Below, in pieces: positions 1 through 64,000 of a stretch of 64,000 nt of DNA. Location of the stretch: contig NZ_PQHW01000017.1 in the NCBI RefSeq assembly GCF_003385215.1, positions 1 to 64,000 on the forward strand. Reading direction: 5' to 3'. Below the pieces are notes generated by a model. It did no database searches. It saw nothing but the letters and a program-made list of their open reading frames with translations, and was not told the origin of the DNA. The first letter of the stretch is position 1, and each line of letters opens with the position of its first letter. The position numbers and the translations under genes are program-made. This stretch comes from Amycolatopsis thermalba (GTDB lineage Bacteria; Actinomycetota; Actinomycetes; Mycobacteriales; Pseudonocardiaceae).

Positions 1-1
1 C

Positions 2-76
2 GGGCACGTCGTTCTCCGTCTATCCGGTTTCTGTTCCTCGACAGCTCAGAAACCTAGACCCAGCAACGACGTGCCC
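2..76. repeat. Nested long hairpin at window start
   Basis: A perfect 12-bp inverted repeat (2-13 with 65-76) encloses a second stem made of 18-22 with 55-59 and a perfect 8-bp stem 26-33 with 47-54. Together they could fold into one extended hairpin of about 75 nt with few unpaired bases. It could be an RNA terminator or leader of a gene left of the window, or the end of a mobile element. No gene partner is visible, so the role is unknown. Confidence 0.55.
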
Positions 77-135
77 CTCCGCTACCTGGGCAGACCCACC
101 CACACATCAGTACAAAGAGCCTTTTTTTGGCGACT

Positions 136-199
136 CGGACGGTGGCTGGGCCCCTTTCCCAGCGACGCGGACGATGGTTGCACCCCTTTCCCGGCGACG
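136..199. repeat. Two tandem 32-bp direct repeats
   Basis: Units 136-167 and 168-199 are near-identical and share CCCCTTTCCC followed by GCGACG. A shorter related piece with a T-run lies just before them (about 120-135). No plausible gene covers them. Confidence 0.6.
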
Positions 200-536
200 C
201 GGTTCGGGCTGCCACGGGGCGGAATGCACGTCTTCCGGCGTCGCGTTGCCGCGGCTCTTGTCGTGGCACCTTCCCGTTCCTCGTGGTGTCGCACGTCGTT
301 TGAGCCTTGCAGTGTCGTCCCTCGTTGAGCTTTGTGGCGCTGTGTCTCGTATTCGTGCTCCGTGCTTCAAGCGAGGTTGTCGCTCACGCTGCCGCACCTC
401 GTGTGAGGCCGTCTTCTCATCGAATCGCGCCCCTTGCGCCGCCACCGTTTCCTCATTGCGCGTTCCTTGTGGCCTCGTACCTCTGTTGCGGCACGCCGTG
501 GTGCTCCTGCCGCACCACGCGGGGAAGCCCGCACCA
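200..536. other. Non-coding stretch, nothing recognised
   Basis: Open frames in this stretch are low-complexity, overlap one another on both strands and match no family I recognise. Base composition is slightly less GC-rich than the rest of the window. I see no RNA gene or clear promoter. Confidence 0.4.
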
Positions 537-966
537 CGTAGCCCGCACTGCGCGGGGTGGCCCGCATTGCACGGGTGGCCGGTACTGCGTGAAGTAGCCC
601 GCATTGCGCCGGGTGGTCCGCACTGCGCGGGTGGTCCGCATTGCACGGGTGGCCGGTACTGCGTGAAGTAGCCCGCATTGCGCCGGGTGGTCCGCACTGC
701 GCGGGTGGTCCGCATTGCACGGGTGGCCGGTACTGCGTGAAGTAGCCCGCATTGCGCCGGGTGGCCCGCACTGCGCGGGGTGGCCCGCATTGCACGGGTG
801 GCCGGTACTGCGTGAAGTAGCCCGCATTGCGCCGGGTGGTCCGCACTGCGCGGGTGGTCCGCACTGCACGCGGTAGCCCGCATTGCATGGGTACCCGGTA
901 CTGCTGGGGTGGCCCGCACTGCACGTGGTGACCCGTACTGCGAGGGATAGCCCGCACTGCGCCGCG
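537..966. repeat. Degenerate 18/19-bp tandem array with 74-bp higher-order period
   Basis: The array is built from units such as TGGTCCGCACTGCGCGGG and variants of 18 or 19 bp. Four consecutive units (19+19+18+18) form a 74-bp super-repeat; the landmark GGTACTGCGTGAAG recurs at 581, 655, 729 and 804. The units diverge further toward 966. Translation gives only low-complexity Cys/Gly/Pro-rich peptides, so I treat it as non-coding. Unlike a CRISPR, it has no constant repeat with unique spacers. Confidence 0.8.
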
Positions 967-1089
967 TAGCGCAGTTCCTCCTTACGTTGCGACTCCGCAC
1001 GCGAGTCGCCCTGGCACGACTGGGCATCTCGCGCGCCGATGGCTGGTCACCTCGCGTGGCGGTGAGTGGCACAACCCGCGGCACATTCC

Positions 1090-1245
1090 ACGCGAGTGGG
1101 ACTTTCGTGAGCCCGCTACGCGGCCACCCATCACGCCAGTGCGATGACTGGGATTCTCGTGCGGTCGCGACTGGAACTCTCGTGCGGCGACGAAATGACC
1201 ATTCGCGCGAAGGGCGCCGTGCGAGTGGGAATCTCGTACGCGCCC
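1090..1245. repeat. Degenerate GAGTGGGA..TCTCGT repeats upstream of the prepilin peptidase
   Basis: Four imperfect copies of a motif like GCGAGTGGGAATCTCGTGCG lie near 1092, 1145, 1167 and 1220. The half-motifs GCGAG and CTCGT make each copy weakly palindromic. The copies may be diverged members of the roughly 21-bp family seen at 28120, 34925 and 47654, but the similarity is partial. Confidence 0.4.
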
Positions 1246-1284
1246 GCATTTGGCGTTACGCGGCCGACCGCGCAGGCTGGATTC

Positions 1285-1845
1285 GTGAACTGGGGAATCG
1301 TGGCGGCGCTCGGCGCCGCCGGAGCAACAGTGGGTGCCGGGACGGCCAGCCTCCTCCGGAGAGCCGACGCCCCGGTGCCGGCCGCCGTGGTGGTGCTCGG
1401 CACCGGAGCTGCCTGGGCGGGGCTCGCCACGGTGGCGCCCGCCTGGACGGCCTTCGTGCTGGCCGCGCTCGCCGTGCCGTTGATCGCGGCGGACCTGCGC
1501 CACCGGCGGCTGCCGGATGTGCTCACGTTGCCCGCGTACCCGCTCTTCGTCGGCGTCGCACCGGATCCGGCGAAGGCGCTCGCGGCGGCCGCGGTCTTCG
1601 GGGGCGCGCACCTGGCGGTCCACCTGCTGGCACCGCACGCGATGGGCGCCGGCGACGTCAAGCTGGCGGGCGCCCTCGGCGCGGCACTCGGCTCGGCGGG
1701 GTGGCTCGCGTTGCCGGTGGCCGTCGTGCTGGCCGCGCTGATCACGGCCGTCCTGGCCGCGACGCGCCGCTGGCCGGACGGGGTGCCGCACGGCCCGGGG
1801 CTACTGGCGGCGGCCATCACATTGGTGCTGATCCGTCCCGGGTGA
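1285..1845 (+). CDS. Prepilin peptidase (A24 family, short form)
   Basis: This looks like a small type IV prepilin leader peptidase, a polytopic membrane aspartyl protease that trims and may methylate pilin-like precursors. The protein is about 186 residues and almost entirely hydrophobic helices. The two catalytic aspartate motifs are visible as AADLRHRRLPD and GAGDVKL, as expected for family A24. It lacks the N-terminal cytoplasmic domain of proteobacterial PilD, which is usual for actinobacterial Flp/Tad-type enzymes. I prefer GTG 1285 because the upstream in-frame sequence lies in repeat DNA; an ATG at 1144 is possible but unlikely. No pilin genes are nearby. Confidence 0.8.
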   Translation: MNWGIVAALGAAGATVGAGTASLLRRADAPVPAAVVVLGTGAAWAGLATVAPAWTAFVLAALAVPLIAADLRHRRLPDVLTLPAYPLFVGVAPDPAKALAAAAVFGGAHLAVHLLAPHAMGAGDVKLAGALGAALGSAGWLALPVAVVLAALITAVLAATRRWPDGVPHGPGLLAAAITLVLIRPG

Positions 1846-2103
1846 CGGCAGCCCCGCGAGCGCGGCAGCGGGAGACGGGCCATCGTGCAACCGAGGGCGC
1901 CGCGACCGTGCGACGCAGGTGACCGCCGGGGCAGGGGTGGGTGCTCTCGCAGTTGGGGGTGCGGTAGCCGCGGGCGGGCGTCCAGTGCGGCGGTGGCCGC
2001 CGGGACCGTGACGGCTGAGGTCCGGGCAGGCTGCTACGACGCGCGCCACCGTCGAGCCGGCCCCCGCGCGAGAGGTCCACCGTGCGCCCACCCGCCCCAG
2101 CAG
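1846..2103. other. Intergenic stretch, nothing recognised
   Basis: This gap separates the prepilin peptidase from aroC. It is GC-rich and holds no frame with recognisable homology. I see no convincing terminator or RNA gene in this part. Confidence 0.4.
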
Positions 2104-2174
2104 CCTGCACCGGGCTTCCTGCACTGAGCTTCCTGCACTGAGCCGCCTGCGCCGGAGCCGCCTGCACCGGGCCG
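2104..2174. repeat. 14-15 bp tandem repeats just upstream of aroC
   Basis: Five imperfect units based on CCTGCACYGRGCTT (14-15 bp) run head to tail and stop about 25 bp before the aroC start. They sit where the aroC promoter or leader should be, so copy-number change could affect expression. That is inference only. Confidence 0.65.
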
Positions 2175-2198
2175 TAGCCGACATGACAGGATCGTCTG

Positions 2199-3382
2199 GT
2201 GGTACTGCGCTGGATAACCGCTGGTGAATCGCACGGTCCGGCCCTCGCGGCCGTGCTCGAAGGGATGGTGGCCGGGGTCGAGGTCACCACCGCCGACGTG
2301 AGCGAGCAGCTCGCCCGCCGGCGGCTCGGGTTCGGCCGCAGCCCCCGCATGGGCTTCGAGACCGACCACATCGAGTTCCTCGGCGGCGTCCGGCACGGCG
2401 TCACCCAGGGCGGACCGGTCGCGGTGCACATCGAGAACGCCGAGTGGCCCAAGTGGGAGAAGGTCATGTCGGCCGACCCCGTGGACCCGGCCGAACTCGA
2501 GGGCCTGGCCCGCAACGAGCCGCTCACCCGCCCGCGCCCCGGCCACGCCGACCTGCCCGGCATGCAGAAGTACGGCTTCGACGAGGCGCGCCCCGTCCTG
2601 GAGCGCGCCAGCGCCCGCGAGACCGCCTCCCGCACGGCCCTGGGCACCGTGGCCCGGAACTTCCTCCGCCAGCTGCTCGGCGCGGAGATCGTGAGCCACG
2701 TCGTGTCGATCGGCGGCGCCGTCGCTCCCGAGGGCCCGCTGCCGGGGCCGCAGGACCTCGCTGCCGTCGACGAGAGCCCGGTCCGCGCGTTCGGCCAGGA
2801 GGCCACCGACGCGATGGTCGCCGAGGTGGACGCCGTCCGCCACGCCGGTGACACGGTCGGCGGCGTCATCGAGGTCATCGCCTACGGGCTGCCGCCGGGG
2901 CTCGGCTCCCACGTCCACTGGGACCGCCGCCTCGACGCGCGCCTCGCGGGCGCCCTGATGGGCGTCCAGGCCATGAAGGGCGTCGAGGTCGGCGACGGCT
3001 TCACCACCGCCCGCCGGTGGGGCAGCCAGGCCCACGACGAGATCGACCGCGGTGACGGCCCGGCCGGGGTCACCCGCCGCTCCAACCGGGCCGGCGGCCT
3101 CGAGGGCGGCATCACCAACGGCGAGCCGGTCCGGGTGCGCGTCGCGATGAAGCCGATCTCCACCGTCCCACGGGCGCTGTCCACAGTGGACGTGAAGACC
3201 GGCGAGCCGGCCGTCGCGATCCACCAGCGCTCCGACGTGTGCGCGGTGCCGCGCGCCGGGGTCGTCCTGGAGTCCGTCGTGGCGCTCGTGCTCGCCGACG
3301 CGGCACTGGAGAAGTTCGGCGGCGACTCGCTGGCGGAGACCAAGCGCAACGCCGAGTCCTACCTCGCGGCACTGGAGGAACG

Positions 3383-3407
<25 letters not shown>
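2199..3407 (+). CDS. aroC: Chorismate synthase
   Basis: AroC catalyses the last shikimate step, turning EPSP into chorismate with reduced FMN. The 402-residue protein has normal length and starts [18 protein letters not shown], which contains the family signature GESHGP. The RPGHADL motif follows near residue 110. The start is GTG 2199, with a weak AGGA 8 nt upstream. The 3' end overlaps aroK by 25 nt, and aroC-aroK-aroB-aroQ read as one operon. The order matches the mycobacterial aroF(C)-K-B-D cluster. Confidence 0.97.
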
Positions 3408-5185
<1,778 letters not shown>

Positions 5186-5189
<4 letters not shown>

Positions 5190-5287
5190 AAGGCTTGGTG
5201 TGCCAGGGCGGCGTGACAATTGCGGCTGCGGGCTGCTCGGCGGTGGCCGGGGCGCGGCGGGCCGAGCGGGGGAGCGTGCTGCGGTGA
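5186..5287 (+). CDS. Mini-ORF 2 between aroB and aroQ (33 aa, repeat-derived)
   Basis: The frame starts with GTG overlapping the stop of mini-ORF 1 (GTGA) and stops with another GTGA overlap at the aroQ start. It begins VKGLVCQGG and ends with the AroB-like tail [19 protein letters not shown] lies about 9 nt before the aroQ GTG and is also inside this frame. No known domain is present. It completes a chain aroB, mini-ORF 1, mini-ORF 2, aroQ in which every junction is a 4-nt overlap. Confidence 0.5.
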
Positions 5288-5715
5288 AGGTCTTCGTGCT
5301 CAACGGGCCCAATCTCGGCCGCCTCGGGAAGCGGGAGCCCTCCGTCTACGGCTCGACCACCCATGCCGACCTCGCGGAGCTGTGCGTCAGGACCGGCGGT
5401 GAGCTGGGCATCGACGTCGAGGTGCGGCAGACCGATCACGAGGGCGAGATGGTCGGCTGGCTGCACGAGGCCGCCGACGCCGGACACCCCGTCGTGCTCA
5501 ACGCGGGCGCCTGGACCCACTACTCGATCGCCGTGCGGGACGCCGCCGCTCAGCTCACCGCTCCGCTGATCGAGCTGCACATCTCCAACGTGCACAAGCG
5601 CGAGGCCTTCCGCCACCACAGCGTGCTCTCCGACATCGCCACAGCGGTGATCGCCGGGCTCGGCGTCGACGGCTATCCGCTGGCCCTGCGCTGGCTCGCC
5701 GCCAACGCCGGATGA
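5284..5715 (+). CDS. aroQ: Type II 3-dehydroquinate dehydratase
   Basis: AroQ dehydrates 3-dehydroquinate to 3-dehydroshikimate. The start at GTG 5284 gives [19 protein letters not shown], the standard beginning of the type II enzyme, and a 143-residue protein of normal size. The catalytic tyrosine lies in [14 protein letters not shown]. The [15 protein letters not shown] and [17 protein letters not shown] motifs follow. Longer in-frame starts upstream (for example 5170) would only add repeat-encoded residues. It overlaps the following acetyltransferase gene by 4 nt (ATGA). Confidence 0.96.
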
Positions 5716-6629
5716 CCGTCCCGGACCTGCGCACCGCCCGGCTGCGCCTGCGCGGACTCCAAGCCACCGACACCGGCGCCGTCACCCGGATCTTCGCCGA
5801 CCCGGCGACCAGCCGCTTCCTCGCCGCCGACCTCAGCGACCCGGACCGGTGCCGGGCCTCGATCGCACAGCGGCTCGCCTACACCGGGCCGGACGGCACC
5901 GGCCACTGGATCATCGAACGCGACGGCGCGGTCATCGGCCTGGCGCACCTGCGGCCGTCCACCGAGCTGCCCGGCGACCTGGTCGAGATCGGGTACTTCC
6001 TGGACCCCGCCCACGGCGGCCAGGGCCTGGCCACCGAAGCGGCCGACGCGCTGCTGCGCCACGCCTTCACCACCCTCGGGCTGCCCGCGGTGTGGGCGCT
6101 CGTGCACGAGTCCAATGTGGCCAGTCAGAACCTGGTGCGGCGCCTGGGGTTCACCGACGTCGGCGGCGGCCGGCACTACGGCGCGCCGCACCGGGTGTTC
6201 GTCGCGCTGCCCGCCACCCAGGGACACTGGCACCACGTCGAGGTGTGGGTGCCCGACCTCGCGCGGGCGGAGGAGAGCTTCGGCTGGCTGCTCACCGAAC
6301 TCGGCTGGCGGGAGCACCAGCGCTGGCGGGACGGCGTCAGCTGGAAACTCGGCCCCGGCTACCTCGTGATCGAGCAGTCCCCGGCACTGACCGGCACCGT
6401 CCACGACCGCTGTGCGCCGGGCCTCAACCACCTGGCGCTGCACGCCGGACCACCCGAACACGTCGACGAACTCGCCACGGCCGCGCTCGAACACGGCTGG
6501 CGGCCGCTGTTCGCCGACCGCTACCCGCACGCCGGCGGCCCTGATCATCACGCCGCGTATCTGGAGAACGCCGACAACTTCGAGGTCGAACTGGTCGCCG
6601 ACCCCCCGCACGTCACTCAACCGGGTTAA
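5712..6629 (+). CDS. GNAT acetyltransferase-VOC domain fusion
   Basis: The 305-residue protein joins two domains. Residues 1 to about 165 are a RimJ/RimL-type GNAT N-acetyltransferase: it starts [11 protein letters not shown], has the [18 protein letters not shown] acetyl-CoA loop and the [16 protein letters not shown] motif. Residues about 170-297 resemble a glyoxalase/bleomycin-resistance (VOC) domain with [19 protein letters not shown] and [10 protein letters not shown]. The start overlaps aroQ (ATGA), so it is the last gene of the aro operon. The substrate is unknown; a resistance or small-molecule modification role is possible. The domain calls are secure, the function is not. Confidence 0.85.
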
Positions 6630-6637
6630 TCACTCTC

Positions 6638-6643
6638 TACACT
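6638..6643 (+). promoter_or_regulatory. Candidate -10 box TACACT
   Basis: TACACT lies 30 nt before the GTG of the secreted lipoprotein gene, and a ribosome site GGAAGGA (6661-6667) follows. I see no clear -35 element. Confidence 0.45.
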
Positions 6644-6673
6644 GGGCTGGCGGCGAAAACGGAAGGACGACGG

Positions 6674-8182
6674 GTGGGCGGACGCAAGGTGCTCGGCGGG
6701 ATGCTGGCCGCGGTGCTGGCCGTCTCCGCGCTGGCCGGGTGCACCGGCAGCGTGCCGCCCCAGGCCGAGGGCGCCGAGCGCGCCGTCATCGGCGGCGCCC
6801 AGCCGGAAACCACCCCGGCCCCGCCCGACGACGTCCGGCTCAAGACCGACTCGCCGCGCGAGAGCGCCGGTGTCGTCGCCGCCGGTGGCCCCGGCGCGCC
6901 CTACAACTACGGCCCGACGGTGATGGCCGACGGCGCCACGAACCGCATGTGGTGGTGCAGCCAGTACCCCGGCTCGCCGCCGCCCGGCGACGACATCCTC
7001 TACGCGGAGTCGGCCTCCCTGGACGGGCCGTTCACCGGCCCCGGCGGCTCGGTGCCGCCCGCGGTGCTGTCCGGCAACCCCGGCCAGTTCGACGGCGTGC
7101 ACGCGTGCGACCCGTCGGTGATCCGCGTGAACGGGACCTACTACCAGTACTACACCGGCGCCGCGGGCGACCACGCGCTCGGCAACTCGATCGGCCTCGC
7201 GACCAGCACCGACGGGATCACCTGGCAGCGCGCGGGCGGCGGCAGGCCGATCGTCGACCCGGCCCACGACACCCACCGCGAGAACCTCTACGGCGCGGGC
7301 CAGCCGGCCGCGGTGTACCTCGACGGCTGGTTCTACCTGATGTTCACCGACACCACCGGCCTGGCCGCGGGCTGGAACGGCGCCGGCCAGTTCGTGCTGC
7401 GGTCGACGGACCCCGCGTTCGCCGGCGGCGTCGAAGCGCTGGGGGAGGCCGGGTTCGCGCCGGTGGCGAGCACCACCGCGCCACGCACCAAATCGCTGGT
7501 CGACGCGTTCAGCGCGGACCTGATGTGGATCGACGCGCTCGGCGCGTGGGCGATCGCGCACGAGACCGCCGACGGCACGACGATCACGTTCTGGGATCGC
7601 GACTTCGTGCACACCCCGTACCAGCCGCTGCTGATCCCCGGCGTGTGGCGGGAGGGGCCGGGCCTGGTGCGGCGGCCGGACGGGCACGCGCCGGTGTCGG
7701 CGAAGGACCCGTGCGGGCGGGTGCCGGTGGACGTCGTCCGCGCGACGGTGACCGGGGAGGCCGGCGCGCCGACCGACCTGCGGCGCTTCGGGCTGGACAT
7801 CGTCGGCGTCAACGCCTGCGCCGACCCCCAGCGCGCGCTGACCGTGCTGGACGGGTTCGCGATGCCCTCGCCGGTGCGGACCATGGACCTGGTCGTCTCC
7901 GGCCAGGTGGTGCGGATCGACCGCCGCTCGGTGGCGCAGGAACTGGCCGGACACGTGCTCGACACGCGGCTCGACGTGCTCAACCAGTTCCCGGTCGCGG
8001 CCCGGCTCGAATCCGGCACGCGGGCCCTGAAGGCGACCGGCCTCGGCGTCGGTTTCCTGCTCGACGACGGCCGCCTGTACCCGGTGCGGCGCGCGGACGC
8101 GGTCACCGCGAACGGCTCCGCGACCGAGGACGTGACACCCGCGCAGTGGCGCAGCTACCCCGCCGGCCCGGCGCTCGGCTGA
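6674..8182 (+). CDS. Secreted lipoprotein, GH43-like five-bladed propeller
   Basis: The 502-residue protein has a lipoprotein signal peptide with lipobox LAGC (Cys23), so it should be anchored outside the cell membrane. The body has the repeated propeller pattern of GH43/beta-xylosidase-like proteins: PYNYGPTVMADG, the HACDPSVIRVNGTYYQYYTG strand pair, and ENLYGAGQPAAVYLDGWFYL. It is single-gene with its own -10 box and ribosome site. It converges on the next gene with a 10-bp gap. Catalysis and substrate cannot be told from sequence alone; it may be a carbohydrate-binding propeller rather than an enzyme. Confidence 0.7.
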   Translation: MGGRKVLGGMLAAVLAVSALAGCTGSVPPQAEGAERAVIGGAQPETTPAPPDDVRLKTDSPRESAGVVAAGGPGAPYNYGPTVMADGATNRMWWCSQYPGSPPPGDDILYAESASLDGPFTGPGGSVPPAVLSGNPGQFDGVHACDPSVIRVNGTYYQYYTGAAGDHALGNSIGLATSTDGITWQRAGGGRPIVDPAHDTHRENLYGAGQPAAVYLDGWFYLMFTDTTGLAAGWNGAGQFVLRSTDPAFAGGVEALGEAGFAPVASTTAPRTKSLVDAFSADLMWIDALGAWAIAHETADGTTITFWDRDFVHTPYQPLLIPGVWREGPGLVRRPDGHAPVSAKDPCGRVPVDVVRATVTGEAGAPTDLRRFGLDIVGVNACADPQRALTVLDGFAMPSPVRTMDLVVSGQVVRIDRRSVAQELAGHVLDTRLDVLNQFPVAARLESGTRALKATGLGVGFLLDDGRLYPVRRADAVTANGSATEDVTPAQWRSYPAGPALG

Positions 8183-8192
8183 GCCCGCGGCG

Positions 8193-8642
8193 TCAGTCCT
8201 TCGCGGCGGCGCGGGGGCGCGGGGTGGGACGCGGCCGCTTCTCCGGCTCGGCCGGGCGCTTGAGCCGCCCGCCGACGAACAACCCCAGCCCGGCGGGCAC
8301 CAGCACCAGCAGCGCGGTGAACGCCGCACCCCCGGAGATCGCCGGCCACAGCTCCTCCGCGCCGGTCCGGTCCACGAACACCGCGCGGCCGATCACGTAC
8401 AGCACCCCGGACACCGGCCCGGTCACCAGCGACGCGATGAACCACGTGCGCCCGGCGTCCGCGCGGCGCAGCCACGCGTCCAGCGCGCTCCACAACGCCG
8501 CCGCGCCCACCAGCAGCGCGATCACGGCGATCCGGGCCGTCGTCAGGCCCGTCGGCTCGTAGACCGTCGCCTTGGCGAGGGCGACTTCGGCGATCGCGTG
8601 CAGCACCGCCATGCCCAGACCTCGAACCAGCCAGGACCGCAT
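8193..8642 (-). CDS. B-4DMT-like four-helix membrane protein
   Basis: The protein has about 150 residues and four predicted membrane helices, beginning MRSWLVRGLGMAVLHAIAEV, which resembles the actinobacterial B-4DMT family transporters. The tail after the last helix is basic (RPRPTPRPRAAAKD) and should be cytoplasmic. I chose the ATG at 8642 for its match to the usual family start and its 6-nt spacing from GGTGG; an in-frame ATG at 8648 is the alternative. It is divergent from pepQ, with only about 40 bp between the starts. The substrate is unknown. Confidence 0.65.
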   Translation of the reverse strand: MRSWLVRGLGMAVLHAIAEVALAKATVYEPTGLTTARIAVIALLVGAAALWSALDAWLRRADAGRTWFIASLVTGPVSGVLYVIGRAVFVDRTGAEELWPAISGGAAFTALLVLVPAGLGLFVGGRLKRPAEPEKRPRPTPRPRAAAKD

Positions 8643-8669
8643 ACCCATCCACCCATCGTCGCACCGCAC

Positions 8670-8675
8670 TAAGCT
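8670..8675 (+). promoter_or_regulatory. Candidate -10 box TAAGCT (leaderless pepQ)
   Basis: TAAGCT ends 6 nt before the pepQ GTG at 8682, and there is no ribosome site in between. Transcription would begin at or next to the start codon, giving a leaderless mRNA. Confidence 0.5.
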
Positions 8676-8681
8676 GCTCCT

Positions 8682-9779
8682 GTGCCCGACCTCCACGCCT
8701 CCCGGCGCGACGCCCTGCGCACGGTGCTCAACGAGTCCGGCGTCGACGCGTTGCTCGTCACCGACCTGCTCAACGTCCGCTACCTGACCGGCTTCACCGG
8801 CTCCAACGCCGCGCTGCTGGTCCACGGCGCGGGCGAGGACCGCACGCTGTTCTGCACCGACGGCCGCTACACCACCCAGGCCGGAGCCGAGGTGCCCGAC
8901 CTGGAGCGGGTCATCGAGCGGGAGAGCGCCGCGGCCCTGCTCACGCGCGCCGCCGGGGACGCCGCCGCCCACCGGCGCACCGGCTTCGAAAGCCAGCACG
9001 TCAGCGTCGAGGCGCACGACGCGTTCACCCGCCTCGCCGAGGGCATCGAGCTGACCCGCGCCCCGGGCCTGGTCGAGCAGCTGCGGCTGATCAAGGACGA
9101 GACCGAGATCGAGGCGCTGCGGATGGCCTGCGCCGCCGCCGACCGGGCGCTGGCCGCGCTGCTGGAGCACGGCGGGATCCGGCCCGGCCGCACCGAGCTG
9201 GAGGTGGCCCGCGACCTGGAGAACCGCATGCTCGACCACGGCTCGTCCGGGCCCTCGTTCGAGTCGATCGTCGCCGCCGGGCCGAACTCGGCCATCCCGC
9301 ACCACCGGCCCACCAGCCGCGCGCTGCGCACCGGCGACTTCGTCAAACTGGATTTCGGCGCCACCGTCGACGGGTACCACTCGGACATGACCCGCACGGT
9401 CGTGCTCGGCCGCCCCGCCGGCTGGCAGGAAGACCTCTACGAGCTGGTCCGCCGCGCCCAGGAGACCGGGCTGGAGGCGTCGCTGGCCGGGCAGGAAGTC
9501 GCCGACGTCGACCTGGCCGCGCGCCGCGTCATCGAGCAGGGCGGGCACGGCGAGGAGTTCTCCCACGGGCTCGGTCACGGCGTCGGGCTGGAGGTGCACG
9601 AGGCACCGAGGCTCGCGGGAAACGCCGCCGGTACACTGGCCGTCGGCATGACGGTCACCGTGGAGCCGGGCGTCTACCTCGCCGGCCGCGGTGGTGTGCG
9701 CATCGAGGACACGCTGGTCGTGCGGGACGCCGATCCCGAACTCCTCACCCTGAGCAGCAAGGAACTCGTGGTCGTCTGA
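8682..9779 (+). CDS. pepQ: Xaa-Pro aminopeptidase (M24 family)
   Basis: This is a cytoplasmic metallo-aminopeptidase or prolidase that removes N-terminal residues before proline. The 365-residue protein has the N-terminal creatinase-like domain and the C-terminal pita-bread domain. Five metal ligands are visible: the two aspartates in KLDFGATVDGYHSDMTR, His in HGLGHGVGLEVHE, Glu in TVEPGVY and Glu in GVRIEDTL. It sits directly upstream of efp, the arrangement found across actinobacteria. The start appears leaderless. Whether it acts as an aminopeptidase or a dipeptidase is not decided by sequence. Confidence 0.92.
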   Translation: MPDLHASRRDALRTVLNESGVDALLVTDLLNVRYLTGFTGSNAALLVHGAGEDRTLFCTDGRYTTQAGAEVPDLERVIERESAAALLTRAAGDAAAHRRTGFESQHVSVEAHDAFTRLAEGIELTRAPGLVEQLRLIKDETEIEALRMACAAADRALAALLEHGGIRPGRTELEVARDLENRMLDHGSSGPSFESIVAAGPNSAIPHHRPTSRALRTGDFVKLDFGATVDGYHSDMTRTVVLGRPAGWQEDLYELVRRAQETGLEASLAGQEVADVDLAARRVIEQGGHGEEFSHGLGHGVGLEVHEAPRLAGNAAGTLAVGMTVTVEPGVYLAGRGGVRIEDTLVVRDADPELLTLSSKELVVV

Positions 9780-9815
9780 CGCGGCCCGATCGGAAACAGG
9801 AGAACTGGACAACCC

Positions 9816-10373
9816 GTGGCCACCACCAACGACCTGAAGAACGGCCTGGTGCTGAACCTCGACGGACAGCTGTGGTCCGTCGTGAGCTTCCAGCACGTCA
9901 AACCGGGCAAGGGCGGTGCGTTCGTGCGCACCACGCTCAAGCACGTCCTGTCCGGCAAGGTGGTGGACAAGACCTTCAACGCGGGCACCAAGGTCGACAC
10001 CGCGACCGTCGACCGGCGCAACATGACCTACCTGTACAACGACGGGTCGGACTTCGTCTTCATGGACGGCGAGACCTTCGACCAGATCACCGTGCCGCGG
10101 GAGACCGTCGGCGACGGCGCGAACTACCTGCTGGAGAACACCGAGGTCCAGGTCGCGATGCACGAGGGCGTGCCGCTCTACGTCGAGCTGCCCACCTCGG
10201 TCGAGCTGGTCATCCAGCACACCGACCCCGGCCTGCAGGGTGACCGCTCCACGGGCGGCACCAAGCCGGCCACCCTGGAGACCGGCGCCGAGATCCAGGT
10301 GCCGCTGTTCCTGAGCACCGGCGCCAAGGTCAAGGTCGACACCCGCGACGGCCGTTACCTGGGCAGGGCGTAG
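9816..10373 (+). CDS. efp: Translation elongation factor P
   Basis: EF-P rescues ribosomes stalled at polyproline runs. The 185-residue protein has the usual three-domain length and starts [20 protein letters not shown]. The tip loop [10 protein letters not shown] contains the lysine that is modified in some bacteria. The nearest purine-rich site, AGGAG, is about 14 nt from the GTG, which is rather far. nusB follows after 1 nt, so the two are probably cotranscribed. Confidence 0.96.
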
Positions 10374-10374
10374 G

Positions 10375-10830
10375 TTGTCCGACTCCACCTCGGCGCCCCG
10401 GCGCGGCGGTCAGCCCGGCCGCCGCGCTCTCCGCAGGCGCGCCGTCGAGATCCTGTACGAGGCCGCCCAGCGTTCACTCGATCCGGTGACGCTGCTCGCG
10501 GACCGGGTGGGTTCCACCGACGCCGACCCGGTCGGCGACTACACGATCTCGCTCGTCGAGGGTGTCACCGCCCACCGCGAGCGCATCGACGAGCTGCTCG
10601 CCGAGCACGCGCACGGCTGGAGCCTGGAGCGCATGCCGCCGGTCGACCTGGCCGTGCTGCGGGTGGGCATCTACGAGCTGCTGTGGGCCGCGGACGTGCC
10701 CGACCCGGTGGCGATCGACGAGGCGGTGGGCCTGGCCCGCGAGCTGTCCACGGACGACTCGCCGCGGTTCGTCAACGGCGTGCTGGGCCGGATCGGCACG
10801 ATCGCCGACCGCATCCGCGCCGTCCTGTAG
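10375..10830 (+). CDS. nusB: Transcription antitermination factor NusB
   Basis: NusB forms part of the rRNA antitermination complex with NusE/S10. The 151-residue protein contains RRRAVEILYEAAQRS and the C-terminal IDEAVGLARELSTDDSPRFVNGVLG motif typical of the family. TTG at 10375 is the most likely start, with GGGCAGGG 6-7 nt upstream inside the end of efp; no better start exists before the conserved domain. A strong terminator hairpin follows at 10854. Confidence 0.94.
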   Translation: MSDSTSAPRRGGQPGRRALRRRAVEILYEAAQRSLDPVTLLADRVGSTDADPVGDYTISLVEGVTAHRERIDELLAEHAHGWSLERMPPVDLAVLRVGIYELLWAADVPDPVAIDEAVGLARELSTDDSPRFVNGVLGRIGTIADRIRAVL

Positions 10831-10853
10831 CACCCGGCAGAAGACAGCAGAAA

Positions 10854-10882
10854 GGCCCGGCGCGCGGAGATCGCGCCGGGCT
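10854..10882 (+). terminator. Rho-independent terminator after nusB
   Basis: GGCCCGGCGCG (10854-10864) pairs perfectly with CGCGCCGGGC(T) (10872-10882) around a 7-nt loop and is followed by TTTT. The facing A-run on the left could let it work in both directions. Confidence 0.85.
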
Positions 10883-11000
10883 TTTCCGCTGGTCAGGCGA
10901 TTTTCCCTCGCGGCGGGAGGGCAGTCAGCTCGCACCGCCGCGGGTCTGTCGTCAGGTCCGCCACCCCGCGCCGCCACGCAAGCGGCCGGGCATCCGGCGT

Positions 11001-11489
11001 CTAGTCCTCCTTCGCCGGACGGGCCTCCGGCGGCAGGACGCCCCAGTCGATGAGCTGTTCGGTCAGCTCGCCGGGGGTCATGTCGTAGATGATGGCCAGC
11101 GACCGCAGGTCCTCGGTGCGGATGGACAGCACCTTGCCGTTGTAGTCGCCGCGCTGGCTCTGGATCGTCGCGGCGTAGCGGGCCAGCGGGCCGACCTTCT
11201 CGGCCGGCAGCTGCTGCAGCCGCTCCAGGTTGATGACGATCTTGGTGGCGGGCTCGGCCCCGGACGGCACCCGGCCCTCGGGCAGCAGCTCGACCACCGG
11301 CACGCCGTAGAAGTCGGCCAGCTCGGCCAGCTTCTGCACGGTCACCGCCCGGTCGCCGCGCTCGTAGGAACCGACCACGACAGCCTTCCACCGGCCGCCG
11401 GACTTCTGCTCGACCCCGTGCAGGGACAGCCCCTGCTGCTGGCGGATCCCGCGGAGCTTCGCCCCGAGCGCCTTGGCGTAATCGCCCAT
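11001..11489 (-). CDS. bldD: Developmental master regulator BldD
   Basis: BldD is the actinobacterial repressor of sporulation genes, which dimerises around tetrameric c-di-GMP. The 162-residue protein has the N-terminal HTH (residues about 5-70, with SGGRWKAVVVGSYERGDRAV). The C-terminal domain carries the c-di-GMP signature RxD-x8-RxxD, seen exactly as R113-G-D115 and R124-T-E-D127. I chose ATG 11489; longer in-frame extensions lack conservation. It is divergent from the pyrimidine operon, and a BldD-like palindrome lies between them, consistent with autoregulation. Confidence 0.95.
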   Translation of the reverse strand: MGDYAKALGAKLRGIRQQQGLSLHGVEQKSGGRWKAVVVGSYERGDRAVTVQKLAELADFYGVPVVELLPEGRVPSGAEPATKIVINLERLQQLPAEKVGPLARYAATIQSQRGDYNGKVLSIRTEDLRSLAIIYDMTPGELTEQLIDWGVLPPEARPAKED

Positions 11490-11566
11490 CTGGTGGTTCT
11501 CCGTTTCCTCGCCCAGTCGGTCTCGTGGGCCGCCGGGGGACTGCCGAGTTGAACACTCAGAGTAAT

Positions 11567-11586
11567 GGTTACGCATTGTCGTCACC
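11567..11586. promoter_or_regulatory. Candidate BldD operator
   Basis: GGTTACG-CATTGT-CGTCACC is an imperfect inverted repeat. Its core, 11569-11582, agrees at seven of nine fixed positions with the BldD box as I remember it (tnACnCWGnGTnAn). It lies about 80 bp upstream of bldD and about 140 bp upstream of pyrR. BldD is known to repress its own gene in Streptomyces; its action here is inferred. Confidence 0.45.
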
Positions 11587-11693
11587 AGGTCAAGAACATG
11601 ATGCCCCCGGGACCACCCGGACGGGGCAACGGTGCCGCCTGTTAACATCGGGTCGATTTCCTCGGCAAGCAGGAGATCGACGTCCTTTAAGGA

Positions 11694-11712
11694 CCCGTCC
11701 GGTGAGGCGGGG
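11694..11712 (+). promoter_or_regulatory. PyrR-binding RNA hairpin at the pyrR ribosome site
   Basis: The leader holds CCCGTCCGGTGAGGCGGG, which folds as a short stem with the UCC-NGNGA-GG loop recognised by PyrR. The lower 3' strand abuts GGAAGGAG (11711-11718), the ribosome site of pyrR. Uridine-nucleotide-bound PyrR should therefore cover the ribosome site and repress translation, as known for the mycobacterial pyr operon. I see no separate terminator hairpin, so translational control is favoured over attenuation. Confidence 0.7.
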
Positions 11713-11724
11713 AAGGAGTCCGCT

Positions 11725-12315
11725 GTGGCGTCACGCCCTCGTGACGCGGCAGCACCAGGTGGCGAGCGCGAGCTGCTCTCCGCCGGTGATGTCGCGCGCA
11801 CCATCGCCCGGATGGCCCATCAGGTCATCGAGAAGACCGCCCTCGACGGCGGCACGGGCGCACCTCCCGTTCTCCTGGGCATCCCGACCCGGGGCACCTC
11901 GCTCGCGGCCCGGCTGGCCGAGCGGATCGCCGAGTTCTCCGGCGTCGAGGTCCCCACGGGCGCCCTGGACATCACCCTCTACCGCGACGACCTGCGCCGC
12001 CGCCCGACGCGGCCGCTCGCGGACACCACCCTGCCCGACACCGGCATCGACGACCGCGTGGTGATCCTGGTCGACGACGTGCTGTTCTCCGGCCGGACCG
12101 TGCGCGCGGCGCTGGACGCCCTGCGCGACCACGGCCGCCCCCGCGCCGTGCAGCTGGCCGTCCTCGTCGACCGCGGGCACCGCGAGTTCCCGATCCGGGC
12201 CGACTACGTGGGCAAGAACATCCCGACCGCGCGCGCCGAAGACGTCGCCGTCCTGCTGTCCGACGTGGATGGGCGCGACGCGGTGCTGCTGCGCGAGGGG
12301 GAAGCGAAGGCATGA
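11725..12315 (+). CDS. pyrR: Pyrimidine operon regulator PyrR (PRTase fold)
   Basis: PyrR binds pyr mRNA in response to UMP/UTP and often has weak uracil phosphoribosyltransferase activity. The 196-residue protein contains the PRPP-binding motif [20 protein letters not shown] and the flanking [20 protein letters not shown] 11725 is chosen because GGAAGGAG lies 6 nt upstream; in-frame codons further upstream lie in the regulatory leader. It is first gene of the pyr operon and overlaps pyrB by 4 nt (ATGA). Confidence 0.95.
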
Positions 12316-13244
12316 AGCACCTGCTGGCCACCGAAGGCCTGGACCCCGACCTGGCGACCGCGGTGCTGGACACCGCCGACGGCCTCAAGCGCACCCTGCT
12401 CGGCCGCGAGGTCCGCAAGCTGCCGACGCTGCGCGGCCGCACGGTCATCACCATGTTCTACGAGAACTCCACCCGCACCCGGGTCTCGTTCGAGATCGCC
12501 GGCAAGTGGATGAGCGCGGACGTGGTGAACGTCTCGGCGGGCGGCTCCTCGGTCGGCAAGGGCGAGTCGCTGCGGGACACCGCACTGACCCTGTCCGCCG
12601 CCGGTGCCGACTGCGTCATCGTCCGCCACCCCGCCTCCGGGGCCGCACAGCGCCTGGTCGGCTGGCTGGAGGGCACCGGCACCTCGGTCGTCAACGCCGG
12701 TGACGGCATGCACGAGCACCCCACCCAGGCCCTGCTCGACGCCGCGACCCTGCGGGAACGGCTCGGCGGCATCAAGGACCGCCGCATCGCGATCGTCGGC
12801 GACGTGCTGCACAGCCGGGTCGCCCGGTCCAACATCCACCTGCTGTCCGCGCTCGGCGCCGAGGTGGTGCTCGTCGCCCCGCCCACGCTGCTGCCCGCCG
12901 GGGTGAGCGCGCTGCCGGTGACCGTGTCGCACGACCTGGACGCCGAGCTGCCCGCCCTGGACGCGGTCATGATGCTGCGGGTCCAGGCGGAGCGGATGCA
13001 CGGCGGGTTCTTCCCGTCGGCGCGCGAGTACTCGATCGCCTACGGCCTGAACGAGGCGCGGCTGCGGCTGCTGCCCGAGCACGCCGTGGTGCTGCACCCC
13101 GGGCCGATGCTGCGCGGCATGGAGATCGCCTCCGCGGTCGCCGACGCGCCGTCCGCGGCCATCACCGAACAGGTCCGCAACGGGGTGCACGTGCGGATGG
13201 CCGTGCTCTACCACCTGCTCGCCGGAGAGGAAGACGCGAAGTGA
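12312..13244 (+). CDS. pyrB: Aspartate carbamoyltransferase catalytic subunit
   Basis: PyrB condenses carbamoyl phosphate with aspartate, the first committed pyrimidine step. The 310-residue protein has the carbamoyl-phosphate motif [10 protein letters not shown], the [11 protein letters not shown] motif and the aspartate-binding region near [13 protein letters not shown] and GTGA overlaps join it to pyrR and pyrC. No regulatory subunit gene pyrI is present, as usual in actinobacteria. Confidence 0.97.
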
Positions 13245-14536
13245 ACCAGGTTCTGATCAAGGGCGCCCGGCTCTACGGCGAGGGCGACCCGGCCGACGTC
13301 CTGGTCGCGAACGGCACCATCAGTCGGATAGACACAGCGATCGGGTCCGTTTCCGAGGACGCCGAGGTGATCGAGGCGGACGGCCAGGTCCTGCTGCCCG
13401 GCTTCGTCGACCTGCACACCCACCTGCGCGAACCCGGCCGCGAGGACACCGAGACCATCGAGACCGGCTCGGCCGCGGCCGCGCTCGGCGGCTACACCGC
13501 GGTCTTCGCGATGGCCAACACCGACCCGGTCGCCGACAACGCGGTGATCGTCGAGCACGTGTGGCGCCGCGGCCGCGAGGTAGGCCTGGTCGACGTGCAC
13601 CCGGTCGGCGCCGTGACCGTCGGCCTGCGGGGGGAGCGGCTGGCCGAGCTGGGCACGATGGCGAAGTCCGCCGCCGGGGTCCGGGTCTTCTCCGACGACG
13701 GCCACTGCGTGCACGACCCGCTCATCATGCGCCGCGCCCTGGAGTACTCCACCGCGCTGGACGTGGTCATCGCGCAGCACGCCGAGGAGCCGCGGCTGAC
13801 CGTCGGCGCGCAGGCCCACGAGGGCGCGCAGGCCTCGCGCCTGGGCTACGCGGGCTGGCCCGCCTCGGCCGAGGAGTCGATCGTCGCGCGTGACTGCCTG
13901 CTCGCCGAGCACGCCGGCGCCCGCCTGCACGTCTGCCACGTCTCCACGAGTGGCACCGCCGACGTGCTGCGCTGGGCGAAAGACCGCGGTACCCGGGTGT
14001 CCGCCGAGGTCACGCCGCACCACCTGCTGCTCACCGACGAGCGCCTGGCCACCTACGACCCGGTGAACAAGGTCAACCCGCCGCTGCGCACCGACGCCGA
14101 CGTCGAGAAGCTGCGCGCCGCGCTGGCCGAGGGCGTCATCGACTGCGTCGCCACCGACCACGCCCCGCACGCGCCGCAGGACAAGGACTGCGAGTGGTCG
14201 GCGGCCCGCCCCGGCATGCTCGGCCTGCAGACGGCGCTGTCCGTGGTCGCCGCCACCATGGTGGAGACCGGCCTGCTGGACTGGCGCGGCGTGGCGAAGG
14301 TCATGAGCGAGCGCCCCGCGGAGATCGCCGGCCTGCCTGACCAGGGACGACCGCTCGCCGTGGGCGAACCCGCCAACCTCGCGCTGGTCGACCCGGGCGC
14401 ACAATGGACCGTGCGGGGGGCGGAGCTGGCCAGCCTCGCCGCCAACACCCCGTACGAGGGAATGCGGTTGCCCGCCGTGGTGACCGCGACGCTGCTGCGC
14501 GGGCGCGTGACCGCCCGCGAAGGGAAGATCTGCTGA
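13241..14536 (+). CDS. pyrC: Dihydroorotase
   Basis: PyrC cyclises carbamoyl aspartate to dihydroorotate using zinc. The 431-residue type I enzyme shows the metal motif [16 protein letters not shown], the [15 protein letters not shown] strand with a metal-binding histidine, and [14 protein letters not shown] with the catalytic aspartate. The start is GTG overlapping the pyrB stop. It shares one base with the next gene (TGATG). Confidence 0.97.
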
Positions 14537-15038
14537 TGGAACGGTTGCTGCTCACCCTGCTGGTGTTCGCCTGCTTCCTGCTCGGCCTCTGGGCCATGCG
14601 ACGAAGCTGGCGGCGCCGCGCGCGCTCGCAGAGCGCGCAGCTGCCGCCGTTCCCGCAGACCCCCGCCGAGCCGGGGGAGGAGCTGCTGCCGCCGGCCAAG
14701 GGGCTCTACGTGAGCACCACCACGGCGGGTGACTGGCAGGATCGCATCGTCACGCGCGGGGTCGGCCTGCGCGGGCGGGCGGTGCTGCGGCTCTACCGCG
14801 ACGGCGTGGAGATCGACCGGGCCGGCGCGCCCGGGTTCTTCATCCCGCGCGAGTCCATTGTGGAGGTCAAGCGCGCGAGCGGGATCGCCGGGAAGGTGAT
14901 GGGCACCGACAGCCTGATCGTCATCACCTGGCGGCTCGGTGACAAGGAGCTGGACACCGGCTTCCGCGGCGACGACCTCGACGTCTATCCACAGTGGATC
15001 GAAAGCTTGTCCGAACGAGAGATCAAGGGAGGGGCCCA

Positions 15039-15042
<4 letters not shown>
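14536..15042 (+). CDS. PH-like membrane protein of the pyr operon
   Basis: The 168-residue protein begins with one membrane helix (residues about 4-20) followed by a basic stretch (RRSWRRRARS) and a soluble beta-rich domain of the bacterial PH type. A gene of this kind sits between pyrC and carA in mycobacteria too (annotated there as an export or membrane protein). It starts within the pyrC stop (TGATG) and overlaps carA by GTGA, so it is translated as part of the operon. Its biochemical role is unknown; membrane anchoring of the pathway is a guess. Confidence 0.8.
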
Positions 15043-19483
<4,441 letters not shown>

Positions 19484-19496
19484 GGGGGGCCAAGGC

Positions 19497-20312
19497 GTGA
19501 GCGTGACGGGCTTCGGCGCCCGGCTGGTGGAGGCGGTCGCCGCGCGCGGGAACCTGTGCGCGGGGATCGACCCCCACCCCGGCCTGCTCGACGCCTGGGG
19601 CCTGGACCGCGATCCGGGCGGGCTGGAGAAGTTCGCCCTGACGGCGGTTGACGTCCTCGCCGAGGAGGTCTCAGTCGTCAAGCCCCAGTCGGCCTTCTTC
19701 GAGGCCTTCGGGCCGCCCGGGGTGGCCGTCCTGGCCCGCGTGGCCGAGCACGCCCGCGACCGCGGCGCGCTGGTCCTGCTGGACGTCAAACGGGGCGACA
19801 TCGGGTCGACGATGGCCGCCTACACGGCGGCCTACCTGGGCCCGGACGCGCCGGTCCGGGCGGACGCGATCACCGTCTCGCCCTACCTCGGGTTCGGCTC
19901 GCTGGCGCCCGCGCTGGGCACCGGCGAGGGCCTGTTCGTGCTCGCCCGCACCTCCAACCCGGAGTCGGGCGCGCTGCAGAACGCGTTGCTGCCCAACGGA
20001 AAGACCGTCGCACAGTCGATTGTGGACGAGGCGGCCCGGTGCAACGCCGGCGCCGCCTCCCTCGGCGACGTCGGCGTCGTCGTGGGGGCCACCATCCCGG
20101 CCGGGGAACTCGACCTGACCGGGCTGAACGGGCCGGTCCTGGCGCCCGGTTTCGGGGCCCAGGGAGCCACCGTGGACGATCTTCGCCGCCTGTTCGGTGC
20201 GGACCTGCCGGGGGTGCTGCCCGCGTCGTCCAGGGACGTTCTCAGGCACGGTCCGGACCCCGTCGCGCTGCGCGACGCGGTGCGCCGCACCCAGGCGAGT
20301 CTGACCGGATAG
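19497..20312 (+). CDS. pyrF: Orotidine 5'-phosphate decarboxylase (group 2)
   Basis: PyrF decarboxylates OMP to UMP. The 271-residue length and the active-site stretch LLDVKRGDIGSTMAAY place it in the long, mycobacterial-type group. GTG 19497 is preceded by a G-rich ribosome site (GGGGGG). It ends the pyrimidine operon. pyrD and pyrE are not in this window. Confidence 0.95.
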   Translation: MSVTGFGARLVEAVAARGNLCAGIDPHPGLLDAWGLDRDPGGLEKFALTAVDVLAEEVSVVKPQSAFFEAFGPPGVAVLARVAEHARDRGALVLLDVKRGDIGSTMAAYTAAYLGPDAPVRADAITVSPYLGFGSLAPALGTGEGLFVLARTSNPESGALQNALLPNGKTVAQSIVDEAARCNAGAASLGDVGVVVGATIPAGELDLTGLNGPVLAPGFGAQGATVDDLRRLFGADLPGVLPASSRDVLRHGPDPVALRDAVRRTQASLTG

Positions 20313-20347
20313 CGCCAATATCAGGTCCCTGTCCCGGAACCGAGCGA

Positions 20348-20382
20348 CCACCCCCCGCATTGTGGCCGGTGGCGCGGGGTGG
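20348..20382 (+). terminator. Weak hairpin after pyrF
   Basis: CCACCCCCCGC (20348-20358) can pair with GCGGGGTGG (20374-20382) with a 2-nt bulge. No U-run follows, so termination here is uncertain. It separates the pyr operon from mihF. Confidence 0.35.
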
Positions 20383-20430
20383 GTACCGTCGCGTCACCCA
20401 CCCAGAATTTTGAGTACTACGGAGGAAAAC

Positions 20431-20748
20431 GTGGCACTTCCCCAGCTGACCGAGGAACAGCGCAAGGCGGCGCTGGAGAAGGCCGCTGCCGCTCGTCGTG
20501 CCCGCGCTGAGCTGAAGGAGCGCCTCAAGCGAGGCGGCACCACGCTCACCGACGTGCTGAAGCAGGCCGACGAGGACGAGGTTCTCGGCAAGATGAAGGT
20601 CTCCGCCCTGCTCGAAGCCCTCCCCGGCGTCGGCAAGGTGCGCGCTCAGCAGACCATGGAGCGCCTGGAGATCGCACCGAGCCGGCGGCTGCGCGGCCTT
20701 GGTGACCGGCAGCGCAAGGCGCTGCTGGCCGAGTTCAGCGGCGAGTGA
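20431..20748 (+). CDS. mihF: Actinobacterial integration host factor mIHF
   Basis: mIHF is a small nucleoid-associated DNA-bending protein, essential in mycobacteria and unrelated in fold to the HU-type IHF. The 105-residue protein begins VALPQLTEEQRKAALEKA, and the helix-two-turns-helix region KVSALLEALPGVGKVRAQQ is clear. GGAGG ends 5 nt before GTG 20431. It overlaps gmk by 4 nt (GTGA), the standard mihF-gmk-rpoZ order. Confidence 0.95.
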   Translation: MALPQLTEEQRKAALEKAAAARRARAELKERLKRGGTTLTDVLKQADEDEVLGKMKVSALLEALPGVGKVRAQQTMERLEIAPSRRLRGLGDRQRKALLAEFSGE

Positions 20749-21422
20749 GCGACACCGGCAGCGACCGCGTCACCGGGGCCGGCGGGCATGCCGGCCCGGC
20801 GACGCACCGTGAGCCGGCTCCGGACCAGGCGCGACGTGGGTCCCGGAGCCGGCTCACGGTCGTCTCCGGCCCGTCCGGGGTCGGGAAGTCCAGCGTGGTC
20901 GGCGCGCTGCGCCGGCTGGACCCGGACATCTACTTCAGTGTTTCGGTGACCACGCGGGCGCCCCGCCCCGGCGAGGTCGACGGGGTGCACTACCACTTCA
21001 TCGACCGCGCCACGTTCGACGCGATGGTCGCCGCGGGCGAGCTGCTCGAGCACGCCGAGTTCACCGGCAACTGCTACGGCACGCCCCGGGAACCGGTCGA
21101 GCGGGCGCTGGCCGAGGGCAGGCCCGCCGTGCTGGAGATCGAACTCCAGGGCGCGCGGCAGGTGCGCGCGGCCATGCCGGACGCCCGGCTGGTCATGCTC
21201 ATGCCGCCGTCCTGGGACGAGCTGGTCGGCCGGCTCAAGGGCCGCGGCACCGAGGAGGAGACCGCCGTCACCGCCCGTCTCGCCGAGGCCGAGCGCGAGC
21301 TCGCCGCGGCGGGGGAGTTCGACGTGCGGCTGGTGAACGCCGACGTCGGGGAAGCCGCGCGGCAGTTGTTAGACTTGCTGCGGGGAGACCACCGACTTCA
21401 CGAACAGAACTCAGGAGCATAA
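20745..21422 (+). CDS. gmk: Guanylate kinase
   Basis: Gmk phosphorylates GMP to GDP. After a poorly conserved N-terminal extension of about 36 residues, the core begins [21 protein letters not shown] with the P-loop. The GMP-binding motif [19 protein letters not shown] follows. The start overlaps mihF (GTGA). A start near the P-loop would shorten the protein to the usual size, but no better codon with a ribosome site is seen. The extension region holds a perfect 17-bp inverted repeat, listed separately. Confidence 0.95.
20807..20859. repeat. Perfect 17-bp inverted repeat inside gmk
   Basis: Arms 20807-20823 and 20843-20859 are perfectly complementary around a 19-nt loop. Each arm contains the palindrome GAGCCGGCTC. 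The hairpin lies in the N-terminal extension, just before the P-loop codons. In mRNA it could slow ribosomes or act as an internal processing or attenuation site. Confidence 0.8.
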
Positions 21423-21426
21423 GCGC

Positions 21427-21699
21427 GTGACCGCATCGCTCGGCATTTACGGCGAGGAACTCGAGGGCATCACCAACCCGCCGATCGACGACCTTCTGGC
21501 CAAGGTCAGCTCGAAGTACGCGCTGGTGATCTACGCCGCGAAGCGCGCTCGTCAGATCAACGACTACTACGCCCAGCTCGGCGAGGGGCTGCTCGAATAC
21601 GTCGGCCCGCTCGTGGAGCCGGGCCCGCGGGAGAAGCCGCTGTCGATCGCGCTGCGCGAGATCCACGCCGGCCTGCTCGAGCACACCGAGGGTGAGTAA
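21427..21699 (+). CDS. rpoZ: RNA polymerase omega subunit
   Basis: Omega helps assemble the beta' subunit of RNA polymerase. The 90-residue protein has the core helix [26 protein letters not shown]. It follows gmk after 4 nt and its end overlaps coaBC by 8 nt. Length and context are typical of actinobacteria. Confidence 0.94.
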
Positions 21700-22912
21700 A
21701 CCCCGCGTCGTGCTCGGGGTGGGCGGCGGGATCGCCGCCTACAAGGCCTGTGAGGTGCTGCGCGGGCTGACCGAGTCCGGTCACGACGTCCGCGTGGTGC
21801 CCACCGAGGCCGCGCTGAAGTTCGTCGGCGCGGCCACCTTCGAGGCGCTGTCCGGCCACCCGGTGCACACCGGCGTGTTCACCGAGGTGGACCAGGTGCA
21901 GCACGTCCGCATCGGCAAGGAAGCGGACCTCGTGCTGGTCGACCCGGCGACCGCGGACCTGCTGGCCCGTGCGGCCCAGGGCCGTGCCGACGACCTGCTC
22001 ACCGGCACGCTGCTCACCGCGCGCTGCCCGGTCGCCTTCTTCCCGGCGATGCACACCGAGATGTGGGAGCACCCGGCCACCCGGGACAACGTGGCGCTGC
22101 TGCGGTCCCGGGGCGCCGTGGTCACCGAACCCGCCGCGGGACGGCTCACCGGCGCCGACACCGGCAAGGGACGGCTGGCCGACCCGGCCGAGATCGTCGA
22201 CCTCGCCCGCCTGCTGCTGGCCGCGCCCGCGGCGCTGCCGCGCGACCTGGAGGGCCTGCGCGTCGTCGTCTCCGCCGGCGGCACCCGCGAGCCGCTGGAC
22301 CCGGTCCGCTACCTGGGCAACCGCTCGTCGGGCAAGCAGGGCTACGCGCTGGCCCGCGTCGCCGCGCAGCGGGGCGCCGAGGTCACGCTGGTGGCCGGCC
22401 ACACCGTGGAGCTGCCCGAGCCGGCCGGCGCCGTGCTGCGGCGCGTGTCGACCGCCGAGCAGATGCGCGAGGCCGTCACCGAGGCCGCCAAGGAGGCGGA
22501 CGTCGTCGTGATGGCCGCCGCCGTCGCCGATTTTCGTCCCGCGAGCCGATCCGGCCACAAAATCAAGAAAACGGACGACCAGCCCGATCCGGTCATCACG
22601 CTTTCCCGGAATCCGGACATTCTCGCGGAACTGGTCACGAATCGATTGCCGGGACAGGTCATCGTCGGTTTCGCCGCGGAAACGGGTGACGAGCGCGGTA
22701 GCGTACTCGACCACGGCCGTGCCAAACTGCGGCGCAAGGGCTGTGACCTGCTGGTTCTCAACGCCGTCGGGGATGGAAGGGCGTTCGAGGTCGAGGAGAA
22801 CGGCGGCTGGCTGCTGGCCGCCGACGGCACCGAGCGGCCCATCCCGCTGGGCTCCAAAGCGCAACTGGCGGCCGCGGTGTGGGACGCCGTCGGGGAATTC
22901 ATCAGGCACTGA
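21692..22912 (+). CDS. coaBC: Bifunctional PPC decarboxylase / PPC synthetase
   Basis: CoaBC makes 4'-phosphopantothenoylcysteine and decarboxylates it in coenzyme A synthesis. The 406-residue protein begins with the flavin-binding CoaC half ([18 protein letters not shown], then [19 protein letters not shown]). The CoaB half starts with [20 protein letters not shown] near residue 190. GTG 21692 lies within the end of rpoZ. Sequence around 22530-22640 is locally less GC-biased but still in frame and conserved. Confidence 0.96.
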
Positions 22913-22922
22913 CCGGCGCGCC

Positions 22923-22928
22923 TAGTCT
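22923..22928 (+). promoter_or_regulatory. Candidate -10 box TAGTCT for metK
   Basis: TAGTCT lies 32-38 nt before the cluster of possible metK GTG starts, in the 48-bp gap after coaBC. The gap is too short to hold a SAM riboswitch. Confidence 0.4.
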
Positions 22929-22960
22929 GGACGCCGGAGGGACAGAAGAGTTGATGGGAT

Positions 22961-24172
22961 GTGAGCGTGGTGACCGCGTCTAACCGCAGGTTGTTCACTT
23001 CGGAGTCGGTGACCGAGGGGCACCCGGACAAGATCTGTGACGCCATCAGCGACTCGATCCTGGACGCCCTCCTGGCCAAGGACCCGCGCTCCCGCGTCGC
23101 CGTGGAGACGCTGATCACCACCGGGCAGGTGCACGTCGCCGGCGAGGTGACCACCGAGGCCTACGCCGACATCCCGACGATCGTGCGCGAGCGGATCCTC
23201 GACATCGGCTACGACTCCTCCGCCAAGGGCTTCGACGGCAACTCGTGCGGCGTGAACGTCGCGATCGGCGCGCAGTCCCCGGACATCGCGCAGGGCGTGG
23301 ACACCGCCTACGAGTCGCGCGTGGAGAACGCGATCGACGAGATCGACCGGCAGGGCGCCGGCGACCAGGGCCTGATGTTCGGCTACGCGTGCTCCGACAC
23401 GCCCGAGCTGATGCCGCTGCCGATCGCGCTGGCCCACCGCCTGTCCCGCCGGCTGGCCCGGGTGCGCAAGGACGGCGTGCTGCCCTACCTGCGCCCGGAC
23501 GGAAAGACCCAGGTCACCATCGAGTACGCCGGCGACCAGCCGGTGCGGCTGGACACCGTCGTCGTGTCCACCCAGCACGCCGACGGGATCGACCTGGACA
23601 CCATGCTCGGCGTCGACGTGCGCGAGCAGGTCGTGATGCCCGAGCTGAACGAGATCCAGCTCGACCACAGCGACGTGAAGCTGCTGGTCAACCCCACCGG
23701 GCGGTTCGTGATCGGCGGCCCGATGGGCGACGCCGGGCTGACCGGCCGCAAGATCATCGTGGACACCTACGGCGGCATGGCCCGCCACGGTGGTGGCGCG
23801 TTCTCCGGCAAGGACCCGTCGAAGGTGGACCGCTCCGCGGCCTACGCGATGCGCTGGGTCGCCAAGAACGTCGTCGCCGCGGGCCTGGCCGGGCGGATCG
23901 AGGTGCAGGTCGCCTACGCGATCGGCAAGGCCTCGCCGGTCGGCCTGTTCGTGGAGACCTTCGGCACCGAGACGGTCGACCCGGCCAAGATCCAGGCCGC
24001 GATCACCGAGGTGTTCGACCTGCGTCCCGCCGCGATCATCCGCGACCTGGACCTGCTGCACCCGATCTACGCCGCGACCGCCGCGTACGGCCACTTCGGC
24101 CGCACCGACGTCAAGCTGCCGTGGGAGAACACCGACCGCGCCGACGCGCTGCGCTCCCTCGCCGGGGCCTGA
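22961..24172 (+). CDS. metK: S-adenosylmethionine synthetase
   Basis: MetK makes S-adenosylmethionine from methionine and ATP. The 403-residue protein has [20 protein letters not shown] at its N-terminus and the later [12 protein letters not shown] and [15 protein letters not shown] motifs. Three in-frame GTG codons (22961, 22967, 22970) could each start it, and no strong ribosome site decides between them. It precedes priA with a 30-bp gap. Confidence 0.97.
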
Positions 24173-24202
24173 GCCCCGGGACGCGTCTGGTAGAGAACAA
24201 GC

Positions 24203-26266
24203 GTGACCTCTTCCGACGCGCTCTGGGACCTCCCCGCGCCCCCGAAACGGGCCGCGGCGAAGCGTCCACCGTCCCGGAAGGGGCAGCAGAAGCCGGCGGA
24301 GCACGACCCGGTCGCCCGCGTCGTCGTGGACGTGCCGCTGGCGCACCTGGACCGCACGTTCGACTACCAGGTGCCGGACAAGCTGGACGCCGACGCGGTG
24401 CCCGGCTGCCGGGTGCGGGTGCGGTTCGCCGGGCAGCTCGTTGACGGGTTCCTCGTCGAGCGCGCGTCGACCACCGAGCACAAGGGGCGGCTGGCGTTCC
24501 TGGAGCGGGTCACCTCGCCCGAGCCAGTGCTGTCCCCGACGCTGTACGCGCTGGCCCGCCGCGTCGCCGACCACTACGGCGGCACCCTCATGGACGTGCT
24601 GCGGCTGGCGATCCCGCCCCGGCACGCCAAGGCCGAGTCCGAGCCCGCCCGGGAGCGCGCCGAGGTGACCGAGGCGCCTCCGGTGACGGCGTGGCAGCGG
24701 TACCAGTTCGGGGAGTCGTTCACCGACGCGGTGCGGGCCGCACGGCAGGCGCACGCGGTGTGGCAGGCGCTGCCGGGGGAGGACTGGCCGGCAAGGCTGG
24801 CCGAACTGGCGGCTCTCGCCGCCGCCAGTGGCCGGGGCGTGTTGCTGGTGGTGCCCGACCACCGTGATCTGACGCGGGTGCACGACGCCTGCGTGCGGGT
24901 GGCGGGGGCCGGCGCCGTGGTCGCGTTGTCCGCCGACACCGGGCCGGCCGAGCGGTACCGGCGGTGGCTCGCGGTGTCCCGGGGAGCGGTGCCGATCGTG
25001 GTCGGGACCCGCGCGGCGATGTTCGCGCCGGTCGCCGACCCCGGGCTGTTCGTGGTGTGGGACGACGGCGACGACCTGCACGCCGACCCGCACATGCCCT
25101 ACCCGCAGGTGCGGGACGTGCTGGCGTTGCGGGCGCACGCCCAGGGCGCGTCGTTCGTGGCCGGCGGGTTCGCCCGGACCGCGGAAGCCCAGCTGCTGGT
25201 CGAAACCCGGTGGGCGCATCCGATCACCGGATCGCGGGACGAGCTGCGGAAAGCGGCGCCGCGGGTGACCCCGGTCGGGGAGGACTTCGACGTGGCGCGC
25301 GACGAGGCGGCGCGCGTGGCCCGGTTGCCGTCGGTGGCGTTCGAGGCCGCGCGGCAGTCGCTGTCCGCGGGGGCGCCGGTGCTGGTGCAGGTGCCCCGGC
25401 GCGGCTACGTGCCCGCGCTGGCGTGCGCGCAGTGCCGCACCCCCGCGCACTGCCGCAGGTGCGCCGGTCCGCTCGGGCTGTCGGGCGGGGCGGGCGCGGA
25501 CGTGGCGCACCCGCCGAGCTGCCGGTGGTGCGGCACGCCGGAGGCGCATTTCCGGTGCCCGGCCTGTGGTTCGGCGCGGCTGCGGGCCGTGGTCGTCGGC
25601 GCGAAGCGGACCGCCGAGGAGCTGGGCGGGGCCTTCCCGGGGGTGCCGGTGCGGACGTCGGGGGCGCGGGAGGTGCTGGCGACCGTGCCCGGGCGGCCGG
25701 CGCTGGTGGTCTGCACACCCGGCGCGGAGCCGGTGGCCGAGGGCGGGTACGGCGCGGCGCTGCTGCTGGACGGCTGGGCGTTGCTGGGTCGGCAGGACCT
25801 GCGGGCGGCGGAGGAGACGCTGCGGCGGTGGATGGCGGCGGCGGCCCTGGTGCGGCCGTCGTCGGTGGGCGGCCGGGTGGTCGTCGGCGCGGAGGCCCCG
25901 CTGGCGCCGGTGCAGGCCCTGGTCCGCTGGGACCCGGCCTGGCACGCCGAGCGGGAACTGGCGGAGCGGCGCGAGCTGGGGTTCCCGCCGGTGGTGCGGA
26001 TGGCGAGCGTGGAGGGCACCCCCGAGGCGGTGGCGGCGCTGCTGGCGGAGACGGAGCTCCCGCCGTCGGCGGAGGTCCTGGGCCCGGTGCCGCTGACCGA
26101 GCCCGACGAGGAGGGCCGCTCCGAGCGGGAGCGCGCCCTGATCCGCGTCCCCCGCGGCGAGGGCCGGGCGCTGGCGTCCTGCCTGGCCGCGGTGCAGGCG
26201 GTACGCGCCGCGCGGAAGGAAACCGCGGCGGTGCGCATCCAGCTGGACCCGCTGGCGCTGATCTGA
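24203..26266 (+). CDS. priA: Primosome protein PriA (helicase-inactive actinobacterial type)
   Basis: PriA recognises stalled replication forks and loads the replisome. The 687-residue protein has the N-terminal DNA-binding domain (VARVVVDVPLAHLDRTFDYQ) and the paired zinc-binding cysteine motifs at residues about 410-460 (CAQC, CRRC, CRWC, CPAC). The usual Walker A sequence is absent: the site reads AAASGRGVLLVVPDHRDL. Loss of ATPase motifs is known for actinobacterial PriA. The start GTG 24203 lies 6 nt after TAGAGA, so it may be leaderless. C-terminal base composition is even more GC-rich than the surroundings. Confidence 0.9.
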   Translation: MTSSDALWDLPAPPKRAAAKRPPSRKGQQKPAEHDPVARVVVDVPLAHLDRTFDYQVPDKLDADAVPGCRVRVRFAGQLVDGFLVERASTTEHKGRLAFLERVTSPEPVLSPTLYALARRVADHYGGTLMDVLRLAIPPRHAKAESEPARERAEVTEAPPVTAWQRYQFGESFTDAVRAARQAHAVWQALPGEDWPARLAELAALAAASGRGVLLVVPDHRDLTRVHDACVRVAGAGAVVALSADTGPAERYRRWLAVSRGAVPIVVGTRAAMFAPVADPGLFVVWDDGDDLHADPHMPYPQVRDVLALRAHAQGASFVAGGFARTAEAQLLVETRWAHPITGSRDELRKAAPRVTPVGEDFDVARDEAARVARLPSVAFEAARQSLSAGAPVLVQVPRRGYVPALACAQCRTPAHCRRCAGPLGLSGGAGADVAHPPSCRWCGTPEAHFRCPACGSARLRAVVVGAKRTAEELGGAFPGVPVRTSGAREVLATVPGRPALVVCTPGAEPVAEGGYGAALLLDGWALLGRQDLRAAEETLRRWMAAAALVRPSSVGGRVVVGAEAPLAPVQALVRWDPAWHAERELAERRELGFPPVVRMASVEGTPEAVAALLAETELPPSAEVLGPVPLTEPDEEGRSERERALIRVPRGEGRALASCLAAVQAVRAARKETAAVRIQLDPLALI

Positions 26267-26329
26267 CGCCCGGCGAAGCCACCCGTCCTCCGGTTGAGCG
26301 CGGGGCCGGAACCGGGCAGACTGCCGGAA

Positions 26330-28105
26330 ATGCGGACTCTGCGTGCTCTCGCGGTTCTCGTCAGTGCGGTCCTGCTCGCCCCGGGCGTGGCGTACGCCGA
26401 GCAGGCCCCGCCGAAACAGCCCGTCGCGATCGGGTTCGGGGGTGCGGTCGCCAGCATCGACGCCGACGCCACCGCCATCGGCACCCGGGTTCTGGCCGAC
26501 GGCGGCAACGCGGTCGACGCGGCCGTCGCCACCGCCGCGGCCCTCGGCGTCACCGACCCGTTCTCGGCCGGCATCGGCGGCGGCGGGTTCTTCGTCTACT
26601 ACGACGCCCGCACCCGCCAGGTGCACACCCTCGACGGCCGGGAGACCGCGCCCGCCTCCGCCGACGAGAACCTCTTCGTCGAGAACGGTGAGCCGATCCC
26701 GTTCGACGAGGCCGTCACCAGCGGCCTGTCCGTCGGCGTCCCGGGCACGCCCGCCACCTGGCAGGACGCGCTGCGCAAGTGGGGCACCCGGTCGCTGAAC
26801 CAGATGCTGCGCCCCGCCGCGCGTCTGGCCCGCGACGGCTTCACCGTGGACCAGACGTTCCACACGCAGATCGCCGGCAACGCGGAGCGCTTCTCCGCGT
26901 TCCCGAGCACGCGCGAGCTGTACCTGCCCGGCGGCGCGCCGCCCGCGGTCGGCAGCACGTTCACCAACCCGGACCTCGCGGCCACCTACGAAACGCTCGC
27001 CCGCCAGGGCGCCCGCGCGCTCTACCGCGGCCCGATCGCCGACGAGATCGCCGCGACCGTGCAGCAGCCGCCGGTCGATCCGGCCGCCGGGCTGAACGTC
27101 CGGCCCGGCAAGCTCACCACCGACGACATCGCCGCCTACCGCACCATCGAGCGGGAACCCACCCACACGCGCTACCGAGGCCTGGACGTCTACGGCATGC
27201 CGGCGCCGTCCTCGGGCGGTCTCACGGTCGGCGAGGCGCTGAACATCCTGGAGAACTTCGACGTCGCCCGCTTCGGCGAGGCCGACTACCTGCACCACTT
27301 CCTGGAGGCCAGCCGTCTGGCCTTCGCCGACCGCAACCGGTGGATCGGCGACCCGGCGTTCGTCGACGTGCCCGCCCGTCAGCTGCTCAGCCAGCGGTTC
27401 GCGGACAGTCGCGCGTGCCTGATCGACCCGGACCGCGCGGCCGTGGGCACCGTTGCCGCCGGGGACCCGCGCCATCCGCAGCCGTGCGCGGCGGGTGCCG
27501 CGGCGCCGACCCCGTACGAGGGCGAGAACACCACGCACCTGACCGTCGCCGACAGGTGGGGCAACGTGGTCGCCTACACGCTGACCATCGAGCAGGAGGG
27601 CGGCAGCGGCATCGTGGTGCCCGGCCGCGGTTTCCTGCTGAACAACGAGCTGACCGACTTCTCCTTCACCCCGGTCACCCCGGGCGTGCCCGACCCGAAC
27701 CTGCCCGGCCCCGGCAAGCGCCCGCGGTCGTCGATGGCGCCGACGATCGTCCTGGAGCACGGCAAGCCGCTGCTGGCCGCCGGTTCGCCCGGTGGGGCGT
27801 CGATCATCACCACGGTGCTGCAGGTGCTGCTCGGCAGGCTGGACCGCGGGCTGACCCTGGAGGAGGCGATCGCCGCGCCGCGGGCCTCGCAGCGCAACTC
27901 CGGGCCCGCCCAGGTCGAGCCGGCGTTCCTCGCGCTGCGGGAATCGTCCGACCTGCGGGCGCGGGGCCAGCTGTTCTCGACGTCCCCGGCCGAGATCGGC
28001 GCCGCCACCGGCGTGGAGCGCCTGCCGGACGGCCGCTGGCTGGCCGCCGCCGAACCGGTGCGCCGTGGCGGCGGAGCCGCGCAGGTGGTGCACCCGGCAC
28101 CCTGA
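26330..28105 (+). CDS. ggt: Secreted gamma-glutamyltransferase
   Basis: Ggt transfers or hydrolyses the gamma-glutamyl group of glutathione-like compounds outside the cytoplasm. The 591-residue precursor has a signal peptide ending near VAYA-EQAPP. The autocatalytic cleavage site is GENTTHLTVAD, with Thr401 as the expected nucleophile of the small subunit. Later SSMAPTIV and GSPGGASIITTVLQ are family motifs. ATG 26330 is chosen because it begins the signal peptide. It is followed by a repeat array. Confidence 0.92.
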   Translation: MRTLRALAVLVSAVLLAPGVAYAEQAPPKQPVAIGFGGAVASIDADATAIGTRVLADGGNAVDAAVATAAALGVTDPFSAGIGGGGFFVYYDARTRQVHTLDGRETAPASADENLFVENGEPIPFDEAVTSGLSVGVPGTPATWQDALRKWGTRSLNQMLRPAARLARDGFTVDQTFHTQIAGNAERFSAFPSTRELYLPGGAPPAVGSTFTNPDLAATYETLARQGARALYRGPIADEIAATVQQPPVDPAAGLNVRPGKLTTDDIAAYRTIEREPTHTRYRGLDVYGMPAPSSGGLTVGEALNILENFDVARFGEADYLHHFLEASRLAFADRNRWIGDPAFVDVPARQLLSQRFADSRACLIDPDRAAVGTVAAGDPRHPQPCAAGAAAPTPYEGENTTHLTVADRWGNVVAYTLTIEQEGGSGIVVPGRGFLLNNELTDFSFTPVTPGVPDPNLPGPGKRPRSSMAPTIVLEHGKPLLAAGSPGGASIITTVLQVLLGRLDRGLTLEEAIAAPRASQRNSGPAQVEPAFLALRESSDLRARGQLFSTSPAEIGAATGVERLPDGRWLAAAEPVRRGGGAAQVVHPAP

Positions 28106-28119
28106 GCGCGGATGTCACG

Positions 28120-28316
28120 CCCGCGAACGCGGAACTCACGCGCGTGAGCGTGGGACTCGCGCGCGTGAGCGTGGGACTCGCGCCGGGCGCGAGTTGAACA
28201 CTCGGGCGCGCGTGTCCCACGTTCCGGCGCGCGAGTTGAACACTCGGGCGCGCGTGTCCCACGTTCCGGCGCGCGAGTTGAACACTCGGGCGCGCGAGTT
28301 CCACGTTCCGGCGCGT
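28120..28316. repeat. Inverted array of ~21-bp repeats between ggt and fmt
   Basis: Left-type units (GTGAGCGTGGGACTCGCGC) occur about three times and are followed by right-type units of opposite orientation. The centre is a perfect 9-bp hairpin, 28176-28184 with 28186-28194. The right half alternates GCGCGAGTTGAACACTCGG and GCGCGTGTCCCACGTTCCG with an exact 42-bp period (landmarks 28191, 28233 and 28275). No coding sequence is likely. Confidence 0.85.
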
Positions 28317-28349
28317 GATCCGGCCGGGCGGGGCGCCGGGGCCGGTCAC

Positions 28350-28355
28350 TAGACT
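28350..28355 (+). promoter_or_regulatory. Candidate -10 box TAGACT upstream of fmt
   Basis: TAGACT ends 7 nt before the ATG of a 12-codon upstream frame. Transcription should begin at or near that ATG, giving a leaderless transcript. Confidence 0.5.
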
Positions 28356-28362
28356 GGCTCCG

Positions 28363-28401
28363 ATGCCCACCCACTCCACACCCGTCGCCGAGGTGCGTTG
28401 A
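28363..28401 (+). CDS. 12-aa leader ORF coupled to fmt
   Basis: The frame encodes [12 protein letters not shown] and its stop shares a base with the fmt start (TGATG at 28399-28403). Its ATG lies about 8 nt after a -10 box, so it could be read from a leaderless mRNA and hand ribosomes to fmt. GAGG within it (28390-28393) could also serve directly as the fmt ribosome site. No pause motif or regulatory amino acid run is obvious. Confidence 0.35.
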
Positions 28402-29327
28402 TGCGCCTCGTCTTCGCCGGTACCCCCGAACCCGCCGTGCCGTCGCTGCGGGCGCTGCTCGACTCGCCGCGGCACGAGGTCGTCGCCGTCGTCACGCGGC
28501 CCGACGCGCCCGCCGGCCGGGGCCGCAAGCTCCTGCGCTCACCCGTCGGCGCGCTCGCCGACGAGCACGGCATCGAGGTCCTCACCCCGGCCAAGGCCGG
28601 CGACCCCGACTTCCTGCAGCGCCTGACCGAACTCGCGCCCGACGCCTGCCCGGTTGTCGCCTACGGGGCGCTCCTGCCCCAGCGCGCACTGGACATCCCG
28701 CGGCACGGCTGGATCAACCTGCACTTCTCGCTGCTGCCCGCGTGGCGCGGCGCCGCCCCGGTGCAGGCGGCGATCCGCGCCGGCGACGAGATCACCGGCG
28801 CCTCCACCTTCCGCATCGTCAAGGAACTCGACGCCGGCCCCGTCTTCGGCGTGGTCACCGAGAAGATCGCCGACGACGACACCGCCGGCGCGCTCCTGGA
28901 CCGCCTCGCGGTCTCCGGCGCCCGCCTGCTGGCGTCCACATTGGACGGCATCGAGGACGGCGAGGTCCAGGCGGTGCCCCAGCCCGCCGACGGCGTCACC
29001 TACGCCCCCAAGGTCACCGTCGACGACGCGCGCGTCTCGTTCACCGGCCCGGCGCACGCGGTCGACCGCCACATCCGCGCGGTCACCCCGGAACCCGGCG
29101 CGTGGACGGAGTTCCGCGGCGAGCGCCTCAAGCTCGGCCCGGTCACGGTCGTGGACGAGCCCGCGCTGGAGCCGGGGGAGCTGCGCGTCGAGCGCAAGCG
29201 CGTCCTGGCCGGCACGGCGACGAAACCGGTGCGGCTGGGCGAGGTCCAGGCACAGGGCAAGAAACGCATGGCGGCCACCGACTGGGCCCGCGGCACCCGC
29301 ATCGAGCAAGGAGAACGGCTGTCATGA
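28401..29327 (+). CDS. fmt: Methionyl-tRNA formyltransferase
   Basis: Fmt formylates initiator Met-tRNA. The 308-residue protein has the N-terminal formyltransferase domain with [18 protein letters not shown], containing the catalytic histidine region, and the C-terminal OB-like domain from about residue 205. ATG 28401 gives the standard start [16 protein letters not shown]. It overlaps rsmB by 4 nt (ATGA). Confidence 0.96.
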
Positions 29328-30739
29328 ACGAGCGCAGGCCCTCCCGGCCCCAGCGCGGCCGCCCGGCGCCCCGCAAGCAGGGCCCCCGCCGCCCGCCGGC
29401 CGAGGACCCGGCGCGCCGCGTCGCGCTGGACGTGCTGCGTGCCGTCCGCCAGCGCGACGCCTACGCCAACCTCGTGCTGCCCGACCTGCTCCGCCGCAAC
29501 CGCGTCTCCGGCCGCGACGCCGCGCTGGCCACCGAACTCGCCTACGGCGCCTCCCGCGCCCAGGGCATGCTCGACGCCATCATCGCCGCGTGCCTGGACC
29601 GCCCGCTGGACAAGGTCGACGGCCCGGTCCTGGACTGCCTCCGCCTGGGCGCCTACCAGCTGCTGCGCACCCGCATCCCGCAGCACGCCGCGGTCACCTC
29701 CACGGTCGACCTGGCCCGCGCCGACGCCGGCTCGCACGTCGCCGGGTTCGTCAACGCCGTCCTGCGCAAGATCTCCGAGCAGGACGAGGACGCCTGGATG
29801 GCGCAGCTCACCCCGGACCGCGACAAGGACCCGATCGGGCACCTGGCGATGCGCACCGCCCACCCGCGCTGGGTGGCGCGCGCGTTCGCCGAGGCGCTCG
29901 GCGACAAGGGCGACGACCTGCAGGCGGCGCTGGAGGCCGACGACGCCCGCCCGGCCGTCCACCTGGCCGCCCGCCCGGGTGAGATCAGCGCCGACGAACT
30001 CGCCGCCATCACCGGCGGCGACGTCGCCCCGTACTCGCCCTACGGTGTGCACCTGCCCGCCGGCTCGGGCGACCCGGGTGACTCCGAGCCGATCCGCGAG
30101 CGCCTGGCCGTGGTGCAGGACGAGGGCAGCCAGCTGTGCGCCGTCGCGCTCACCCGGGTGCCGCTGGAGGGCGCCGACGAGCGCTGGCTGGACCTGTGCG
30201 CGGGCCCCGGCGGCAAGGCCGGGATGCTCGGCGCGCTCGCCGCGACGCAGGGCGCGCACGTCGACGCCGTCGAGCAGGCCCCGCACCGCGCGAAGCTCGT
30301 CGAGCAGGCCACCGAGGGCCTGCCGGTGACCGTGCACGTCGCCGACGGCCGGGACACCGGCCTGCAGCCGGGCTTCGACCGCGTCCTGGTCGACGCGCCG
30401 TGCACCGGGCTGGGCGCGCTGCGCCGCCGCCCGGAGGCCCGCTGGCGGCGCAAGCCCTCCGACGTGCCGGACCTGACCCGGCTGCAGGGCGAACTGCTCA
30501 CCGCCGCGCTGGACCTCACCCGCCCCGGCGGTGTGGTCGCCTACGTCGTCTGCTCGCCGCACCTGGCCGAGACCGAGGGCGTGGTCGGCGAGATCGCCCG
30601 CCGCACCAAGGCCGAGGTGCTGGACACGCGCGAGTTCTTCCCCGGCGTGCCCCACCTGGGTGAGGGACCATACGTGCAGCTGTGGCCGCACCGGCACGGC
30701 ACGGACGCGATGTTCTGCGCCGTGCTGCGCAAGCCGTGA
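29324..30739 (+). CDS. rsmB: 16S rRNA m5C967 methyltransferase
   Basis: RsmB methylates cytosine 967 of 16S rRNA. The 471-residue protein carries an N-terminal NusB-like domain (about 25-160) after a basic tail, then the SAM-binding domain [19 protein letters not shown]. The two catalytic cysteines sit in [18 protein letters not shown] and [12 protein letters not shown]. It overlaps fmt and the following flavoprotein gene by 4 nt each. Confidence 0.95.
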
Positions 30740-31245
30740 GCCTGCTCGGCCTGATCGGCAGCTCGTGCGGGGGACTGGACACCCGGTTCCGCGCCGAGCT
30801 GGCCGCGCCGGCCGCCGCCCGCGGCCACCGGCTCGCCGTCACGCTCACGCCGACCGCCCACCGCTGGCTGGACGCGGCCGGGGAGCTGGACGGGCTGGCC
30901 GCGCTCACCGACCTGCCGGTCCGCTCCGCCTCGCGCCTGCCCGGTGAGCCGCGCCCGCACCCGGACCCGCCGGTCTTCCTGTTCGCACCGGCCTCGGCCA
31001 ACTCGGTCGCCAAACTCGCGCTCGGCATCGCCGACAACCAGGCCCTCACCGTCCTGGGTGACGTGCTCGGCGACCCGGCCGTCACGATCATCGTCGGCTA
31101 CCAGGTCACCGACGCCCGCTTCCGGCACCCGGCCTGGCGGCGGCACCTGGACACGCTGGCCGAGGCCGGGGTGCGGGTGCGGCGGCTGGAGTACGGCAAG
31201 CCCTGGTCGGAGATCCTGGACCTGTTGCCGGCACCCACAGGATGA
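30736..31245 (+). CDS. Small flavoprotein of the HFCD (cysteine decarboxylase-like) family
   Basis: The 169-residue protein starts [18 protein letters not shown] and contains [21 protein letters not shown], the FMN-binding pattern of homo-oligomeric flavin-containing cysteine decarboxylases such as CoaC, EpiD and MrsD. The usual catalytic histidine near residue 70 of CoaC is not evident. The start is GTG overlapping rsmB. It lies just before rpe and the riboflavin genes. The substrate is unknown; it is not the CoaC enzyme, which is encoded by coaBC here. Confidence 0.7.
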
Positions 31246-31275
31246 GTGGGGCCACGGCTGCCCGGACCCACGATC

Positions 31276-31281
31276 TACACT
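31276..31281 (+). promoter_or_regulatory. Candidate -10 box TACACT (leaderless rpe)
   Basis: TACACT ends 8 nt before GTG 31290, with no ribosome site between. It marks the probable start of the rpe-rib transcript. Confidence 0.5.
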
Positions 31282-31289
31282 CCGTAACC

Positions 31290-31979
31290 GTGGCCCACCG
31301 ACCTCTCATCGCGCCCAGCATCCTGTCCGCCGACTTCGCCCGTCTGGGCGAGGAGATCCACGCCATCGCCGGGGACGGCGCCGCGCGCGCCGACTGGGTC
31401 CACGTGGACGTCATGGACAACCACTTCGTGCCCAACCTGACGCTGGGCCTGCCGGTCGTCCAGTCGCTGCTGAAGACCACGGACATCCCGCTGGACTGCC
31501 ACCTGATGATCGAGGACCCGGACCGCTGGGCCATCGGCTACGCCGAGGCCGGGGCCTACAACGTCACCGTGCACGTGGAGGCGGCCGCCGACCCGGTGAT
31601 GCTGGCGAAGAACCTGCGCGCCGCGGGCGCCAGGGCCGGCCTGTCCATCAAGCCGGGCACGCCGCTGGAGGACCACGTCGAGACCCTCAAGCACTACGAC
31701 ACGCTGCTGGTGATGTCGGTCGAGCCGGGCTTCGGCGGACAGTCGTTCATCCCGGACGTGCTGGAGAAGGTCCGCACCGCGCGCCGCCTGGTCGACACCG
31801 GCCACCTCAAGCTCGTCGTGGAGATCGACGGCGGCATCAACGCCGACACGATCGAGCAGGCCGCCGAGGCCGGCGTGGACTGTTTCGTCGCCGGCTCGGC
31901 CGTCTACGGCGCGGAAGACCCCGGCAAGGCCGTCGCGGCCCTGCGCGAACGTGCCGCCCGCGTCGGCGCGGCACACTGA
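31290..31979 (+). CDS. rpe: Ribulose-phosphate 3-epimerase
   Basis: Rpe interconverts ribulose 5-phosphate and xylulose 5-phosphate; ribulose 5-phosphate is also the substrate of RibB two genes downstream. The 229-residue TIM barrel has [31 protein letters not shown], the DCHLMIEDP motif and [13 protein letters not shown]. It begins the riboflavin cluster with ribE 23 nt downstream. Confidence 0.96.
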
Positions 31980-32002
31980 CACCGACAAGGAGGCGCGCGC
32001 CA

Positions 32003-32634
32003 GTGTTCACCGGCATCGTGGAGGAGCTCGGCGAGATCACCGCCGTCGAGCAGGTTCCCAACGCCGCGCGGCTCACCGTGCGCGGCCCCGTGGTGACCTC
32101 CGACGCCAAGCACGGCGACTCGATCGCCGTCAGCGGGGTGTGCCTGACCGTCGTGGACGTGTTCGGCTCCGAGTTCACCGTCGACGTGGTGCACGAGACG
32201 CTGCAGCGGTCCCGGCTGGCCAAGATCGCCGTCGGGGACCGGGTGAACCTGGAGCGGGCGACCGCGGTGGGGGACCGGCTCGGCGGGCACATCATGCAGG
32301 GCCACGTCGACGGCACCGGGGTGTTCCTGTCCCGCGACGCGGCCGGGCTCACCCGGTTCGCGCTGCCCGCGGGCCTGTCCCGCTACATCGTGGAGAAGGG
32401 CTCGATCGCGGTCGACGGCATCTCGCTCACCGTGACGAGTGTGACGAACGACGAGTTCTCCGTGGCGCTGATTCCGACGACACTGGAACTGACCACCCTC
32501 GGCCGTGCCGAGCCGGGTGATCTGGTGAACCTCGAGGTCGACGTGCTCGCCAAGTACGTGGAGAAGCTCGCGACGCCCCATCTGCCCGGCCGCACGGAGC
32601 ACACTGGAGCCGGGGCAGGCTCGAAGGAGGACGC

Positions 32635-32638
<4 letters not shown>
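32003..32638 (+). CDS. ribE: Riboflavin synthase alpha chain
   Basis: RibE dismutates two lumazine molecules to riboflavin. The 211-residue protein starts with the invariant [12 protein letters not shown] and holds two lumazine-binding repeats; the second begins near residue 98 with [18 protein letters not shown] (31987-31993) stands 9 nt before GTG 32003. It overlaps ribBA by 4 nt. ribD, often placed between rpe and ribE, is not here. Confidence 0.96.
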
Positions 32639-34893
<2,255 letters not shown>

Positions 34894-34909
<16 letters not shown>

Positions 34910-35340
34910 GCACCCCCACCGGATCGAACGCGGAACTCGCGCGCCCGAGCGCGGAACTCGCGCGCCTGAGCGCAGAACTCGCCGGGGTGGGCGAGTTCCA
35001 CGCTCGGGACGGTGAGTTCTGCGTTGGGGACGGTGAGTTCTTCGTTCGGGAGCGTGAACTTCACCAGCGGCCCCGGTTCAGAAAGCGTCAGGTCCACGAC
35101 CACCGGCCGCCCAGGACTGAGCGCCCCCGCCGGAGCGAGCGCAGAACTCGCGCGCCCGAGCGTGGGACTCGCGCGCCCGAGCGTGGGACTCGCGCACCCG
35201 AGCGTGGGACTCGCGCGCGTGAGCGTGGGACTCGCCGGGCGGCGGCGAGTTCCACGCTCGGGACACCGAGTTCTGCGTTCGGGTGCGTGAAACCCACCGG
35301 CGGCCCGCGCTCAGACCGTCAGGTCCACCACCACCGGCGC
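34894..35340. repeat. Tandem duplication of a convergent intergenic region, with inverted ~21-bp arrays
   Basis: The segment from the end of the PH gene (34894) through the intergenic repeats to the end of xthA is present twice. GGCCGCCCAGGACTGAGC occurs at 34894 and 35105. The xthA 3'-end sequence GTCAGGTCCAC occurs at 35087 and, as the true gene end, at 35318. Each copy holds left-type and right-type ~21-bp units around a hairpin centre: 34968-34983 with 34990-35005, and 35221-35236 with 35244-35259 (one mismatch). Confidence 0.85.
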
Positions 35341-36087
35341 GTGGTCCGAGGTGCCCTTGCCCTTGCGCGCCTCCCGGTCCACGTACGCGTCGCTCACCGA
35401 GCCGGCGAACTTCGCCGACGCGTAGACCAGGTCGATGCGCATCCCGTTGTTCTTCGGGAACGCCAGCTGCCGGTAGTCCCAGTAGGTGTAGGGCGTGTCG
35501 TACTTCAGCGCGCGCGGCATCACGTCGGTCAGGCCCGCCTCGCGCAGCGCCGCCAGCGCCGCGCGCTCCGCCTCGGTCACGTGCGTCATGCCGTCGAACA
35601 GCGTGATGTCCCAGACGTCGTCGTCAGTCGGGGCGATGTTGAAGTCACCCAGCACGGCGAACGGGCGGTCCTGCACGGCCTCGGCCGCCACCGTCGCCCG
35701 CAGCGCCTCCAGCCACCGCAGCTTGTACGCGTAGTGCGGGTGTGACGGCTCGCGCCCGTTGGGCACGTACACCGACCACAGCCGCACCCCGCCGCAGGTC
35801 GCGCCGATCGCGCGCGGCTCGGACGCGTCGTCGAACGTCGGCTCGCCGTCCAGCCCGCGCCGCACGTCCGCCAGCCCGACGCGCGACAGGATCGCGACAC
35901 CGTTCCACCGGCCCGTCCCGTAGGCCGCCACCTCGTAGCCGGCCTGCGCCACCTCGGCCGGGAACGCCTCCGTCGCGCACTTCAGCTCCTGCAGGCACAC
36001 CACGTCCGGCTCGGCCGATTCCAGCCAGGACAGCAGACGCGGCAGCCGCGCGGTGACGGAGTTGACGTTCCAGGTGGCGATGCGCAT
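35311..36087 (-). CDS. xthA: Exodeoxyribonuclease III
   Basis: XthA is an AP endonuclease and 3'-5' exonuclease in base excision repair. The 258-residue protein starts MRIATWNVNSVTARLPRLL and shows CLQELK, the catalytic GDFNIAPTDDD and the C-terminal SDHAPVVVDLTV with the active-site histidine. It is convergent with the rib operon. Its last codons are duplicated in the repeat region beyond its stop. The TetR gene lies 13 bp upstream on the same strand. Confidence 0.94.
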   Translation of the reverse strand: MRIATWNVNSVTARLPRLLSWLESAEPDVVCLQELKCATEAFPAEVAQAGYEVAAYGTGRWNGVAILSRVGLADVRRGLDGEPTFDDASEPRAIGATCGGVRLWSVYVPNGREPSHPHYAYKLRWLEALRATVAAEAVQDRPFAVLGDFNIAPTDDDVWDITLFDGMTHVTEAERAALAALREAGLTDVMPRALKYDTPYTYWDYRQLAFPKNNGMRIDLVYASAKFAGSVSDAYVDREARKGKGTSDHAPVVVDLTV

Positions 36088-36100
36088 GGCGCCGAGGATT

Positions 36101-36739
36101 TCACACGGGCCCCGCTCCGCCGCGCAGCCCCGCGACGATCACGCGGTAGAAGTCGCCGAGATCACCGATCAGCGCCTCGACCTGCGCGGGATCGGCCGGA
36201 TCGGCGTCGAGCACCCAGTCCGCGACGAGGTCGAACATGCCCCCGATCGCCCCGACCGCCATGCGGTGCGCGTCCACCCCGCGCGGCCGCACGCCGTAGC
36301 GCAGCCACACCTGCTCCAGGAACGCGGCCGCGCCCCGCCGGTTCGCGCGGCGCTGCTGCTCGACCGCCCGGGACATCGCCCCGGACTCGCCGAAGGTGAC
36401 CTTCGCCAGCCGCGGGTCGTCGACCAGCCCGTGCGCGAACTCCGCGACCAGCAGCCGGGTCGCCGCCGCCTCGTCGTCCGGCGCTTGCTCCAGCGCCGAG
36501 ACCATCCGCGCCATCAGGCTTTCGGTGATCCGCCGCAGCAGCGCCAGGTAGCAGTCCTCGCGGCCGGTGAACACCTCGTAGAACGCCTTGGTGCCGACGA
36601 ACCCGGCCTGGCAGATCTGCTCGATCGAGGTGCCCGCGTACCCCTGCCGCGCGAACAGCTCCAGCGCGGCGTCGAGCAGCTGCTCCCGTCGTTGCTCGCG
36701 GCGCTGTTCGGCGTCCAGGCCGCGGATCCGGCGTCCCAC
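36101..36739 (-). CDS. TetR-family transcriptional regulator
   Basis: The 212-residue protein has an N-terminal HTH (LLDAALELFARQGYAGTSIEQICQ.., about residues 18-62) and a variable ligand domain. I chose GTG 36739 because it precedes the conserved region by a basic stretch as usual. It is divergent from a secreted esterase gene, and a perfect 6-bp-arm palindrome lies between their starts. It probably represses the esterase and itself. The ligand is unknown. Confidence 0.85.
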   Translation of the reverse strand: MGRRIRGLDAEQRREQRREQLLDAALELFARQGYAGTSIEQICQAGFVGTKAFYEVFTGREDCYLALLRRITESLMARMVSALEQAPDDEAAATRLLVAEFAHGLVDDPRLAKVTFGESGAMSRAVEQQRRANRRGAAAFLEQVWLRYGVRPRGVDAHRMAVGAIGGMFDLVADWVLDADPADPAQVEALIGDLGDFYRVIVAGLRGGAGPV

Positions 36740-36779
36740 ACCGCGACCGTACCCGGCCGCCCGGTTACGGAAAAGCTCT

Positions 36780-36794
36780 CTTGTTTGCAACAAG
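36780..36794. promoter_or_regulatory. Candidate TetR operator CTTGTT-TGC-AACAAG
   Basis: This 15-bp site is a perfect inverted repeat with a 3-nt centre. It is unusually AT-rich for this DNA and lies 41 bp from the TetR start and 53 bp from the esterase start. Confidence 0.55.
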
Positions 36795-36847
36795 GCACCG
36801 TGTTCTAATCGAGGGCATCCGCTCTCGCCGACGAAGCCGAGGTCGCC

Positions 36848-37693
36848 ATGCGTGCCGTGTTCACCGCACTCGCCGCCGCCCTGCTCACGATCGCCGCGGC
36901 GCCCGCCGCCTCCGCCGCGCCCACCTCCGGGTTCGGCGACTGGTCCTGCCGCCCGTCGGCCGCCCACCCCGAACCGGTCGTGCTGCTGCACGGGCTCGGC
37001 GGCAACGGGCCGGGCAACTTCGCCTACCTCGGCCCGTACCTCGCCCAGCGCGGCTACTGCGCCTTCACGCTCACCTACGGCCAGGCCGTGCCGGAGATCC
37101 CGGTCGGCGGCACCATCGCGATCGAGGACTCGGCCCGCGAGATCGAGGCGTTCGTCGACCGCGTGCGGGAGACCACCGGCGCCGAGCGGGTCGATCTCGT
37201 CGGCCACTCCGAGGGCGGGTTCCACGCGCTGTACGGGCCGAAGGTGCTGGGCTACGCCGGCGAGGTGCGCCGCGTCGTCGCGCTCGCGCCGCCCACTCAC
37301 GGCACCACCTTCGGCGGGCTGGTCACCGTGGCCGACCACCTGGGCCTGCGCCCCTCGCTCGACCCGATCCTCGCCACCTTCGGCTGCCCGGCGTGCGCGG
37401 GCCTGATCACCGGCGGCGAACCGGTCGCCGACCTCACCGACGGCCCGATCGCCCAGGACGGCGTGGCCTACACGATCCTCGCCACCCGCTTCGACGCCCT
37501 GGTCACCCCGCACGAGACGTCGTTCGTCCGCGAACCCGGTGTGCGCAACGCCTTCGTCCAGGACACCTGCCCGGCCGACCCGGTGGGGCACGTCGGCATG
37601 GCCTTCGACACCGCCGTGGCCGGGCTGGTCGCCAACGCGCTCGACCCGGAGCACCCCGCGCCGGTGCTCTGTACCCCGGGCCTGCCGTTCTGA
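36848..37693 (+). CDS. Secreted alpha/beta-hydrolase (lipase class 2-like)
   Basis: The 281-residue precursor has a signal peptide (about 1-24, ending ASAAPT). The fold shows the oxyanion motif VVLLHGLGGNGPGNFAYL and the nucleophile elbow VGHSEGG with Ser121; catalytic Asp and His are likely in RFDALV and DPVGHVGM. Four cysteines suggest disulfides in an exported protein. It resembles extracellular actinomycete triacylglycerol lipases. It is divergent from a TetR regulator. Confidence 0.82.
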   Translation: MRAVFTALAAALLTIAAAPAASAAPTSGFGDWSCRPSAAHPEPVVLLHGLGGNGPGNFAYLGPYLAQRGYCAFTLTYGQAVPEIPVGGTIAIEDSAREIEAFVDRVRETTGAERVDLVGHSEGGFHALYGPKVLGYAGEVRRVVALAPPTHGTTFGGLVTVADHLGLRPSLDPILATFGCPACAGLITGGEPVADLTDGPIAQDGVAYTILATRFDALVTPHETSFVREPGVRNAFVQDTCPADPVGHVGMAFDTAVAGLVANALDPEHPAPVLCTPGLPF

Positions 37694-37731
37694 GCGCGGG
37701 AGGGGTGCGCAAACCTGTCGGAGGGGAGCCA

Positions 37732-37737
37732 TAGGCT
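37732..37737 (+). promoter_or_regulatory. Candidate -10 box TAGGCT (leaderless uvrC)
   Basis: TAGGCT ends 7 nt before GTG 37745. It would start the uvrC-rapZ-yvcK-whiA transcript at or next to the start codon. Confidence 0.5.
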
Positions 37738-37744
37738 GGAGGGC

Positions 37745-39688
37745 GTGGCTGACCCGTCCACCTACCGTCCCTCGCCGGGGAGCATCCCGGACGAGCCCGG
37801 CGTCTACAAGTTCCGCGACGCGACCAAGCGGGTCATCTACGTCGGCAAGGCCAAGAGCCTGCGCAGCCGGCTGAACTCCTACTTCGCCGACCTGTCCGGG
37901 CTGCACCCGCGCACCCGGCAGATGGTGACCACCGCGGCCGGCGTCGAATGGACCGTCGTCACCACCGAGGTCGAGGCGCTCCAGCTGGAGTACAACTGGA
38001 TCAAGGAGTTCGACCCGCGGTTCAACGTCCGCTACCGCGACGACAAGTCCTACCCGGTGCTGGCGGTGACGCTGCACGAGGAGTTCCCGCGGCTGCACGT
38101 CTACCGCGGCCCGCGCAAGAAGGGCGTGCGGTACTTCGGCCCGTACGCCCACGCCTGGGCGATCCGCGAGACGCTCGACCTGCTGCTGCGCGTGTTCCCA
38201 GCCCGCACGTGCTCCACCGGCGTGTTCCGCCGCCACGGCCAGATCGGCCGCCCGTGCCTGCTCGGCTACATCGACAAGTGCTCCGCGCCGTGCGTGGGCA
38301 AGGTCAGCGCCGACGAGCACCGGCGGATCGTCGAGGACTTCTGCGACTTCCTCTCCGGCAAGACCGACGCGATGGTGCGCAAGCTGGAGCGGGACATGGC
38401 CGAGGCCGCCGAGAACCTGGAGTTCGAGAAGGCCGCCCGGCTGCGCGACGACATCGGCGCGCTGCGTCGGGCCATGGAGAAGCAGGCCGTGGTGCTCGGC
38501 GACGGCACGGACGCCGACCTGGTCGCGTTCGCCCACGACGAGCTGGAGGCCGCGGTCCAGGTCTTCCACGTGCGCGGCGGGCGGGTCCGCGGCCAGCGCG
38601 GCTGGGTGATCGACAAGGCCGACGAGATGGGCGTGGCCGGCCTGGTCGAGCAGTTCCTCACCCAGTTCTACGGCGAGCAGGTCGAGCTGGCCGAGCAGGG
38701 CACCGACCTGGGCACGCCGGTGCCGCGCGAGGTGCTGGTGCCGGAACTGCCCGCCGATCCCGAGGCGATGACCGAGTGGCTGTCCGGGCTGCGCGGCTCC
38801 CGGGTGCAGCTGCGGGTGCCGCAGCGCGGCGACAAGCGCGCGCTGGCCGAGACCGTGCAGCGCAACGCCGAGGAGGCGTTCCAGCAGCACAAGCTGCGCC
38901 GCGCCGGCGACCTCACGGCCCGTTCGGCCGCGCTGGCGGAGCTGCAGGAGCACCTGGGCCTGGACAGCGCGCCGCTGCGCATCGAGTGCGTCGACATCAG
39001 CCACACGCAGGGCACCGACGTGGTCGCCTCGCTCGTGGTGTTCGAGGACGGTGTGGCGCGCAAGTCGGAGTACCGCCGGTTCGCGTTGCGGGAGGCCGCC
39101 ACCGAGGGGGATGTCGCCTCCATTGCCGAGGTGGTGCGGCGGCGGTTCGCTCGCTACCAGACCGAAACGCAGGAGGGCCTGGCCGGCGAGAAGCCGGGGA
39201 TCGACCCGGAGACCGGACGGCCGCGCAAGTTCGCCTACCCGCCGAACCTGCTCGTGGTCGACGGCGCGGGCCCGCAGGCGACGGCGGCGGCGGACGTGCT
39301 GGCGGAGATGGGCATCACCGACATCGCCGTGGTGGGCCTGGCGAAGCGGCTGGAGGAGGTGTGGCTGCCCGGTGACCCGGACCCGGTGATCCTGCCGCGC
39401 ACCTCCGAGGCGCTGTACCTGTTGCAGCGGGTGCGGGACGAGGCGCACCGGTTCGCCATCGCCTACCACCGGCAGAAGCGCGCCAAGCGCGTGCAGGTGT
39501 CCGCTTTGGACGGTGTGCCGGGGCTGGGGCAGGCGCGGCGGGCCGCGTTGATCAAGCACTTCGGGTCGGTGAAGCGGCTGAAGGAAGCAGGGGTGGACGA
39601 GATCGCGCAGGTGCCGGGCGTGGGGAAGCGCACCGCCGAAGCGATCTTCGCCGCGTTGGCCTCAGGTGGGGAGTCGGAGCGGAAGTGA
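37745..39688 (+). CDS. uvrC: Excinuclease ABC subunit C
   Basis: UvrC makes both incisions in nucleotide excision repair. The 647-residue protein has the N-terminal GIY-YIG nuclease domain ([20 protein letters not shown]), the UVR motif around [18 protein letters not shown], the RNase H-like domain ([20 protein letters not shown]) and C-terminal helix-hairpin-helix motifs ([19 protein letters not shown]). It overlaps rapZ by GTGA. The order uvrC-rapZ-yvcK-whiA is conserved in actinobacteria. Confidence 0.97.
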
Positions 39689-40581
39689 CGGGAGAGACGA
39701 TGGCCGAGGATCGCGGCACCGGCATGGAGGTGGCGGTGGTGACCGGGCTGTCCGGCGCCGGCCGCAGCACCGCCGCGAAGTGCCTGGAGGATCTGGGCTG
39801 GTTCGTGGTGGACAACCTGCCGCCCGAGCTGATCGCGACGATGGTCGAGCTGGGGGCGCAGGCCCGCGGCGCGATCACGAAGGTGGCCGTGGTGATGGAC
39901 GTGCGCTCGCGCGCGTTCACCGACGACCTGTCGTCGATCATCAAGGACCTCGACGCGCGGGGCTACAAGCCGCGGGTGCTGTTCCTGGAGGCCACCGACG
40001 CGGTGCTGGTGCGGCGGTTCGAGCAGGTGCGCCGCGGCCACCCGCTGCAGGGGGACGGCCGGCTGATCGACGGCATCACCGCCGAGCGCCAGATGCTCGC
40101 GCCGCTGCGCGAGGAGGCCGACCTGGTGCTGGAGACCTCCGCGCTGTCGGTGCACGACCTGCGCGCGAAGATCGAGGACGCGTTCGGCTCCGAATCGGCC
40201 ACGCAGACGCGGGTCACCGTGCTGTCGTTCGGCTACAAGTACGGCCTGCCGATGGACGCGGATCTGGTGATGGACGTGCGGTTCCTGCCCAACCCGTTCT
40301 GGATCCCCGAGCTGCGCGACCACACCGGCCTGGACGCCGAGGTGCGCAACTACGTGCTGTCGCAGGAGGGCGCCGAGGAGTTCCTGGACCGCTACCACCA
40401 GCTGCTGCGCCTGATCGGCGCCGGCTACCGGCGGGAGGGCAAGCGGTACCTGACACTGGCGGTGGGCTGCACCGGCGGGAAGCACCGGAGTGTCGCGATC
40501 TCCGAGGAGCTGTCCCGGCTGCTGTCCAATGAGGACGGTATGGCGGTGAAGGTCATCCACCGGGACCTGGGACGCGAGTGA
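39685..40581 (+). CDS. rapZ: RapZ/YvcJ-family nucleotide-binding protein
   Basis: RapZ proteins bind nucleotides and, in Escherichia coli, RNA to control amino-sugar synthesis; the actinobacterial role is less clear. The 298-residue protein has the P-loop [20 protein letters not shown] and the C-terminal [20 protein letters not shown] motif. GTG 39685 overlaps uvrC; ATG 39700, with GGGAGA upstream, is an equally good start. It overlaps yvcK by 4 nt. Confidence 0.93.
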
Positions 40582-41555
40582 CCGGGCCGTTGCGAGCCGT
40601 CGCGCTGGGCGGCGGCCACGGGCTGCACGCGACGCTGACCGCCCTGCGGCGGCTGACCCCGGACGTGACCGCGGTGGTCACGGTCGCCGACGACGGCGGC
40701 TCGTCCGGGCGGTTGCGGCGGGAGCTGGGCCTGCTGCCGCCGGGGGACCTGCGGCAGGCGTTGTCCGCGCTGGCGGTCGCCGAGAAGGGCGAGTCGTTGT
40801 GGGCGGAGGTGTTCCAGCACCGGTTCGGCGGCAGCGGCGCGCTCACCGGGCACGCGGTGGGCAACCTGGTGCTGGCCGGGTTGTTCGAGGTGCTGGGCGA
40901 TCCGGTGGCCGCGCTGGACGAGGCGCGCCGGCTGCTGGGCGTGTCCGGGCGGGTGCTGCCGATGTCGCCGGAGCCGCTGGAGATCGAGGCGGAAGTGTCC
41001 GGCCTCGACGACGACGGGTCGTTGCGCCGCATCCGTGGCCAGGTCGCGGTGGCGAGCACCCCGGGGCGGGTCGAGCGGATCACGCTGCGCACGCCGCGGC
41101 GGCCGGGCGGGGTGCCGGCGGCGTGCGACGAGGCGGTGCAGGCCGTGCTGGACGCCGAGGCGGTGTTCCTGGGGCCGGGTTCGTGGTTCACCAGCGTCAT
41201 CCCGCACCTGATGGTGCCCGCGCTGCACGACGCGCTGATGCGCACGGCGGCGACGAAGATCGTGGTCCTGAACCTCGTCCCTCAGCCGGGTGAGACGGCG
41301 GGGTTCTCACCCGAACGGCACCTGGACGTACTCTTCCAGCACGCGCCCGGGCTGCGGGTGGACGCGGTGATCGCCGACCGGGACTCGGTGCCGGCACCGG
41401 CCCGCCTGCGGGACGCGGCGGCGGGACTGGGGGCCACGGCGCTTCTGGCGGATGTGGCGGACCCTGGTCGCGAGGGTGTGCACGATCCGGATGCGCTGGC
41501 GAGCTGTGTGCGGGAAGCTCTCGGTCTCAGCGGGACCGAGGGCCGGAAAGGGTAG
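40578..41555 (+). CDS. yvcK: Gluconeogenesis factor YvcK/CuvA (CofD-like)
   Basis: YvcK-type proteins bind UDP-sugars and support growth on gluconeogenic carbon and cell-wall homeostasis. The 325-residue protein begins LRAVALGGGHGLHATLTALR and has VADDGGSSGRLRRELGLLPPGD and the HAVGNLVLAGL motif. The start overlaps rapZ (GTGA). whiA follows after 9 nt. Confidence 0.94.
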   Translation: MTGPLRAVALGGGHGLHATLTALRRLTPDVTAVVTVADDGGSSGRLRRELGLLPPGDLRQALSALAVAEKGESLWAEVFQHRFGGSGALTGHAVGNLVLAGLFEVLGDPVAALDEARRLLGVSGRVLPMSPEPLEIEAEVSGLDDDGSLRRIRGQVAVASTPGRVERITLRTPRRPGGVPAACDEAVQAVLDAEAVFLGPGSWFTSVIPHLMVPALHDALMRTAATKIVVLNLVPQPGETAGFSPERHLDVLFQHAPGLRVDAVIADRDSVPAPARLRDAAAGLGATALLADVADPGREGVHDPDALASCVREALGLSGTEGRKG

Positions 41556-41564
41556 GGAGGGGCC

Positions 41565-42551
41565 ATGGCGATGACCGCCGCCGTGAAGGACGAGCTCAGC
41601 AGGCTGCAGATCACGAAGATCGGGCCGCGCCGGTCCGAAGTCGCGTCGATGCTGCGCTTCGCCGGTGGCCTGCACATCGTGGGGGGACGGGTGGTGGTGG
41701 AGGCCGAGCTGGACACGGGTTCGGTCGCGCGGCGCCTGCGCAAGGAGATCCACGAGCTGTACGGCCACCATTCGGACGTGCACGTGTTGTCCGCGGGCGG
41801 GCTGCGGAAGACGACGAGGTACATCGTCCGGGTGGTTCAGGACGGGGAGAGCCTGGCCCGGCAGACGGGGTTGATCGACCAGCGGGGCCGCCCGGTGCGG
41901 GGCCTGCCGGCGGCGGTGGTGTCCGGCGGGATCGCCGACGCCGAGGCCGCGTGGCGGGGCGCGTTCCTGGCGCACGGTTCGCTGACCGAGCCGGGCCGGT
42001 CGTCGTCGCTGGAGGTCACGTGCCCCGGCCCGGAGGCGGCGCTGGCGCTGGTGGGGGCGGCGCGGCGGATGGGCATCCAGGCGAAGTCGCGTGAGGTGCG
42101 GGGAGCCGACCGGGTGGTGGTCCGGGACGGGGACGCCATCGGTGCGCTGCTGACCCGGCTGGGCGCCCACGCGAGCGTCCTGCAGTGGGAGGAGCGCCGG
42201 ATGCGCCGCGAGGTCCGCGCGACGGCGAACCGCCTGGCCAACTTCGACGACGCCAACCTGCGCCGGAGCGCCCGGGCGGCGGTCGCGGCGGCCGCCCGGG
42301 TGGAACGAGCGCTGGACATCCTGGCCGACACCGCACCCGAACACCTGCTCGCCGCCGGACGGTTGCGGCTGGAGAATCGTCAGGCATCCCTGGAGGAGCT
42401 GGGCCAGCTGGCCGACCCCCCGATGACGAAGGACGCGGTGGCCGGCCGGATCCGGAGATTGCTGGCGATGGCCGACAAGCGGGCGAAGGAACTGAACATC
42501 CCGGACACCGAAAGCGCCGTCACGCCGGAAATGCTCGAGGAGAGCGTCTAA
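41565..42551 (+). CDS. whiA: Sporulation regulator WhiA
   Basis: WhiA works with WhiB to start sporulation septation in Streptomyces; homologues occur in most Gram-positives. The 328-residue protein has an N-terminal LAGLIDADG-like domain (about 1-220, with [16 protein letters not shown]) and a C-terminal HTH ([31 protein letters not shown]). ATG 41565 has GGGAGGGG upstream. It is the last gene of the conserved block before the accessory region. Confidence 0.96.
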
Positions 42552-42582
42552 GGACGCCGGGACGGCGAACCCAACGAGCTGG

Positions 42583-42722
42583 GTGGTCATCCCGTCGCCT
42601 GACACGTGACGATCACCTTGAGCCAGGGCCGCAACCTCCGCTGCCAGCGTGAGTTGACATGCCAACCTTGCGGCCCTGGCTCAAGGTGATATGCACAAAC
42701 CGGAAGGCGACGGGATGACCAC
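42583..42722. repeat. 140-bp element with two perfect nested inverted repeats (17 bp + 23 bp)
   Basis: The outer arms 42583-42599 and 42706-42722 are perfectly complementary over 17 bp. The inner arms 42612-42634 and 42668-42690 are perfectly complementary over 23 bp. The single-stranded parts are 12 nt (left), 15 nt (right) and a 33-nt loop. No protein frame explains it. It lies between the convergent genes whiA and the beta-lactamase-like gene. It could be a MITE-like mobile element, a structured RNA or a large bidirectional terminator. Confidence 0.85.
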
Positions 42723-42774
42723 ACAGCGACCACCTCGTCAAGGTGAGATGACAACGGTCCCCCGTCATCCCGGA

Positions 42775-42868
42775 GCCTGCCCGTCCGGCGAGGACATCTC
42801 TTGATCTTTAGAGGTGACGTTGGGCAGGCGGAGAGCCCGCCCCGCGGGCGGAGGCGCCTACGGCGCCT
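42775..42868. repeat. Cluster of shorter hairpins
   Basis: GCCTGCCC (42775-42782) pairs with GGGCAGGC (42822-42829). GCCCGC (42835-42840) pairs with GCGGGC (42844-42849). AGGCGCC (42852-42858) pairs with GGCGCCT (42862-42868). With the 140-bp element they make the whole 42552-42959 gap rich in structure. The remaining bases to 42959 show no gene. Confidence 0.7.
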
Positions 42869-42959
42869 AACGGTCACATTGGGTGTGGAGCTTGGTCGGT
42901 CCACTTGCGTTGCCGGCCGCCGGTTTCCGTGGGGCTTTGAAAAGACTCGTGCCTGTTAG

Positions 42960-43754
42960 TTACCCCAGCAGTCCTTCCACCGCGGCCGTCGCCTGGGTGA
43001 CCTCTCGCATCGCCGTCTCCATCGCCGTGCCGCTGGGGCGGTGGCTCAGCACCACCACGACGTACCGGTCCCCGGCACCCACCAGCCCGCTGGTGTGCGC
43101 GTCGACCCCGCCGCGGCCCGCCGCCCATCCCTGCTTGATCGCCCACGGGCGGCCCGGCAACGCGTCCGGGATTCCGAAGTACTGGTCGACCCCGTCGGCC
43201 GCCACCGGGGGCGTGTCCCGCAGCGGGTCGAGGATCAAGCGCCGCTCACCCGCAGGCAGGGCCAGCACCGCCCGGTAGATCGTCAGCACGTCCTCGGCCG
43301 TCAGGAGCGTGTCGCCCCAGCGGCCCGGGTCCGAGGGTGGCTCGGTGGCCGTCAAACCGAGTGAACCGGCCGTGCGGCGGACGATCTCCGGTCCGCCCCC
43401 GGACTCCCACAGCTGGCTGGCGATCGCGTCGTCGCTGGAGGACAGCATTTTCGCCACGCGCGGGCTCGGCCGCTGCGGTGTCACGTGGCCGCGCTGCACG
43501 AGGTCGATCGCGATCAGCAGCTTCACCAGCGACGCCGACCGGTACCGCGTGTCGAGTCCCGCGCCGCGCAGGATGCGGTCCTTCTCGCGGTCGTAGACGA
43601 GCACGCTCGTCGCCGAGTCCTCGGCCGGTCCGGAGGTGCCGGAGCTGCTGCCGCGGAGCGCGAGCGCGAGGCCCAGTGCCAGGGCGATCACGACGACCGC
43701 GGTGACGAGGACGACGATCGGGCCACGGCGCAGTGGCCTGGTCTGCACGGACAT
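42960..43754 (-). CDS. Membrane-anchored class A beta-lactamase-like serine hydrolase
   Basis: The 264-residue protein has one N-terminal membrane helix (about 12-34) and an extracytoplasmic domain of the serine beta-lactamase fold. The SxxK motif is S75-L-V-K78; SSDDAIASQLW takes the place of SDN, and KQGWA takes the place of KTG. The altered motifs suggest a transpeptidase or carboxypeptidase-like or purely structural role more than a good beta-lactamase. It is divergent from a two-component system, which may control it. Confidence 0.75.
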   Translation of the reverse strand: MSVQTRPLRRGPIVVLVTAVVVIALALGLALALRGSSSGTSGPAEDSATSVLVYDREKDRILRGAGLDTRYRSASLVKLLIAIDLVQRGHVTPQRPSPRVAKMLSSSDDAIASQLWESGGGPEIVRRTAGSLGLTATEPPSDPGRWGDTLLTAEDVLTIYRAVLALPAGERRLILDPLRDTPPVAADGVDQYFGIPDALPGRPWAIKQGWAAGRGGVDAHTSGLVGAGDRYVVVVLSHRPSGTAMETAMREVTQATAAVEGLLG

Positions 43755-43843
43755 GGTGATCACCTTCCGCCGCCGATGTCCGCGTCCCGTCGTCGTCATG
43801 TCATGGTTTTGCAACAGAGTCGCGGCAGTTGGTGAAACACCGC

Positions 43844-43849
43844 CATAAT
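43844..43849 (+). promoter_or_regulatory. Candidate -10 box CATAAT (leaderless response regulator)
   Basis: CATAAT ends 7 nt before GTG 43857 in the 102-bp gap between the divergent genes. Confidence 0.45.
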
Positions 43850-43856
43850 CGGCCGC

Positions 43857-44531
43857 GTGCCGACTGTGCTGCTGATCGAGGACGACCCGGCGGTCCGGGA
43901 AGGACTGTGCCTGGGCCTGCGCCGGCACGGCCACGACGTGGAACCGGCCGCGGACGGCGAAGGCGGCCTGCGCCTGCTCGCCGCGCGCAGGCCCGACCTC
44001 GTGCTGCTCGACCTGATGCTGCCCGGCATCGACGGGTTCGAGGTGTGCCGCCGCATCCGCGCCACCGGCCCCATCCCGATCATCATGCTCACCGCCCGCG
44101 GCGACGACATCGACGTCGTCGGCGGGCTCGAAGCCGGCGCCGACGACTACGTGGTCAAACCCGTCCAGCCCCGCGTCCTGGACGCCCGCATCAAGGCCGT
44201 CCTGCGCCGCGGCGGCGCGGCGGGCCAGGACCGCGAACGACACGGCGCGCTGGTGATCGACCGCGCCGCCTGCGAGGTCACCAAGCACGGCGAACCGGTC
44301 CGGCTGACACCCACCGAGCTGCGGCTGCTGCTCGAGCTGTCCCGCGTGCCCGGCCGCGTGCTCAGCCGCCAGCAGCTGCTGGAACTGGTGTGGGACCACG
44401 ACTACCTCGGCGACTCGCGGCTGGTGGACGCGTGCGTGCAGCGGTTGCGCGCGAAGCTGGAGGACCAGCCCGCGGCGCCGGTGTACGTGCGGACCGTGCG
44501 CGGCTTCGGCTACCGGTTCGGTCCACTGTGA
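43857..44531 (+). CDS. OmpR/PhoB-family response regulator
   Basis: The 224-residue protein has a receiver domain (1-115; acidic pocket Glu8-Asp9-Asp10, phospho-acceptor Asp52 in LLDLMLPG, and the conserved Lys in VVKPV). The C-terminal winged helix (about 125-222) ends RTVRGFGYRFGPL. It overlaps the histidine kinase gene by GTGA. The set resembles envelope-stress systems of the CseBC type. The target genes are unknown, but the divergent beta-lactamase-like gene is the closest candidate. Confidence 0.9.
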   Translation: MPTVLLIEDDPAVREGLCLGLRRHGHDVEPAADGEGGLRLLAARRPDLVLLDLMLPGIDGFEVCRRIRATGPIPIIMLTARGDDIDVVGGLEAGADDYVVKPVQPRVLDARIKAVLRRGGAAGQDRERHGALVIDRAACEVTKHGEPVRLTPTELRLLLELSRVPGRVLSRQQLLELVWDHDYLGDSRLVDACVQRLRAKLEDQPAAPVYVRTVRGFGYRFGPL

Positions 44532-45946
44532 TCAGACGCGTTCTCGCGCGGCTGCGGGGGATCCGCGCGCGGCTGGTGCTCATCATCAGCCTGGTCGCGG
44601 TGGCGGCGATCGTCGGCGCGACCGGGGTCAACTACGTCGCCGCGCGGCGCACCGTGCTCGCCGCGACGCAGGACTCGCTGATCACCAAGCTGCGCGACGA
44701 CGTGGACGCCATCGCCCCCACCCTGCGGATGCCGCCCGACGTGGAGACGCTCAACCAGCTCCTGCGCGCCGTCCCGTCCGCCGCCGTCGCCCGCTACGGC
44801 ACACTGACCTCCACCGTCGGCGGTTCGATGGCCGGGGTGCCGCCCGAGCTGATCGCCCGGATCGACGCGGAAAAGCAGGTGGTGTTCCAGCGGGTCGACT
44901 CCTACGGCACCCCCCAGCTGCTGGTCGGCATGCCCGTCATGACCGTCGACACCAGCTTCCGCCGCGTCCCGTCCGGGCTGGAGGTGTACGGGTGGTTCTC
45001 GCTGACCGCCGAGCAGCAGCAGATCAGCGAGTTCGCGCTCAACGGCTGGCGCACCGCGGCCGTCGCGGTGCCGCTGGCGGTGCTCCTCGCCTGGCTCGCC
45101 GCAGGCGCGGTGCTGCGGCCGGTGCGGCGCCTGCGCGACGGCGCGCGCCAGCTGGCCCACGGCCGGCTTGCCACCCGGCTGCCCGAGCGGGGCGCTGACG
45201 AGCTGGCCGAGCTCGCGCGCACGTTCAACGAATCCGCCGCGAGCCTGGAGAAGTCGGTGGGGGAGCTGCGCCGCATGGAGGCCGACGCGCGCCGGTTCGT
45301 CGCCGACGTGTCGCACGAGCTGCGCACCCCGCTCGCCGCGATGACCGCCGTGACCGAGGTGCTCGACGAGGAGGCCGCGCGGCTGCAGGGCGACGCGGCC
45401 ACCGCCACCCGCCTGGTGAGCGAGGAGACCCGCAAGCTGACCCGGCTCGTCGACGACCTCATCGAGATCTCCCGCTTCGACAACGGCCGCGCCCGCATGG
45501 ACCGGCGCGAGGCCGACCTCGGCGAGCTGATCGCCGCGACCCTGCGCACCCGGCAGTGGAGCGACCGCGTCGAGGCCGAGCTGCCGCCCGGGATCGTCGC
45601 CGCGGTGGACGCGCGCCGCTTCGACGTGATCGTGGCGAACCTGGTCGGCAACGCGTTGCGGCACGGCGCCCCGCCGGTGCGGGTGCGCCTGTCCGCGGCC
45701 GGCGGGGAGGCCGTCGTCGAGGTCACCGACCACGGGCCGGGACTGGCCGACGACGTGCTGCCACACGTGTTCGCCCGGTTCTACAAGGCCGACACCGCGC
45801 GGTCGCGGTCGGAGGGGAGTGGTCTCGGGTTGTCCATCGCGGAGAAGAACGCCGGCCTGCACGGCGGCACGATCGAGGCCGGCAACCACCCGGGCGGCGG
45901 TGCCCGGTTCGTGCTCCGGCTGCCGCGGGCGGAGGTGCGGCGATGA
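44528..45946 (+). CDS. Membrane sensor histidine kinase
   Basis: The 472-residue kinase has two membrane helices (about 15-38 and 178-200) enclosing an extracellular sensor of about 140 residues. A HAMP domain (AAGAVLRPVRRLRDGARQL) follows, then HisKA with phospho-acceptor His263 in DVSHELRTPLAAM, and an ATPase domain with NLVGNALRHG and DHGPGLADDVL. It overlaps both neighbours by 4 nt. Confidence 0.93.
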   Translation: MIRRVLARLRGIRARLVLIISLVAVAAIVGATGVNYVAARRTVLAATQDSLITKLRDDVDAIAPTLRMPPDVETLNQLLRAVPSAAVARYGTLTSTVGGSMAGVPPELIARIDAEKQVVFQRVDSYGTPQLLVGMPVMTVDTSFRRVPSGLEVYGWFSLTAEQQQISEFALNGWRTAAVAVPLAVLLAWLAAGAVLRPVRRLRDGARQLAHGRLATRLPERGADELAELARTFNESAASLEKSVGELRRMEADARRFVADVSHELRTPLAAMTAVTEVLDEEAARLQGDAATATRLVSEETRKLTRLVDDLIEISRFDNGRARMDRREADLGELIAATLRTRQWSDRVEAELPPGIVAAVDARRFDVIVANLVGNALRHGAPPVRVRLSAAGGEAVVEVTDHGPGLADDVLPHVFARFYKADTARSRSEGSGLGLSIAEKNAGLHGGTIEAGNHPGGGARFVLRLPRAEVRR

Positions 45947-46470
45947 GGTGGATCGGGCTGCTGCTGGTGCTGGTGCTCGCCGGGTGCGGGGTGCGCCCGA
46001 CAAATCCGGTGTCGGCGGGCGACCCGCCGGTCGGCGCGGCGCCCGGGCCGATCCTGTACTTCCTGCAGGCCGGCGAGCTGCAACCCGTCGTCCGCGCGAC
46101 CGGCCACCTCGGCACGGTCGCCGACGCGGTCGCCCTGCTCCTGGCCGGCCCGACCCCGGACGAATACGCCGTGAACTACGCGTCCATGCTGCCCCCCGGC
46201 GCGGTCGGCGCGTCCGTGGGGACGCTGGACCAGGGCGTCGTGACCGTGCACCTCACCGTGCCCCTGGACGTCCTGCCCGAGACGGCGAAGGACCAGATCG
46301 TCTGCACGGTGATCGCGGTGCACGCGCAGGCGGGCGCCAGCGCCTACGGGGTGGTCGTGCGGCTGGCCGGGCCCCCCGGCGTGATGCCGGCGGACGAATA
46401 CGTCACCACCAAGGCGCGGCCGGACGGCGCGGAAGCGGCGCAGGGCCGGACCTGCCCCCTCATCCGCTGA
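45943..46470 (+). CDS. GerMN-domain lipoprotein
   Basis: The 175-residue protein has a lipobox LAGC (Cys15) and one GerMN-like domain (about 45-160, with YFLQAGELQPVVR and VVTVHLTVPLD). A GerMN lipoprotein after a kinase gene recalls LpqB downstream of mtrAB, but this one is much shorter and lacks the propeller. It may sense or modulate the kinase from outside the membrane. The start is ATG overlapping the kinase stop (ATGA). Confidence 0.75.
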   Translation: MRWIGLLLVLVLAGCGVRPTNPVSAGDPPVGAAPGPILYFLQAGELQPVVRATGHLGTVADAVALLLAGPTPDEYAVNYASMLPPGAVGASVGTLDQGVVTVHLTVPLDVLPETAKDQIVCTVIAVHAQAGASAYGVVVRLAGPPGVMPADEYVTTKARPDGAEAAQGRTCPLIR

Positions 46471-46623
46471 CGTCCGGAACGCACCGGATGTGCAAGGCGT
46501 GTTACGACCGCCCGCTGCCGGGTACGAACTCGTAACCTGCCGGTTTCATCCCGGAGCGGCTGGCGAAACCCGTCTGCCGAAGCATCGGTCTGGCCGATGT
46601 CCGGTTCGGGGAAGGGGATGCGC

Positions 46624-47652
46624 ATGCGTGGCTTCAGGGCGAGGAAGGTGGCGGCGCCGCAGGTGTCCGCCGACGTCGGCTCCTGGCTGCCCCGGCGCAG
46701 CAGCCAGGCGGGCGACTGGCCGGTAGCCGGCCTGATCGCCGCCAAGGGGGACACGACCGTCAGCGTGGTGATCCCGGCCAGGGACGAGGAGGCCACGGTC
46801 GGTGACATCGTGCGCACGATCCGCCGTGACCTGGTCGAGCGCCACCAGCTGGTCGACGAGGTGATGGTCGTCGACTCGCGCTCGCGGGACGCGACCGCGC
46901 GGGTGGCCGTGGAAGCGGGGGCGACCGTCGTGGCGCAGGACTCGGTCCTGCCTGCCCTGCCCGGGCTGCAGGGCAAGGGGGAGGCGCTGTGGAAGGGGCT
47001 GGCCGCCTCCCGCGGCGACATCGTCGTGTTCGTCGACGGCGACCTGTACGACTTCACCAGCGACTACGTGACCGGCCTGCTCGGCCCGCTGCTCACCGAC
47101 GACTCGATCGCCTACGTCAAGGGCTTCTACCACCGGCCGCTGGTCGGGCCGGTGAGCACCGACGCCGACGGCGGCGGCCGGGTCACCGAGCTGGTGGCGC
47201 GCCCGCTGCTGAACCTGTACTGGCCCGAGCTGGCCGGGTTCGTGCAGCCACTGGCCGGCGAGTACGCCGGGCGGCGCGAGGTGCTGGAGCGGGTGCCGTT
47301 CGTGGCGAACTACGGGGTCGAGGTCGGGCACCTGATCGACATCCTGGAGGCCCACGGCCTGGACGCGCTCGCGCAGGTCGATCTCGGCAAGCGCACCCAC
47401 CGGCACCAGAACACCCAGGCGCTGGGCCGCATGTCCGGCCAGATCATGCTCACCGTGTTCGACCGCCTGGAGCGCTACGGGCGCCTGGTGTCGGCCGAGC
47501 CCCCGGCGACGCTGCTCGCGCAGTTCCGCCGCGGCGAGTCCGGGCACGGCGTCGACCGCGAGCTGGTGGTCACCGACCTGGCGTGCGAGCAGCGCCCGCC
47601 GCTGGCCACCCTGCGCGCCGCCGACGGCTCGGGGCTGCGGGAGATCGCCTGA
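46624..47652 (+). CDS. gpgS: Glucosyl-3-phosphoglycerate synthase
   Basis: GpgS transfers glucose from a nucleotide sugar to 3-phosphoglycerate, the first step toward glucosylglycerate and methylglucose lipopolysaccharides. The 342-residue GT81 enzyme has TVSVVIPARDEEATVGDIV, the GLQGKGEALWKGL loop and the FVDGDLYDF metal-binding motif. I prefer ATG 46624, 9 nt after GGGGAAGGGG; ATG 46618 and 46597 are in frame too. No gpgP gene lies beside it. Confidence 0.9.
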   Translation: MRGFRARKVAAPQVSADVGSWLPRRSSQAGDWPVAGLIAAKGDTTVSVVIPARDEEATVGDIVRTIRRDLVERHQLVDEVMVVDSRSRDATARVAVEAGATVVAQDSVLPALPGLQGKGEALWKGLAASRGDIVVFVDGDLYDFTSDYVTGLLGPLLTDDSIAYVKGFYHRPLVGPVSTDADGGGRVTELVARPLLNLYWPELAGFVQPLAGEYAGRREVLERVPFVANYGVEVGHLIDILEAHGLDALAQVDLGKRTHRHQNTQALGRMSGQIMLTVFDRLERYGRLVSAEPPATLLAQFRRGESGHGVDRELVVTDLACEQRPPLATLRAADGSGLREIA

Positions 47653-47653
47653 C

Positions 47654-47795
47654 ACGAACGTAGAACTCGCGCTCACGAACGTAGAACTCGCGCCCAGGAG
47701 CGCAGGACTCGCGCGGCGCCGGCGAGTCCCACGTTCAGGCGCGCGAGTTCCGCGCTCGGGTGCGCGAGTTCTGCGTTCGGGTGCGCGAACTCTGC
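47654..47795. repeat. Inverted array of ~21-bp repeats between convergent genes
   Basis: Left-type units with ACGTAGAACTCGCGC are followed by right-type units with GCGCGAGTTCYGCGYTCGG. The centre is a perfect 8-bp stem, 47705-47712 with 47722-47729. The array fills the whole gap between gpgS and the oxygenase gene and could act as a two-way terminator. Confidence 0.85.
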
Positions 47796-47797
47796 GC

Positions 47798-48499
47798 TCA
47801 GGTGGCGTCGTGGAACACCAGGCCCAGTGTGTGGCGGATGCCGGTGCGGACGGTGCTCACGCCGTGCCGCACCGGCGCCGCCGACCAGCCGCGGGACGAG
47901 CGCACCGGGCGGTCCCGGGTGGTGAAGATCAGCGCGTGACCCTGCGGCAGCTGGGTCACCGTGCCGCGGGACTGGGCCCGGGGCCGCTGCTCGACCAGCA
48001 GGAACTCGCCGCCGGTGTGGTCGGCGCCGGGCACGTCGAGCCCGATCACGACCTGCAGCGGGAACACCAGCTCCCCGTACAGGTCGCGGTGCAGCGCGTT
48101 CCAGTCGCCGGCCCGGTAGCGCAGCAGGATCGGCGTCGGCCGGATCTGGCCCGCGCGGTGGCACCGGTCGAGCCAGGTTTCCAGGTCGTCCGGCCACGGC
48201 GCGTCCCAGCCCAGCTTGGCCGCCCAGTCGCGGGCGATCGGCAGCAGGTGCGGGTAGAACGCCGCCTGGAGGCGGGCGACCGGCTCGGGCAGCGGGTAGC
48301 CGAAGTAGCGATACTGCCCGGACCCGAACCGGAAGCGCGCCATGTCGATCGTGGACCGGAACCGGCCCGCGTCGTCGTACAGCGCCGACAGCTCCCGGCA
48401 CTCGCGCGCGCTCAGGATCGGCGGCGTGAGGGCGCAGCCGGTGTCGTTCAGTTCTGCCGTGAGGGCGGGCCAGTCGAAGCCCGCGACGTCCGAGATCAC
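47798..48499 (-). CDS. 2-oxoglutarate/Fe(II) oxygenase (prolyl hydroxylase-like)
   Basis: The 233-residue protein has the double-stranded beta-helix pattern of Fe(II)/2-oxoglutarate dioxygenases. The HxD metal motif is in NALHRDLYGELVFPL, and a distal metal-His/Arg pair is likely in STVRTGIRHTLGLVFHD. I chose GTG 48499 with GGGCGGG upstream; longer frames add unconserved residues. The substrate is unknown. It lies 43 bp downstream of the F420-type oxidoreductase gene on the same strand. Confidence 0.75.
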   Translation of the reverse strand: MISDVAGFDWPALTAELNDTGCALTPPILSARECRELSALYDDAGRFRSTIDMARFRFGSGQYRYFGYPLPEPVARLQAAFYPHLLPIARDWAAKLGWDAPWPDDLETWLDRCHRAGQIRPTPILLRYRAGDWNALHRDLYGELVFPLQVVIGLDVPGADHTGGEFLLVEQRPRAQSRGTVTQLPQGHALIFTTRDRPVRSSRGWSAAPVRHGVSTVRTGIRHTLGLVFHDAT

Positions 48500-48542
48500 C
48501 CCGCCCAGTCTGCGCGCCCGGCCGGCCGCGGGCTGGCGGGAA

Positions 48543-48980
48543 TCAGTCGGCGAGACCGCCGAACGCGACCACCTTCGTGATGCGTGCCCGGACCAGCAGT
48601 TCACCCGGCACGGCGTTGCGCTTGCCGAACTCGTCCGCCCGGTCCTCGCCCATGTAGCGCGCGCCGATGCGGGTCGACCAGTGCAGCATCTCGTCCAGGT
48701 CCTCGTGCACCGTCGCCTCGGCGGTGAACTGGACGAACGCGAACGGCGGCTCCTGGTCGTCCACGCACAGCGACAACCGCGGGTCCCGCCGCAGCGCCCG
48801 CCCCTTCACCGACTCCGCGCCGGTGTTGAAGATCAGCTCGTCGGCGCCGTCGTCGGTGTTGACGACGAACCAGACCGGCGTCACGTGGGGGCTGCCGTCG
48901 GCGCGCGTGATGCCCAGCTTCCCGGTGCGCGTGCCGACGGAGGCGAACTCCAGCCACTCGTCCCTGCTCAATGCGTGCAT
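48543..48980 (-). CDS. PPOX-class (F420/FMN-dependent) oxidoreductase
   Basis: The 145-residue split-barrel protein has KLGITRADGSPHVTPVWFVV, typical of pyridoxamine-phosphate-oxidase-like F420-dependent enzymes of actinobacteria. The C-terminus ends in an ARITKVVAFGG strand. It is divergent from a MarR gene with only about 25 bp between the starts, so the regulator probably controls it. Confidence 0.85.
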   Translation of the reverse strand: MHALSRDEWLEFASVGTRTGKLGITRADGSPHVTPVWFVVNTDDGADELIFNTGAESVKGRALRRDPRLSLCVDDQEPPFAFVQFTAEATVHEDLDEMLHWSTRIGARYMGEDRADEFGKRNAVPGELLVRARITKVVAFGGLAD

Positions 48981-49005
48981 GGGGCGACCCTAGCGACGTG
49001 GGATC

Positions 49006-49479
49006 ATGACCCGCATGGCGAGCGACGCACCGACCGCCGACGAGGCCGTCCGCACCATGCTGCTGCTCCTGCCGCGCCTGGTCGGCCGCGCCAAGAAGCT
49101 GCCGGTGCCGGAGCGGCTGCGCGATTTCAACCTCGCTCCGCGGCACCTGTCGCTGCTGTCCTACCTGCTGTTCGACGGGCCGATGACGGTCACCGAGCTG
49201 GCCGCGCGGCTCGAGGTCGCGCCCACCACGGTGAGCCTGATGGTCGGCGATCTCAGCCGCCGCGGCGTCCTCGACCGCGCCGAGGACGACAACGACCGCC
49301 GCCGCACGATCGTCAGCATCGCCGGGACCTACCGCGCCGAGGTCGAGGGCTGGCTCGCCGCCGGCGCCCGCGCCTGGCGCACCGCCCTGGAGCCACTCAC
49401 CCCCGAGCAGCGGCGCCTGGTCATCGACACGCTGCGCACCTACGAGCGTGAAGTCGAGCGGGAACGAACGGACCGGTAG
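49006..49479 (+). CDS. MarR-family transcriptional regulator
   Basis: The 157-residue protein has a central winged helix (RHLSLLSYLLFDGPMTVTEL and VSLMVGDLSRRGVLDRAEDDNDRRRT). ATG 49006 is the first start in frame; ATG 49015 is an alternative. It is divergent from the PPOX gene, and the promoters must overlap the coding starts. Confidence 0.85.
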   Translation: MTRMASDAPTADEAVRTMLLLLPRLVGRAKKLPVPERLRDFNLAPRHLSLLSYLLFDGPMTVTELAARLEVAPTTVSLMVGDLSRRGVLDRAEDDNDRRRTIVSIAGTYRAEVEGWLAAGARAWRTALEPLTPEQRRLVIDTLRTYEREVERERTDR

Positions 49480-49482
49480 TCT
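49477..49482 (+). promoter_or_regulatory. Candidate -10 box TAGTCT (leaderless SMC operon)
   Basis: TAGTCT overlaps the stop of the MarR gene and ends 8 nt before GTG 49491. It would drive the three-gene SMC-like operon from a leaderless start. Confidence 0.5.
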
Positions 49483-49490
49483 GGCCCGCT

Positions 49491-50963
49491 GTGCGTGACT
49501 CGGACCTGATCAGCGGGGGGCTGGTGGACGAGGGCCTGGCCCGGCGGCTCAAGGCGCTCGCCTGCACCGCGCCCCTGCACGACCTGGACGCGCGCAAGGC
49601 GAAACTGGACTGGGCCGACGCGACCGTCTACCAGATGGCCGAGATCGCGCTGCACACGATCGACCTGGTCACCATCGCGATGGACTTCGACACCGGCGCC
49701 AACCACGACGACGTCGTCCGGCGCCTGCAGCCGTTCATCGCCGCGCAGGCCCCGCGCCGCCCGGCCGAGGAGCACCTGCGCGTCGCCCGGTGGGTGCTGG
49801 ACAACCTGATCAACGTCGGCACCACCGACCGCGGCTTCCGCCGCGTCTACGGCAGCCTCGACGCGCACGGCACCTACCGGCGCCGCGCGTTCGACTTCAA
49901 GCTGCTCGTCGAGCTGGCCGCCCCGGACGGCGAGGTGTACCTGCGGGCCAGCGACGAGGCGATCAACGTGCTGGTCGGCGCGCTGGACACCGACGTCGAG
50001 TCCGCCCAGATCGCGGCCGAGGTCAAGCTGGAGAACCTGATCAGCCGCGGCCGCCTCGCCGGCGCCAAGCTCGCCGCCGAGCAGGCCCGCTACCGCACCG
50101 TCCAGTACGGCGAGACGCTGCGCGCCAAGCTGGACGCGACCCGCCGCGACGTGCGCGCGGTGGACTGGGACCGCGAGATGCCCGAGCTGCTGGACTCCGC
50201 GCTGACCCACATCGAGGCCCGCTTCCGCGCGGAGAACGCGATCCTGCGCAACATCACCGCCGCCCGCGACGAGGCCGAGGACGTCGACCACAAGCGCCGC
50301 GCCGCCGAGCTGGTCGACATCGTCAGCGACTGCATCAGCCGGCACACGCAGCTGCAGGCCCGGCTGCAGGCCGCCGGGGCGGTCTTCCGCGCCGAACAGG
50401 ACCGGCAGCAGTTCTCCGGCCCGCCGCAGCGCGCCACCGTCGACCTGTTCGGCCAGATCCTGATGCCCGCGCTGGAACTGCCGATCGCCGACGCCGTGTC
50501 GCCGCTGGAGTCGTACTTCCACGCCGCGGCCGGGCTGGTCGTGCCGACCGTGCCCGCGCTGCCGTCGCTGGTCTCGCTGCTGCTGCGGCCCGCGCCCGAG
50601 CGCGACAAGGTGGTCGGCGAGGTGCCCGAGCCGGAGCTCGTCCCGCCGGAGAGCCTCGACCACTACAGTGACGAGCAGTGGCGGCGGGCCGACGAGCTGC
50701 TGGACCTGCCGGAGGTGCCGCGGCGGCTGTCCGGCCTGCTGGCCGAGGCCCGCGAGCTCGACCCGCAGCTGCCGCGCCTGGTGGCGCTGCGGGCGCTGCA
50801 CTCCTACAGTCCCGAGGTGGGCGCCGCCGTCCGGCAGGGGGACGATCGCGCGCTGCTCGCCGTCGACGACGGCACGCTGCTGGAGGACACCGAGTTCGGT
50901 GGCGCCGACCTGCTGCTGAGCACGGCACGCCTGGAACGGGACGACGAAGAGGGGGCGGCATGA
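49491..50963 (+). CDS. JetA/MksF-like kleisin candidate of an SMC-like complex
   Basis: The 490-residue protein is mostly helical. Residues about 160-260 fit the pattern I associate with JetA/MksF-type subunits: YLRASDEAINVLVGALDTD, then a run with LISRGRLAGAKLAAEQA and ATRRDVRAVDWDREMPELL. In such complexes this subunit bridges the SMC heads. It is first of three genes (this gene, a tandem winged-helix protein, an SMC-like ATPase). Assignment rests on pattern memory and gene order, not on a database search. The 3' end (EGAA-stop) is copied 86 bp further on. Confidence 0.65.
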   Translation: MRDSDLISGGLVDEGLARRLKALACTAPLHDLDARKAKLDWADATVYQMAEIALHTIDLVTIAMDFDTGANHDDVVRRLQPFIAAQAPRRPAEEHLRVARWVLDNLINVGTTDRGFRRVYGSLDAHGTYRRRAFDFKLLVELAAPDGEVYLRASDEAINVLVGALDTDVESAQIAAEVKLENLISRGRLAGAKLAAEQARYRTVQYGETLRAKLDATRRDVRAVDWDREMPELLDSALTHIEARFRAENAILRNITAARDEAEDVDHKRRAAELVDIVSDCISRHTQLQARLQAAGAVFRAEQDRQQFSGPPQRATVDLFGQILMPALELPIADAVSPLESYFHAAAGLVVPTVPALPSLVSLLLRPAPERDKVVGEVPEPELVPPESLDHYSDEQWRRADELLDLPEVPRRLSGLLAEARELDPQLPRLVALRALHSYSPEVGAAVRQGDDRALLAVDDGTLLEDTEFGGADLLLSTARLERDDEEGAA

Positions 50964-51049
50964 GGACTGCTCGCAGGTCCGAATCATTCAGCGCCATGCC
51001 TGTCAAGGCATTGCCGCGGCTTGCCGCGTCCGTTGAGGGGGCGGCATGA
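50949..51049 (+). repeat. 15-bp direct repeats flanking an insert at the jetA-jetB junction
   Basis: GAGGGGGCGGCATGA occurs at 50949-50963 and 51035-51049. Each copy contains the overlapping ATGA stop/start. The intervening 71 bp contains three short hairpins: GGAC with GTCC, ATGCCT with AGGCAT, and CGCGGC with GCCGCG. Confidence 0.9.
50960..51049 (+). CDS. 29-aa mini-ORF linking jetA-like and jetB-like genes
   Basis: ATG 50960 overlaps the stop of the upstream gene (ATGA), and the frame ends at 51049 in another ATGA that opens the downstream gene. The peptide ends EGAA, like the upstream protein, because the junction is duplicated. It is basic and has no known domain. The ribosome-site-like GAGGGGGCGG precedes both starts. 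It may be a coupling relay or an insertion scar. Confidence 0.5.
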   Translation: MRTARRSESFSAMPVKALPRLAASVEGAA

Positions 51050-51846
51050 CGCGTCCGGTCACGACCGGGGATGCGGAGTCGGCGGCACGGCTGATCTCGT
51101 TCGGCATGCGGCCCAAGCACCTGCCCTCGCGCGACGTCGTCTACGCCGACCTGGTCCGCCGCTACGGCGAGGACAGCGCGTTCAAGCAGCTGACCAACTC
51201 GGTCGCCGCGGGGCTGGGCCTGATGGTGCTCGACGTGAGCCACCAGGCCGGCGCGGTCCTGGCCGCCACCGACGAGTCGGTGTTCGAGGTCAAGATGGAC
51301 AGCTACGCGCGGCAGAGCAAGATCCGCGAGCGCCGCGACACCGAGAAGGTGCTGCACGGTCTCGTCCACCTCGCCACCGCCGCGCTCGGCTACCCGCGCC
51401 CCGACGACCTGGCCAACGACACCTACATCGGCCGGGTCAGCGTCGACCAGGTCGACGGCGTGGTGCGCGAGGCGTGCCGGCTCCTCGACGAGCGCGCCGC
51501 CAAGGCCGAGGCCAACAACGACCCGCTGTCCGACTCGCCGGAGCTGGAACAGGCCTGGCGCGCCTACGCCCGCCGTCCCGAGGCGGCGGCCACCAAGGAC
51601 GGCCGGCTGGCCTCGGACACCACGCGCGGCATGGTGTCCCGCGCCCTGCGGTTCCTGGCCGACCAGGGGTTCCTGGTGCAGGTGAGCGGCGAGCAGGGCG
51701 GCACCTACCGGACCACGCCGCGGTACCAGGTGCAGGTGCGGGAACTGGCCGCGGACAGCGCGTTCGAGGAGCTGCTGGCCCTCGGCGTGGTCGCGGTCTC
51801 CGACGGCGGGGGCACGCTGCGCCCGTCCATTTCGGACACTCTGTAG
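51046..51846 (+). CDS. JetB/MksE-like tandem winged-helix subunit candidate
   Basis: The 266-residue protein has an alpha/beta winged-helix look. It includes VYADLVRRYGEDSAFKQLTN, a basic surface segment and the C-terminal RALRFLADQGFLVQ followed by GTYRTTPRYQVQVRELA, like KITE/MksE/MukE subunits that bind the kleisin. ATG 51046 overlaps the mini-ORF stop. The SMC-like gene follows after 10 bp with GGGGGAG as ribosome site. The function is inferred from operon position and fold pattern. Confidence 0.6.
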   Translation: MTRPVTTGDAESAARLISFGMRPKHLPSRDVVYADLVRRYGEDSAFKQLTNSVAAGLGLMVLDVSHQAGAVLAATDESVFEVKMDSYARQSKIRERRDTEKVLHGLVHLATAALGYPRPDDLANDTYIGRVSVDQVDGVVREACRLLDERAAKAEANNDPLSDSPELEQAWRAYARRPEAAATKDGRLASDTTRGMVSRALRFLADQGFLVQVSGEQGGTYRTTPRYQVQVRELAADSAFEELLALGVVAVSDGGGTLRPSISDTL

Positions 51847-51856
51847 GGGGAGATCG

Positions 51857-54800
51857 GTGTACGAGCTTGCGCGGGTGCGCCTGCACTCCGTCGGACCGGC
51901 GGGCGCGCGCTACCAGAACGTGCTGCTGGACTTCAGCGGCGTCGGCCCGCTGGTCAAGGCCCCGGCGCAGGACGCGTTGTTCACCGCCGGGATCCACTCC
52001 GCCGACGGGAGCCTGCCGCGGCGGCCGTCCCCGGCGAGCGTGCTGTTCCTGGAGAACGGCGGCGGCAAGTCCGTGCTGATCAAGCTGATCTTCTCGGTCA
52101 TGCTGCCCGGCCGCCGCCAGGTGGTGGGCACGACCAGCACGCGCGTGCTGGAGAAGTTCGTGATGGCCAAGGACGTCGCGCACGTCGTCCTGGAGTGGCA
52201 GCACACCGAGACCGGGCAGCGGGTGATCACCGGCAAGGTGTCGGAGTGGCGCGGGCACGTCGTGTCCAACGACCCGGCGAACCTGGTCGACTCGTGGTAC
52301 TGCTTCCGGCCCACCGCCGCGCTGGGGCTGGAGTCGCTGCCGTTCACCGAGGACGCCCGCCTGCTGACCATGTCCGGGTTCGCCGAGCAGCTGGAGCGCG
52401 CGCACAAGGCCGAGCCCGAGCTGGAGCTGTTCACCACCCGCCGCCACCACGAGTGGACCGAGCGGCTGGACACCCTCGGCCTGGACACCGAGCTGTTCCG
52501 CTACCAGCGCGCGATGAACGCCGGCGAGGGTGAGGCGGCCGACGCGTTCGCCTTCACCTCCGACGAGGCGTTCGTGGAGTTCCTGCTGCGCGCGGTGATC
52601 CCCGAGGACGACCCGAAGGACCTGGCCGAGGTCGTGCAGACCTACGCGCACAACCTCGGGCAGCGCGGCGAGCTGATGTCCGAACGCGACTTCGTGGCCG
52701 GGGCGCTGGACCTGCTGACGCCGCTCACCGAGGAGGAGTCCCTCGCCGCCGCGTCCCGCAAGCTCGCCGCGGTCGCGCGCGAGGAGGCCCGCGCGCTGGC
52801 CGGATCCGTCATCGCCCGGCACGAGCTGGAGGCCGAGCGCCTCGACGGGCTGAAGTCCTATGTGGACGAAACGCGGGACGCGGAGAAGCTGGCCGAAGGC
52901 GACCACCGGCGCCGCAACGCCGTCGTCACCGAGCTGCGCCGCGTGGTCGCGGAGATGCGGCTGGCCGACGCGACCGCGGAGAAGGCGCGGATCGACGAGG
53001 AGCTGGCGAAGGCGCGCGAGGCCGCGGCCGCGTGGCGCGAGACCGGCACGGTGCTGGCCCACGTCAACGCCGCGCGCAAGGCGACCGGCATCCGCAAGCT
53101 CGTCGGCGACCGCGAGCAGAGCGCGAAACCGGCCCTGGAGGCCAAGAACGCCGCGGCCACCGCGCTCGCCCGGGGGCTGCTGGCGCTGGCGCGGGAAGCC
53201 GAGGAGCAGGCGCAGGCCGCGGAAGCCCGCGCCGAGATCGCCCGCCGCGCCGCCGCGGCCGCGCAGAACCAGCGCGACGAGGCGACCGCGACCGCCGCCG
53301 GCCACCGCGCCGAGCTGGGGCAGCTGACCCGCCGCATCGAGGAGGTGCGCGCACAGGTGCAGCAGGCCGTCCGCGACGGGCTGCTCACCGACGGCACCCA
53401 GGTCGCCGCCGCGGCCCAGGAAGCCCGCACCCGCGGCGAGAACGCGATCACGGAGCTGGCCGCGCGGGAGAGCGAGCTGGAGGGTGTCGCCGAGGACCAC
53501 GCCCAGGCCCAGGCCGCCCTGCACGCCGCGCAGCAGCGGGCCGCGACCGCGCAGTCCCGGGCGGCGCACGCGGCGGAGGAGCTGGCCAAGGCGCACCGGC
53601 GCGCGGACAGCCTCGCCGCGCACCCGCGGCTGCTGGAGCTGCTCGGCGGCGACAACGTCCAGCTGGAGACCGACACCCCCGCCCTGCTGACCCGGCTGCG
53701 TGAAGCCCGCGCCGCCGCCGAGCGCGAGCAGACCGCGCTGCGCATGGAGGAATCGGCCGACGAACGGGCGCTGGCCGCGCTCGGATCCGGTGGCCTGCTG
53801 CCCGCGCCGCCCGAGGTCCAGTCCGCGTTGGACGTGCTGGAGGCCGCGGGGATCACCGCGTGGTCGGGCTGGCGGTATCTGTCCACGATGGACGCCGCAG
53901 GCCGGGAACGGGTGCTGCGGGACCTGCCGCACCTGCTCGGCGGGGTGCTGATCAACGACCCGGCCCAGCTGGACCGCGCCCGCCAGGTGCTCGCCGACGC
54001 CAAGCTGCTGCCGAGCGTGGTGCTGCCGGTCGGCACCACCCAGGCCGTGCGGGCGTCAGGTGCGGCGCCCGGCGTGGACTTCCTGGTCCCGCCCAACCCC
54101 GCGATGTACGACGAGGAGGCGGCCGACACCGAGCGGCAGGCCATCGCCGCGCGGCACGCCCGCCGCCAGAAGCAGCTCGAAGCGCTGGCCGGCGCGATCG
54201 GCGACGACGCGGCGCTGGAGTGGAAGCTCACCACCTGGCGCGAGGACTACCCGGCGGGCGCGCTGGCCACCCTCGCCGAGGAGGCCGAGGCCGCGGCCAC
54301 CGAGCAGACCGAGGCCGAAGCCGCCGTGGCCGCGCAGGAGCGCGCGGTGACGGACCTGGCCGCGCGCCGGGCCCGGCTGCGGGACGCGATCCCGGCCCTG
54401 CGCGCCGAAGCACGCGGCAGCGAGGACCGCGCCCGCAAGCTGGCCGAGCTGGCCGAGCGGGTCGCCCTCATTCCACAGTGGACCGAGACCGTCGAGCGGG
54501 CGCAGGAGATCGTCACCCGCGCCGAGGCCGAGGCGGAGCAGGCGGCTTCGCGCGCGGCGCGGCTGCGTGAGGAGGCCGCCGAGGAGCAGCGCACCGCCGA
54601 CGGCCACCGCCGCACGGTCACCCACGCGCGCGCCGAGCGGACCGAGGTGCCGGGCGGGGGATCGGTGTCCGAGGACGACCCGGTGCCGACCGAACCGGTC
54701 GACGCGCTGCGCCGCGCGTTCGCCGCGGCCAGCGACGCCTACGCCCGCGTCGAGGTGGGCAGCGACCTGCGGGCCGAGCTGGACCAGGCGGAGAACGCGG

Positions 54801-56299
54801 AGTCGGCGGCGCGGGCGGCGCTGGAGGCGCTGGAGCCGGCGGTGCGGGAACAGGCGGCGCGCCTGCTGGAAACCCCGGACGGCTCCGACGCCGCGACCCG
54901 CGCCGCCGCCCTGGCGCGGGCCGGGCGGACCGTGTCCGCGCTGGAGGCCGAGCACAGCGAGGCGATCGGGCTGGTCGCGACCTGCAAGGCCGAGCTGGAC
55001 CAGCTGCCGAAGCAGAACGCGTCGCTGGAGGTCCGGCCGCGCGACGTCGAGCACGGCCGGGAACTGATCGACGAAGCCGGCGAGGAGGCATCGGCGGCGG
55101 CCCGCGCCCTGGAGGAGGCGCAGGCGCGGCGCGCGGAGGCCGAGCGCACGCTGGAGGCGGCCACCGCGTCGGCGGCCGGGTTCCGGATGCTCGCCGAGTC
55201 GATGGCGCACCTGGCCCCCGAGGGCGAGCCGGAGAGCGTGTTCGACGGCGACGTGGAGGCCGCGCAGGCCCGCTACCGCAAGCTGAACACGGCGCTGACC
55301 GACGCCGAGGCGGCGGTGGATGCCGCGGAGAAGCGGGTGCGGGCGGCCGCGGACGCGCTGGCCCAGTACGCCACCGACAAGCGGTTCGAGAAGCTGGCCA
55401 GCCCGGTGCGGCAGCAGATCGTGTCGGTGCGCCGGGACAGCCTGCCGTCGCACGCGCGGGAGTGGTCGGCCGCGCTGAAGCCGCGGCTGCGCACGCTGAC
55501 CGACGACCTGGCGCAGATCGACCGGCACCGGTCCGGGATCGTGGCGCGGCTGCAGGGCATGGTCGAGGGCGCGCTGCGGATGCTGCGGTCGGCGCAGCGG
55601 CTGTCGCGGCTGCCGGAGGGGCTCGGCGGCTGGTCCGGGCAGGAGTTCCTGCGGATCCGATTCGGCGATCCGGAGGAGCCGCAGCTGTCCGAGGCGCTCG
55701 GGCAGGTCGTCGACGAGGCGGCGCTCGGCCGGACCAGCGACGGCCGCGACGTGAAGCGGGACGGGATGTCGCTGGTGCTGCGCGGCGTGCGGGCGGCGGT
55801 GCCCAAGGGGTTCCGGGTGGACATCCTCAAGCCGGATTCGGTGCTGCGCACGGAACGCCAGCGGGTGTCGGAGATCCGGGACGTGTTCTCCGGCGGGCAG
55901 CAGCTCACGGCGGCGATCATCCTGTACTGCACGCTGGCGGCGCTGCGGGCGAACAACCGCGGCATGGTGCGCAACCGGCATTCCGGGGTGCTGTTCCTGG
56001 ACAACCCGATCGGCCGCGCGTCGGCCGGGTACCTGCTGGAGCTGCAGCGGGTCGTCGCGGAGGCGCTCGGGGTGCAGCTGATCTACACGACGGGCCTGTT
56101 CGACGCCGGCGCGCTGTCGGAGTTCCCGCTGATCGTGCGCCTGCGCAACGACGCGGACCTGCGCGCGGGCCGCAAGTACCTGTCGGTCGACGCCACGATC
56201 CGCAACCACCTGGACGACCTGGCCGACCCGGACGGCACGGCCCGCATCTCGGCGACCCGGCTGTTCACCAAGCCGGGGGAGCAGGCGGAAAGCGCCTGA
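51857..56299 (+). CDS. JetC/MksB-like SMC-family ATPase
   Basis: The 1480-residue protein has SMC layout: an N-terminal ATPase half with Walker A FLENGGGKSVLIKLIF (about residues 67-82), long Ala/Glu/Arg-rich coiled coils, and a globular insert at about 650-760 (GWRYLSTMDAAGRERVLRDL onward). A second coiled coil follows, then the C-terminal half with the ABC signature FSGGQQLTAAI (about 1343) and Walker B VLFLDNPIGRASAGYLL (about 1378). Such proteins extrude DNA loops in MukBEF, MksBEF and Wadjet. No JetD/MksG-type nuclease gene follows. The start is GTG with GGGGGAG 5 nt upstream. Confidence 0.8.
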   Translation: MYELARVRLHSVGPAGARYQNVLLDFSGVGPLVKAPAQDALFTAGIHSADGSLPRRPSPASVLFLENGGGKSVLIKLIFSVMLPGRRQVVGTTSTRVLEKFVMAKDVAHVVLEWQHTETGQRVITGKVSEWRGHVVSNDPANLVDSWYCFRPTAALGLESLPFTEDARLLTMSGFAEQLERAHKAEPELELFTTRRHHEWTERLDTLGLDTELFRYQRAMNAGEGEAADAFAFTSDEAFVEFLLRAVIPEDDPKDLAEVVQTYAHNLGQRGELMSERDFVAGALDLLTPLTEEESLAAASRKLAAVAREEARALAGSVIARHELEAERLDGLKSYVDETRDAEKLAEGDHRRRNAVVTELRRVVAEMRLADATAEKARIDEELAKAREAAAAWRETGTVLAHVNAARKATGIRKLVGDREQSAKPALEAKNAAATALARGLLALAREAEEQAQAAEARAEIARRAAAAAQNQRDEATATAAGHRAELGQLTRRIEEVRAQVQQAVRDGLLTDGTQVAAAAQEARTRGENAITELAARESELEGVAEDHAQAQAALHAAQQRAATAQSRAAHAAEELAKAHRRADSLAAHPRLLELLGGDNVQLETDTPALLTRLREARAAAEREQTALRMEESADERALAALGSGGLLPAPPEVQSALDVLEAAGITAWSGWRYLSTMDAAGRERVLRDLPHLLGGVLINDPAQLDRARQVLADAKLLPSVVLPVGTTQAVRASGAAPGVDFLVPPNPAMYDEEAADTERQAIAARHARRQKQLEALAGAIGDDAALEWKLTTWREDYPAGALATLAEEAEAAATEQTEAEAAVAAQERAVTDLAARRARLRDAIPALRAEARGSEDRARKLAELAERVALIPQWTETVERAQEIVTRAEAEAEQAASRAARLREEAAEEQRTADGHRRTVTHARAERTEVPGGGSVSEDDPVPTEPVDALRRAFAAASDAYARVEVGSDLRAELDQAENAESAARAALEALEPAVREQAARLLETPDGSDAATRAAALARAGRTVSALEAEHSEAIGLVATCKAELDQLPKQNASLEVRPRDVEHGRELIDEAGEEASAAARALEEAQARRAEAERTLEAATASAAGFRMLAESMAHLAPEGEPESVFDGDVEAAQARYRKLNTALTDAEAAVDAAEKRVRAAADALAQYATDKRFEKLASPVRQQIVSVRRDSLPSHAREWSAALKPRLRTLTDDLAQIDRHRSGIVARLQGMVEGALRMLRSAQRLSRLPEGLGGWSGQEFLRIRFGDPEEPQLSEALGQVVDEAALGRTSDGRDVKRDGMSLVLRGVRAAVPKGFRVDILKPDSVLRTERQRVSEIRDVFSGGQQLTAAIILYCTLAALRANNRGMVRNRHSGVLFLDNPIGRASAGYLLELQRVVAEALGVQLIYTTGLFDAGALSEFPLIVRLRNDADLRAGRKYLSVDATIRNHLDDLADPDGTARISATRLFTKPGEQAESA

Positions 56300-56307
56300 A
56301 CCCCCAG

Positions 56308-56412
56308 CCGCGAGTCCCACGCTCCGGCGCGCGAGTCCCACACTCCGGCGCGCGAGTCCCACGCTCGGCCGCGTGAGTTCCGCGTTCCCGTGCGCGAGTT
56401 CCGCGTTCGCCC
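56308..56412. repeat. One-sided array of ~21-bp repeats
   Basis: Right-type units GCGCGAGTCCCACGCTCCG and variants occur five times in one orientation, just after the SMC-like gene. Unlike the other arrays there are no left-type units. Confidence 0.8.
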
Positions 56413-56472
56413 GTGTGGTTCGCGCTTCCGGCGGCCGCCGTTCCGGCCGGCGAGCACCGGCCGGTCCGGCGG

Positions 56473-56890
56473 TCAGCCGCGGATCGCCGCCTGGTAGGCG
56501 GCCGGCTCGTCGGCGTCGTCGGTCCTGCTGTGGTGGTGGAACTGCGCCAGCGGCCGTCTTCGTACCGGAAGTAGCGGCTCGTGCGGATCCGCAGGGGCAC
56601 CTCGCCGCCGTCCACGACGTAGGACCCCGTCTCGCCCGGCGATCAGCGCGTGGCCGTCCCCGGCGTACTCCACGACGTCGCCGAAGGCCACCGTCACCCG
56701 CGCCGGTCCGTGGAAGACCTTGTCGTACAACGCGGCGATGTCCGCGCCGCCGCGCAGGATCCCGCCGAGCGGGTTGTTCAGCTGCGCCAGCGCGTCGTCG
56801 GTCCATCTCCAGCGCGGCCAGCGCGCCCTCGATGCCCAGCCCGGTGGCCGCGTCGAGGCGGTTGAGGACGGGCCGAAGGCGCGCGGGCTG
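56473..56890 (-). pseudogene. Frameshifted SnoaL/NTF2-like protein remnant
   Basis: Coherent pieces of one small NTF2-like protein appear in different frames. In one frame: NPLGGILRGGADIAALYDKV, then ARVTVAFGDVVEYAGDGHAL. After a shift: DGGEVPLRIRTSRYFRYEDG. Then back to the first frame: QFHHHSRTDDADEPAAYQAA. The N-terminal piece (LNRLDAATGLGIEGALAALE) is in yet another frame. At least three frameshifts are needed, so it is probably decayed unless the window has sequencing errors. It is divergent from an ArsR-type gene. Confidence 0.65.
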
Positions 56891-56911
56891 ACCCACGTCC
56901 ACCCGAAGGAC

Positions 56912-57172
56912 GTGCCGCTGCGGGACGCGTTGACCGCGGTCGCCGACCCGGTGCGCCGCGCGATCCTGCGCGAGCTGGCGGAGCCGCCCGACTGGACCAA
57001 GGCGTGCGGCACGTTCGACCTGCCGGTCACCAAGGCCACCCGCAGCCACCACTTCGCCGTCCTGCGCGCAGCCGGCCTGATCGAACAACGCGACGAGGGC
57101 CCGCGACGGCTGAACCGCCTGCGCCGCCCCGAGTTCGACGAGGCCTTCCCGGGGCTGCTCGGTTCCGGCTAG
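56912..57172 (+). CDS. ArsR-family HTH regulator (short)
   Basis: The 86-residue protein is a minimal winged helix: LRDALTAVADPVRRAILREL, then KATRSHHFAVLRAAGLIEQR with the recognition helix. GAAGGA stands just before GTG 56912. A longer form beginning upstream at LTHVHPKDVPLR would need a CTG start. It is divergent from the decayed NTF2-like gene, its likely former target. Its end overlaps the convergent LysE gene by 4 nt. Confidence 0.7.
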   Translation: MPLRDALTAVADPVRRAILRELAEPPDWTKACGTFDLPVTKATRSHHFAVLRAAGLIEQRDEGPRRLNRLRRPEFDEAFPGLLGSG

Positions 57173-57813
57173 TCCTTCCGGCCGTTGAGCGCCAGCCCGG
57201 CACCCAGGCCGATCATCACCAGCCCACCGGTGCCGCCGACCAGCTCCAGGCGCTTGGGGGAGCGGGCGAACCACGTCCGCGCCGCGCCGGCCACCAGCGC
57301 CCACGCGCTGTCCGACACCAGCGCGATCACCGGCAGCGCGATGCCCAGCACCAGGATCTGCGCCACCACCCCGCCTGCCGCCTGGTCGACGAACTGCGGC
57401 AGCACCGCGGCCAGGAACACGATCGACTTCGGGTTGGCGAACCCGACGACGAACCCGTCGCGCAGCACCGCGAGCGTCCGGCCGCGCGTGGCGGGCACCG
57501 CGTCCGCCAGCGCCTCGGACAGCTTGCGCCGGTGCCGGAACGCCTGCACGCCCAGGTAGACCAGGTACGCGGCGCCGGCCAGCTTGATCACCGTGAACAC
57601 CGCCGCCGAGGTCTGCACGATCGCGCCCATCCCGAACGCGATCGCCACGACCTGCGCGTACACGCCCACCGCGTTGCCGAGCACCGTGATCAGCGCGTCC
57701 CGCCGCCCCACGGTCAGCGCGCGGCTCACCGTGAACAGAACGCTCGGACCGGGGACGACCACCATCACGAACACCAGCGCGGCGAACGCCGCGAAGTGGC
57801 TGGGGGAGACCAT
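57169..57813 (-). CDS. LysE/RhtB-family amino-acid exporter
   Basis: The 214-residue protein has about six membrane helices and the family signature near the N-terminus, VPGPSVLFTVSRALTVGRRDAL. GFANPKSIVFLAAVLPQFV is the second conserved motif. Such proteins export amino acids or homoserine-like compounds. No adjacent LysG-type regulator is seen. Confidence 0.88.
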   Translation of the reverse strand: MVSPSHFAAFAALVFVMVVVPGPSVLFTVSRALTVGRRDALITVLGNAVGVYAQVVAIAFGMGAIVQTSAAVFTVIKLAGAAYLVYLGVQAFRHRRKLSEALADAVPATRGRTLAVLRDGFVVGFANPKSIVFLAAVLPQFVDQAAGGVVAQILVLGIALPVIALVSDSAWALVAGAARTWFARSPKRLELVGGTGGLVMIGLGAGLALNGRKD

Positions 57814-57886
57814 CGACCGAGCGTATCGGCGCCGCCACCCGGGTGACGAATGTTTATCCGCCGATCACCGCGCCCACCCCCGGACG

Positions 57887-58390
57887 GTGACCGGATACCC
57901 GCCCAGTGACCCGACCGAGCCCGACTACGGCCGGCTGTGGGCCGGCCGGGTGGCGACCGCGGTCGTCGCCGCGCTGGTGACCGTCGTCGGCCTGCTGATC
58001 GCCCGCGGCCTGTTCGACGTCGCCGTCCTGGCCCCCAAGGGCAACGGCATCTGGGGCAACGCCAACACCATCACCTACGCGCTGTGCGCGGCCGCCGCGG
58101 CGCTGCTCGCGACCGGGCTGATGCACGTGCTCAGCCTCGGCACCTCGGCGCCGGGCCAGTTCTTCGGCTGGATCATGGTGCTGGTCACCGCGATCGCGAT
58201 CGTGCTGCCGCTGACGCTGGCCGTGAAGCTGGACGCCAAGATCGCCACCGCGCTGATCAACCTGGCGATCGGCGCGGTCATCGCGATGCTGGTGAGCACG
58301 GTGGCCGCCACGGCACGGCGCCGCCGCCGCGACCGCGAAGCCCCCACGGCCACCCTCAAGTGGGACCAGGGCCCGCACTACTACTCCTGA
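57887..58390 (+). CDS. Four-helix membrane protein (DUF6069-like)
   Basis: The 167-residue protein has a short N-terminal tail (PPSDPTEPDYGRLWAGR) and four membrane helices, ending in a basic cytoplasmic tail. It resembles actinobacterial DUF6069 proteins in size and layout; I am not certain of the family. GTG 57887 is chosen because upstream in-frame sequence runs across the divergent LysE gene. Confidence 0.55.
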   Translation: MTGYPPSDPTEPDYGRLWAGRVATAVVAALVTVVGLLIARGLFDVAVLAPKGNGIWGNANTITYALCAAAAALLATGLMHVLSLGTSAPGQFFGWIMVLVTAIAIVLPLTLAVKLDAKIATALINLAIGAVIAMLVSTVAATARRRRRDREAPTATLKWDQGPHYYS

Positions 58391-58409
58391 AACTGTCGGT
58401 GCCCGGTGG

Positions 58410-58415
58410 TAGAAC
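58410..58415 (+). promoter_or_regulatory. Candidate -10 box TAGAAC (leaderless)
   Basis: TAGAAC ends 6 nt before GTG 58422 of the winged-helix protein gene. Confidence 0.4.
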
Positions 58416-58421
58416 CGCCTG

Positions 58422-59588
58422 GTGAACAGAAAACTGGGGAACGACCAGCGCCGCGCTCGTCTGGTGACGCGGCACCACCTCGCGGCGCCCGCCGACGGAC
58501 CGGACCAGGTTGCCGAGAGCCTGGTCGTGCTGCACGCGACCGATCCGGCCACCGTCCACCTCTCGGTGCTGGCCCGCTCGGCGGCGAGCACCGCCGACGT
58601 CGAGCGGGCCCTTTACGACGAGCGCACCCTGGTGCGGATGCTCGGCATGCGCCGCACGATGTTCGTCGTCCCGCGAGCGCTCGTGCCGGTCGTCCAGGCC
58701 GCCTGCGCCGACGACATCGCCACCCGCGAGCGCAAGCACCTGATCAAGCACCTGGCCACGGCCGGCCTCGACACCGACCTCGACGCCTGGCTCGCCGAAG
58801 TCGAGGAGGGCGCTCACGCCGCGCTCCGGGCCCGCGAACCGGCGTACGCCCAGCAGGTCGCGGACGGCGAACCCCGCCTGCGGACCGAGATCGTCCTGGC
58901 CGCGGGCAAGCCGTACGAGTCCCGCACCTACATCACCAACCGCGTCCTGTTCCTGCTCGCCGCGTCCGGCCGGATCGTCCGCGGCCGTCCCCGCGGCACC
59001 TGGGTGTCCACCCAGTACGCCTGGTCCACCACGGAAACCTGGCTGCCCGTGCTGGAACCGGTGGACGCCGAGACCGCCCGGGTGGAACTGGCCCGCCGCT
59101 GGCTGCGCGCCTTCGGCCCGGCCCCGGTCGCCGATCTGAAGTGGTGGACCGGCTGGACCGCCGGGCAGGTGAAGAAGGCACTGGCCGCGATCGGTCCGGT
59201 GGACGTGGACCTCGACGACGGCCCGGGCGTCGCGCTCCCCGGCGACGACGAGCCCGTCGACCACCCCGAGCCCGTCGCCGCGCTGCTGCCCGCCCTCGAC
59301 CCGACCCCGATGGGCTGGCAGGAGCGCGGCTGGTTTCTCGGCGAGCACCGGGCACAGCTGTTCGACCGCACCGGCAACATCGGCCCGACCGTGTGGTGGG
59401 ACGGCCGGATCGTCGGCGGGTGGGCCCAGCGCCCGGACGGGGAGATCGCGATCCGCCTGCTGGAGGACATCGGCGCCGACGGAACAGCGGCCGTCGACGC
59501 CGCCGCCGAACGGTTGCACGGCCGTCTCGGCGGGGTCGCGGTCATACCGAAATTCCGCACGCCCGTCGAGCGAGATCTGTCATCTTGA
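58422..59588 (+). CDS. Winged-helix (HTH_42/AlkZ-like) DNA-binding protein
   Basis: The 388-residue protein resembles the YcaQ/AlkZ superfamily, some members of which are DNA glycosylases that unhook cross-links or give self-resistance to alkylating natural products. The N-terminus (RARLVTRHHLAAPADGPDQV), the LHATDPATVHLSVLARS segment, GMRRTMFVV and the C-terminal PALDPTPMGWQERGWFLG are typical. I could not identify the catalytic QxQ or QxD motif with confidence, so the enzyme role is open. Confidence 0.7.
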   Translation: MNRKLGNDQRRARLVTRHHLAAPADGPDQVAESLVVLHATDPATVHLSVLARSAASTADVERALYDERTLVRMLGMRRTMFVVPRALVPVVQAACADDIATRERKHLIKHLATAGLDTDLDAWLAEVEEGAHAALRAREPAYAQQVADGEPRLRTEIVLAAGKPYESRTYITNRVLFLLAASGRIVRGRPRGTWVSTQYAWSTTETWLPVLEPVDAETARVELARRWLRAFGPAPVADLKWWTGWTAGQVKKALAAIGPVDVDLDDGPGVALPGDDEPVDHPEPVAALLPALDPTPMGWQERGWFLGEHRAQLFDRTGNIGPTVWWDGRIVGGWAQRPDGEIAIRLLEDIGADGTAAVDAAAERLHGRLGGVAVIPKFRTPVERDLSS

Positions 59589-59665
59589 TCGTCCTCTTGA
59601 TCGATTCCCCACGGTGGTGCACATCTCGTTAGGGTGTGCGAGTACACGCAGGCCAGCACCGCTAG

Positions 59666-60742
<1,077 letters not shown>

Positions 60743-60746
60743 GGCC

Positions 60747-61984
60747 ATGACTGTCAAGACTCTCGAAGACCTGCTCGCCGAGGGTGTGTCCGGGCGGCGC
60801 GTTCTGGTCCGGTCGGACCTGAACGTGCCGCTCGACGGCTCGACCATCACCGACGACGGCCGGGTGCGCGCCGCGCTGCCGACCATCCGGCGCCTGGCCG
60901 AGGCCGGCGCGAAGGTGATCGTCGCGGCCCACCTCGGCCGCCCGAAGGGCACCCCCGAGGCCAAGTACTCGCTGCGGCCGGTCGCCGACCGGCTCGGCGA
61001 GCTGCTCGGCGCCGAGGTCCGGCTCGCCGGTGATGTGGTCGGCGAGCAGGCCCGCGCGGTCGTCGCCGGCCTGGCCGACGGCGACGTCGCCCTGCTGGAG
61101 AACGTGCGGTTCGACCCGCGCGAGACCAGCAAGGTGGATCAGGAGCGGGCCGAGCTGGCCCGCGACCTGGCGGCCCTGACCGGCGACAGTGCCAGTGCCT
61201 CTGGCGCCGGCGGGCGCGGGGGAGCTTTCGTGTCGGACGGCTTCGGCGTGGTGCACCGCAAGCAGGCCTCGGTCTACGACGTGGCCCGCGCGCTGCCCGC
61301 CTACGCCGGCGGCCTGGTGCTCGCCGAGCTGGAGGTGCTGAGCAAGCTGACCGGCGACCCGCAGCGGCCGTACGTGGTCGTGCTCGGCGGGTCGAAGGTG
61401 TCGGACAAGCTCGCGGTCATCGAGGCGCTCCTGCCGAAGGTGGACCGCCTGCTCATCGGCGGCGGCATGGCCTTCACCTTCCTGTCCGCCCAGGGCCACG
61501 GCGTCGGCTCGTCCCTGCTGGAGCAGGACTACGTGGAGACCGCGCGCAAGCTGCTGGCCGAGCACGCGGACAAGATCGTCGTGCCCTCCGACGTGGTGGT
61601 GGCGGACAAGTTCGCGGCCGACGCCGCGACCGACACCGTCGCGGCCGAGAAGATCCCGGACGGCTGGATGGGCCTGGACATCGGCCCGCGCACCACCGAG
61701 CACTTCGCGGCCGAGGTGGCCGCGGCGAAGACGGTGTTCTGGAACGGCCCGGCCGGCGTGTTCGAGATGGCCCCGTTCGCGGCCGGCACCAAGGGTGTCG
61801 CGCAGGCGATCGCCGACTCGGACGCGTTCAGCGTGGTCGGCGGTGGCGACTCCGCGGCCGCGGTGCGCGTGCTGGGCCTGCCGGAGGAGAAGTTCTCGCA
61901 CATCTCCACCGGTGGCGGCGCCTCCCTGGAGTACCTCGAGGGCAAGGAACTGCCGGGCGTCGCGGTGCTGGAGGGTGGTGCCTG

Positions 61985-61985
<1 letters not shown>
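60747..61985 (+). CDS. pgk: Phosphoglycerate kinase
   Basis: Pgk makes ATP from 1,3-bisphosphoglycerate. The 412-residue protein has [20 protein letters not shown] and the nucleotide loop [15 protein letters not shown]-type motif ([17 protein letters not shown]). An extra Ser/Ala/Gly stretch of about 11 residues (61188-61222) interrupts the normally short link before [15 protein letters not shown]. It overlaps tpiA by one base (TGATG). Confidence 0.97.
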
Positions 61986-62773
<788 letters not shown>

Positions 62774-62789
62774 CCGGGGGGTCGGCGAG

Positions 62790-62795
62790 TAGTCT
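62790..62795 (+). promoter_or_regulatory. Candidate -10 box TAGTCT for secG
   Basis: TAGTCT lies 53 nt upstream of the secG ATG, leaving a leader that contains a ribosome site (GAGG, 62838-62841). Confidence 0.4.
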
Positions 62796-62848
62796 GGCAA
62801 CCTCAGACCGTCACACGATCAGGCAACTCCCGAAGACCAGAGGATGAG

Positions 62849-63079
62849 ATGAAGCTGTTCCTGCAAATCCTGCTGATCGCGTCCAGCGTGCTGCTCGTGA
62901 TCGCCGTGCTGCTGCACCGCGGCCGCGGTGGCGGGTTGTCCTCGCTGTTCGGGGGTGGCATGCAGTCGAGCCTGGCGGGGTCGAGCGTGGCCGAGAAGAA
63001 CCTCGACCGCATCACCCTGCTGCTGGGCGCCATCTGGCTGATCAGCATCGTGGGCCTGGGCCTGCTGCTGAAGGTGTGA
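62849..63079 (+). CDS. secG: Preprotein translocase subunit SecG
   Basis: SecG is the small third component of the SecYEG channel. The 76-residue protein has two membrane helices (about 2-22 and 53-74) joined by the glycine-rich loop GRGGGLSSLFGGGMQSSLAG, the family hallmark. It follows tpiA as in most actinobacteria. Confidence 0.94.
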   Translation: MKLFLQILLIASSVLLVIAVLLHRGRGGGLSSLFGGGMQSSLAGSSVAEKNLDRITLLLGAIWLISIVGLGLLLKV

Positions 63080-63140
63080 CGGCCTGAACGCACGGGCGTG
63101 CCTATGGGGGGTGCGCCGCCTATCCACACTGTGAGGATTC

Positions 63141-63482
63141 ATGGTTGGCGGTAACGCAATCAGAGGCACCAGGGTCGGTGCCGGTCCGTCCGGTGAGTCG
63201 GAGCGCGGTGAGACCGCTCCCCGCCGCCGGGTGTCGTACTGGTGTGCCAACGGGCACGAGTCCAAGCCGTCGTTCGCCATGGACGCGGAGGTGCCGGACG
63301 AGTGGGACTGCCCGCGCTGCGGGCTGCCCGCCGGCCAGGACGAGAAGAACCCGCCGGCCGCGCCGCGGACCGAGCCGTACAAGACCCACCTGGCGTACGT
63401 GAAGGAACGGCGCAGCGACGCCGACGGTGAGGCCATCCTCGCCGAGGCGCTCGAACGGCTGCGTCAGCGCCGTCAGATCTGA
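63141..63482 (+). CDS. rbpA: RNA polymerase-binding protein RbpA
   Basis: RbpA stabilises the holoenzyme with HrdB/SigA-type sigma factors and helps promoter opening in actinobacteria. The 113-residue protein has the zinc-like core with cysteines in YWCANGHE and WDCPRCGLPAG and the C-terminal sigma-interaction helix (EAILAEALERLRQRR). GTGAGGA precedes ATG 63141. I see no SigR-type GGAAT promoter in the short leader. Confidence 0.94.
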   Translation: MVGGNAIRGTRVGAGPSGESERGETAPRRRVSYWCANGHESKPSFAMDAEVPDEWDCPRCGLPAGQDEKNPPAAPRTEPYKTHLAYVKERRSDADGEAILAEALERLRQRRQI

Positions 63483-63501
63483 GGAAGCGCTTTCCCGGAC
63501 A

Positions 63502-63541
63502 CGGACCCGCCTCGCCGGCGCGCACCGGCGGAGCGGGTCCG
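63502..63541. terminator. Strong hairpin between rbpA and a convergent kinase gene
   Basis: CGGACCCGC.. (63502-63518) pairs with 63525-63541 around a 6-nt loop, with two mismatches in 17 bp. It sits just after rbpA. The remaining bases to 63666 show nothing else. Confidence 0.65.
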
Positions 63542-63666
63542 TTCTGCGTTCCGGACGGTTCCGGGTTGCCGTTCGCGGAGGTCCGCGGCCTGACGCACCG
63601 ACGCCCGGCCCCGCGCGCGCTGCCGGGGCTCACGCGGGCCGCTGCGCGGTCGGCGGGGCCTGGGGG

Positions 63667-64000
63667 TCAGACGCCCAGCGGGTAGCGGGCCCGCACGCGG
63701 AAGCCGCCGTCCTCGGTGGGGCACGTTTCCAGGCTGCCGCCCAGCAGCCGAGCCCGTTCGGCGAGCCCGGTGAGACCGTAGCCGCCCGAGGGGAGTTCCG
63801 TCGCCTCGTGGCAGGGGCGCTCGTTGCGCACCTCCACGCTCAGCGCGCCGTCCTCACCGCGGACGAGGACCGTCGCGGTCGCGCCGGGCGCGTGCTTGCG
63901 CACGTTGGTCAGCGCTTCCTGCACCGTGCGGTAGGCCGCTGCCGACACCTTCGGCGGCACGTCGTCGGGCACCTCGTCCATCGTCAGCCGCACCGCGACC
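63667..64000 (-). CDS. Sensor histidine kinase, C-terminal part (NarL-system type)
   Basis: Only the last 111 codons are in the window; the gene continues beyond base 64000. The visible piece is the HATPase domain of an HPK7/NarX-like kinase: AAAYRTVQEALTNVRKHAPG is the N box, and GGYGLTGLAERARLLGG the G box. A LuxR-type response regulator would be expected next to it, outside the window or further along this strand. Confidence 0.88.
   Translation of the reverse strand, partial: VAVRLTMDEVPDDVPPKVSAAAYRTVQEALTNVRKHAPGATATVLVRGEDGALSVEVRNERPCHEATELPSGGYGLTGLAERARLLGGSLETCPTEDGGFRVRARYPLGV

What the first reader, a model, noticed from the sequence alone, without database searches (positions are those of the whole stretch)
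49491..56299. Three-gene SMC-like operon resembling JetABC/MksFEB without the nuclease subunit
Seen: three tightly linked genes encoding a helical 490-aa protein, a 266-aa winged-helix protein, and a 1480-aa SMC-type ATPase with ENGGGKS, SGGQ and FLDNP motifs. Known: MukBEF, MksBEF and Wadjet share this kleisin/KITE/SMC layout, and Wadjet needs the Toprim-like nuclease JetD to cut plasmids. No JetD/MksG candidate lies between the MarR gene upstream and the ArsR/LysE genes downstream. Inference: this is either a chromosome-organising condensin or a defence complex that recruits a nuclease encoded elsewhere. The globular middle of the ATPase (about residues 650-760) does not look like a standard SMC hinge to me.
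Basis: partly seen in the sequence, partly recalled or inferred. Interest (0 to 1): 0.75.

Follow-up and report, generated by a model that had tools for sequence, protein, structure and literature searches.

The report
Plasmid-defence machine without its cutter
A three-gene DNA-looping machine related to a bacterial anti-plasmid system lacks its DNA-cutting part and sits at one fixed chromosomal place in the Amycolatopsis-type bacteria examined, which suggests a defence system turned into an everyday chromosome organiser.

Summary
The three genes are real. JetA (49491-50963) and JetC (51857-56299) match PADLOC's type III Wadjet models full length (694 and 1948 bits); JetB is supported mainly by position. 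No JetD lies beside them and no type III JetD was found in the genome. The one JetD found belongs to a complete, separate type I operon. The operon sits between whiA and gap-pgk-tpi. In the JetC tree, 64 of the 71 rows of its clade show whiA or gap nearby, and 7 of 8 chosen genomes without JetC3 have whiA beside gap. JetC3 occurs in 19 of 19 genomes of the window's genus and all 80 identified of another genus; a JetD3 was seen beside this copy in 1 of the 99. The genes are under purifying selection. One Amycolatopsis has a JetD directly behind jetC, probably regained. A relative at another locus lacks a JetD that its sister has. Best reading: a nuclease-free SMC complex of type III Wadjet descent, working like MksBEF as a second condensin beside Smc. 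Anatomy is well supported; function is inferred. New variant of a known kind.

The parts
49491..50963 (+). jetA (type III Wadjet JetA3, kleisin-like by family), 490 aa, GTG start
   Evidence: PADLOC PDLC00567 JetA3, 694.5 bits, residues 10-487; dN/dS 0.07-0.09 against A. deserti and A. tucumanensis
50964..51045 (+). 82-base insert between jetA and jetB with repeated flanks; absent from A. deserti (L003)
   Evidence: sequence comparison by eye and blastn; a second copy at 74% identity on contig C157
51046..51846 (+). jetB (KITE-like subunit, JetB3 by position), 266 aa
   Evidence: weak PADLOC JetB3 hit E 0.023; a homologue lies beside jetC in the loci listed; low-confidence model whose top PDB rows come from MukEF, JetABC and ScpAB entries
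51857..56299 (+). jetC (type III Wadjet SMC-like ATPase, JetC3), 1480 aa
   Evidence: PADLOC PDLC00588, 1948 bits, residues 1-1478; motifs conserved
53564..54391 (+). middle of JetC, residues 570-845: coiled-coil stalk with compact hinge-like insert
   Evidence: AlphaFold2 mean pLDDT 80, pTM 0.55, insert lower; Foldseek and VIA rows
56000..56005 (+). JetC Walker B Asp1382-Asn1383 (Asp-Glu in the own type I JetC)
   Evidence: DN in 115 of 115 rows with letters there
41565..42551 (+). whiA, left chromosomal border of the slot (behind uvrC-rapZ-yvcK, 37745-41555)
   Evidence: NCBIfam TIGR00647, TIGR01826, NF003828, NF001824
59690..62773 (+). gap, pgk, tpi: right chromosomal border of the slot
   Evidence: NCBIfam TIGR01534, NF010569, TIGR00419

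Best explanation
The operon encodes a JetABC complex of type III Wadjet ancestry that lacks the JetD nuclease and is kept as a fixed chromosomal SMC-like complex. Shown here: three-gene operon, JetA3/JetC3 membership, no JetD3 found, fixed place between whiA and gap, presence in all identified genomes of two genera, purifying selection, intact ATP-binding motifs. Inferred: JetC dimers with JetA and JetB bind and extrude DNA loops, as type I Wadjet is modelled to do. Without JetD, completing a small circle causes no cut, so the complex acts on the chromosome (and perhaps on plasmids) as a second, MksBEF-like condensin beside the canonical Smc. JetD can be lost, and apparently regained, as a separate module behind jetC.
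For: Profiles. JetD absent nearby and, for type III, genome-wide. Own JetD is type I in its own complete operon. JetC3 in 19 of 19 and 80 of 80 identified genomes of two genera, against 180 of 390 in the family and 39 of 397 in an even draw of the order. JetD3 seen beside this copy in 1 of 99 (G217 not assessable, contig end). 64 of 71 clade rows show whiA or gap and none outside does; six of the other seven come from stretches under 7.5 kb. Empty site in 7 of 8 chosen genomes without JetC3. dN/dS of JetA/B/C 0.05-0.11 against A. deserti and A. tucumanensis, lower than most of the seven neighbours tested. 31 of 45 tree rows outside the clade carry JetD, so JetD is probably ancestral. Canonical SMC also present. 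In 72,556 plasmid records no place covers 80% of JetC. Precedent: P. [quoted passage not shown]
Against: No function was measured. Two members of the slot clade carry a JetD with conserved Toprim residues (L036, L155), so the complex may still work with one. L155's place is unresolved: in an open fork in one tree, nested at SH-aLRT 88-91 in the other, and in that second tree the fork holding the slot rows and three rows from elsewhere is also open, so the number and direction of JetD events is uncertain. 14 of 45 rows outside the clade also lack JetD, so JetD absence is not special to this slot. JetB shows no obvious loss of its N-terminal region. JetB and hinge folds are not established. Walker B carries Asn where ABC ATPases have the catalytic Glu (role of that Glu recalled). 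An AlkZ-like DNA glycosylase lies downstream (58422-59588), matched in 50 of 112 loci, a DNA-acting neighbour whose link was not tested.
Confidence: 0.6

Rival explanations
1. Nuclease-free plasmid interference: the complex still acts on small circular DNA but compacts or silences it instead of cutting it.
For: Relatives with JetD are type III Wadjet by profile; conserved ATPase motifs and JetB N-terminus.
Against: Presence in every identified genome of two genera at one chromosomal place is unusual for a defence gene; JetD3 is patchy in the same genera (22 of 99 genomes, some matches partial).
Confidence: 0.2
2. Wadjet in trans: JetABC uses a JetD encoded elsewhere (here the type I JetD).
For: The own genome does encode one JetD.
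Against: That JetD matches JetD1 models (323 bits) with no JetD3 model listed at E<=0.01, and sits in its own complete operon; in 12 of 19 genomes of the genus neither JetD profile finds one.
Confidence: 0.08
3. Defence complex with an unrelated, unrecognised effector.
For: Not excluded; unrecognised genes were not tested one by one, and an AlkZ-like DNA glycosylase lies 2.1 kb downstream.
Against: Neighbours with a family are a MarR, an F420-dependent PPOX, ArsR, LysE and the AlkZ-like glycosylase; none is constant: matched in 5, 56, 18, 38 and 50 of 112 loci, though stretches differ in length.
Confidence: 0.08
4. Decaying remnant of a Wadjet system.
For: JetD is missing.
Against: Intact frames, dN/dS 0.05-0.11 against two close relatives, conserved motifs.
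Confidence: 0.04

Closest known systems
Wadjet type III (JetA3, JetB3, JetC3, JetD3)
   Same: JetA and JetC match full length; gene order A-B-C; many other lineages carry JetD directly behind jetC
   Different: no JetD3 in operon or genome; fixed core chromosomal place
MksBEF of Pseudomonas aeruginosa (condensin)
   Same: three-subunit SMC complex next to a canonical SMC; [quoted passage not shown]
   Different: this one matches type III Wadjet models and no MukB-like model in Pfam or NCBIfam; function untested
MksBEFG of Corynebacterium glutamicum
   Same: actinobacterial Wadjet relative (PMC10123090, search listing and start of abstract seen)
   Different: has the MksG nuclease; called type I in a passage of PMC12287153
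Own type I Wadjet, G000 contig 1 (L055 5190-12190)
   Same: SMC-based, same genome
   Different: complete JetA1B1C1D1, Walker B Asp-Glu

Membership tests
Wadjet type III | JetC3 SMC-like ATPase | tested here: met
   PDLC00588 1948 bits over residues 1-1478
Wadjet type III | JetA3 | tested here: met
   PDLC00567 694.5 bits over residues 10-487
Wadjet type III | JetB3 | tested here: inconclusive
   E 0.023, 11.8 bits; position and cross-species conservation fit
Wadjet type III | JetD3 nuclease | tested here: not met
   none in the genome at E<=1e-6; none in window 40-64 kb
Wadjet type III | restricts plasmids | not testable with these tools
   needs an experiment
MksBEF/MukBEF condensins | kleisin + KITE + SMC operon without nuclease | tested here: inconclusive
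   layout fits; kleisin and KITE folds not established
MksBEF/MukBEF condensins | sequence match to MukB/MksB families | tested here: inconclusive
   no Pfam family at E<=1, only sub-threshold NCBIfam hits; the libraries may hold no MksB model
SMC proteins | hinge domain between coiled coils | tested here: inconclusive
   top Foldseek rows include 4rsi, 4rsj, 3ibp, none E<0.001; VIA Z 10.1-10.4 to four MukBEF entries over 226-249 residues at rmsd 7-9, tied with unrelated coiled coils
SMC/ABC ATPases | Walker A, signature, Walker B Asp | tested here: met
SMC/ABC ATPases | catalytic Glu after the Walker B Asp (recalled) | tested here: not met
   Asn in 115 of 115 JetC rows with letters there

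The most novel reading that the evidence does not exclude
A type III Wadjet was domesticated, independently of the Muk/Mks lineage, into a nuclease-free, core chromosomal second condensin in Pseudonocardiaceae, and JetD behaves as a detachable module that can be dropped or grafted back behind jetC, so defence and chromosome organisation interconvert.
Probability: 0.5. Interest if true: 0.78.

Novelty: new variant of a known kind. Interest (0 to 1): 0.62.

Why it matters
A review proposes that MukBEF and MksBEF have a history as defence systems, and that MksBEF likely lost the nuclease (PMC10586767, section 7 and passages), but that is an ancient event. Here what looks like the same transition is visible among living relatives: JetD present at other loci, JetD present and absent at the same chromosomal place, an apparently regained JetD, and a recent absence next to a JetD-bearing sister. 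That would make the hypothesis testable in culturable actinomycetes.

Tried and rejected
Pfam gave nothing and NCBIfam nothing above its cut-offs for the three proteins. Sequence searches of solved structures found no credible relative of JetC, JetB or JetA (best E 0.46, 0.59, 0.19). Profile comparison of JetB3 with the own type I JetB gave no match (thin alignment). The JetB model is low confidence (mean pLDDT 57); Foldseek has chains from MukEF, JetABC and ScpAB/ScpB entries at 10 of the first 16 rows, none with E<0.05, and VIA's best is an E. coli JetABC chain at Z 3.9, rmsd 4.3, 67 residues, so a KITE fold is suggested, not shown. Hinge rows in VIA are tied with unrelated coiled coils; the first row, a type II Wadjet JetABC chain, covers only 87 residues.

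I first read L155 as the basal, JetD-retaining member of the slot clade; the second tree does not support that, so I do not claim it. Pure loss without regain needs 14 losses in the slot clade against 2 changes by Fitch counting on the FastTree, and 7 against 2 on the 32-row tree. I prefer regain for L036 because homology to relatives stops about 60 bases before the jetC stop and resumes right after the JetD stop, and JetD GC is 66% against 74% for jetC. Loss of a JetD-docking element in JetB was looked for by eye and not seen. PADLOC's JetD3 model was used because Pfam JetD_C matched several type III JetDs only near its cut-off. Not examined: whether JetC in G253 and G257, which appear only in part, is broken; G217's copy is cut by a contig end. 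One search lists only the first 20 genomes without a match, so a non-matching g16 genome with an older handle would not be visible; bounds the handle block.
Full report
Observation. The frames at 49491-50963, 51046-51846 and 51857-56299 are present as described. Pfam finds nothing at E<=1 in any of them and NCBIfam only weak sub-threshold matches, but PADLOC-DB identifies JetA3 (694 bits) and JetC3 (1948 bits) full length; the 266-aa protein has only a weak JetB3 match. It lies between jetA and jetC, as its homologues do in the relatives, so I treat it as JetB3 by position.

Where it lives. JetC is 97% identical to that of Amycolatopsis deserti and 96% to that of A. tucumanensis. The assembly is 7.2 Mb in 222 contigs, 98.5% complete. 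It holds a canonical SMC on another contig.

The nuclease. One JetD was found in the genome, with JetD_C and DUF3322 at the same place. It is the last gene of a complete JetA1-JetB1-JetC1-JetD1 operon on contig 1 (L055). No type III JetD was found genome-wide at E<=1e-6 (5 candidates scored). In the window's genus (19 genomes including this one) 7 have a JetD by one of two profiles (G000, G004, G006, G008, G009, G015, G018) and 12 do not. Five of the 12 are single-contig assemblies and one has two contigs.

Distribution. JetC3 is found in 180 of 390 genomes of the family and in 39 of 397 of an even draw of the order, 30 of the 39 in the same family. In the window's genus it is in 19 of 19. In another genus of the family (g16: handles G195-G272, bounded by G194 and G273 which are other genera, plus G033 and G071) it is in 80 of 80 identified. 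In 22 of these 99 genomes a JetD3 matches, some only in part. By the coordinates it adjoins the fixed copy in one, G236; its JetD is identical to that of the A. rifamycinica locus L036. G217 cannot be judged because its contig ends inside jetC. In the four of the window's own genus, JetD3 adjoins a second JetC elsewhere.

Place. The operon lies between uvrC-rapZ-yvcK-whiA and gap-pgk-tpi. In a JetC tree of 116 rows (FastTree) the window falls in a clade of 71 rows. 64 of the 116 rows show whiA or gap in the fetched stretch (the window is counted in by definition); all 64 are in that clade and none is outside. The seven clade rows that do not show it are five stretches of about 7.4 kb, one of 5.8 kb, and L193, which shows only three other window neighbours. 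In 7 of 8 genomes without JetC3, whiA lies within 1.5 kb of gap (the eighth did not show whiA in its stretch). So the operon, with other genes, fills a slot in an otherwise conserved core block.

JetD on the tree. Of 33 rows with JetD, 31 lie outside the 71-row clade; inside it are L155 (G036) and L036. Of the 45 outside rows 31 have JetD and 14 do not. The five named loci from outside Pseudonocardiaceae (Nocardiopsis, Actinoallomurus, a Streptosporangiaceae MAG) all have JetD behind jetC. Ancestral presence of JetD is thus likely, though the root is an assumption. A second tree (32 rows, JetA + JetB + JetC heads and hinge, IQ-TREE) leaves L155 nested with SH-aLRT 88-91 and does not firmly separate the slot rows from L138, L139 and L169, so whether L155 kept or regained JetD is open. 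On the FastTree, pure loss needs 14 events in the slot clade, free change 2. In L036 homology with A. vancoresmycina (L049) ends at 14408, about 60 bases before the jetC stop (14470), and resumes at 15495, just after the JetD stop; JetD GC is 66% against 74% for jetC, the largest such gap among the 33 loci listed. I read that as regain; it is not proof. JetD of L036 and L155 group with those of L138, L139, L141 and L109 (SH-aLRT 97, where the tool warns of long branches) and keep the conserved acidic residues.

A further absence. L176 (G362) and L156 (G361) are sisters sharing flanking genes; L156 has JetD, L176 does not, with homology breaking in the jetC tail and resuming past the JetD gene. 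Nine other sampled loci of the same genus (g5: L175, L177-L184) also show no JetD. So JetABC persists without JetD more than once.

Constraint. dN/dS of JetA, JetB and JetC against A. deserti and A. tucumanensis is 0.05-0.11, against 0.08-0.23 for gap; with three more distant relatives it is 0.09-0.35 (ratios at higher dS are rough). Among the 83 JetC rows without JetD the Walker A string recurs in 81 and the signature string in 80; JetD-bearing rows are more varied. Walker B is Asp-Asn in 115 of 115 rows with letters there, with or without JetD, while the type I JetC of this genome has Asp-Glu. From general knowledge the Glu is the catalytic residue of ABC ATPases; how type III hydrolyses ATP is unknown to me. 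A search for JetC, Walker B, asparagine and Wadjet listed 3 papers, none with 'asparagine'.

Structure. JetC 570-845 is predicted as a stalk with a compact insert (mean pLDDT 80, insert lower). Foldseek's top rows include the Smc2-Smc4 hinge, the P. furiosus Smc hinge and the MukB dimerisation domain, none significant. It may be a reduced hinge; this is inconclusive. JetB's model is poor.

Mechanism. Type I Wadjet cleaves small circular DNA, modelled as loop extrusion to completion followed by JetD cleavage (PMC10586767, passages and section 7). Take away JetD and a loop extruder would remain. P. aeruginosa MksBEF is described as a condensin that organises and segregates the chromosome (PMC7485682 abstract). 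Fixed place, presence throughout two genera, purifying selection and no detected JetD in most of the genus make a chromosomal role the best reading. That step is inference.

Print. Searches for Wadjet with Amycolatopsis (1 paper, listing seen, a Rhodococcus genome paper), for JetABC with loss or lack of JetD (10 papers), for Wadjet with type III and JetD (12), for MksBEF, MksG and Wadjet (11) and for MukBEF/MksBEF/Wadjet evolution (8) showed nothing in their listings on nuclease-free type III complexes. PMC10586767 notes that most work concerns type I. The library holds open-licence papers only, so this is no proof that it is unpublished.

Noticed in passing
window 50964-51045: 82-base insert between jetA and jetB whose ends repeat the jetA stop/jetB start junction; similar in G003, G013 and G017 (92-96%), absent in A. 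deserti (L003); a diverged second copy on contig C157. Looks like a small mobile or repetitive element.
   Followed up: partly
window 47653-47804 and 56309-56433, also near 34925-35136: 21-base tandem repeats on both sides of the operon, one array directly behind the jetC stop; a strict pattern did not find them in ten relatives' loci or in L055 of the own genome.
   Followed up: partly
JetC residues 1382-1383 (window 56000-56005): Walker B is Asp-Asn in all 115 JetC rows with letters there, JetD or not, unlike the Asp-Glu of the own type I JetC.
   Followed up: partly
L055 5190-12190 (G000 contig 1): A complete type I Wadjet operon in the same genome.
   Followed up: yes
L176 against L156: JetD absent in one of two sister loci with shared flanks: looks like a natural JetD deletion.
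   Followed up: yes
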